Of a stretch of DNA of 36,783 nt, positions 1-36,783 are shown piece by piece. Under the pieces are notes generated by a model that saw only the letters and a list, made by a program, of their open reading frames with translations, was not told where the DNA came from and made no database searches. The DNA is from Gammaproteobacteria bacterium. GTDB taxonomy: Bacteria > Pseudomonadota > Gammaproteobacteria > Tethybacterales > Persebacteraceae. Each line of letters starts with the position of its first letter. Positions within the stretch are counted from its first letter, which is position 1. The DNA lies in assembly GCA_020027345.1 (NCBI GenBank), contig JAHRAH010000124.1, positions 1 to 36,783 on the forward strand, read 5' to 3'. A program made the translations under genes and the position numbers.

Positions 1-39
1 CCCCCCCTTTTTTCCCCCCCCCCCTCCCGGTGGGGGGGG

Positions 40-78
40 CAAAACTCCGACCCCCCCCCGCAAGCGGCGGGGGGTAAA
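40..78. repeat. Dispersed C/G repeat module, copy 1
   Basis: An AAACTCCGA start, nine or ten C, then GCAAGC, then a G run and TAAA. The same 39-base module, with one substitution near its left end, occurs at 24552-24590. It contains a CCGC-AA-GCGG hairpin. The C and G tracts left of it resemble the repeats at 11854-11980 and 24308-24490. Confidence 0.8.
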
Positions 79-160
79 GAATCCAGCGTCCTCAAAACTG
101 TCATTTCCCCTTGAACCTTCTTTTCCCTTGCCGCGATTATACGCCCCGCGCCCTTTCTCC

Positions 161-355
161 TTTTCCCTGCTGTCCCCGCTCTTTTCCCCGCCGTCCCCGC
201 TCTTTTCCCCGCCGTCCCCGCTCCTTTTCCCTGCTGTCCCCGCTCCTTTCCCCGCCGTCCCCGCTCCTTTTCCCCGCCGTCCCCGCTCCTTTTCCCCGCC
301 GTCTCCGCTCCTTTCCCTGCCGTCCCCGACCCTTTCCCCGCCGTCCCCGACACTT
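161..355. repeat. Tandem array of about nine 21-22 bp units
   Basis: The unit reads roughly TTTTCCCCGCCGTCCCCGCT with an extra C in some copies. Units differ by one to three substitutions (CTGCTG for CCGCCG; CGAC for CGCT) and alternate between 21 and 22 bp, so no reading frame survives. The plus strand is almost pure pyrimidine plus scattered G. The array ends about 90 bp before the -35 of the transporter promoter. Confidence 0.85.
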
Positions 356-446
356 TTCTTCGTCGTCTGCGTCCTGCGTTTCGCTGCTGTTTGCGGAGGG
401 AGGCGGGCGGGGGGACTGTTGCGGCGGCGCATGTTTAAGGGGGAGT

Positions 447-474
447 TTGCAACGGCGGCGGAATGTGGTATAAC
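447..474 (+). promoter_or_regulatory. Promoter of the BCCT transporter gene
   Basis: A -35 TTGCAA (447-452), a 16-base spacer and a -10 TATAAC (469-474) preceded by TGG, an extended -10 element. Transcription would start near 481, giving a leader of about 65 bases before the ATG at 546. Confidence 0.6.
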
Positions 475-545
475 CCGCATATCCGTCCGCGCGCGTTTGC
501 GGGGGCGGGACACAACCGACAGGGGAAAACCACAGGGGAGAAGCG

Positions 546-2186
546 ATGAGCGACAGCAAAATGGCAAACACCGCCAGCGGCGGCTTTTGGAACGGCATTC
601 ATCAGGGGATGGGGCTTGCCTCAAAGGGCATGATCGCGGCGTTCGTCGTCTTCACCGCCCTCAATGTGGAGATCGCCGGCGAGCTCTATTCCGCCATTCG
701 CGGCTGGGTGGAGACGACGCTCAACTGGTATTACATCACCGCCGTCACGGTGATGCTCTTCTGCTGCCTGTTTCTGATGTTTTCGCGCTACGGCGGCATC
801 CGCCTCGGCGACGACGATTCGCGCCCGGAGTTTCGCAACTTCTCGTGGTTTGCGATGCTTTTTTCGGCGGGCGTCGGCATCGGCATTTTGTTCTTCGGCA
901 TTTCCGAGCCGATGTTTTACTTTGACACTTCGCAGCCGTGGGGGTATTCCAACAACCCCTTCGCCGACAAAGCCGGCGCGACCGCGATGGACGAGCAGCG
1001 CGCAATCGCCGCGATGCGGGTCACTTATTTTCACTGGGGCTTTCACGGCTGGGCGATATATGTTACCGTCGGTTTGGCGCTCGCATATTTCGGATTCCGG
1101 CGAAAACTGCCGTTCACTTTGCGCTCGGCTTTGTATCCGATTATCGGCGACAAAATATACGGTCCCATTGGCCATGCCGTGGATTTGCTGGCGGTGTTTG
1201 GCACCGTCTTCGGCGTCGCGACTTCGCTGGGTTTGGGCGTGCAGCAGATGGCGACGGGTTTGAATCATTTGTTCGGGGTGGACGCCGGACTGACGACGCA
1301 AATCATTCTCATCGTCGTGATATCCATCGTGGCGACGGTTTCGGCGGTTTCCGGCGTGGGCAACGGCATACGCATCATCAGCGAGTGGAACATTTATTTG
1401 TCCATTGTTTTGCTTGCGTTCTTTTTGTTCGGCGGGCCGTTTCAGTGGCTGATGGGCTTTTTCGTCACGACGCTGGGCGATTATTTGTGGAATGTCATCC
1501 CGATGGGCTTTCAGACATTTAATGCGGAAGGCGAGCGCGCGTGGCAGGGCGGCTGGACGATATTTTACTGGGGCTGGTGGATATCGTGGGCGCCGTTTGT
1601 GGGGATGTTTATCGCGCGCATTTCGCGCGGGCGGACGATACGCGAGTTTATGGTCGGCGTGATGTTTGTGCCGACGATGATTGCGTTTTTCTGGCTTTGC
1701 ATGTTCGGCGGCAACGCGATGTATCTGGAACTGCAGGCGGCGGCGAAAGGCGCCGGCGAGACCGCGGGGATTATTGACCTGGTGCGCGCGTGGGATTTGC
1801 CCTCGGCGCTTTACGGCACGATAGACCAGTTGACGGACATTCGCGCGCTGAACTGGGCGATGGCGGCGCTGGCGACTTTGTTGCTGGCGACATGGTTTAT
1901 CACTTCCTCCGATTCGGGGACGCTGGTGATAACGACAATGCTGAGCATGGGCAACGACAACCCCCCGCAAAAGTTCCGCATTATTTGGGGTTTGGGCGAA
2001 GGATTCGTCGCCGCGGTTTTGCTCGCGGCCGGCGGATTAAAAGCGCTGCAAACCGCGTCCATAGCCGCGGCATTGCCGGTAAGCGTAATAATGCTGCTGA
2101 TGACCTGGGGCTTGTTCCGTTCCTTAAAGGAAGACCCCTACATCCTCGCCCAAAACGCCGCCGCAACAGCCGCCAAAGCCGCGTAA
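546..2186 (+). CDS. BCCT family betaine/carnitine/choline transporter
   Basis: An inner-membrane secondary transporter for trimethylammonium compounds (glycine betaine, choline or carnitine), usually driven by sodium or proton symport. The 546 residues match the family length. There are about 12 hydrophobic segments. Residues 108-113 (AGVGIG) in the segment ending GISEPMF correspond to the glycine-rich substrate-site helix of BetP-type carriers. The tryptophan-rich BCCT signature is at about 337-368, followed by SRGRTIREF. The N- and C-terminal extensions are short, so osmosensing like that of BetP is not evident. The ATG has a GGGGAG Shine-Dalgarno six bases upstream. The FAD-GcvT enzyme at 21041 could demethylate an imported betaine derivative, but the genes are 19 kb apart. 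The family is certain; the substrate is not. Confidence 0.95.
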   Translation: MSDSKMANTASGGFWNGIHQGMGLASKGMIAAFVVFTALNVEIAGELYSAIRGWVETTLNWYYITAVTVMLFCCLFLMFSRYGGIRLGDDDSRPEFRNFSWFAMLFSAGVGIGILFFGISEPMFYFDTSQPWGYSNNPFADKAGATAMDEQRAIAAMRVTYFHWGFHGWAIYVTVGLALAYFGFRRKLPFTLRSALYPIIGDKIYGPIGHAVDLLAVFGTVFGVATSLGLGVQQMATGLNHLFGVDAGLTTQIILIVVISIVATVSAVSGVGNGIRIISEWNIYLSIVLLAFFLFGGPFQWLMGFFVTTLGDYLWNVIPMGFQTFNAEGERAWQGGWTIFYWGWWISWAPFVGMFIARISRGRTIREFMVGVMFVPTMIAFFWLCMFGGNAMYLELQAAAKGAGETAGIIDLVRAWDLPSALYGTIDQLTDIRALNWAMAALATLLLATWFITSSDSGTLVITTMLSMGNDNPPQKFRIIWGLGEGFVAAVLLAAGGLKALQTASIAAALPVSVIMLLMTWGLFRSLKEDPYILAQNAAATAAKAA

Positions 2187-2204
2187 AAAACCGGCGCCAT
2201 TTAC

Positions 2205-2245
2205 GCGCGCGGCGGGATTAATCCCCCGCCGCAACCGCGCGCGCG
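2205..2245. terminator. Possible hairpin terminator after the transporter gene
   Basis: A GC-only inverted repeat around an ATTAAT loop (GGCGGG...CCCGCC, extended by GCGC arms) lies 20-60 bases past the transporter stop. There is no T-run after it, so intrinsic termination is uncertain. Confidence 0.3.
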
Positions 2246-2278
2246 CGATGGCAACCGTCATTTGACGATTCCTCTCCG

Positions 2279-2318
2279 CGTCATTCCCGCACTCCTATTA
2301 AAAGGCGGGAATCCAGCG
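2279..2318. repeat. Dispersed repeat C (CATTCCCGC palindrome), copy 1
   Basis: It reads GCGTCATTCCCGC, about 13 loop bases including CCTATTAAAAG, then GCGGGAAT. It is nearly identical to the reverse complement of 26542-26581, and a weaker copy lies at 26101-26134. The repeat has no coding content. Confidence 0.75.
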
Positions 2319-2319
2319 A

Positions 2320-2390
2320 TTTTAATCGGAGCGGGCGCGGACGCCCGCTCTTTTCGGCTGCGTTACGGACCCGGAGAGTTGTAACGAGAC
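2320..2390. repeat. Dispersed composite repeat B, degenerate copy
   Basis: It contains TTTTAATCGGAGCGGGCG with the pairing arm CGCCCGCTCTTTT (2320-2354), then a decayed form of the CGTTAC...GTAACG palindrome (2361-2386) followed by AGAC. The intact copies are at 23481-23611 and 26857-26976. It lies just upstream of the HNH gene promoter. Confidence 0.65.
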
Positions 2391-2407
2391 AACCCCGCAG
2401 ACAGGAA

Positions 2408-2437
2408 TTGCAAACGGTGTTATTGATATGTTACAAT
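2408..2437 (+). promoter_or_regulatory. Promoter of the HNH nuclease gene
   Basis: A -35 TTGCAA (2408-2413), an 18-base spacer and a -10 TACAAT (2432-2437) preceded by TGT (extended -10). Only ten bases separate the -10 from the ATG at 2448, so the transcript would have a leader of zero to four bases. No Shine-Dalgarno is present. Confidence 0.6.
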
Positions 2438-2447
2438 CCTTTCTCTT

Positions 2448-3611
2448 ATGGCGGTTAAAACAACATTCCCCGGCGTTGATGCTTTGCGCCCGCCGCCGTG
2501 CGACGGGTTGGACATTGCGGCTTTTTCTCTCGTTTTCCGCAACACCACGACCTCCCACAAATTTCTATGGGGCCGGGCGCTTTTGCGGTCGCTTAAGAAA
2601 AACGGGTTTCAATCCTGTGAAATTTCCTTGCCGAGTATGGCGGCGGGCATGCTGGACGCCGCGCGCCGTCCCGTATGCGTTTTCCGCCTCCGGCTTTCCA
2701 AAGACGACAAAATTGACAAATTGTGGTTTCCGGAACTCGAGAGTATGCCGCATTGGAACAAGCGCATGCTGACGCGCTTGAAAGACGGCGACATTTTTTT
2801 GCGCCGCTCCCATAACATCCCCCGTGAAATTTCGGAGGGGTTGACAACATACGCTTCCCATTTGTTTATGTCCCCGTTTTTTGGCAATTCCGTTAAAGGG
2901 CTCGCCGGCCCGCCCAAATTCAGGAAAATTAGGGCGCTGGCCAAAGAACGCTTTGACGGCGAATTGCCGCCGCCTTATCGTTTTTCGGGCGCGGGCGGCG
3001 CGATTATCGTTCATCCCAAATGGGCGCAATATATCTCCCGCAATTTTGAGATTCTGGACTCGTGGATTATGTGGGAATTGGCGCGGCACCTTCAACAGAT
3101 AAATCCGAGCATTCCCGCGATTGTCTCAAAACTGGACGCAAAAGCTGCGCCGAACACCACGCGCCAAAAGAATTTTTGGCGGCGCGCGATGGCGCGCCGC
3201 CCCGGGCGGTTCCACTGCATTTACACCGGCGAAGCCATCGCCGATGACAATTTTGTCCTGGACCATTACATTCCGTGGAGTTTTGTCGCGCACGACAATA
3301 TGTGGAACCTTGTCCCCGTTAGCGACGCCGGCAACGAGGCAAAATCCGACAATTTGCCGGACAGCGGGGAATATTTCAACCACTTTGTGAATATGCAACA
3401 CATTGCAGTGCAATCGCTGCATGCTTTCCCCGACAAGACAAGGTGGGATGACATTTTTGAGCCGTATTTGACTGATTTGAATCTGGATGCGGCGCAAGCG
3501 GCGGCGGACAAATCGGCGCTTAGCGCCGCGCTTGCGGGGACAATTGAACCATTGCTTTCCATTGCCAAAACGCGCAACTTCGCGCACGATTGGGTGTTTG
3601 GCAAACGGTAA
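2448..3611 (+). CDS. HNH endonuclease domain protein
   Basis: A 387-residue protein with a C-terminal HNH nuclease domain. The core is Cys257 in CIYTGE, then LDHYIPWSF with Asp272-His273, then WNLVP with Asn287, and NEAKSDNLP with Asn296 and Lys299. This is the usual metal-dependent HNH arrangement, with Asn as the last ligand. The first 250 residues hold an N-terminal domain (FRNTTTSHKFLWG near residue 30) of the kind that precedes HNH in many restriction- or defence-type proteins. The gene appears leaderless. It ends 14 bases from the convergent PAPS-reductase-like gene. Closeness to that operon suggests, without proving, a common defence role. The nuclease class is confident; the target is unknown. 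Confidence 0.85.
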   Translation: MAVKTTFPGVDALRPPPCDGLDIAAFSLVFRNTTTSHKFLWGRALLRSLKKNGFQSCEISLPSMAAGMLDAARRPVCVFRLRLSKDDKIDKLWFPELESMPHWNKRMLTRLKDGDIFLRRSHNIPREISEGLTTYASHLFMSPFFGNSVKGLAGPPKFRKIRALAKERFDGELPPPYRFSGAGGAIIVHPKWAQYISRNFEILDSWIMWELARHLQQINPSIPAIVSKLDAKAAPNTTRQKNFWRRAMARRPGRFHCIYTGEAIADDNFVLDHYIPWSFVAHDNMWNLVPVSDAGNEAKSDNLPDSGEYFNHFVNMQHIAVQSLHAFPDKTRWDDIFEPYLTDLNLDAAQAAADKSALSAALAGTIEPLLSIAKTRNFAHDWVFGKR

Positions 3612-3625
3612 AGGGGATGTTTGTT

Positions 3626-5041
3626 TTAATCCGTGCAGTCGCAGGGGAGGGCGGAATCTTCGGCGCCGATTTGGGCGAGGGCGGCAACGGTGTGCGCTTC
3701 TGCGAGGCGGCGGTAGGACATTTTGCCGTTGATTCCCCAAAAGCCGATGAACGGTTTTTTTCCGGCGGTTTCGGCGTTCAGGATTTTTCGCCCTTCGCGC
3801 TTAAGGTCCCTGCCGTATTTGCTTTCCATTCCCGCCCACCAATGAATGTCGGCGGGGGTGTTCGGTTGCGCGCGCAGTTTTTTCGGCAGTTTTTCTTCGG
3901 CTTTTTCGCGGTTCGCCGTGATTTCCGCCAGCGTTTGCGCGCCTTTGAGAAAACAAAAGACGCAGTTGGAATAATTGAGTTGGGCGGGCAGGCGCAAGTC
4001 CCATTTTTGTTTTTCCCAAAAGGCGAAAACATCGGCTTTGCCCACTCCGATATCGGCGAGCGGGGCGTATACATATTCTCCCTCGGGCAGGACGGTGTGC
4101 GGGTCGGCGGCGGATTCGTATTCCCCGCGGTCAAAGTTGCGCGCTTTCATTCGCATAACGCGCGCCTGTTCGTCGGCGCGAAAGCCGACAAAGGCGGCAT
4201 AGTCCGCGCAGTCGTCGCCGGAAAGCGGAACGCGGTCGCCGATGCTTTTGCCTTGCAGCGTTTCATTGTGGAAAGGGTGCGCGGCTTGGGAATATTCGGC
4301 GAAGTTTTGCGCGGGGCGAAACCACGGGCGGCCGCGCACAAAAGCCGCCTTGTCCAAAAGGATTTCGTCCGGCGTGCCGCCGCGGTATTTGCGGTGCATT
4401 CGGATAACGGAATCGTCGTCCATCATTCCGCGCCCGTAATAATGCCCGAGCCGCCGCGTTTTCGGTTTCATCGCGAACCAGTCGCTCAGAAATTCGCGGG
4501 TAACGGTGATTTTCATCTGCACCGTGCAGATGCGCTGAAATTGGGTCGGCAAAAACCGCTGCCACGAGAGCAATTCTTCAAACACTTCCCCGCGGCAGTG
4601 GTAACCGTCGGGGTTGTTTTCGGAATATTCGGAGGGCAGCACAAGGCGGTAGGAAGGCAGGCGCGTCCATTCGCCGCCGATGACATCCTCGTAAGTTTGG
4701 AACTCCGTCCAGAAAAACGGCACGCCGTATTTTTGTTCGGTCAGCCGCTGGCAGCGGCGGACAAAATCGTAAGTGGCGGGGTGTTCCGCCGAGGTGTTGT
4801 TGAAGACGACGACATCGCCGCGCTCCGGCTGCAGTATGCCGTTTTCCAGCATTGTGAAGAGCAGCATCCCGCTGGAACGCCCGCCGGAAAACTTGACGAC
4901 ATGCGGCTGCCGCCGATGCTCGGCGGCGTCGTAATGGAAAGCATATTGTTTTGTCGGGTTGAAAGCGGGCGCCGCCGCCCGCTTCGCGCGGGGCGAAACT
5001 TTGAGCAGCGGAATATCCACCAAACCGTAAACGGGGCGCAT
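3626..5041 (-). CDS. PAPS-reductase-like PP-loop ATP pyrophosphatase
   Basis: A 471-residue member of the adenine nucleotide alpha-hydrolase fold. The PP-loop VVKFSGGRSSG is at 48-58, and NTSAEHPATYDF at 82-93 resembles the second conserved strand-loop of PAPS reductases. RICTVQMK follows (Cys182). A CVFC pair (Cys350, Cys353) could bind iron-sulfur or zinc, and the protein ends with CDC before the last two residues. At nearly twice the size of assimilatory CysH, and with no cys genes nearby, it more likely activates a substrate with ATP in a nucleic-acid modification or defence pathway, as the DndC and SspD proteins do in DNA phosphorothioation. That analogy is inference. Its start overlaps the stop of the 42-residue frame upstream (TGATG), implying translational coupling. 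It is the last gene of the operon that starts at 8782. Confidence 0.85.
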   Translation of the reverse strand: MRPVYGLVDIPLLKVSPRAKRAAAPAFNPTKQYAFHYDAAEHRRQPHVVKFSGGRSSGMLLFTMLENGILQPERGDVVVFNNTSAEHPATYDFVRRCQRLTEQKYGVPFFWTEFQTYEDVIGGEWTRLPSYRLVLPSEYSENNPDGYHCRGEVFEELLSWQRFLPTQFQRICTVQMKITVTREFLSDWFAMKPKTRRLGHYYGRGMMDDDSVIRMHRKYRGGTPDEILLDKAAFVRGRPWFRPAQNFAEYSQAAHPFHNETLQGKSIGDRVPLSGDDCADYAAFVGFRADEQARVMRMKARNFDRGEYESAADPHTVLPEGEYVYAPLADIGVGKADVFAFWEKQKWDLRLPAQLNYSNCVFCFLKGAQTLAEITANREKAEEKLPKKLRAQPNTPADIHWWAGMESKYGRDLKREGRKILNAETAGKKPFIGFWGINGKMSYRRLAEAHTVAALAQIGAEDSALPCDCTD

Positions 5042-5169
5042 CAGCCGGATTCTACCCCATTATCACCGGAGTCGCCAGAGTCGCCGGAAATGGCGGGGGC
5101 GATTTCCTCGGCAAGTATTTTTTTGACCCGGGCGGGCGGAAAATATCCGAGTGCGCGCCATGCGGACAT
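5041..5169 (-). CDS. Small conserved-looking protein, 42 residues, in the GHKL/PAPS operon
   Basis: It begins MSAWRALGYFPPARVKKI, followed by LAEEIAPAI and a Gly/Ser/Asp tail of SGD repeats. The ATG lies 26 bases after the preceding stop, and its TGA shares one base with the start of the PAPS-reductase-like gene. It fills the only gap in an otherwise overlapping operon. The frame stays open upstream into the preceding gene, but no better start exists. It could be a small subunit or just a coupling leader peptide. I recognise no family. Confidence 0.5.
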   Translation of the reverse strand: MSAWRALGYFPPARVKKILAEEIAPAISGDSGDSGDNGVESG

Positions 5170-5195
5170 AATCCCGATGCGCGCGAGCAGGGGAT

Positions 5196-5987
5196 TTAGC
5201 GTTTTCTTTCGCCGAACCCGGAATTGTCCAGCAAAAAGGAAACGATGCCGTCGCGCAGGTTGCGGTCGCCTATCACCGTCAGCCGGGATGCCATTTTGTC
5301 CGAAAGCAATTCCCAAACAGCCGGATTTTTGAGAAGCGCCATTGCGTTTTTTTCAATAGTTTCTTTCTCGCCGCCGATGTTTTCCGCGGCTTGGCGGGCG
5401 ATGTAATGCTGCCACCACGCGCGGGCGGGCGGGCAGTTTTGATAAACGCTGCGGGTTCCCCTTTCCAGCAAACCGGACAGGCGGCGCAAAAAAGCGCGCA
5501 CGCATTTGTCAACTGCGGCCGCCCTGCCGTCTCCGGTTTTGCGCAAAGCGGCGTCAATTTCCGTTGCGCCGTCGGTTTGCGCGCCGTTGGAGCCGGAAAT
5601 CAAATAACGGGGTTCTATTTTTTCGGCGGCAATCAGCCGGACGACGATGTAAGCCCACACCGCCGAACTGCAGGCGATGCCCGGCGTGATGGTTTTCCAA
5701 ACCTCCCACATTTGGGAAGAGGCATAATCGCACGGCTGGCGAAAATCCGCCGGGGAATATTTTTCCGGCTCCGCGGGAATCGGCGGGTCGGCGTCGCCGA
5801 TGACGATGTCTTCGTTTCCGGCGCATTGCCTTATGTTGTTTTCCAGCCACTGCACAAAGTCGCCGCCGCTACGGTCGCGCGCCGCTTGCAAAATTCCCAC
5901 TTGCATTTCGCCGCCGCGGTTTTTTATCGCCGCCGTTTGGAATTGGCGGAAAGCGTCGGCGCGGTAGCGCCTAATTGCCGTCATCAT
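5196..5987 (-). CDS. Uncharacterised protein, 263 residues, GHKL/PAPS operon
   Basis: The start is one of two adjacent ATGs (5987 or 5984) that overlap the end of the upstream gene, which fixes a start much shorter than the full open frame. The product is mainly alpha-helical, with no signal peptide or membrane segment. Features visible are MWEVWKTITPGIACSSAVWAY near the middle (an Ala/Ser/Trp-rich helix), LISGSNGAQ, and a C-terminal region with NCPPARAWWQHYIA. The ARAWW segment reminds me loosely of DUF6339-type proteins, but this is memory and was not checked. The overlap means it is co-translated with the 285-residue protein upstream, and the two may form a complex. Function is unknown. 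Confidence 0.75.
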   Translation of the reverse strand: MMTAIRRYRADAFRQFQTAAIKNRGGEMQVGILQAARDRSGGDFVQWLENNIRQCAGNEDIVIGDADPPIPAEPEKYSPADFRQPCDYASSQMWEVWKTITPGIACSSAVWAYIVVRLIAAEKIEPRYLISGSNGAQTDGATEIDAALRKTGDGRAAAVDKCVRAFLRRLSGLLERGTRSVYQNCPPARAWWQHYIARQAAENIGGEKETIEKNAMALLKNPAVWELLSDKMASRLTVIGDRNLRDGIVSFLLDNSGFGERKR

Positions 5988-6828
5988 CGTCGCCCAGGGA
6001 CGCGTCGTCAAAAATATGCGGATACAAAATCGTCGCCGCGAGTTCGGGCGAGAATTCTTCGTCCCCCCAATTCCCCGCGTTTTCGCGGGCGAGTTTGTCC
6101 GCGACGAGGCGCAGGTTAATATGCTCGCGCCAGTCGCCCGGATTTGGGTATTTGTCTTTAAGAATCTGAAAGGCGGCGCTGAGCGCGTGGGTGAGAATGC
6201 TGACACGGTGCCGCGCCTGCCCCGCCGGGGATTGCAGGCGGTCAAACAAATCGCCGCCGACTCTGACGCGAAAACGGAAACCGCCGGCGGCGTCTTCGGA
6301 AACGCGCATTTGCCCGTTTTCCAAATTTTCGCCTTTGTCAATAATCAGCAGCCCGCCGCTTTCGCCACCGAATCGCGCCCAGTCGTCGTAGGCGATAATC
6401 GCGCCTTCGGGAATGGTTATGCCGCCGTCCTGCCACAAGGGACCCAGCCCCGCGTTTTTTGCGGCGTTTTGGCTGAAAGATTTTTTTGCCAGAATGACGG
6501 GGCGAAACATCGGAGATTCCACTGCGTCGGTGTCGTCGCCGTGCCCGGATTCGGAATAGTCCACATCCTGCGAGCATTCCGGTTCGCGCGCGTCGGCGAG
6601 AAAAATGCGGCGGTACATCGTTGACGGCACGGAAACGATGCAGGCGAAAGCGGCGAAGCCCTCCCGCAACAAGCGCGCCACAAGACAGTCGCCAACAAGG
6701 CGGTGGCGCACCGAAACGGCGGCTGCGCCGGGCGTTCTGGCGACTTTTGCGGAATATTCCATTCCTTCGGCGTAATCCGCGCTGTCCGGGGAAAGAACCG
6801 GAAACGGAAACGATTTAATTTCCGGCAT
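5971..6828 (-). CDS. Uncharacterised protein, 285 residues, GHKL/PAPS operon
   Basis: I chose the ATG at 6828 because it overlaps the stop of the ATPase gene by 14 bases; the open frame extends further upstream only within the ATPase gene. The protein starts MPEIKSFPFPVLSPDSADY. It has an acidic linker (SGHGDDTDAVES) near residue 95 and a Gly-rich FGGESGGLLIIDKGE segment. A helix carrying LFDRLQSPAGQARHRVSIL follows, and it ends with a run of acidic residues (GDDDDGN). There are no transmembrane segments and no catalytic motif I can name. Because its gene overlaps both neighbours, it is probably an obligate partner of the GHKL ATPase and the 263-residue protein. Confidence 0.75.
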   Translation of the reverse strand: MPEIKSFPFPVLSPDSADYAEGMEYSAKVARTPGAAAVSVRHRLVGDCLVARLLREGFAAFACIVSVPSTMYRRIFLADAREPECSQDVDYSESGHGDDTDAVESPMFRPVILAKKSFSQNAAKNAGLGPLWQDGGITIPEGAIIAYDDWARFGGESGGLLIIDKGENLENGQMRVSEDAAGGFRFRVRVGGDLFDRLQSPAGQARHRVSILTHALSAAFQILKDKYPNPGDWREHINLRLVADKLARENAGNWGDEEFSPELAATILYPHIFDDASLGDDDDGN

Positions 6829-8782
6829 TTTCGTTTTCGGTTTTGGCGGCGCTTTGCGGCGCCTTGCGGCGGTAGAGGTCGACGACCAGCGCGTATATTT
6901 TTTCCCCGGCGGGCGGGCGGTAATCGGCTTCCATTCCGTAATGTTTGCCGGATTTCCATTCGCCCAGCCGCGCGCCGACAATTTCCCCTTTTTCGTTTTT
7001 TACATATTTTTCCCCGGGCACTTCGCCGCCGTTGACGCGCACGGCGGAAAAAACGACCGTCCGGTGTTCGCGCCCGGCGCAGGTGATGTCTTCGCCGCCG
7101 TCCAGCGAAAGGCGCATTTCCACATCCTCGCAGTCCTCGGCGGGCGCAAAAACCGCCGCCAATGTTCCTTCCCGAATTCTGCGGCTGGATATTTTCGCGC
7201 TGAGGGCGCTGCCGGAGCGGTTCGCCTTGCGCGAGCCGGTTTGTTTTTTACTTTTGCTTTTTTCGTCGCCGCCCGCCTGCCTGCCGCCTATTTTTTCAAT
7301 TTGTCCGCGCGCCTTGGGCTTTTCGCCGCGCGCGGATTCCGCAGCGAATTCAATCGGCATAATGTCGGCGGGGGAAAACGACTCGTCGCTTTTTTCCTCC
7401 GTCAGCCCTTTTATTTTTTCGCGCAGTTCGTCCAGTAGCGCGCGCAGTTTTTGCCTGTCTTCCGCGCTTGGCAGGCGCATGACTTTAATTTTGTTGTGCA
7501 GCGGGGTTTCCGCCAACTTGAAGAGGGTGTGCGCTTCCCCCGATGTTTCGGCGTCCACCAGCAGCAGGGCGTCAAACGGTTTGCGGTCGCCGAAATCGGC
7601 CTGCCAAAGCCTCGGCGCTTCGCCGGTTATCCACATTCCGTTTCTGCAAAGCGCCACGCGCTTGCCGTCGCCGCCCTGCCTTATCATCAATTTAATTTCG
7701 CCGCGCGAAGTGGCGACGGTATGCGGCGAGCCGTCCGTCAAAGTGCAGTAGGAATTCCATACTCGCCGCCCGGAGGGAAAGCCGTCTTTGCCGCGCATGT
7801 TTTCCTTGCGTTTTTCCAAAATGGCGCGCAGGTCGCCGCGGTTCAAAACCCGCGTTTTGCCGCCGCGCGTTATTTCCACTCGCAGTTTTTCCCTGTCCAC
7901 CGCGACATAAAAATTAAGCGCCGCCTCGCGCAGGATAACTTCCTCAACATCGCGCTCGCCGCCGAAGTCGTTAAAAGCGGCGACGGCGACGACCGAGCCG
8001 CTGCCCCATTCGTTTTTAATCCATTCCATCTTTGGCAGCAGCAGCGGCGGAATGTCCGCTTTGCGGGGGAAGTCAAAGCGGGCAAAATTCAATTTGTCCT
8101 CGTTAATGCGCCGGACATAATAACCGTCCTTGCCCAGCGCGTACGGTTTGCCGCCGTATTTTCCGGCGTGCGTCGCCAGCACCGCATGCCCGGAAAACAT
8201 CATCTCGCCGGCCGCGGATACGCCGCCGTAAAAAGCGTAACGCAAGCGCGAAAGAGCGAAGGCGGTCAAATGCCCGTTGCCGAAAGCGCCGCGGGATTCT
8301 TCGCCGCTTTGCTGGCTCACGCCGTCGCCGAGCATTGCGCCCAAACGGGGCGCGTCAAAACCGACGCCGTTGTCCATCACAAACAAAACGGATGCGTCTT
8401 CTTTTTCCGAGTGCTTGTGCAGCGAATCGGCAATGCCCCGGGTCAGGTCGTTCAAGTCCCCCCGCATTGCGCTGGCAAGCGCGGCTTTGTATTCCGGCAT
8501 TCCGGGGATTTCCGCGAGTTTGCGCCGTTCCACGACAAAACGGGCGACGGCGGTGTTTCTGCCGGCGCTAACCAAAGCGGCGTCCAGCGCGTTTTGCACC
8601 AGTTCGCGCACGCAACTGGACGGTTCGGCGCTGAACGAGGATTGCGAGGAGGCGGTGAATCCTTCCACCGTCCCCGGCGACGGCGGAAAAATCAGTTTTG
8701 CGGCGCCGTCGGTTGCGGGGGACGGTTGCGCCGCTTTGTTTGCGCGCTTGGCGCGGTTTTTGTCTTTGCGCCTTTTTGCCAT
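6815..8782 (-). CDS. GHKL (Hsp90/MutL/MORC-like) ATPase, first gene of a putative defence operon
   Basis: A 655-residue cytoplasmic protein with an N-terminal Bergerat-fold ATPase. The N-box is VRELVQNALDA (Glu60, Asn64, Asp67), G1 is MDNGVGFD (Asp137 to Asp143) and G2 is RGAFGNGHLTAF (164-175). It is not a sensor kinase: there is no phospho-acceptor His domain and no membrane segment. It is closer in layout to Hsp90-, MutL- or MORC-type ATPases, some of which occur in restriction-like operons. A basic N-terminus (MAKRRKDKNRAKR) and a Lys/Ser-rich linker at about 490-530 precede a beta-rich C-terminal domain. The ATG at 8782 follows a TATAAT box by eight bases, so the mRNA should be leaderless. 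The next gene overlaps its stop. Partners downstream are two unknown proteins, a mini-protein and a PP-loop enzyme. Confidence 0.88.
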   Translation of the reverse strand: MAKRRKDKNRAKRANKAAQPSPATDGAAKLIFPPSPGTVEGFTASSQSSFSAEPSSCVRELVQNALDAALVSAGRNTAVARFVVERRKLAEIPGMPEYKAALASAMRGDLNDLTRGIADSLHKHSEKEDASVLFVMDNGVGFDAPRLGAMLGDGVSQQSGEESRGAFGNGHLTAFALSRLRYAFYGGVSAAGEMMFSGHAVLATHAGKYGGKPYALGKDGYYVRRINEDKLNFARFDFPRKADIPPLLLPKMEWIKNEWGSGSVVAVAAFNDFGGERDVEEVILREAALNFYVAVDREKLRVEITRGGKTRVLNRGDLRAILEKRKENMRGKDGFPSGRRVWNSYCTLTDGSPHTVATSRGEIKLMIRQGGDGKRVALCRNGMWITGEAPRLWQADFGDRKPFDALLLVDAETSGEAHTLFKLAETPLHNKIKVMRLPSAEDRQKLRALLDELREKIKGLTEEKSDESFSPADIMPIEFAAESARGEKPKARGQIEKIGGRQAGGDEKSKSKKQTGSRKANRSGSALSAKISSRRIREGTLAAVFAPAEDCEDVEMRLSLDGGEDITCAGREHRTVVFSAVRVNGGEVPGEKYVKNEKGEIVGARLGEWKSGKHYGMEADYRPPAGEKIYALVVDLYRRKAPQSAAKTENENAGN

Positions 8783-8790
8783 CGCCGCCG

Positions 8791-8796
8791 ATTATA
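8791..8796 (-). promoter_or_regulatory. -10 box of the GHKL operon promoter
   Basis: A perfect TATAAT on the minus strand, eight bases before the ATG at 8782, with no recognisable -35 and no Shine-Dalgarno. It predicts a leaderless transcript. It is divergent from the sulfur operon promoter about 65 bases away. Confidence 0.55.
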
Positions 8797-8857
8797 AACC
8801 AACCGCCGAGTTGGCGGGGAGTGTGGCGGGAGGGGAGTGTTTGTGCGGGGGGAGTTG

Positions 8858-8866
8858 TGGTATAAG
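8858..8866 (+). promoter_or_regulatory. Extended -10 promoter of the sulfur operon
   Basis: TGG followed by TATAAG (8861-8866), very like the transporter promoter (GTGGTATAAC). The -35 is poor. Transcription would start near 8873, giving a leader of about 50 bases before the ATG at 8922. Confidence 0.5.
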
Positions 8867-8921
8867 TTGGTTTGCGCGTTGCCGGGGTGTTTGGGCGGGG
8901 CGGAAAGGACAGGGGAATATT

Positions 8922-9272
8922 ATGAGGGACGACAAGACGGCATTCGGGGGTTGCGGCTTTTTCGGGGGCTTTTTGCGGAGGGTTGCGGTTGCGGCTGCGG
9001 TGTTGGCGGTTTGCGCGCCGGCGGGGGCGGAGGGAGTCGGGCGGGGGGCGCTGCTTTCTTTTTCGTGCGCGGCGTGTCATGCGCCGGCGGCGGCGACGGG
9101 GAACGGCGGCATTCCTTCGCTGGAAGGGCGCGGCGCGGGTTTTATCGCGGCGGCGCTGCGCGATTTCCAAAGCGGCGCGAGCGAATCCACGGTGATGGGG
9201 CGCATCGCGAAGGGGTATGACGACGACGAGATAGACGCCATCGCGGCGTATTTGGGGAGGAAAGCACAATGA
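8922..9272 (+). CDS. fccA: Cytochrome c subunit of flavocytochrome c sulfide dehydrogenase (FccA/SoxE type)
   Basis: A 116-residue periplasmic class I cytochrome c. A signal peptide runs to about residue 36 (ending CAPAGA), followed by a single haem motif CAACH (Cys49, Cys52, His53). A likely distal ligand is Met92 in VMGRIAKGY. The size suits the monohaem subunit that accepts electrons from the FAD subunit FccB during sulfide oxidation. It is the first gene of the sulfur operon, and its stop overlaps the fccB start (ATGA). A GGACAGGGGA Shine-Dalgarno supports the ATG at 8922; longer in-frame starts would run into the divergent ATPase gene. Confidence 0.88.
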
Positions 9273-10531
9273 AACGGCGGACATTTTTGACGGCGGGGGC
9301 TGCGGCTCTTGCGGGTTCGGTTTTGCCGGCGCATTCGGCGCGGGCGGGGAAGGCGCGGGGGCGGGTTGTCGTTGTCGGCGGCGGCTTCGGCGGCGCGACG
9401 GCGGCGAAGTATGTGAAGTTGCTGGCGCCGGAGGTTGAGGTTACGCTGGTGGAACAAAACCGCGAGTACCACACCTGCCCGTTCAGCAATTTGGTTTTGG
9501 GCGGGGAGTTGCCGCTTTCGGGGGTGCGGCACGGTTACGGCGCGCTTTCTTCGCGTTACGGCGTTCGCGTTGTGCATTCGGCGGCGGCGCAAGTGGGGGA
9601 GGGGAAGGTCGTTCTCGCCGACGGTTCGGAGGTGGCGTTTGACCGCGCGCTGGTTTCGCCGGGGATTGATTTTCATTTTGACAAAATGCCCGGTTATTCC
9701 GCCGCCCTTGCGGAAAAGATTCCGCATGCGTGGAAGGCGGGCGCGCAAACGGCGCTTTTGCGGCGGCAGTTGGAGGCGATGCCGGACGGGGGGACTGCGG
9801 TGATACTGCCGCCGGCGAATCCTTTTCGCTGCCCGCCGGGTCCTTACGAGCGGGCGGGGATGTTCGCGCATTACTTTAAGAAAGCGAAGCCGCGGGCGAA
9901 GGTGTTGATTCTGGACGCGAAGGAGAAGTTCAGCAAGCAGCCGCTTTTTGAAGAGGGCTGGGCGCTGCATTACGGCGAGATGATTGAATGGCGCTCGGCC
10001 GAAGCGGGCGGGAAGGCGGAAGCGCTGGACGCGAAAACGATGACGGTGGAGACCGAGTTTGGCGAGGAAAAAGCGGATGTGATTAATTACATTCCGCCGC
10101 AGCGCGCCGGGCAAATCGCGCACGATTCGGGGTTGACGGAAGGCGACTGGTGTCCGGTTAACACCATCACTTTTGAATCCACACTGCGCCCGGGGGTGCA
10201 TGTCATCGGCGATTCCTGCGTCGCGGCGAAGATGCCGAAGTCGGGTTTTTCGGCGAACAGCCAGGGCAAGGCGGCGGCGGCGGCGATTGTGCGGGCGCTT
10301 TCCGGCGAAGAGCCGATTGCGCCGTCGTTCGCCAACACTTGTTACAGTTTCGTCACGCCCTCGCACGGCATTTCGGTGGCGGCGGTGTATCGTTCGGACG
10401 GCAAGGCGATTCAGAGCGTGGAAGGCGCCGGCGGCGTGAGCCCGAAGGAAGCCGGCGCGGATTTCCGCCGGCGCGAGGCCGATTACGCGCGCGGCTGGTA
10501 CCGGGCGATAACTGCGGACATGTTTTATTGA
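9269..10531 (+). CDS. fccB: Flavoprotein subunit of sulfide dehydrogenase (FccB/SoxF)
   Basis: A 420-residue Tat-exported flavoprotein ([15 protein letters not shown]) that oxidises sulfide and passes electrons to the cytochrome encoded just before it. The FAD-binding GGGFGG is at 37-42 and the second FAD segment HVIGDS at 311-316. Cys188 ([10 protein letters not shown]) and Cys358 (ANTCYSF) match the two cysteines of the redox-active disulfide of flavocytochrome c. Cys70 (HTCPFSN) is a further conserved-looking cysteine. In Sox clusters this gene is called soxF. The start overlaps fccA by four bases. The family is firm. Confidence 0.93.
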
Positions 10532-10536
10532 ATCCG

Positions 10537-11850
10537 ATGAAGCGCATTTCCGACAAGCGGCTGCTCGCGCAGGTCGCCCGCGAAGGAAGCACACTGAGCG
10601 GCGCGGCGCGGCGGGATTTTCTTAAAAAAGGAATAGCCGTGGCCGCGGGGACTGTTGCGGCGGGGACTGTTGCGGCGGAGACGGAAGAGGGGGGGACTCT
10701 TAAAGTCGGGGAGTGGAGCAGGCGTTTGGGGCGGGGGGTTGTTACCGTTCCTTACGGTTCGCCTTCGCGTTTTGAATCGCATGTCGTGCGGCGCAATGTG
10801 CCGTGGCTGACGGCGGACGCGGTGTCGTCTGTGAGTTTCACGCCGCTGCATGAACTGAGCGGGATTATCACGCCGAACGGTCTGGTGTTTGAACGGTATC
10901 ATGCGGGGGTTCCGGAGATTCCACCGGAGGAGCACCGGCTGTTGATTCACGGGATGGTGGAGCGCCCGCTGGTTTTGACGATGGAGGACATCGTAAAACT
11001 GCCATCGGAATCGGTCATTCGCTTTTTGGAATGCCCGGCGAACGGGGGGATGGAATGGCGCGGCGCGCAAATGGAAGCGTCGCAGTTCACGCACGGGATG
11101 CTTTCCTGCTGCGAGTGGACGGGCGTGCCGCTTGCGGTGTTGCTGGAAGAAGCCGGGGCGAAGCCGGGGGCGAAATGGCTGCTCGCCGAAGGCGCCGACG
11201 GCGCGGCGATGACGCGCAGCATCCCGATGGAAAAAGCGTTGGACGATGCGCTTGTGGTTTACGCGCAAAACGGCGAGCGGCTGCGCCCCGAACAAGGGTA
11301 TCCGCTGCGCCTGCTGAATCCGGGGTGGGAAGGCAACACTTCGGTCAAGTGGCTGCGGCGGTTGAAAGCGGGCGATTCTCCCTGGCACCACCGCGAAGAA
11401 ACATCCAAATACACCGACCTGATGGAGGACGGCAAGGCGCGGCGGTTTACCTGGGTGATGGAGGCGAATTCGGTGATACTCAGCCCCTGCCCGGAAAAGC
11501 CGTGGAGCGGGGCGCGCAAGGGGTTGACGGAAATATCGGGTTTGGCGTGGTCGGGGCGCGGGCGCATCACCGCCGTGGATGTCTCCGCCGACGGCGGCGC
11601 AAACTGGCGGCGGGCAACACTCAAAGGGATGGTGTTGCCGAAATGCCTGACGCGCTTCGCCCTTCCTTATGAATGGCGCGGCGGCAATCTTTTGCTGCAA
11701 AGCCGGGCGACGGACGAAACAGGTTATGTGCAGCCGACTCTTGCGCAGTTGCGCGAAGTGCGGGGCGTGGAATCCATCTATCACAAAAACGCCATTCAGA
11801 CATGGGGCGTGGAGGATTCGGGCGCGGTGCGCAATGTGCAGATTTCTTGA
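10537..11850 (+). CDS. soxC: Sulfane dehydrogenase molybdopterin subunit SoxC
   Basis: A 437-residue sulfite-oxidase-family enzyme that, with SoxD, oxidises the sulfane sulfur on SoxY-cysteine-S-sulfane in the periplasm, delivering six electrons. A twin-arginine signal is at residues 25-38 (RRDFLKKGIAVAAG). The molybdenum-ligating cysteine is Cys166 in FLECPANGG. The following SQFTHGMLSC and EWTGVPLAVLLEEAG segments are typical of SoxC. The C-terminal half is the dimerisation Ig-like domain (TAVDVSADGGANW). The ATG is five bases after fccB, with no Shine-Dalgarno, so translation is probably coupled. The next gene, soxD, is separated by a 146-base repeat. Confidence 0.94.
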   Translation: MKRISDKRLLAQVAREGSTLSGAARRDFLKKGIAVAAGTVAAGTVAAETEEGGTLKVGEWSRRLGRGVVTVPYGSPSRFESHVVRRNVPWLTADAVSSVSFTPLHELSGIITPNGLVFERYHAGVPEIPPEEHRLLIHGMVERPLVLTMEDIVKLPSESVIRFLECPANGGMEWRGAQMEASQFTHGMLSCCEWTGVPLAVLLEEAGAKPGAKWLLAEGADGAAMTRSIPMEKALDDALVVYAQNGERLRPEQGYPLRLLNPGWEGNTSVKWLRRLKAGDSPWHHREETSKYTDLMEDGKARRFTWVMEANSVILSPCPEKPWSGARKGLTEISGLAWSGRGRITAVDVSADGGANWRRATLKGMVLPKCLTRFALPYEWRGGNLLLQSRATDETGYVQPTLAQLREVRGVESIYHKNAIQTWGVEDSGAVRNVQIS

Positions 11851-11853
11851 GAG

Positions 11854-11980
11854 TCCCCCCCCCTCCCCCCCCATCAAAGATGGGGGGGGGGTTAATAATA
11901 ATGGGGGTGGAGTTAATACTAATGCGGCGGAGGAGAAGTTTACCCCCCCCCCATCTTTGATGGGGGGGGTTGGGGGGGGG
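11854..11980. repeat. MITE-like C/G-tract inverted repeat between soxC and soxD
   Basis: The left arm is a C run, T, a C run, ATCAAAGAT, a G run and TTAA. The right arm (11939-11980) is its inverted copy: TTTA, a C run, ATCTTTGAT, a G run, TT and a G run. About 45 unrelated bases lie between them. Related arms occur at 24308-24490. Read on the plus strand, the element adds an open frame to soxD and an alternative ATG at 11960. Long homopolymers make it a likely site of slippage. Confidence 0.8.
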
Positions 11981-11995
11981 ATATTTCGCTCTGTT

Positions 11996-12931
11996 ATGGT
12001 TGCATCGGCGGTTGCCGTTGCGGCGGTGTTTTTTTCCGGGGCGGCTTTTGCCGAGGGGGGACTCTACGGCGTCGGGCGTCCGGCGGGCGAGGCGGACATT
12101 CGGGCGTGGGATATTGATGTGCGCTGGGACGGCGAGGGGCTGCCGCCCGGCGGCGGGACTGTCGCCGAGGGCGAGATAGTTTACGAGGCGAAGTGCGCGT
12201 CCTGTCACGGCGACTTCGGGCAGGGCGAAGGCAGATGGCCGGCCATCGCCGGGGGTTTTGATTCGCTGACTCACCAGGGCGGCTCGCAGCGTCCGGAGAA
12301 AACTTTCGGCAGTTATTGGCCGTTTGCGCCGACGCTTTTTGATTACATTCGCCGGGCGATGCCCTACACGGCGCCGCAGTCGCTGAGCGACGGCGAAACT
12401 TACGCTTTGGTCGCGTATATTTTGTATCTCAACGATTTGGTCGGCGAGGATTTTACCGCCGACGCCGAGACCGTCGCCGCCGTGCGAATGCCGAATCGGG
12501 AAAACTTTTTTGACGACCCCCGCCCCGATGTCCGCAACAGTGCCTGCATGACGAATTGTCTGGACGCCGGGCAACTGCGCCTGATTGAATCCATCACCGG
12601 CGTAACGCCCGAGCAGGAGTCGCGCGGCGGCGACGGGGAAAGTGATGACGCAAAACCGGCGGCGGAGACCGTTGCCGCTCCCGCTCCCGCTTCCTACGCC
12701 GTTTGCGGTGTTTGTCATGCGAGCGGAGTCGCCGATGCGCCGTTGCTGAGCGATACGGCGGAATGGCAAAAGCGGCTGGACGCAAGCGGCGGAGTCGGCG
12801 CGCTGACGCAAGCGGTAATCCAAGGAAAGGGCGCGATGCCGCCGAAAGGCGGGGCGGCGAATCTCAGCGACGAGGAAATTGAAAAACTCGTCCGGTATAT
12901 GTTGCAAACGGCAAAAATTGCGGTAGAGTAG
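11996..12931 (+). CDS. soxD: Dihaem cytochrome c subunit SoxD of sulfane dehydrogenase
   Basis: A 311-residue periplasmic protein with two c-type haem motifs, CASCH (67-71) and CGVCH (237-241), in two cytochrome domains joined by an Ala/Pro-rich linker. It takes electrons from SoxC. I chose the ATG at 11996 because a clean signal peptide follows (MVASAVAVAAVFFSGAAFA). The open frame extends upstream through a C/G-rich repeat, and an alternative ATG at 11960 would add MGGVGGGIFRSV, which looks like repeat-derived sequence. No clear Shine-Dalgarno precedes either start except the G run of the repeat. The soxX gene follows after six bases. Confidence 0.9.
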   Translation: MVASAVAVAAVFFSGAAFAEGGLYGVGRPAGEADIRAWDIDVRWDGEGLPPGGGTVAEGEIVYEAKCASCHGDFGQGEGRWPAIAGGFDSLTHQGGSQRPEKTFGSYWPFAPTLFDYIRRAMPYTAPQSLSDGETYALVAYILYLNDLVGEDFTADAETVAAVRMPNRENFFDDPRPDVRNSACMTNCLDAGQLRLIESITGVTPEQESRGGDGESDDAKPAAETVAAPAPASYAVCGVCHASGVADAPLLSDTAEWQKRLDASGGVGALTQAVIQGKGAMPPKGGAANLSDEEIEKLVRYMLQTAKIAVE

Positions 12932-12937
12932 GGGCGC

Positions 12938-13342
12938 ATGTTTACGCACGACGACCGCCTCGGCGTGGTTGCCCGTTTTTGCAAAGGGGCGGCGTTTGCC
13001 GTCGCGCTGGCTTTGGCGGCGGCGATTATTCCCGCCGCGACCGTTCACGCCGCCGATGTGGAAGGCGGGCGCGAAATCGCGTTCAAGCGCAAGAGCGACG
13101 GCAAGGGCAACGCCGGCAATTGTCTGGCGTGTCATGCCATCGCCGGCGGCAACGCCCCCGGCAATATGGGTCCGCCGCTGGTCGGCATTGCGCAGCGTTT
13201 TCCGCAGCGCGCCGATTTGCGCGCGCGGCTGTTTGACCCGACGGTGTTCAATCCCATCTCGGCGATGCCGCCTTTCGGCAAGCACCGGCTGCTGACCGAG
13301 GAGGAAATTGAAAAAGTGATGGATTTTTTGTACACGCTTTAA
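12938..13342 (+). CDS. soxX: Cytochrome c SoxX
   Basis: A 134-residue periplasmic monohaem cytochrome, the small subunit of SoxXA, which joins thiosulfate to the carrier cysteine of SoxY oxidatively. A signal peptide runs to about residue 38 (VHA). The haem motif is CLACH (62-66). The C-terminal ISAMPPFGKHRLLTEEEIEKV supplies the distal Met (about residue 110) and is typical of SoxX. The gene is separated from its partner soxA by soxYZ, as in green sulfur bacteria. Confidence 0.93.
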   Translation: MFTHDDRLGVVARFCKGAAFAVALALAAAIIPAATVHAADVEGGREIAFKRKSDGKGNAGNCLACHAIAGGNAPGNMGPPLVGIAQRFPQRADLRARLFDPTVFNPISAMPPFGKHRLLTEEEIEKVMDFLYTL

Positions 13343-13357
13343 AGCAAGGGGGGACTG

Positions 13358-13813
13358 ATGAACCGGCGTTTGTTTTTGTTTAAGGGCGCGGCTTTCGCCG
13401 CGGGCGCGGCTTTGCTGGCGCGGGCGCAAACGGCATTGGCGGCGGCTTGGCCTTCGGGCGCCTTTGACCGCGACGACACCGCGGCGGCGATAAAAGAATT
13501 GTTCGGCGCGGAAAAATACGCGGAAGACGCCGGCATTGAATTTCGCGCGCCGGAAATCGCCGAGAACGGCGCGGTCGTCCCGCTGCAGGTGCGTTACAAG
13601 GGACCGGCCAAAGCGGTGGCGATTTTCGTTGAAGAAAACCCGAAGCCGCTGGCGGCGGCTTTTGAACTGGGCGAAAAAGGCGCGGCGAATGTCGGCGTGC
13701 GCATCAAAATGGGGCACAGTTCCCTCGTGCATGCCGTCGTGCAAAAACCCGGCGGCGAACTGCTGGGGACAGTGAAGGAAGTGAAAGTGACCATCGGCGG
13801 CTGCGGCGGCTGA
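13358..13813 (+). CDS. soxY: Sulfur carrier protein SoxY
   Basis: A 151-residue Tat-type exported protein (NRRLFLFKGAAFAAG). It ends in the mobile GGCGG arm, whose Cys149 carries the sulfur intermediates. The mature Ig-like fold forms a dimer with SoxZ, encoded 19 bases downstream. A G-rich Shine-Dalgarno (AAGGGGGG) precedes the ATG. Every Sox enzyme in this operon acts on this cysteine. Confidence 0.97.
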   Translation: MNRRLFLFKGAAFAAGAALLARAQTALAAAWPSGAFDRDDTAAAIKELFGAEKYAEDAGIEFRAPEIAENGAVVPLQVRYKGPAKAVAIFVEENPKPLAAAFELGEKGAANVGVRIKMGHSSLVHAVVQKPGGELLGTVKEVKVTIGGCGG

Positions 13814-13832
13814 ACAACATAGGAGCGCGACG

Positions 13833-14129
13833 ATGAAAGTCAAAGCCAAAGCCAAGGGCGGCGCAGTGGAAGTCAAACTCATCGCCAAGCACCCGATGGA
13901 GAGCGGGCAGGCGAAAGACAAGGAGGGCAACCGCATTCCGGCGCATTACATTGAACGGCTGACCGCCGAAGTCGGCGGCGAGACGGTGTTTGCGGCGAAC
14001 CTGGGGCCGGCGGTGAGCAAAAACCCCTACTTGAAGTTTTACTACGACGGCGCCGTCGGCGACAAAGTTTCGCTGCATTGGCGCGACAACAAAGGAATGG
14101 AAGCGTCCGCCGAGGCGACGGTGAAATGA
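13833..14129 (+). CDS. soxZ: Sulfur carrier partner protein SoxZ
   Basis: A 98-residue Ig-like protein without a signal peptide, exported in complex with SoxY. Typical features are KLIAKHPMESGQ near the start, NRIPAHYIE and the C-terminal WRDNKG segment. A TAGGAG Shine-Dalgarno is present, and the stop overlaps the soxA start (ATGA). Confidence 0.96.
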   Translation: MKVKAKAKGGAVEVKLIAKHPMESGQAKDKEGNRIPAHYIERLTAEVGGETVFAANLGPAVSKNPYLKFYYDGAVGDKVSLHWRDNKGMEASAEATVK

Positions 14130-14971
14130 GCCGCCGGTTTCTTTTTGCGCGCGTTGTTTTGGCGTGTTGCGTTGCCGTTCTCGCCCCGGCGCAGCCGGCG
14201 GCGGCGGAGATAGACCCGGAAGCCGACCGCAAGGCCTTCGTGCGCTATTTTCACTCCGCCTTTCCCAATGTGCCGCCGGACGATTACATCAACGGCGTCT
14301 ACGCCATTGACCGGCAGTCGCGCGAACAGTGGGAGGCGATAGAGGAGTTTCCGCCCTACGAAGAGTCGGTGGAAAAAGGCGAGGAACTCTACGACATTCC
14401 CTTCGCCAACGGCAAAGGATACGCCGACTGTTTCGGCGACGGGGCGGTGCGCCACCGTTACCCCTTTTACGACGAGGCCGCCGGCGAAGTGATAACGCTG
14501 GAATACGACATCAACCGCTGCCGCGCGGCGAACGGCGAAAAGCCGCTTAAGTGGGAGCGCGGCGACCTCGTGCATTTGTCGGCGTATATGGCTTTCGTCT
14601 CGCGCGGCAAGCGGCTGGACATCAAAGCGGAAAGCGAAGGCGCGCTTGCGGCTTACGAGCGCGGCAAGCGTTTTTACTACACCAAGCGCGGCTATCTCAA
14701 CAACTCTTGCTCCACATGCCATGTGCAGGGGGCGGGCAGGCGCGTGCGCACCGAAGTTTTGCATCCGGCGCTGGGCGAAATTACGCACTGGCCCAACTTC
14801 CGTTTGAAGTGGGGGCACATCGCCACGCTGCACAAGCGCATCAGCCGCTGCCACCGCGACCAGGGCGCGAAACGCTTTCAGGCGCAGCATCCGAGTTACC
14901 GCGAAGTGGAGTATTTTATGACTTATATGTCCAACGGCTTGCCGGTCAACGGTCCCGGAGTGCGCAAATGA
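14126..14971 (+). CDS. soxA: Cytochrome c SoxA, monohaem type
   Basis: A 281-residue periplasmic cytochrome, the large subunit of SoxXA. A signal peptide ends at about residue 27 (AAA). The only haem motif is CSTCH (195-199), and Cys242 in ISRCHRDQGAKRF is the expected haem-ligating or persulfide cysteine. The N-terminal haem of dihaem SoxA is absent: the place holds GYADCFGDG with a single Cys102, likely disulfide-bonded to Cys132 (INRCRAANG). This is the monohaem class known from several sulfur bacteria. The start at 14126 overlaps the soxZ stop, and the soxK start overlaps this stop. Confidence 0.95.
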   Translation: MSRRFLFARVVLACCVAVLAPAQPAAAEIDPEADRKAFVRYFHSAFPNVPPDDYINGVYAIDRQSREQWEAIEEFPPYEESVEKGEELYDIPFANGKGYADCFGDGAVRHRYPFYDEAAGEVITLEYDINRCRAANGEKPLKWERGDLVHLSAYMAFVSRGKRLDIKAESEGALAAYERGKRFYYTKRGYLNNSCSTCHVQGAGRRVRTEVLHPALGEITHWPNFRLKWGHIATLHKRISRCHRDQGAKRFQAQHPSYREVEYFMTYMSNGLPVNGPGVRK

Positions 14972-15270
14972 AAATGAAAAAGGCGGCTTTGATTTTCGCG
15001 CTGGCTTTCGCCCTGCCTTCTTTGGCGCAGGACAAAGCGGGCGCGCAAGCGGCGATTGAAAAAGCCGAGATGCTGCGCAAAGAAGCGGCGGCGGCGGAAA
15101 TGGAATGGCGCTTTACCGGCAAGCGCATTAAAGAAGCGAAAGCGGCGCTGGAAAAAGGCGATTTTGCCCAGGCGGAAAAACTCGCCGAGCGCGCGCAATG
15201 GGAATCGGAGCGCGCGCTGGAACAGGCGAAAACCGCCGAACAAGTTTGGAAAGTCGGCGTCCCCAAATAA
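14968..15270 (+). CDS. soxK: SoxXA-binding protein SoxK
   Basis: A 100-residue secreted helical protein with signal peptide MKMKKAALIFALAFALPSLA. The mature part is charged, Ala/Glu/Lys-rich, and forms an antiparallel helical hairpin. SoxK stabilises SoxXA and stimulates its activity in bacteria with the X-YZ-A-K-B order. The TGEN-like core of the family is visible here as WRFTGKRIKEAK. It overlaps soxA by four bases, and the following lipoprotein gene overlaps its 3' end. Confidence 0.88.
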   Translation: MKMKKAALIFALAFALPSLAQDKAGAQAAIEKAEMLRKEAAAAEMEWRFTGKRIKEAKAALEKGDFAQAEKLAERAQWESERALEQAKTAEQVWKVGVPK

Positions 15271-15785
15271 GGCGGGCGGCCGTCTGCGGCGCGGCGCTTT
15301 TTGCGCTCGCCGGTTGCGCCCCGCAGCAGCCCTACGCCGGTTTGGAATCGCGCGCCATCAAGGCGCTTTCGGCAAAAGAAACGGACGGCTATTTGTCCGG
15401 CGAGGGAATGGGCTTTGCGCTCGCCGCCGAACTGAACGGCTATCCCGGCCCCAAGCATGTTTTGGAACATGCGGAAACGCTCGCGCTCAGCGGCGCGCAA
15501 CTCGCCGAAACGCGGCGGCTCTTTGACGAAATGCGGGCCGAAAGCGTCGCGCTCGGAAAAGCGCTCGTCCAAAAAGAATCCGAATTGGATGCGCTCTTCG
15601 CCGAAGAAAGAATTGACGAATCGTCGCTGCGCGCCGTCGTCGGCGCAATCGCCGAACTCCAAGGGCGGCTGCGCGCCGCGCATCTGAAACACCATCTCAA
15701 AATGAAAACATTGCTTTCGCCGCAGCAACTCGCAAAATACGAAGGACTGCGCGGCTACCGCGGCGGGCATAACGGACATCATTAA
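15246..15785 (+). CDS. Spy/CpxP-like periplasmic lipoprotein between soxK and soxB
   Basis: A helical protein of about 179 residues with a lipobox (ALFALAGC) and a His-rich end (HNGHH). The core ALSGAQLAETRRLFDEMRAE, a LGKAL-x-KE segment and a final LLSPQQLAKYEGLRGY are arranged as in Spy/CpxP-type chaperones that bind unfolded protein or metal. The start is uncertain. No ATG fits the lipoprotein signal; a TTG at 15246 gives a good positively charged n-region and overlaps soxK by 25 bases, while the ATG at 15198 would add 16 residues. The stop abuts the soxB start. It may help fold or metallate periplasmic Sox enzymes, for example manganese-dependent SoxB; that is inference. Confidence 0.75.
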   Translation: MESRRPQIRRAAVCGAALFALAGCAPQQPYAGLESRAIKALSAKETDGYLSGEGMGFALAAELNGYPGPKHVLEHAETLALSGAQLAETRRLFDEMRAESVALGKALVQKESELDALFAEERIDESSLRAVVGAIAELQGRLRAAHLKHHLKMKTLLSPQQLAKYEGLRGYRGGHNGHH

Positions 15786-17540
15786 ATGCGGCGGCGCGAT
15801 TTTATAAAAACCCTCGCCGCGGCCTCCGCTTTGGGGGCGTTTGCCCCGCGCGCGGCCGGCGGCGAAGAGGGTTACGGCGGCATTTACGAAGTTCCGCCTT
15901 TCGGCGACATTCGCATACTGCACACCTGCGACACGCACGCGCAACTTTTGCCGGGGCATTACCGCGAACCGAATGTCAACATCGGCCTGGGCGACGCGCG
16001 CGGCAAGCCGCCGCATCTGGTCGGCGAGGCGATGCTGAACTATTACGGCGTGCCGAAAGAAAGCGAACTCGCGCATGCGATCAGTTATCTGGGAATGGAG
16101 GAACTCGCCGCGCGCTACGGCAAAACCGGCGGCTTCGCGCAAATCGCGTCGCTGACGAAAAAATTGCGCGCCGAATACGGAATGGAAAAAACACTGCATC
16201 TGGACAGCGGCGACATGTGGCAGGGCTCCGCGACGGCGCTTTACAGCGGCGGCGCCGACATGGCGCGGGCGGCGAACATTCTGAAAGTGGACGCGATGAC
16301 CGGGCATTGGGAATTCACCTATCCGCCGGAAAAACTGCGCGAAAACATTAAAAACTTCAACGGCGATTTTCTGGCGCAAAACATTTTTGTCAAAGAGGAC
16401 GCGCTTTTTGACGGCGCGGAAGCTTTTGACGAAGAAAGCGGGCGCGCCTTTATGCCGCGCAAAACTTATTCCCTCGGCGGGCGGCGCGTAACCGTCATCG
16501 GGCAGGCCTTTCCCTACACGCCGATAGCGAACCCGCAGCGCTTTATTCCCGAATGGACTTTCGGACTGCGCCGCGCCGAATTGACGGCGCTCGTCGAAAA
16601 AATCCGCGAGGAAGAAAAACCCGACGCCGTGGTTTTGCTCTCGCACAACGGCGCAGGGCTGGATTTGCGCGTGGCGCGCGATGTTCCCGGAATTGATTTT
16701 TTTCTCGGCGGGCACACGCACGACATTTTTGTCCGCCCGCGAATGATAAACGGCGCGGCGGTCATAAACGGCGGCTGCGGCGGAAAATTCGTCGGCGTTT
16801 TGGATGTCGCCTTCGGCAAAAACGGCGCGCGCGATTTTCGCTATCGTTTGTTGCCGGTTTTTGCGAATCAATTGCCCGCGGACGCGCAAATGCTCGCGCA
16901 CATACAACAAACGAGGGCGCCTTACGAAAAGGAGCTTTCCGAAAAACTCGCGCGCGCCGGGGAGACGCTCTACCGCCGCGGCAACTTCAACGGCGCGATG
17001 GACCAAATTATATTGAACGCATTGCGCGAAAACTACGGCGCGCAAATCGCGCTTTCGCCGGGCTTTCGCTGGGGAATGACCGTCCTCGCCGGAAGCGATG
17101 TGCGAATGGAGGATGTGATGAACGCGACCGCGATGACATACCCCGAAACTTACTCGCGCAAAATGAGCGGCGCGGATTTAAAAAACATTCTGGAAGGCGT
17201 CGCCGACAACCTGTATCACCCCGACCCTTATTACCGCCAAGGCGGCGATATGGTGCGCGTCGGCGGAATGAATTACGCCCTGGAACCCTCGGCAAAAAAC
17301 GGCGCGCGCGTGCGCGATATGCGGCTGGATTCCGGCGAAGCCGTCCGGGCGGAAAAACAATACACAGTCGCCGGCTGGGCGACGCAAACGCTTTCGGAAG
17401 GCCCGCCGGTGTGGGAAATCGTCGCGGCGTATTTGCGCAAAAAACAAACGGCGCAAGTCGGAAAAATAAACCTTCCTGTTTTGAAGGGAGTCGCCGACGG
17501 CCCCGGCATCGCCGATTATCCCCCGCAACTGCTGCGATAA
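15786..17540 (+). CDS. soxB: Thiosulfohydrolase SoxB
   Basis: A 584-residue Tat-exported (MRRRDFIKTL) dinuclear manganese hydrolase that releases sulfate from SoxY-S-thiosulfonate. The calcineurin-like metal motifs are HTCDTHAQL (Asp49, His51), GDMWQGS (142-148), GHWEF (173-177), SHNG (286-289) and GGHTHD (308-313). A C-terminal 5'-nucleotidase-like domain follows. SoxB commonly has Asn/His-rich GNHE at the third site; GHWEF is the usual Sox variant. The ATG follows the preceding stop directly. It is the last gene of the operon and converges on the thioredoxin gene 21 bases away. Confidence 0.97.
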   Translation: MRRRDFIKTLAAASALGAFAPRAAGGEEGYGGIYEVPPFGDIRILHTCDTHAQLLPGHYREPNVNIGLGDARGKPPHLVGEAMLNYYGVPKESELAHAISYLGMEELAARYGKTGGFAQIASLTKKLRAEYGMEKTLHLDSGDMWQGSATALYSGGADMARAANILKVDAMTGHWEFTYPPEKLRENIKNFNGDFLAQNIFVKEDALFDGAEAFDEESGRAFMPRKTYSLGGRRVTVIGQAFPYTPIANPQRFIPEWTFGLRRAELTALVEKIREEEKPDAVVLLSHNGAGLDLRVARDVPGIDFFLGGHTHDIFVRPRMINGAAVINGGCGGKFVGVLDVAFGKNGARDFRYRLLPVFANQLPADAQMLAHIQQTRAPYEKELSEKLARAGETLYRRGNFNGAMDQIILNALRENYGAQIALSPGFRWGMTVLAGSDVRMEDVMNATAMTYPETYSRKMSGADLKNILEGVADNLYHPDPYYRQGGDMVRVGGMNYALEPSAKNGARVRDMRLDSGEAVRAEKQYTVAGWATQTLSEGPPVWEIVAAYLRKKQTAQVGKINLPVLKGVADGPGIADYPPQLLR

Positions 17541-17561
17541 GCGCGGCCGCAAGCGGCGGCT

Positions 17562-18560
17562 TTAGCGTATGGAATAATCCACGGTCTCGCCGGCGGCGAG
17601 CAACTCTTCCCGGCGCGCGCGCAAATACGCGCCGAAGGTGCCGTATTTTTCTTTGTGCCGCCCGGCCGCATACCGCGCCGCTTCGCGGAAATGATAACGG
17701 TTCAGCAGTCCCGTAAGGCGCAGCACTTCGCGCCCGCCGTCAAAAAAGACCGCGCCCGGACGATAATGCAAACCCAGCGAAGCGGCAAACTCCGCCTGCG
17801 TGCTTTTTTTCCCGGCGGGCGAAACGATGGCGGCGGGGGATTTCGCATCCAGCCGCGCCACCGCCAGCCGCCGCAGTTGTTCGCGCACATCGGGCTTGTG
17901 CAAAATGTTTTTATGCATCCATTCGCAATCGGCGCAGGTGTCGTCTTCCACAATCACCATCAGCGGGCGCGTCGCCGCGGACAAATCCGCGCCGGCATTA
18001 AAATCCGGATGCGGGCGCAATTGATACCGCGCCGGCGAATGTTTTGCGGCGTAATCGGCGAGCGGCATTTCGCGGTATGCGCCGTCCCGCACATAACGCA
18101 AAGCCGCGCGCAAAGCCGGCGGCGAACGGTATCCGCCGACCGTGAGCGCCGCAACGGCGGAAGAATCCAAAAACAAAAGCGTCGGCGTGTACTGCACTCC
18201 GACGGCGCGGGCGAACTCGCGCTCCGTCATTTCTTCGCCGCCGTAATTCACTTCGCGGGCGCCGCGAATGTCTATGTCCACGACATCAAAATGCGCCGTG
18301 ATGAATTCGCGGTTGGCGCCGGAAAAAGAATCGGCGAGCATTTTCGCGCAGTAGGGGCAGTTTTCCAAATGGAAAAACAGCATCAGATGCCGCCCCGCCC
18401 CGCCCGCTTCGGCGGCGTCGTCGGCGATGTCCAAAAAACTGCTCTTGAACCACTCCGGCAAATCAAAAGATTCCGCGCCCAGAACCTTCCCCCGCTCCCC
18501 GCCGCAAACGGCTGCTGCGGCAAACAAACAAAACAAAGCCGTCGTCAATTTGCGAATCAT
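17562..18560 (-). CDS. soxW: Periplasmic double-thioredoxin protein, SoxW-like
   Basis: A 332-residue exported protein with two thioredoxin folds. The first has FFHLENCPYC (Cys68, Cys71) with cis-Pro126 in YTPTLLF. The second has TCADCEW (Cys209, Cys212) with Pro258 in YRPGAVFF. SoxW is a thioredoxin that keeps Sox thiols reduced, particularly SoxY. SoxW is typically a single-domain protein of about 190 residues, so this is a duplicated or fused form. A partner CcdA/SoxV is not in the window. The promoter is TTGCAA, 16 bases, TAGAAT, and a GGGAGGAG Shine-Dalgarno precedes the ATG. A different role in thiol transfer is possible. Confidence 0.8.
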   Translation of the reverse strand: MIRKLTTALFCLFAAAAVCGGERGKVLGAESFDLPEWFKSSFLDIADDAAEAGGAGRHLMLFFHLENCPYCAKMLADSFSGANREFITAHFDVVDIDIRGAREVNYGGEEMTEREFARAVGVQYTPTLLFLDSSAVAALTVGGYRSPPALRAALRYVRDGAYREMPLADYAAKHSPARYQLRPHPDFNAGADLSAATRPLMVIVEDDTCADCEWMHKNILHKPDVREQLRRLAVARLDAKSPAAIVSPAGKKSTQAEFAASLGLHYRPGAVFFDGGREVLRLTGLLNRYHFREAARYAAGRHKEKYGTFGAYLRARREELLAAGETVDYSIR

Positions 18561-18580
18561 CTGTTTCTCCTCCCGCTTTC

Positions 18581-18608
18581 ATTCTATCGCAAAACTCGCG
18601 CGTTGCAA
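18581..18608 (-). promoter_or_regulatory. Promoter of the soxW-like gene
   Basis: A -35 TTGCAA (18603-18608), a 16-base spacer and a -10 TAGAAT (18581-18586). This promoter lacks the TGN extension, and the gene it serves has a strong Shine-Dalgarno. The -35 hexamer is the same as for the transporter and HNH genes. Confidence 0.55.
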
Positions 18609-18611
18609 CCG

Positions 18612-19544
18612 TCACAAATTCACAAGCCATTTGCAAATCGCGCTCAGTTGCTCGTCGGAAGTTAAGTTTGCGGCAAAAGCAATATCCCCGGATTGCAGTT
18701 GCGCGTAAATTTCCTCCGCCATTCTGCGTTCAATGCTGGCGCCGACGAAAAACAAACCGGGCGGTTTCCGATTTTCGGCGAAGGCGGCGCGAATTCTGCC
18801 AAGCGCGTGCGACGCGGTTTTCCAATGCTCGTCCGCGCCGGCGGGGTCTATGCCGCCTTTGAGTTCCCCCAGAGCGGCGTGTTTTTTTCCGTCGCGCAGC
18901 GCCTGGGTTTTTTCGCCGGGCAAGCACGACAACAAAACGGCGTCCACATTGGTTTTGGTTTGCGGGACGGTGACATCCAAGGCGAGCGTCCTCGCCCGCC
19001 CGCCGAATTGCCATGATACAAATTTTGTCCCCTCCGCATTGGCGGCGACTCCGCCCGCATCGCCGCCGCGCAATCTCACCGCCGCGGCGATGCGGTTGAC
19101 AAATTTCCGTTTTGCCAGTTTGCCGCCCATGTTGCGCATTTTTCCGCCCAGCGTGTCGCCCCTCGTCAGAAGAAAACGGTAGACCAATTCGTCGGCGAAA
19201 TCTTCGCCCTGCGGCTCCAACGCCTCGCGAGACATTTGCGCGAAAGCGGAGAACTGTTCCTTTGCGGTGATGTGCGATTTGGCTTTTTCGGAAAGCCCGG
19301 CGGCGGTCAGAAGCGCCGGGCGGATTTCCGCAATGCCCCACAACTCCGCCGGTGTTTTGACATCGGCGGTCAGTGCGCGCAAATGGCGCGCTTCCTCCAC
19401 AAACGGCTCCGACTGGCGGGTTTTTTCCAGCGCCAATTCCAAAAACCCCGCCCGCGTTTTTTTGCGGGGGGTTTCCAAATCCGCGGCTTTTTTGATAAAG
19501 CGCCGCCAGGGCGGCGTTACGGTTTTCGCCATACGCACACGCAT
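18612..19544 (-). CDS. Type II restriction endonuclease, AvaI/BsoBI family
   Basis: A 310-residue enzyme, or 306 from the ATG at 19532. The PD-(D/E)xK-type site is visible: NVDAVLL (Asp201), GELK (Glu227, Lys229) and DEHW (His240). The Glu-Lys-His spacing (0, 2, 13) equals that of BsoBI residues Glu240, Lys242 and His253 as I recall them. The segment GELKGGIDPAGADEHWKTA is characteristic of this family. AvaI and BsoBI cut CYCGRG, so that is the predicted site. The gene starts within the last codons of the methyltransferase gene, giving coupled expression after the protecting enzyme. Confidence 0.85.
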   Translation of the reverse strand: MRVRMAKTVTPPWRRFIKKAADLETPRKKTRAGFLELALEKTRQSEPFVEEARHLRALTADVKTPAELWGIAEIRPALLTAAGLSEKAKSHITAKEQFSAFAQMSREALEPQGEDFADELVYRFLLTRGDTLGGKMRNMGGKLAKRKFVNRIAAAVRLRGGDAGGVAANAEGTKFVSWQFGGRARTLALDVTVPQTKTNVDAVLLSCLPGEKTQALRDGKKHAALGELKGGIDPAGADEHWKTASHALGRIRAAFAENRKPPGLFFVGASIERRMAEEIYAQLQSGDIAFAANLTSDEQLSAICKWLVNL

Positions 19545-20974
19545 TTTCGCAGCGCGCTGCGCCCGTGCGCGCCCATTTGCTGGCTGCTGTTTCCCTTTGT
19601 CTGCGGCGACACCAGAATGTTTTGCACTTCCAGCCCGGCGCTTTCGGCGAAGCCCGACAAAATAAAATCCACGGAAATATCGGCGCCGCCGTAACGGACA
19701 TTGTCGTTAACCATAAAAAACGCCGCGCCGCGCCGCATCAGCCGCGCGCATTCGTAAATAACGCACGCCATTTCGCGGAAGTATTCCGAAACCATTCGCA
19801 CAATCGCCCCGTTGTTCAGCAAGCCGCGCCGCCGCTGCTCTTCCAAAAATCGCACAATTTCGCCCAGCAACGGATGCCCGCCCGCCCACTCCAAAGGCGC
19901 GCGCCATTCTTTCCGAACGATTGTTTTGGGGCGGTTTTCCACCGTGCATGTCAGCATTCGCTGGCGCAAATCGGAAATTTCTTTTTCGTCCGCGCCGAGC
20001 AAAGCCAATTCCAGCGCGTAAGTGCGCGTGTAATCGTAACGGTTGCAATAGGGCGGCGAAGTGAGAACGGCGTCGTAACTTTCGCCGGGCAGCGACGGCA
20101 GCACATCCAGGCACGAGCCGGGAAAAAGGCGAATTTTGCCGCGCTTTTCGCAGGAGGAAAAAAAACCGCCGTCCGCCCGGGCGTCTCGGATGATTTGCGC
20201 GATTTTTTTATCCAGCGCGTCCGCAAACGAGGGCAACTTGCCCTTGTGAAACTGCTGCTTTAATTGCCGCCCGGAACGGTTGTCCCAGCGCAAAAACTGA
20301 CCGTCCTTGCGGGTGTAACTCGCGTCTTCCAAAACGCAAAGCGCCGCAAACCGCAGCACCGGCTGCAATTGAGCGGGCGCGGCTTCCAGCGCGCCCAAAA
20401 AAGATTCAATTTGCGCGCGCGATTCCGGCGGATACGCGCCCGCAGTGATGCGCAATTCGTTCAACGGCAGCCGCCGCCCGTTTTGCCGCGCGCCGGACGA
20501 GCGCCATTTTTCCAGCGCGGAAAAATCATCGGCGCCGAAATTTGCCAGGGAATTATGCGCGCCGACAATGCAATGACCGACCGGCAGAAGTTCCACGCCG
20601 TCCGCATCCGTTCCAACGCCGGCGCAGGCGAACAGCGAAGTCCCCATTCCGGCGAACGGATCCAAAACGGCATCCGGCCGCGCGCCGGCGATGGAAAGTA
20701 AATACTTCACCAAGTCGGCGGAAAACGCCTCCTTGTATTTAAACCAGCGGTAGCGCGGTTTGGTTTTGTTTGCTTGAAAACTGACGATTTGCCGCGTGAG
20801 AAACGGCGAGACGCGCATAACGCCGCCAAAACGCCGCGCCAGCAAATCGTCCGCTTTGCGAACGCCGGACGGCAATGGGGCGTCCGGCGGAAGGGACGGC
20901 TTTTTTACAACGCCGCGCGCCGCGCCCGCGCGGGTTGCTGTGGAAGTTTCGCCGATTTGCAAACTTTCCGTCAT
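19517..20974 (-). CDS. DNA methyltransferase of the AvaI/BsoBI-type system (probably N4-cytosine)
   Basis: A 485-residue amino-methyltransferase. SAM-binding motif I is DPFAGMGTS (105-113), preceded by the motif X-like RYRWFKYKEAFSADL. Catalytic motif IV is TSPPYCNRYDYT (Ser306, Pro307, Pro308, Tyr309), typical of N4-cytosine enzymes. The 190 residues between the motifs may hold the target-recognition region, an alpha-like order. M.AvaI, as I recall, is of similar length. The ATG at 20974 lies six bases after a TACAAT box, so the transcript should start at the ATG itself. The restriction gene overlaps its end. It is divergent from the FAD-GcvT gene. Confidence 0.88.
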   Translation of the reverse strand: MTESLQIGETSTATRAGAARGVVKKPSLPPDAPLPSGVRKADDLLARRFGGVMRVSPFLTRQIVSFQANKTKPRYRWFKYKEAFSADLVKYLLSIAGARPDAVLDPFAGMGTSLFACAGVGTDADGVELLPVGHCIVGAHNSLANFGADDFSALEKWRSSGARQNGRRLPLNELRITAGAYPPESRAQIESFLGALEAAPAQLQPVLRFAALCVLEDASYTRKDGQFLRWDNRSGRQLKQQFHKGKLPSFADALDKKIAQIIRDARADGGFFSSCEKRGKIRLFPGSCLDVLPSLPGESYDAVLTSPPYCNRYDYTRTYALELALLGADEKEISDLRQRMLTCTVENRPKTIVRKEWRAPLEWAGGHPLLGEIVRFLEEQRRRGLLNNGAIVRMVSEYFREMACVIYECARLMRRGAAFFMVNDNVRYGGADISVDFILSGFAESAGLEVQNILVSPQTKGNSSQQMGAHGRSALRKCVCVWRKP

Positions 20975-20980
20975 TCGGGG

Positions 20981-20989
20981 ATTGTAACA
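20981..20989 (-). promoter_or_regulatory. Extended -10 promoter of the methyltransferase gene
   Basis: TGT followed by TACAAT (-10 at 20981-20986) on the minus strand, six bases before the ATG. TTACCA at an 18-base spacing is a possible -35. It predicts a leaderless mRNA. The opposite-strand promoter at 21005 faces away within 25 bases. Confidence 0.55.
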
Positions 20990-21004
20990 TTGCCCGCGGC
21001 GCGG

Positions 21005-21013
21005 TGGTAAGAT
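21005..21013 (+). promoter_or_regulatory. Extended -10 promoter of the FAD-GcvT gene
   Basis: TGG followed by TAAGAT (21008-21013). The start of transcription would be near 21020, leaving about 21 leader bases that contain the GGGGAGGG Shine-Dalgarno before the GTG at 21041. Confidence 0.45.
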
Positions 21014-21040
21014 GGGGGTTTTTGCGGGGGAGGGAATGCG

Positions 21041-23458
21041 GTGAAGGATCAGTATCGGGTTGTTGTTGTGGGCGGGGGGGTTGTGGGGGCTTCCGTGCTT
21101 TATCATCTTGCCAAGTTTGGCTGGGGGGATGTCGCGCTTTTTGAGCGGTCGGTGCTCACCGCCGGCTCTTCGTGGCACGCCGCCGGGGGGGTGCACGCGC
21201 TTAATGCCGACCCGAATATGGCGGCGCTGCAGGCGTATACGATTGACTTGCTGCCGAAGATCGCCGAGGAATCCGGGCGCGACATCGGGCTGCATCTCAC
21301 CGGCGGGATAACATTCGCGTCCGCCCCGGCGCGCTGGGAATGGCTGCAGGCGGCCTACCGCGTTTTCCAAACTATCGGCATTGAAGATTGCCGCCTGATA
21401 ACGCCCGCGGAAATGCGCGAACTCTGCCCGATTATGGACACCGACGGAGTCCTCGGCGGGCTTTGGGCCGACCGCGAAGGATATGTTGACACCACCGGCA
21501 CCGTCCACGCCTACGCCGAAGCCGCAAAAAAACTCGGCGCGGATGTCGTGGAAAAAAACAAAGTGGAATCGCTGCGCCAACTTCCGAACGGCGAATGGGA
21601 ATTGCAAACGCAAAAAGGAATCGCGCGCGCCGAACACATCGTCAACGCCGCCGGACTGTGGGCGAAACAAGTCGGGCGAATGGCCGGCGTGGAACTCCCC
21701 CTCGCGCCGCTCGCGCATCATTATCTTGTAACCGATACCGTCCCCGAAATTGCGGCGATGGAAAAAGAAGTGCCGATGACCGTGGATTTGGAGGGATTTA
21801 CCTATTTGCGGCAGGACCAAAAAGGCGCGCTTTTGGGAATATACGAAACGCGCCCGCAGCACTGGCACATTGACGGCGCGCCCTGGGATTACGGTATGGA
21901 TTTAATTCCGGAGGACATTGACCGCATCGCCGACGAATTAAGTTTCGCGTATAAACGGTATCCGCCGCTCGCGCGCGCGGGGGTAAAACGCTGGGTTTGC
22001 GGCGCGTTTACTTTTTCGCCGGACGGCAACCCGCTTGTCGGCCCGCTCGCAAAGCCGCGCAACTACTGGCTTGCGTGCGGGGTGATGGCGGGCTTTTTGC
22101 AGGGCGGGGGAGTGGGAAAATCGCTCGCCGAGTGGATGATACACGGCGAAGCGGAAGCGGACGCTTGGCCGATGGACATTGCCCGTTACGGGAGTTTTGC
22201 CGCAAACCGCGAATACATCCGGCAAACGACGGGGCAGTTTTACGCGCGCCGGTTTGTGATGACATATCCGAACGAACAACTTCCCGCCGGCCGCCCTTTG
22301 CGAAAATCGCCGTCTTATGAAGCGATGACTTCGGCCGGATGCAGATGGGGATGCGTTTGGGGTTTGGAAACCCCGAACTATTTTGCGCCGCCGGAGTTTG
22401 TGGAAACGCCGACATTAAAACGCTCCAACGCGCACGGCATTGTCGGCGAAGAATGCGCGGCGGTGCGCGACGGTTGCGGGCTTTTGGACATTTCCGGTTT
22501 TTCGCGTTTTGAAGTTTGCGGCGAGGGAGCAAGCGAATGGCTGGATTTTCTTTTGGGCGCGCGTTTGCCTTCGCCGGGGCGGATTAAACTTTCGCCGATG
22601 CTTTCGCCGAACGGAAGATTGAAGGGCGACCTCACCGTCTTTAATTGGGGCGGCGGAGTTTTCTGGATTATGGGTTCGTATTATTTGCGCGAATGGCACG
22701 GGCGGTGGTTTGCGCAAAGCATCGGCGGGCGCAACGATGTGACGGTTGCGGACATATCGGATTCCGTCGTCGGGCTTTCGCTTTCGGGGCCGCGCTCGCG
22801 CGACATACTCGCAAAAATAGCGGGCGGGGACATTGGCGCGGAAGCGATGCCGTTTATGAGTTGCGCGCAAACGGACGCCGGACTGGTTCGCGCAAAAATA
22901 GGGCGGCTGTCGGTCGCCGGGGAATTGGGTTTTGAAATCAATTGCGCGGCGAGCGAACACCAAACATTGCGCGAGGAATTGCTGCGCGCGGGCGCCGAAT
23001 TCGGTTTGCGGGAATACGGTTATTACGCGCTTAATTCTTTGCGATTGGAAAAAAGTTTCGGCGTGTGGAGCCGCGAATTCACGCAAGCATACACGCCGGG
23101 AATGACCGGAATGGACAAGTGGCTCGCTTTTAATAAGGGGGACTTTAACGGCAAAGAAGCGGCGCTTGCCGAACGCGAACGCGGGGCGAAAACAAAACTG
23201 GTAACTTTGGAAGTTGACGCGAAAGACGCGGACGCATCCGGTTACGAACCGGTGTGGAAGGACGGGGCGCGCGTCGGCTTTGTTACTTCCGGGGGTTACG
23301 GTCACCGCATCGGCAAGAGTTTGGCGATGGCGTTGTTGGACGCGGAATGCATTGAGGAAGGGGGGGAGTTTCGCGTGCATATAGTCGGGGTGGAACGGGG
23401 CGCGCGCATTATTGCCGCGAGTCCTTACGATCCCGCGGGGAAGACGATGCGCGCTTAA
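21041..23458 (+). CDS. FAD-dependent demethylating dehydrogenase with GcvT domain (dimethylglycine/sarcosine dehydrogenase-like)
   Basis: An 805-residue cytoplasmic fusion. The N-terminal DAO-type FAD domain has GGGVVG (11-16) and SSWHAAGG, whose His46 matches the covalent-FAD histidine of dimethylglycine dehydrogenase. The FAO/GcvT part follows from about residue 380, with a tetrahydrofolate-binding aminomethyltransferase domain from about 440 (SPMLSPNGRLKGDLTVF, GELGFEI). Such enzymes oxidatively demethylate dimethylglycine or sarcosine and pass the one-carbon unit to folate; the sequence does not let me choose the substrate. The start is GTG with a GGGGAGGG Shine-Dalgarno; the nearby ATG in another frame stops at once. 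The BCCT transporter could supply the precursor. Confidence 0.88.
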   Translation: MKDQYRVVVVGGGVVGASVLYHLAKFGWGDVALFERSVLTAGSSWHAAGGVHALNADPNMAALQAYTIDLLPKIAEESGRDIGLHLTGGITFASAPARWEWLQAAYRVFQTIGIEDCRLITPAEMRELCPIMDTDGVLGGLWADREGYVDTTGTVHAYAEAAKKLGADVVEKNKVESLRQLPNGEWELQTQKGIARAEHIVNAAGLWAKQVGRMAGVELPLAPLAHHYLVTDTVPEIAAMEKEVPMTVDLEGFTYLRQDQKGALLGIYETRPQHWHIDGAPWDYGMDLIPEDIDRIADELSFAYKRYPPLARAGVKRWVCGAFTFSPDGNPLVGPLAKPRNYWLACGVMAGFLQGGGVGKSLAEWMIHGEAEADAWPMDIARYGSFAANREYIRQTTGQFYARRFVMTYPNEQLPAGRPLRKSPSYEAMTSAGCRWGCVWGLETPNYFAPPEFVETPTLKRSNAHGIVGEECAAVRDGCGLLDISGFSRFEVCGEGASEWLDFLLGARLPSPGRIKLSPMLSPNGRLKGDLTVFNWGGGVFWIMGSYYLREWHGRWFAQSIGGRNDVTVADISDSVVGLSLSGPRSRDILAKIAGGDIGAEAMPFMSCAQTDAGLVRAKIGRLSVAGELGFEINCAASEHQTLREELLRAGAEFGLREYGYYALNSLRLEKSFGVWSREFTQAYTPGMTGMDKWLAFNKGDFNGKEAALAERERGAKTKLVTLEVDAKDADASGYEPVWKDGARVGFVTSGGYGHRIGKSLAMALLDAECIEEGGEFRVHIVGVERGARIIAASPYDPAGKTMRA

Positions 23459-23480
23459 TCGTCATTCCCATCCCCGTTCT

Positions 23481-23516
23481 CGTTACACCTCTCCAGAGGT
23501 GTAACGGGGCTTTTTT
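23481..23516 (+). terminator. Terminator-like palindrome after the FAD-GcvT gene (part of repeat B)
   Basis: A perfect 12-base stem CGTTACACCTCT with loop CC and AGAGGTGTAACG (23481-23506), followed by GGGC and six T. It could terminate transcription from 21041. It is also the left end of a dispersed repeat, so termination may be a borrowed function. Confidence 0.55.
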
Positions 23517-23611
23517 GTGCGGCGTCCGCGCCGCGCCTGATTGATTTTAATTTGAGCGGGCGGGGACGCCCGCTTTTTTATGTTGCGTTACACCTCTGGA
23601 GAGGTGTAACG
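23481..23611. repeat. Dispersed composite repeat B, intact copy 1
   Basis: Two 26-base palindromes in opposite orientation (23481-23506 with CC centre, 23586-23611 with GG centre) enclose a core. The core holds TTTTAATTTGAGCGGGCG, pairing with CGCCCGCT, plus T-rich flanks (23545-23579). The same layout occurs at 26857-26976. The arms at both ends plus a short non-coding core give it the look of a non-autonomous mobile element. Confidence 0.8.
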
Positions 23612-23655
23612 AGACCGAAGCCGGGGTAACGAGACCGAGGCCGGGGGGACGAGAC
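23604..23655. repeat. Short tandem repeat next to repeat B
   Basis: The unit GTAACGAGACCGAAGCCGGG is repeated with one change (GAGGCC) and a third shortened copy (GGACGAGACCG). It starts in the last bases of the right palindrome, suggesting slippage after insertion. Confidence 0.6.
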
Positions 23656-23681
23656 CGTCATTGCCGTGACGGGGGGTTGTT

Positions 23682-24296
23682 TTATAAAAAGGGGGAGAGT
23701 ATTCCGGCGGTTATCAGGGAGATAGCCCATATTGCGTTTATGTTTATCCACGCCTTTCGCAAAAGGGCGACGCCGAGTTTTTCGTAGACGATGATTGCGA
23801 TTGCGACCATAACGATAAAAAAGCCGAGCGTGTGGGCGAACAATGCGGGCGCCCATCCTTCGGCGGCGTTTATTGCCTGCGCGAAATGTTCGGAATGCGC
23901 GTTTGCGGGTGCGAATGCGGCGGGCAGAAACGGCGCGAGCATAAAGCCGGCGCCGTGGGCGAATGCGGCGAGGAACGACCACAGCGCGAGTCCGGCTGCG
24001 CCCATGCGCATTCCGCCGCGCGAAGAATGGCGCGCGCGAAAAAGATGATACACACCGAAAGCGATTAATCCGAAAGCGGCGGCGTAACGGACATTGTCGC
24101 CGCCCAAAACAATGCGCAGCAGAAAAAACAAAACCAAAGCCGCGGCGACCGCCAAGAAATGCCCCGCCGCTATCGGTAAAAATGCGCGCAGCACTTCGGC
24201 GCGCTTGCGTTCCTGCATTCCCAACGCGACGGCGAAGAGCCAGCCCATTGCGGGGTTTAGGCCGTGGAATGCGCCGAGGAAGAATGCGGTTAACAT
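23682..24296 (-). CDS. Polytopic membrane protein with HGLNPAMGW motif
   Basis: A 204-residue hydrophobic protein with five or six predicted membrane helices. The first helix ends in GAFHGLNPAMGWLFAVALGMQ; His and Asn-Pro in the membrane resemble transporters of the NicO/LysE-like type, but I cannot assign a family. A second His-Gly motif (AHGAGFML) occurs near residue 115 and a third (FAHTLGFF) near 155. A cytoplasmic loop is Arg-rich (FRARHSSRGGMRM). The start lies at the edge of a C/G repeat, part of which is duplicated together with the start codon 88 bases upstream. No promoter or Shine-Dalgarno is clear, so expression is uncertain. A metal or small-anion exporter is possible. Confidence 0.75.
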   Translation of the reverse strand: MLTAFFLGAFHGLNPAMGWLFAVALGMQERKRAEVLRAFLPIAAGHFLAVAAALVLFFLLRIVLGGDNVRYAAAFGLIAFGVYHLFRARHSSRGGMRMGAAGLALWSFLAAFAHGAGFMLAPFLPAAFAPANAHSEHFAQAINAAEGWAPALFAHTLGFFIVMVAIAIIVYEKLGVALLRKAWININAIWAISLITAGILSPFL

Positions 24297-24307
24297 TGTT
24301 TTGGGAA

Positions 24308-24490
24308 TGCCCCCCCCCAGCCCCCCCCATCAAAGATGGAGGGGGGGTAATTGGAAGAATGCCGGCTCATTATGCGGTTAACATTGTTTTGGGAATGCCC
24401 CCCCCCAACCCCCCCCATCGGAGATGGGGGGGGGTTAATTTGTTTTAAGGGGGATATCCCCCTCCATCTTTGATGGGGTGGGGTGGGTAA
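24308..24490. repeat. Cluster of C/G-tract repeats with ATCAAAGAT or ATCGGAGAT centres
   Basis: Three arms. The first and second are in the same orientation (C run, AG or AA, C run, ATCAAAGAT or ATCGGAGAT, G run, TTAA or TAA). The third is inverted (CCTCCATCTTTGATGGGG). They match the arms flanking the element between soxC and soxD. Confidence 0.75.
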
Positions 24491-24519
24491 TTTGTTTTTG
24501 GGGAGGAGGCCACCCCCCA

Positions 24520-24560
24520 GGAGTTTGCCTTTCCCATCTCCGATGGGAAAGGCAAACTCC
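24520..24560. repeat. Perfect 19-base inverted repeat downstream of the methanethiol oxidase gene
   Basis: The left arm GGAGTTTGCCTTTCCCATC and its exact complement are separated by only TCC. It sits about 40 bases after the stop of the minus-strand gene at 24600 and could form a terminator-like hairpin on the mRNA, though without a T-run. The right arm runs into the module shared with 40-78. Confidence 0.8.
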
Positions 24561-24590
24561 GACCCCCCCCCGCAAGCGGCGGGGGGTAAA
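24552..24590. repeat. Dispersed C/G repeat module, copy 2
   Basis: Matches 40-78 with a single difference near the left end: AAACTCCGA, a C run, GCAAGC, a G run and TAAA. It ends nine bases before the stop codon of the methanethiol oxidase gene. Confidence 0.8.
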
Positions 24591-24599
24591 TAGATTCGC

Positions 24600-26006
24600 T
24601 TAGTTGGGAAAGCAGAAGGAATCGGAGGAGGAGTCGCCGCCTTGCAGGCGGATTTGGTGCGCTTGAAAATCGCCGAACTCCACGAAGAAATCCTTGTCCA
24701 CTTCCAAGCCGCCGCCCTCCTTGGCGTTCAGCCGCACCATCCAGCTTTCAATGCCGTCCGGATAAAACTGCTTGTCCCACGCGTCGTAAAGCGAATTGGT
24801 AAAATACACGCGCCTGCCGTCGCGGCTGACTTCCACCATTTGCGGCCCGCCGGAAAGCGGGCGGTCGGGGTTTTTCGGATGCGGCGTTTTGTTGACTATG
24901 CCGCCGAGTTTTACCAGCCCGGTTTGCTTGGGATTGTCCGGGTCGGAGACATCGTACTGCCGCATTTCGCCGGTCGCCCAGCAGGAGACATACAAATAGT
25001 TGTCGTCCAGCGAAAGGTTGAGGTCGGTAATAATCGGCGGCACCGCCTTAAACCCTTTCAGCAGCGGCGGCAGTTGTTCTTCTTCGGCGGCGACGGCGGG
25101 GATGGTTATTATTTTTTTCGCCGTCCATTCTTTTCCGTTTTCGCCGCGCCGCCAGAGCCAGATGGAAGCGGACAAATCCTCGGTGGAAACGACGACGCCG
25201 GCAAACCCCCAAGCGCGCGAGGGGTCGTGCGCCGGGCGCAGTTCCAGCGCCATTTGGTGTTGGACGCCGAGGTCCATTGTTTGTTTGTGGCGGCGGCGGC
25301 GCAGGTCCCAAATATGCAGGCAGTGCCCGTATTTTCCGCCGAGCAGCAGTTCGGGGTTGACGCCGTCTTCAATCATGGAAGGCGTCCCCCATTCGCTGGT
25401 GATCATGGAGTCAAAGCCGAGGTGCCACCAAAAATCGTAGGCGAGGAATTGCGGCCCGCGTTCCACTTCCCATTTGCCGAGGACATTGAAGTCGTAATGG
25501 TCCAGCAGGAAGATGCCGCCGGGTCCGTCTTCGCCGAGTTTTGTTTTGCCGTTGGCGCCGCCGAGCGCGCTGACATACACACCTTCGGCGCCGCAGTGGA
25601 TGGTGTGCGGGCGGGAATAGCCGGCGCGGGCGGCGATGTCTTCGGCTTCTATCACCTTGACGATTTTGGGCGACTGCGGGTCGGGCTTCGTGTCCAGAAT
25701 GTGTATGCGCGAGGAACGAATGCCGGGGACGACCAGATAGCGCCGTTCCACATGCGGGTGCGGCGCGTAGGGGCAGAGGGCGGCCGAGCAGGCGCTCCAG
25801 CCGAAGTGGTGGAGTTCGTCGCCGGCGTTGGGCATTGGCGTCTCGCCGACTATCTCGCCGCTTTGGACATTGACGACGCACATTTTGTCGGGGCGCTTGT
25901 CGCCGGAGGAGTTGAATGCGACGACATAGGCGAGCTCCTCCGCCGGCGCGCGCATCGCCATCTTCGGCGAAGGGTAAAAAGTCGGGTCGGGTTTCCAAGT
26001 TTGCAT
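24600..26006 (-). CDS. mtoX: Methanethiol oxidase, selenium-binding protein 56 family
   Basis: A 468-residue beta-propeller protein of the SBP56 family. Bacterial members oxidise methanethiol with oxygen to formaldehyde, H2S and H2O2. DELHHFGWSACSAAL (63-77; Cys73) matches the HHxGW-x-C metal/selenium-binding segment. SGGPQMVEVSRDGRRVYFTNS, LYDAWDKQFYPDG and the C-terminal GGDSSSD are family hallmarks. The ATG at 26006 has an AGGAGG Shine-Dalgarno seven bases away; the open frame extends 71 codons further, but only as non-conserved sequence. Periplasmic members carry a Tat signal; none is seen, so this one may be cytoplasmic. Its H2S product would feed FccAB and Sox. Confidence 0.92.
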   Translation of the reverse strand: MQTWKPDPTFYPSPKMAMRAPAEELAYVVAFNSSGDKRPDKMCVVNVQSGEIVGETPMPNAGDELHHFGWSACSAALCPYAPHPHVERRYLVVPGIRSSRIHILDTKPDPQSPKIVKVIEAEDIAARAGYSRPHTIHCGAEGVYVSALGGANGKTKLGEDGPGGIFLLDHYDFNVLGKWEVERGPQFLAYDFWWHLGFDSMITSEWGTPSMIEDGVNPELLLGGKYGHCLHIWDLRRRRHKQTMDLGVQHQMALELRPAHDPSRAWGFAGVVVSTEDLSASIWLWRRGENGKEWTAKKIITIPAVAAEEEQLPPLLKGFKAVPPIITDLNLSLDDNYLYVSCWATGEMRQYDVSDPDNPKQTGLVKLGGIVNKTPHPKNPDRPLSGGPQMVEVSRDGRRVYFTNSLYDAWDKQFYPDGIESWMVRLNAKEGGGLEVDKDFFVEFGDFQAHQIRLQGGDSSSDSFCFPN

Positions 26007-26039
26007 TTTTTTTCCTCCTGGGGTCCTTTGGAGTTTTGG

Positions 26040-26048
26040 AGTATAGCA
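26040..26048 (-). promoter_or_regulatory. Extended -10 promoter of the methanethiol oxidase gene
   Basis: TGC followed by TATACT (-10 at 26040-26045) on the minus strand. The transcript would begin near 26033, giving a leader of about 27 bases with the AGGAGG site. No good -35 is visible. Confidence 0.5.
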
Positions 26049-26062
26049 CTGAATTCGGGAAT

Positions 26063-26089
26063 GGGGCTTATGGGGCTTATGGGACTTAT
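26063..26089. repeat. Three tandem 9-base repeats
   Basis: GGGGCTTAT occurs twice, followed by GGGACTTAT. The array sits just upstream of the -10 box of the methanethiol oxidase gene, where a -35 or activator site would be. Confidence 0.7.
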
Positions 26090-26100
26090 AGATTTGCCGG

Positions 26101-26134
26101 ATTCCCGCTTTTTTGGAGGGGTGCGGGAATGACG
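26101..26134. repeat. Dispersed repeat C, weak copy
   Basis: ATTCCCGC, a 15-base centre and GCGGGAATGACGC. It shares the arms of 26542-26581 but has a different centre. Confidence 0.6.
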
Positions 26135-26149
26135 CCGACGCGGGGGTGG

Positions 26150-26449
26150 TTAGCCGAACATTGCGTAGAGGACGCCGTTGGCGACCATTATGGCGGTCAT
26201 CGCGCCGACCATGCGCCACGAGAGGCGGGCTTCGGCCGCGCGCATTTCGGCTTTTAGTTCCTGCATTTCGGCTTTGAGCGAAAGTTCCACCCGCTGCAAT
26301 TCGGCTTTGGTGGCGAGGTCTTGCTTCGCGTCTTGCGATTCGTGGCGGATTTCCTGCGCTATTTCTTGCGCGACTTCCACTTGGGCGCGGGCTTGGGGCT
26401 CGGGGGTGCCGGCGGCTATTAGTTTGTCGGTGATGGCGAGTGTGTCCAT
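26150..26449 (-). CDS. DUF1640-like coiled-coil protein with C-terminal membrane anchor
   Basis: A 99-residue protein. It begins MDTLAITDKLIAAGTPEPQA, has a long charged coiled coil (repeated LKAEMQELKAEM) and ends in one hydrophobic helix (MVGAMTAIMVANGVLYAMF). This is the layout of the DUF1640/CCDC90-like family, often multicopy and of unknown function. The open frame extends upstream, but the ATG at 26449 fits the family start and lies seven bases after a TACAAT box, so it should be leaderless. Confidence 0.8.
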   Translation of the reverse strand: MDTLAITDKLIAAGTPEPQARAQVEVAQEIAQEIRHESQDAKQDLATKAELQRVELSLKAEMQELKAEMRAAEARLSWRMVGAMTAIMVANGVLYAMFG

Positions 26450-26456
26450 TGGGGGG

Positions 26457-26465
26457 ATTGTAGCA
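26457..26465 (-). promoter_or_regulatory. Extended -10 promoter of the DUF1640-like gene
   Basis: TGC followed by TACAAT (-10 at 26457-26462) on the minus strand, seven bases before the ATG; AT-rich sequence lies just upstream. Leaderless start predicted. Confidence 0.55.
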
Positions 26466-26505
26466 TATTTTTTACTTGGAGTCGGCGTGGACGCCGGGGG
26501 GTATG

Positions 26506-26531
26506 CGTTCCCACGCTGGAGCGTGGGAACG
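26506..26531. repeat. 26-base palindrome related in shape to repeat B ends
   Basis: CGTTCCCACGCT, GG, AGCGTGGGAACG: a 12-base stem with a two-base centre. It has the same CGTT...AACG ends and size as the repeat B palindromes but a different inner stem. Confidence 0.8.
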
Positions 26532-26541
26532 AGAACAATTT

Positions 26542-26581
26542 GCGTCATTCCCGCCTTTTAATAGGAATGCGGGAATGACGC
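26542..26581. repeat. Dispersed repeat C, intact copy
   Basis: GCGTCATTCCCGC, a 14-base centre, GCGGGAATGACGC. It lies 18 bases beyond the stop of the giant gene and is oriented opposite to 2279-2318. It may act as a transcript-end hairpin for either neighbouring gene. Confidence 0.8.
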
Positions 26582-26599
26582 AAATTTGTTTTGGTTTTT

Positions 26600-29500
26600 T
26601 TAACGGCGGAGGCGGGGGGTTTTGGGGTTTTGTTTTCGGCGGTTTTTGGGGGGGGGTTGGGGGGATGATTTTTGGGGTTGCTTTTGGGTTTGTTGTTTTT
26701 GGGGGAGGGCGGGGGACGGTTGGGGTTTTGTTGTGCGGAGGCGGGGGCGGCGGTATGCTTTTGGTGCTGCCGCTTTTGGCGTTGTTGCTTTGGGGGTTGG
26801 CGGTTGCGGGGTTGCCTTTTCCGCTTTCTCCTCTTTTTCCGCTTTCGCCTCTTTCTCGTTACACCTCTCCAGAGGTGTAACGCATTTTTTGTTGGCGGCG
26901 TCGGGGGCGCTTTTAATTTGAGCGGGCGGGGACGCCCGCTCTTTTTGGGGCGTTACACCTCTGGAGAGGTGTAACGAGACATCAACTTCTATTGTTGCCG
27001 TCGTTGTTGCCGTTGCTGTCGCATCCGCTGTTGCTGTTGCTGTCGCTGTTGTTGTTGCAGTTCCCACTGTTGCGGTTGTGGGGGTTGGGGATTTTAGGGC
27101 TTTGCCTACTGCTTTGCTGGCTTCTTTGCCTTGGAGTCGGCCGGTGCCGGGGGGGAGGGGGATTACTGTGGCGGCTATGGTGGCGAACTTTGTTTGGCGG
27201 GTTCCGTTTAGGGTGTAGGCGTAGGAGAAGATGTGGTTGAAGGATTCGTTGGCGGCGCTGGGGGTGCCGCTGAGTATTACGCCGGCGGCGGGGGGGGTTA
27301 CGAACACATTGCAGAAGACGCCGCTGCCGCAGTGTTGGAAGGTGTTGGTGATGCCGGGAGTGAACACTATGCCGCCGAATTGGGGGACGAATATTGTGTG
27401 CGGGTTGGGGCGGATGAGGGCGTTTGCCGTGAGCGTCAGGCGGACATTGCGCACTTCAAAATCCTTCGGGGGGACGACCGTTACCAGCAGGTGATGGCGG
27501 AGTGTTGTTGTCGCATCCGCGCCGGGGACGCGGTAGGCGTAGGAGGCGAAGAAGGCGCCGAGGGCGGAGGGCGCGCCTTCGTAGTTTATGAATCCCCCTT
27601 GCGGGATGATATGGAACGCGCATGCCAATCCCGGCGGGCATTCGCGCCGTTCGGAGAAATTTGCGATTCGCACTCCGCGTTCGCCGCCGCTCGGGAGCAT
27701 AATAATGTGCAGTTCGGGGGGGCTGATATTTGCGACGCCCTGCGGGAAATGCGAAATGTCGTGCAGGGTGACATCCACGCCCTGCGTCAGCGTGAGCGTC
27801 GCGTTGCCGGCGCTGAGCGGGGCGTAGGCGTTTGCGGTTATGGTGAAGAGGACGGTCGCCGGCGCGGAGGCGGGGTTGTTGTCGTCGGCGAGGAGGAAGC
27901 CGTGGAAGACGCCCGGAAAGCCGTTGAACGGCGCGTAGCGCAGGTAGACGGTGTTGCCCACCAGAAACACTTCGTTCTGCGGCGCCGTGAGGGAGTAGCC
28001 AAAGCCCGCAGTCGGGTGGCCGCCGCCGACGGAGACAGTCCCCAGCCGCACGGAGACGCTGACTGTCGCCGCCGCCACCGTGATTTCCAAATCGGCGACG
28101 ACGGGGGGGATGTCAATCACTTCGGCGAAGACCGTCCACTGGCGGCGGAAAATCGGCTCTGTCGTCCCCAATCTTACCCAGATGACTTCCAGCCGCGATT
28201 GAAAGGTCGTCGCTTGCGTCGGCGTGCCGCGCATGCGGACGCCGTTGTTAATCACAAAGCGGTTGTCCGGTCCCAGGCGCGCCCCCTGAAAGAATACGCA
28301 GGTCAGCCCCGGGGCGCAGCCGATGAGGCTTTGCCCGGAGCCGAAGTTTTCTTCGCCGCCGCCTTCGTAGACGAAGACGACATCCAGCCCGCCCGGCGGC
28401 AGCGGCACGCCGACGGTCATCTCCGCGCGCACGGAGGCGAGCGCGGTAATCACCGCAAACGAGCTCACCGCGACGGTGAACGGCGGCAGCGTGACCGGCG
28501 GGGTGTTCGCCGCGTCGTCGTCCACGACCGCCCGCGCGACGATATTGCCGCCGATGCTCCGGTTGGCAATGTCGTAAAACACGAAAACGGTATTGCCGCG
28601 GAAGGAAACCTCGCTGTTCGCCGAGAAGTAACGGTAGTCGCCGCCGGCGGTGAGAAAGCCGCCGCCGGCGGATATCGTCCCCACTTCGGTGAGAATGCGC
28701 GCGGTCGCGTTCGTTACGGTGACGGCGAGCGCGGCGGTTATCGGCGGCGGCGCGACGACCGTCACCGGGAAGGCGAGCGTCACCGGCGGCGTGTAGTCGT
28801 TCTCGTCGTCGGCGACGACTGTTGCCGTGACCGTCCCCGTTTGCGGGCGGCGGAAGTTCATCACGGCGGTGTTGCCGGCGAATGTCAGCCACTCTTCGTC
28901 GGAATAAAAGCGGTATCCGCCGCCGGCGAGCTCGCCGCCGGAAGCGGCGGCCGTCCCCAGCGTTATCGGTAAATAAGTGGTCGCTTGGGCGACTGTGACG
29001 GTAAACCCCGCGCGCATCGGCGGCGGCAGCTCGTAGCGGAGGAAGACGGCGGCGGTGGCTGTGCCCACTTGATTCACCCCGCGCGAAAGCAGATAGCGGA
29101 AGACAGTGGCGCCCGCTCCCGGCGGGCTGAGCGCGCCGCGCAGGTGGATGTTCTGCCTGTCAAAGGTTTCGCGAAAGAAGCAATCCAGTTTCGGCGGGCA
29201 GTCGGCGAGCGAGAGCGTGGTGAATTCCAGCGGCCCCGCGCCCGTTATCGGCACGGGAAAGCCGTCCAGCAGCGGCGCGAAGCCGCCCAGCGTCAGCGTA
29301 ATCGTCGCCGTCCCGCCGTGGATCGGCGGGAGGACGGAGACGAAAACGATGCCGCGCAAGCCGTCAAATTGGATTCCGGCAAAATACCTGCCGACGACGG
29401 TCGGCGTCCCCGTGTAGTGGAAGCCGCTGAATCCGAGGGTGTTGAGAGTGGCCGTGCAAGTAAGCCCGGGAATGCTGCAAACAAACTGGTTGTCCAATTC

Positions 29501-32500
29501 CACAACCGTCGGCTGCCCGCTTTGGGGGATGAAAACCGTCCTGCCGCCGGGCGGGAGGGCGACGCTGACGGTCATAAAGGAGGCAATCCCGCCGGGACGG
29601 ACGGGGGCGATGGCGGCGGCGGAGACCGTGAGCATCGCCGTCGCCGGCCGCGTGTAGGTGTTGTCGTCGTCGGCGATGACCGTCGCCGAGACCGTCGCCG
29701 GGTCGGCCAGCGAGACATACACACTCCCGTTGACGACGGCGAATTCGGAATCGCCGCTGACGGAGAGGGAGTAGCCGCCGCCGGCGAAAGGCACCCCCCC
29801 GCTGAGCGCGAGCGATGCGCGCGCCGAAACCCTCGCCGAGACCTGCGGCGAAAAGCCCAGCGAAAAAGTGAGCGGCGGCGGGGCGAGAACGCTGAGGAAG
29901 AGCGTCGCCCGCGCTGTCAGGTTTTGCCGCCCGTCTTCGTCGTAGGAAAAGCGGATGTGGTGGACGAAACTGCCGGGCGCCCCCGGATTGTCGCGGTAGA
30001 CGAAGCCGTAAAAGGGCTCGCCCGTGGAATGGTCGTGCGGGTCGCAAACGAGCCCGGCGGGCAGCGTATCGCAGTCAAAGTTTTCGCTGACTTGTTCGGG
30101 GACATCCCCGGCGAAGGGAATGGTCGCGTTTATCCCCGCTTGCGGCAGCAGCATCCCGGCGGTCAGCGTCAGCGAAGTGTTGCCCGGGCCGAAATCGGCG
30201 AAGTCGGTTACGGTGATGCTGAAGATGGCGGCGTTGCCGCCGGTGAAGGGATTGCCGTCATCCGCAAAAACAATCTGCGTCAGCGTCACCAGCCCCGGCG
30301 AGAAGAACCAAGCAGTCGGCCCGGCAAAGGAAACCTGCGGCGCGAATGTCGTGTAGGAGTAGTCCCCGCCCGGCGGCAAGCCCCCGCCGAAAGCGGTGGC
30401 GACGCCGATTTGCGTGCGGCTGTTCGCCAGTATCGGGCTCGCCGTCACGGTAAAGCGCGTCGTCAGCGGCGGCGCATACACAATCTCCACGCGCATCCCC
30501 CCGACGACCCCGCCGAAGGAAGCGCCCAGAAACACCGTCTTCGGCGCGGGGAAGGGCAAGGCGGCGATGCTGTATTTGTATGCCACACCCTGGTTGATGG
30601 CCGTCGCCTGCAGGGCGCAGGGGATTTGTTCGCTGCGGCAGGAACGCAGGAGAGTGACAGGCCCGGGAGCGCCCCCGCTGCGGGGGAGGATAACCTCCCG
30701 CGACTCGGCAAAAGGCACCCCGGCCGTGACAGTAATGCTCGCCGTCCCCAGCATAAAGGGCGCGTCGGCAAAGGCGGAAACGGTGAAGAACGCCGTCCCC
30801 GGCTCGCTCAGCGGCTCGGTATCGTCGGCGAGCAGCGTCGCCGTAATCGTCGCCGGCGCGTTCAGCGAAACAAAAACCGAAGCGTTGCGAAAAGCCGCAA
30901 AGGGCGAGAGCGAAGTGAGCCGGTAGGCAGTCCCCGGCGCGAGCGTCCCCCCGCCGATGGAGACCGTCCCCGCAAAAACCGAAATCCGCCCCAAAACCTC
31001 CGCGCCGTTCGGAAAAGCGGAAACCGTCACCGGCGGCGGATGCACAATAAAGAGTATCGTCCCCGTAACAGTCGCCCCCCGGCTCACATAACCGTAAATG
31101 TTCGGATAGCCGCCGAAGCGGCCAATGCTGCGCGCCGGAACGCCCCCCGCCACAAACATCTGCCGGTCAAATGTCGTGCGGAAAATGACATGTCCGTTTT
31201 GGTCCAAGCCGACCGAAGCCCGCACCCTGCCCGGATTGCAATTCAAACCGTTCGGACAAGCGTCGGCGATGACAAAGCCCGCCGTCGCCGCCTCGCCCGT
31301 GCGCGTGATGCTCAGCTGCGTCTGCGGCGCGGCGAAATCCACCGTCACCGAAAGCGTCGCCCCGCGAATGGAAATCGGCAAAGGCGCAAGTTCGCTGACC
31401 GAAACCGTAAACACAACAGTCGCCGGTTCGGTGGAATCCTCGTCGTCGTTCGCAAACGCCGTCGCCGTAAGCGTCGTGCGCGCGTCAACGGACGCGACGA
31501 CGGCCCTGCCGAGTATTACGATGCGCGGCGTCGGCGAGGAAAGGGAATAGCCCGCGCTGCCGTCGTCCAGCCGCCCGCCGGCGATGGAAAGCGTCCCCAC
31601 CCGCGAAGAAACCCGCGCCGACGCGACGACATCCGCCGGAAAATACCCAAACTGCAAAGGCGGAATAATCACGCTCATCGCAATCGTCCCCGTCAGCGTT
31701 AACCCGCGCGAAACAAAAGCGACTTGAAACCGGTCGTAATATCCCGCCAGCGTCGGCGTCCCCGCAAAGAGCACTCCGTGATCGCCGGGAAAGCCGGGAC
31801 GATTCACGCCGGTGCAGGTGCGCAGACCGGGAACGCAGGCAAGTTCCACGATAATCTTGCGCTCCGCCTCTATCCCCCCGCGCGGGAAAAAGAGGGTGAC
31901 AAAATCTATCGTCCCGCCCTGCGCGTTTGTGGAACGCAAAGGAAAATGTATGGACGCCGTCACCGTCGCGTTGCCGATGGAAATCGGCGCGTATTCCGCG
32001 GCGGTGAATGTTACGGTAAACCGCGCGTCGTCCGTAAACGCGCTGCCGTCCGCAACCGTAACCGAAACCGTGTGCGTAACCGGCAACGGACTGTAAAAAC
32101 GCACAGTATTCCCGCTCAGCAAAAACGGCGGAGACGCAAAATAGGAATAGTCGTCGCCCGCCGCAAGCATCCCCCCGCTTGCGGAGATAGTCCCCAAAGT
32201 AACGGTCGCATTCACGGACGCAGTAAAGTCAAAAGAAGCCGAAAGCGGGCGCGGCAAAACTTCCGCCGTTACAGTCAAAGTCCCCGGCGGTGTGGAAGAA
32301 TCAAAATCGTTTGCGATTATCGTAAATGCAACCGTCGCCGGCTCCTCCGCATATATGTAAAGCGAATTCGCGCGCAAGGAAACCGTAATGCTCGCCGTCC
32401 CCGGCGCCGGAGATTGCACCGAAAGCGTGTATGCATTCGGCGGCGCATTCGGTATCCCCCCAAAACCGGAAACCGTCCCCAGCAAAGAATCCCCCCGCGC

Positions 32501-35500
32501 TTCCCCCGCCGAAACCGCGGCCGACAAAGAAAGCGGCAAAACAATCACCGATATATGCATCTCCGCCACGAAATTCACCGGCGGCGCGGAGCTGTCCTCC
32601 CCCGTCCACCGCGCGAAACGCTCGAGACCGTTGCTCCGCTCCCGCGCAATCCCGCTCACGGCCACAAACGACGATTCCGCCGGGCTCCGCACTTCTTCGC
32701 ATCGCATCCCCGCAATCGCGCAAATGAAGTTGATATTGCCGATGCCAAACTCCGTCGGCTTGTTCCCCCCGCCCAAACCCGCCGAAAGCGTCACCAGCGG
32801 CTGAAAATACCCCGCAGTAACAACTATCGTCGCATTCAATCCGAACGCCGGCGAAAGAACAGTAAAGAAAGCAGTCGCCGGCGCAGTGTTCAAATGGTCG
32901 TCGTCCGCAAGAACAGTCGCCGTAAACCGCGCGCGCAAACCCTCCCGCGCAACTATCACTTCCCCGCGCGCATTAATCGCCGCCGCCGCCGAAGGTTCCG
33001 TTTGCACCGACAAAGAATAGCCGCCGCCCTCCGTCAAATACCCCCCCGAAAGCGAAACAGTCGCGACCGTCAGCGCAAACCCCCGAAATATCGGATTCGC
33101 CCGCCGCGAAACGCTCAGCGAAAATATCGGCGGGTCGGCGAAAACAATCGTAACCGCCGCAGTCGCCCGCCCCCGTTCCCCCGCCCGCGAATCGGCAAAG
33201 CCGACGGTCACCGAAACAATAAACGGCAAAGCCGCAGAAGCCGTCAAATGCAAAACACCGTCCGCAGCCAGCGAAACCTCCGCCGGCAACGCAGGAGAAA
33301 GCCGCGTATAACTGTGCGGCAACACCCCGCCGCGTCCGTCAAAAACCGCAAGCGTCGCCCGCGAAAGTATCCGCGTCGTAACAGTCGCCCGCGCCGCCGA
33401 AACCGAATACGAAAACACGCTTACCGAAAAAGAAAATGTCGCCGGAGCAGTCCGCGCATTGTCGTCGTCCGCAACAACAGTCACAATAACCGTCCGCGCA
33501 GTGTCCGCCGAGAAATACCCGACCCCCGATGTGAATGTAAACTCCGATGCATTAACCGAAACACTGTATTCCCCGCCCGGCAAAAGAAATCCGCCGCCCA
33601 CAGAAAAAGCCCCCAGCGAAACCGAAAGCGAAGCATGCGCCGCCCCCGCAAGCGCGGAATCAAAAACAACCTCCGAAGGCGAAACGACAGTAATAAATAT
33701 CCCCCCGGCGACGCTGCCGTTAAAAGTGTATATGTGATAAATCTCCTGCGGCGCCGGGGGGACGCCGCTGTATCCCGCGCGGCTGCTCGTCGCGTTGTGA
33801 TTGAAATCGCATTGCAGCAAAGGAAAATTGCAAGCCGAAGGCAAAACCGCCGCAGTCGGCGTAATCCCCGAACGCGGAACAACCGCCGCAAAGCCCGCCG
33901 GCAAACGCGAGCCTGCCGTCATCGTCAGCGTCAGCGTCCCCGCCCGCAGCGGCGCGAAACTCCCCGCCGTCAGCGAAAATGTCAAACGCACATCATCGGT
34001 GTGCGCGCTGCCGTCCGAAACGGTTATCGCCAAAGTGACAGTCCGCGGCGCAAAATTATAATAATAGATTGCATTCCCGCGCGCATGCAAAGGCGGCGAA
34101 GTATTAATCGCATAATCATTCCCTTCCGGCAAAAGCCCGCCCGCCACCGAAACCGTCCCCAATTGCAAAGTCGCATTCGCCTCCGCAGAAACCGTAACCG
34201 AAAAAGAAGCCGAAAGCGCGCGCGGCGAAACGGTCACAGTAAACACAACCGTCCCCGCCGGAGTAATGTCCGCAGAACGGTCGGTGAAATCATTCGCAAT
34301 AATAGTCGCAACAACAGTCGCCGGCAACTGCGCGCGAACAAAAACCGAATTCCTCCGCAGCGAAATAACAACCCCCGAATCATCCGCATCCGGAGATTCC
34401 AAACCCAAAGTGTAACGGTCCGGCGGCGGATTCGCCAGGCCCCCGCCCACCGAAACAGTCGCCAATAAAATATCCCCCCCGCGCGCTTCCACCGCCGCAA
34501 GCAAAGGAAAGAACAGCGCGCTAACAGGCAAAGGCGGCAGCGTCTCCAAAAAGGCGTCAGCAAGAACAAACCCCGGAGGATCCGCCGCGTCGCCAAACTC
34601 AAAAATAGCAACCTGCATAATCCCGGCGGCGCGCGATTCCCCCCCGCGAAAATACATCTCCCCCCGCGCCCGATTCTCCGCCGTCAATTGCGCGTTGCCG
34701 CAAAAAATCCCGGCCGGGCATTGCATCCCCCCGCGAAACCGGCCGGTCACCGGTATCAATCCGTGCTCGCTAAACGCCGTCAATGTCGCCGTAGCTTGCA
34801 AAGAAACCCCCGCCGTCACAGTAAGCGTCGCGTTGCCCGCCGTCAGCGGCGCATAAATGCGCACAGAAAGAAATACCGTCGCCGGCGAAGTGTTCGCATG
34901 GTCGTCCTCGGCGACGACGGTCGCAATATGCGCGTTGCGCCCGGGAGCGTTGCCCGTGAACACCCGTATCTCGCCGTCGTCGTTTATCCCCGAAATCGCC
35001 CCGCTGTCGTTGCCGCTGCTGCTTTCAAAAAAGACGCTGTAATCCCCGCCCGCCGTCAAATACCCCCCGGAAAAAGAAACAGTCGCAATCGTGATTTCCA
35101 CTATGCCGCCGGTCGTCAAAAGCGCCGTCGGCCCCTGCCGCAAATCCGCGGCTATCGGCGGCGGGTCGGCAAACTCCACAACAACAGTCCGCCGCAACTC
35201 CAAAGGCGGCTCCTGAGAATCCCGCGCGACAACACGCGACTCCGAACGAACCGGCCGCGCGATGGACGCCGTCAACAGTAAAAATCCCTGCGGAGACAAA
35301 CTTATCTCCGGCAAATGCGGCGACGCCAAAGAAAGCGCAAGCGGCGCAATCCCCCCCTGCAAAACAAAACGCGCAAGCGTCGCCGCCGAAACCACCCGCG
35401 TCGTCACAATCGGGCGAAAAACAGTCAGCGAAACCGCAAACGGTTCCGCAATCCGAAAAGCAAAAGAAACCGTAACCGGCAAAGTGTTCGGATGACGGTC

Positions 35501-36783
35501 GTCCGCAGTAAACACCGCCGTGAACACCCCCGCCGCAGTCGGCGTTATCCGAAACCGCCCGCCCGAAACCCCCGAAAGCGGAAAACCAACAACGCCGCCG
35601 TCGTAACGGTATCCCTGCCCCTGCGAAACATATCCCCCCGACGCCGAAAGCGTTATCACCGTTTGCGAATCGCTGCGCGTCAAAACCGTCCGCGAAAGAA
35701 CCGTCAGCGTAATCGCCGCCGGGTCCGCAAAAAATATGGTAACAGTCGCCGTCGCCCGCTCCGCCGGAGAAGAAGAATCCGCCCCGCCGACAGTAACCGA
35801 AACCGTCCGCGGATCCGCAAGCGAAGAAGTCAAAAACAAAATCCCGTTATCCGCCAAAGAAATCCCCGAAGGCAATGAAGAAAGCGGCGAATACGAATGC
35901 GGCGGCAAACCCCCCAGCGCCGCAAAAACCGCCAATGTCGCCGCGCTAACAATATGCGTAGTAACAGTCGCGCGAATGTCCCCCGCCCCCAGCGCAAACC
36001 GGTCCGCAATCTGCAAAGTCAAAAACAAAGTCGCCGCCGGTGTGTTCGCATGCGAATCGTCCGCAAGCACAGTCGCCGTCAACAGTCCCCCCGCCCCCGC
36101 AGCCGAAACCGTAACCGCCCCCGCCGCATTAATCCCCGCCGCGCCAAAACGACCGTCGCTTTCCAAACGAAAAGCATATTCCCCGCCCGCCGTCAAATAC
36201 CCCCCCGACGCCGAAACAGTCGCCGCCGTCAATGTCCGGTTAATCAAAACAATATCCCCCCCCCGCCGAATATGCAGCGTCAAAAGCGGCGGGTCGACAA
36301 AAACAATCGCAACCGCCGATGTCAAATGCCGCGGCGGATTTTGCGAATCGCTCGCGCGAACAGTCGCCAAAACCGTTTGCGGATTGTTTATCGCCGAAGT
36401 CAAAAGCAACCGCCCGTCCGCAGCCAAAGAAATCCCCGATGGCAAATTAGAAAGCGCCGCATAACTATAAGGCAAAACCCCGCCCACCGCCGCAAACAGC
36501 GCAAGAGTCCCCTCCGAAACAATCCGAGTAGTAACCGTCCCGCTAACCCCGCTCGCCTCCAACGCAAAAGAATCAATCACCCGCACCGTAACAAAAACAG
36601 TCCCCGGCGATGTGTTCGCGTGATTGTCATCCGCAACAACAGTCGCCGTAAGAAAACCAACAACCACCCCCGCCGAAACCGTAACAACCCCCTCCGCATT
36701 AACCCCCGCATTTGCCAAAACCCCATCGCTCAACAAACGATAAGAATACTCCCCGCCTTCGTTTATAAATCCGCCCGCGGCGA
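26600..36783 (-). CDS. Giant Ig/cadherin-like repeat protein, 5' end outside the window (partial)
   Basis: An uninterrupted frame of over 3,390 residues that continues past the window edge; the in-frame TTG at 36736 is internal. I count 17 module starts of the type SxSGGYLTAGGxYxx, each followed by a segment like ADDDHANTSPATV, resembling acidic calcium-binding loops of cadherin-like folds. Four modules carry a second unit (VTTRIVSxATL, LPSGISLxxDGxL, FADPP). Twelve others carry a He_PIG-like unit with a cysteine pair, C-P-x-G-L-x-C, and a GTPT-like turn. Beta-rich, low in charge, it is probably a secreted or surface adhesin. From about 27150 to the stop the modules end in an Ala/Thr run and a Lys/Pro/Gln-rich tail without sorting signal. 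Its true N-terminus and export route are unknown. Confidence 0.85.
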   Translation of the reverse strand, partial: AAGGFINEGGEYSYRLLSDGVLANAGVNAEGVVTVSAGVVVGFLTATVVADDNHANTSPGTVFVTVRVIDSFALEASGVSGTVTTRIVSEGTLALFAAVGGVLPYSYAALSNLPSGISLAADGRLLLTSAINNPQTVLATVRASDSQNPPRHLTSAVAIVFVDPPLLTLHIRRGGDIVLINRTLTAATVSASGGYLTAGGEYAFRLESDGRFGAAGINAAGAVTVSAAGAGGLLTATVLADDSHANTPAATLFLTLQIADRFALGAGDIRATVTTHIVSAATLAVFAALGGLPPHSYSPLSSLPSGISLADNGILFLTSSLADPRTVSVTVGGADSSSPAERATATVTIFFADPAAITLTVLSRTVLTRSDSQTVITLSASGGYVSQGQGYRYDGGVVGFPLSGVSGGRFRITPTAAGVFTAVFTADDRHPNTLPVTVSFAFRIAEPFAVSLTVFRPIVTTRVVSAATLARFVLQGGIAPLALSLASPHLPEISLSPQGFLLLTASIARPVRSESRVVARDSQEPPLELRRTVVVEFADPPPIAADLRQGPTALLTTGGIVEITIATVSFSGGYLTAGGDYSVFFESSSGNDSGAISGINDDGEIRVFTGNAPGRNAHIATVVAEDDHANTSPATVFLSVRIYAPLTAGNATLTVTAGVSLQATATLTAFSEHGLIPVTGRFRGGMQCPAGIFCGNAQLTAENRARGEMYFRGGESRAAGIMQVAIFEFGDAADPPGFVLADAFLETLPPLPVSALFFPLLAAVEARGGDILLATVSVGGGLANPPPDRYTLGLESPDADDSGVVISLRRNSVFVRAQLPATVVATIIANDFTDRSADITPAGTVVFTVTVSPRALSASFSVTVSAEANATLQLGTVSVAGGLLPEGNDYAINTSPPLHARGNAIYYYNFAPRTVTLAITVSDGSAHTDDVRLTFSLTAGSFAPLRAGTLTLTMTAGSRLPAGFAAVVPRSGITPTAAVLPSACNFPLLQCDFNHNATSSRAGYSGVPPAPQEIYHIYTFNGSVAGGIFITVVSPSEVVFDSALAGAAHASLSVSLGAFSVGGGFLLPGGEYSVSVNASEFTFTSGVGYFSADTARTVIVTVVADDDNARTAPATFSFSVSVFSYSVSAARATVTTRILSRATLAVFDGRGGVLPHSYTRLSPALPAEVSLAADGVLHLTASAALPFIVSVTVGFADSRAGERGRATAAVTIVFADPPIFSLSVSRRANPIFRGFALTVATVSLSGGYLTEGGGYSLSVQTEPSAAAAINARGEVIVAREGLRARFTATVLADDDHLNTAPATAFFTVLSPAFGLNATIVVTAGYFQPLVTLSAGLGGGNKPTEFGIGNINFICAIAGMRCEEVRSPAESSFVAVSGIARERSNGLERFARWTGEDSSAPPVNFVAEMHISVIVLPLSLSAAVSAGEARGDSLLGTVSGFGGIPNAPPNAYTLSVQSPAPGTASITVSLRANSLYIYAEEPATVAFTIIANDFDSSTPPGTLTVTAEVLPRPLSASFDFTASVNATVTLGTISASGGMLAAGDDYSYFASPPFLLSGNTVRFYSPLPVTHTVSVTVADGSAFTDDARFTVTFTAAEYAPISIGNATVTASIHFPLRSTNAQGGTIDFVTLFFPRGGIEAERKIIVELACVPGLRTCTGVNRPGFPGDHGVLFAGTPTLAGYYDRFQVAFVSRGLTLTGTIAMSVIIPPLQFGYFPADVVASARVSSRVGTLSIAGGRLDDGSAGYSLSSPTPRIVILGRAVVASVDARTTLTATAFANDDEDSTEPATVVFTVSVSELAPLPISIRGATLSVTVDFAAPQTQLSITRTGEAATAGFVIADACPNGLNCNPGRVRASVGLDQNGHVIFRTTFDRQMFVAGGVPARSIGRFGGYPNIYGYVSRGATVTGTILFIVHPPPVTVSAFPNGAEVLGRISVFAGTVSIGGGTLAPGTAYRLTSLSPFAAFRNASVFVSLNAPATITATLLADDTEPLSEPGTAFFTVSAFADAPFMLGTASITVTAGVPFAESREVILPRSGGAPGPVTLLRSCRSEQIPCALQATAINQGVAYKYSIAALPFPAPKTVFLGASFGGVVGGMRVEIVYAPPLTTRFTVTASPILANSRTQIGVATAFGGGLPPGGDYSYTTFAPQVSFAGPTAWFFSPGLVTLTQIVFADDGNPFTGGNAAIFSITVTDFADFGPGNTSLTLTAGMLLPQAGINATIPFAGDVPEQVSENFDCDTLPAGLVCDPHDHSTGEPFYGFVYRDNPGAPGSFVHHIRFSYDEDGRQNLTARATLFLSVLAPPPLTFSLGFSPQVSARVSARASLALSGGVPFAGGGYSLSVSGDSEFAVVNGSVYVSLADPATVSATVIADDDNTYTRPATAMLTVSAAAIAPVRPGGIASFMTVSVALPPGGRTVFIPQSGQPTVVELDNQFVCSIPGLTCTATLNTLGFSGFHYTGTPTVVGRYFAGIQFDGLRGIVFVSVLPPIHGGTATITLTLGGFAPLLDGFPVPITGAGPLEFTTLSLADCPPKLDCFFRETFDRQNIHLRGALSPPGAGATVFRYLLSRGVNQVGTATAAVFLRYELPPPMRAGFTVTVAQATTYLPITLGTAAASGGELAGGGYRFYSDEEWLTFAGNTAVMNFRRPQTGTVTATVVADDENDYTPPVTLAFPVTVVAPPPITAALAVTVTNATARILTEVGTISAGGGFLTAGGDYRYFSANSEVSFRGNTVFVFYDIANRSIGGNIVARAVVDDDAANTPPVTLPPFTVAVSSFAVITALASVRAEMTVGVPLPPGGLDVVFVYEGGGEENFGSGQSLIGCAPGLTCVFFQGARLGPDNRFVINNGVRMRGTPTQATTFQSRLEVIWVRLGTTEPIFRRQWTVFAEVIDIPPVVADLEITVAAATVSVSVRLGTVSVGGGHPTAGFGYSLTAPQNEVFLVGNTVYLRYAPFNGFPGVFHGFLLADDNNPASAPATVLFTITANAYAPLSAGNATLTLTQGVDVTLHDISHFPQGVANISPPELHIIMLPSGGERGVRIANFSERRECPPGLACAFHIIPQGGFINYEGAPSALGAFFASYAYRVPGADATTTLRHHLLVTVVPPKDFEVRNVRLTLTANALIRPNPHTIFVPQFGGIVFTPGITNTFQHCGSGVFCNVFVTPPAAGVILSGTPSAANESFNHIFSYAYTLNGTRQTKFATIAATVIPLPPGTGRLQGKEASKAVGKALKSPTPTTATVGTATTTATATATADATATATTTATIEVDVSLHLSRGVTPQKERASPPAQIKSAPDAANKKCVTPLERCNEKEAKAEKEEKAEKATPQPPTPKATTPKAAAPKAYRRPRLRTTKPQPSPALPQKQQTQKQPQKSSPQPPPKNRRKQNPKTPRLRR
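26857..26976. repeat. Dispersed composite repeat B, intact copy 2, inside the giant gene
   Basis: Palindromes at 26857-26882 (CC centre) and 26951-26976 (GG centre) enclose the TTTTAATTTGAGCGGGCG/CGCCCGCT core (26911-26946), as at 23481-23611. Read on the minus strand, it is translated in frame in the C-terminal tail, giving LSRGVTPQKE and CVTPLERCNE. Confidence 0.8.
26990..27065. repeat. Imperfect triplet/hexamer tract in the tail of the giant gene
   Basis: On the plus strand, mixtures of GTT, GCC, GCT and GTC recur with a three-base period (GTTGCCGTTGCTGTC). On the minus strand this encodes the Ala/Thr run TATATATADATATATTT. Because units are multiples of three, length changes would keep the frame. 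Confidence 0.65.

What the first reader, a model, noticed from the sequence alone, without database searches (positions are those of the whole stretch)
3626..8782. Five-gene GHKL ATPase / PP-loop enzyme operon as a candidate new defence or nucleic-acid modification system
Seen: five minus-strand genes, four of them overlapping a neighbour by 1-17 bases. The order is GHKL ATPase (N-box Glu60/Asn64/Asp67, G1 DNGVG, G2 GAFGNG), 285-residue unknown, 263-residue unknown, 42-residue frame and PAPS-reductase-like enzyme with SGGRSSG. Known: PP-loop enzymes of this group work in DNA phosphorothioation (DndC, SspD), and GHKL ATPases of MutL/MORC type occur in restriction-like operons. Inference: an ATPase-plus-PP-loop module without DndA/B/D/E partners that would act on DNA or RNA, possibly using sulfur chemistry readily available in a sulfur oxidiser. 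I do not recognise this gene set as a named system.
Basis: partly seen in the sequence, partly recalled or inferred. Interest (0 to 1): 0.78.

Follow-up and report, generated by a model that had tools for sequence, protein, structure and literature searches.

The report
GHKL-based DNA phosphorothioation defence system
A sulfur-oxidising bacterium carries a mobile four-gene cassette that, judging from the genes it travels with in at least 13 bacterial phyla, most likely puts sulfur into the DNA backbone to mark self DNA for anti-phage defence, using a kind of ATPase I found in no published system of this sort.

Summary
The operon is real, but it has four genes, not five: the 42-residue frame is the frameshifted tail of the 263-residue gene. 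A (GHKL) and B match the PADLOC candidate PDC-M33A/B; C is a remote PDC-M33C relative. Elsewhere PDC-M33 cores sit with a C5-cytosine methyltransferase and/or Vsr (9 of 9 loci). Here that place is taken by a PP-loop enzyme. The A-B-C plus PP-loop set recurs: a scan for the PP-loop gave 80 loci in at least 13 phyla, and 33 of 36 well-covered loci hold A, B and C. The four proteins diverge in step, and the PP-linked ATPases form one clade. About 34 of 80 loci add a DndA/SspA-type cysteine desulfurase. Others add known phosphorothioation partners: TIGR04096 methyltransferase, NF045808 PT-DNA endonuclease, PbeA/PbeC, DndB, DUF262 proteins. No DndC was found beside it. Best reading: a new type of DNA phosphorothioation defence in which a GHKL-B-C core replaces the DndDE or SspBC core. 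No paper describing it was found. Sulfur in DNA and phage defence are inferred, not shown.

The parts
6815..8782 (-). Gene A: GHKL ATPase, 655 aa, PDC-M33A-like (paraMORC kind)
   Evidence: ORF; PADLOC PDC-M33A 9.7e-23; motifs conserved in 32 homologues; profile hits Hsp90 and MORC3/4 structures
5971..6828 (-). Gene B: 285 aa, PDC-M33B-like, predicted beta-rich fold with helical C-terminus
   Evidence: PADLOC PDC-M33B 9.9e-7; AlphaFold2 pLDDT 90.0; only generic Foldseek matches
5196..5987 (-). Gene C, first part: 263 aa, remote PDC-M33C (DUF6339) relative, all-helical
   Evidence: Homologues in most PP-loop loci; the relative L031 matches PDC-M33C at 0.008 only; AlphaFold2 pLDDT 91.9, no PDB match
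5041..5169 (-).
   Evidence: Matches the tail of intact C in L039, local score 110
3626..5041 (-). PP-loop enzyme, 471 aa, DndC/SspD-like role; SGGRSSG, C172, C360, C363, C467, C469
   Evidence: PADLOC SspD 6.8e-9, BrxP 7e-5; PF01507 below cut-off; conserved Cys; 80 loci
2448..3611 (+). Convergent HNH_4 nuclease gene, candidate effector of the cassette
   Evidence: PF13395 3.4e-10; homologues beside the PP-loop gene in L041 and L113

Best explanation
The cassette is a DNA phosphorothioation (PT) based self/non-self defence system of a type not yet described. Proposed steps: (1) a cysteine desulfurase takes sulfur from cysteine; many relatives encode it in the operon, in the window it would be a housekeeping enzyme. 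(2) The PP-loop enzyme, in the DndC/SspD role, activates the DNA phosphate with ATP and passes sulfur to the backbone. (3) A (GHKL ATPase clamp) with B and C finds and holds the target sequence, doing the job of DndD-DndE or SspB-SspC. (4) Exchangeable nucleases attack DNA without the mark: DUF262 proteins, PbeA-type, PT-binding HNH, and in the window perhaps the HNH_4 gene. Shown here: the gene set, its recurrence, joint divergence and PT-specific neighbours. Inferred: sulfur in DNA, the role of A-B-C, and phage defence.
For: 33 of 36 loci with 8 kb on both sides hold A, B and C; joint divergence, 0 of 500 permutations as high; DndA/SspA-type desulfurase in about 34 of 80 loci; TIGR04096 at 581-621 bits, cut-off 150, and NF045808 at 262-313 bits, cut-off 180; PbeA 526 bits, PbeC and DndB; DUF262 genes, a domain found in the PT-sensing nickases SspE and DndI (PMC11662687); the methyltransferase place in sister systems is taken by the PP-loop enzyme; the RxCTxxMK stretch aligns with DndC.
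Against: No chemical or phage data. The window itself lacks a desulfurase and a DUF262 gene, and its C gene is frameshifted. The PP-loop protein is only remotely like DndC and SspD. NF045808 enzymes restrict PT-DNA and may be foreign-PT effectors rather than partners. PbeA/PbeC are part of a module that also occurs without PT genes. No nickase was recognised in B or C.
Confidence: 0.72

Rival explanations
1. PT is made, but by the PP-loop enzyme and desulfurase without A-B-C. A-B-C are the restriction or sensor module, as proposed for paraMORC ATPases in R-M operons.
For: In sister loci A-B-C sits with a methyltransferase, which needs no helper to modify DNA; the two Dcm-PP-loop fusions lack A-B-C.
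Against: As described in the papers read, Dnd and Ssp modification uses partners beside the PP-loop enzyme; PbeA-type restriction genes sit downstream of A-B-C as a separate module in 7 loci.
Confidence: 0.33
2. The PP-loop enzyme puts sulfur or another group on a DNA base, not on the backbone; the cassette is an R-M system with a new base modification.
For: It replaces a base methyltransferase on the same core; PP-loop fused to an intact-looking C5 methyltransferase in L097.
Against: Recurring neighbours are annotated as phosphorothioation genes.
Confidence: 0.12
3. The PP-loop enzyme thiolates RNA or serves sulfur metabolism, and the linkage to A-B-C is defence-island clutter.
For: PP-loop enzymes with cysteine desulfurases commonly thiolate tRNA (general knowledge); weak PF01507 match.
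Against: Same-strand linkage to A in 72 of 73 rows that have A, over at least 13 phyla; joint divergence.
Confidence: 0.04

Closest known systems
PDC-M33 (PADLOC candidate defence system; A, B, C = PDLC04582, PDLC04583, PDLC04584)
   Same: Same A-B-C order; A 9.7e-23, B 1e-6
   Different: PDC-M33-type loci found here carry a C5 methyltransferase and/or Vsr and no PP-loop gene; the PP-linked A proteins are a separate clade
Dnd system (DndA-E with DndFGH, DndI or PbeABCD)
   Same: DndA-type desulfurase, PP-loop with RxCTxxMK, DndB in two loci, TIGR04096, PbeA and PbeC neighbours
   Different: PP-loop is no DndC (E 0.058); GHKL-B-C in place of the DndD ABC ATPase and DndE
Ssp system (SspABCD with SspE or SspFGH)
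   Same: Nearest PADLOC match of the PP-loop enzyme is SspD, 6.8e-9; DUF262 genes
   Different: Only 33.8 bits to SspD; no SspB or SspC match among the proteins scanned
BREX type 4
   Same: A methyltransferase replaced by a PT apparatus on a defence core (PMC12839542)
   Different: No BrxC, PglZ or BrxL match; PP-loop only 7e-5 to BrxP
paraMORC restriction-modification operons (Iyer 2008, PMC2292703)
   Same: GHKL ATPase with DNA methylase and Vsr in sister loci
   Different: The section read names helicases, methylases and endonucleases as partners, no PP-loop enzyme

Membership tests
PDC-M33 | PDC-M33A, B and C genes in order | tested here: inconclusive
   A and B match; the window's C has no match, its relative L031 only 0.008
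Dnd system | DndC PP-loop enzyme | tested here: not met
   PADLOC DndC 0.058, against 5.4e-115 for the true DndC on contig C79
Dnd system | DndD ABC ATPase and DndE | tested here: not met
   No window operon protein matches them; no DndD in the own genome, 86.5% complete
Dnd or Ssp system | Cysteine desulfurase DndA/SspA | tested here: inconclusive
   Absent beside the window operon; in about 34 of 80 relatives; other PF00266 proteins in the genome
Dnd or Ssp system | Phosphorothioate in DNA | not testable with these tools
   Needs LC-MS/MS or PT mapping
Ssp system | SspD with SspB and SspC | tested here: not met
   SspD remote (33.8 bits); no SspB or SspC match in the operon
BREX type 4 | BrxC, PglZ, BrxL with BrxP | tested here: not met
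   Only a 7e-5 BrxP match
GHKL ATPase | N box, G1 and G2 motifs | tested here: met
   E60, N64, D67, DNGVG, GAFGNG conserved in 32 homologues
Assimilatory CysH | PAPS reductase family match with cys genes | tested here: not met
   17.3 bits against cut-off 22.5; no cys genes recognised in the window by reading

The most novel reading that the evidence does not exclude
A separate DNA phosphorothioation machine beside Dnd, Ssp and BREX type 4: a GHKL clamp ATPase with two accessory proteins of unknown function directs sulfur insertion into the DNA backbone. The same core can carry either 5-methylcytosine or phosphorothioate chemistry and be coupled to interchangeable PT-sensing nucleases, and it has spread horizontally across bacterial phyla.
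Probability: 0.55. Interest if true: 0.88.

Novelty: new variant of a known kind. Interest (0 to 1): 0.8.

Why it matters
Known phosphorothioation systems build on DndDE or on SspBC-type proteins (also in BREX type 4). A GHKL-based one would show PT recruited to an unrelated DNA-handling engine, would give MORC-type bacterial ATPases a testable task in DNA marking, and would provide a clean pair of sister systems (5mC versus PT on the same core). It would also put a concrete mobile gene set behind the DNA phosphorothioation enrichment reported for sponge metagenomes (PMC5099237).

Tried and rejected
Assimilatory CysH: rejected. Plain Dnd, Ssp or BREX-4 membership: rejected. The 42-aa frame as a gene: rejected. 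Nuclease or nickase fold in B or C: none recognised by Foldseek; PDB sequence searches for PP-loop, B and C gave nothing usable. Phage or plasmid origin: only distant PAPS-reductase-like hits. Literature on PDC-M33, DUF6339, and PT with GHKL: nothing describing this system. The BREX type 4 PT paper PMC12914056 is not held.

Full report
What is there. The five frames exist at the stated coordinates on the minus strand. Gene A (6815-8782) is a GHKL ATPase: Pfam sees it only weakly, but PADLOC finds PDC-M33A at 9.7e-23 and a homologue profile hits Hsp90 and MORC3/4 structures. Gene B (5971-6828) is PDC-M33B-like. Gene C (5196-5987) has no match by itself. The 42-aa frame is not a gene: it continues gene C in another frame, matching the tail of the intact C of the nearest relative L039. 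The operon therefore has four genes, A-B-C-PP, with C broken by a one-base frameshift whose reality I cannot check. The PP-loop enzyme (3626-5041) is weakly like SspD and BrxP. A convergent HNH_4 gene (2448-3611) ends 14 bases from it.

The core has another life. PDC-M33A was sought in 399 genomes of the phylum; 10 had it, the window's among them. In the nine other loci A is followed by two genes of B and C size, and a C5-cytosine methyltransferase and/or a Vsr endonuclease lies in the locus, consistent with the paraMORC R-M operons of Iyer 2008 (PMC2292703). In three members tested C carries DUF6339. None of these nine loci has the PP-loop gene.

The PP-loop version recurs. The window PP-loop protein found relatives of 42-51% identity in five other genomes of 369 searched in the class; A-B-C homologues lie next to it in several. 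A scan of 84,980 species genomes gave 80 loci of 32-61% identity. Of 36 rows with at least 8 kb on both sides, 33 hold A, B and C; the exceptions are L058 (no C found), L076 and the degenerate L113. A and PP share the strand in 72 of 73 rows that have A (these 85 rows include the window and a few contigs fetched twice). Distances among A, B, C and PP are congruent (Spearman 0.61-0.76, 0 of 500 permutations as high). PP-linked A proteins form one clade against the others (98*, quick tree, with some long branches), and close neighbours in that clade often come from different phyla, which points to horizontal transfer. The loci cover at least 13 phyla. Many record names belong to sponge-symbiont MAG projects as far as I know them (not tested here), with vent, mussel-symbiont and rumen genomes among the rest.

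Sulfur and DNA. In about 34 of 80 loci a cysteine desulfurase lies in the cassette, usually directly after the PP-loop gene; the two tested score about 440-500 bits to DndA/SspA. Clustering of all neighbours brought out a short list of recurring accessory genes, most of them linked to DNA phosphorothioation: TIGR04096 methyltransferase (two tested, 581 and 621 bits against cut-off 150; cluster in 6 loci), NF045808 PT-DNA-binding endonuclease (three tested, 262-313 bits against 180; cluster in 5 distinct loci), PbeA (526 bits in L081; cluster in 7 loci), PbeC-type ATPase after it in L104 and L047, and DUF262/GmrSD_N proteins in about 16 of 80 loci. DndB-like genes lie upstream in L057 and L078. 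DUF262 plus HNH proteins such as SspE and DndI are PT-sensing nickases (PMC11662687). No DndC homologue was found in these loci; SspB, SspC and DndD were not sought there individually.

Chemistry of the PP-loop protein. Across the family C172 in RxCTxxMK, C360 and C363 are 99-100% conserved, C467 and C469 97%. The RxCTxxMK stretch aligns with DndC, and the CxxC resembles the CWTC of DndC by eye, so an Fe-S or metal site like that of DndC is plausible (inference). Two Dcm-PP-loop fusions without A-B-C exist (L097 from a Bathymodiolus symbiont, L112 cut by the contig end); L097 keeps the motifs of both halves.

Mechanism, committed. I take A-B-C to be the DNA-scanning ATPase core that guides PT insertion by the PP-loop enzyme, with sulfur from the operonic or a housekeeping desulfurase. 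The window genome has several PF00266 proteins, and IscS serves DndBCDE elsewhere (PMC11662687). Restriction would be by exchangeable nucleases. The main uncertainty is whether A-B-C writes or restricts. The swap of methylation for PT on one core parallels what Rakesh et al. describe for DndDE-type cores, in a paper whose main text does not mention GHKL or MORC (PMC10853773). BREX type 4 is a second precedent (PMC12839542).

B and C. AlphaFold2 models are confident (pLDDT 90.0 for B, 91.9 for C). B is beta-rich with only generic matches. C is all-helical with no PDB match at E<=0.001. Neither looks like a known nuclease.

Novelty. PADLOC holds the A-B-C triplet as a candidate; its combination with a PP-loop enzyme and desulfurase, and its PT context, appear in no paper found (preprints and most subscription papers are not held). 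I file it as a new variant of a known kind (PT-based defence), possibly a new type.

Noticed in passing
L021 (own genome contig C79): 2598-3755, 3782-5527, 5866-7113, plus strand: The same MAG carries a true DndC (383 bits), a DUF262 Orf5/HEC-06-type gene and a DndB (PF14072) on another contig; no DndD was found in the genome.
   Followed up: partly
L097 5593-8136; L112 1586-3580: C5 cytosine methyltransferase fused to the PP-loop enzyme in symbiont genomes, without A-B-C; L097 lies among topoisomerase, ssb and HU-like genes as in an integrative element.
   Followed up: partly
L111 6129-15089; L114 433-9182: Two A copies, with C genes and one PP-loop gene between them, in tandem: apparent duplication of the core.
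   Followed up: no
L067 14074-16746 (same as L032): Three tandem NF045808-type PT-DNA-binding HNH genes beside a PT cassette, which is odd because such enzymes would be expected to cut PT-marked DNA.
   Followed up: no
L020 6778-15779: A distant GHKL core with Z1, MzaD-like and C5 methyltransferase genes, linking PDC-M33-type cores to MZA-type systems.
   Followed up: no
L044 18012-20042 and relatives: Unknown 660-680-aa protein with sigma-70 region 4 and RNA polymerase alpha-CTD-like parts, between the cassette and PbeA in several loci.
   Followed up: no
window 26600-36736, minus strand: A 3378-residue repetitive reading frame that looks like a large adhesin-type surface protein.
   Followed up: no
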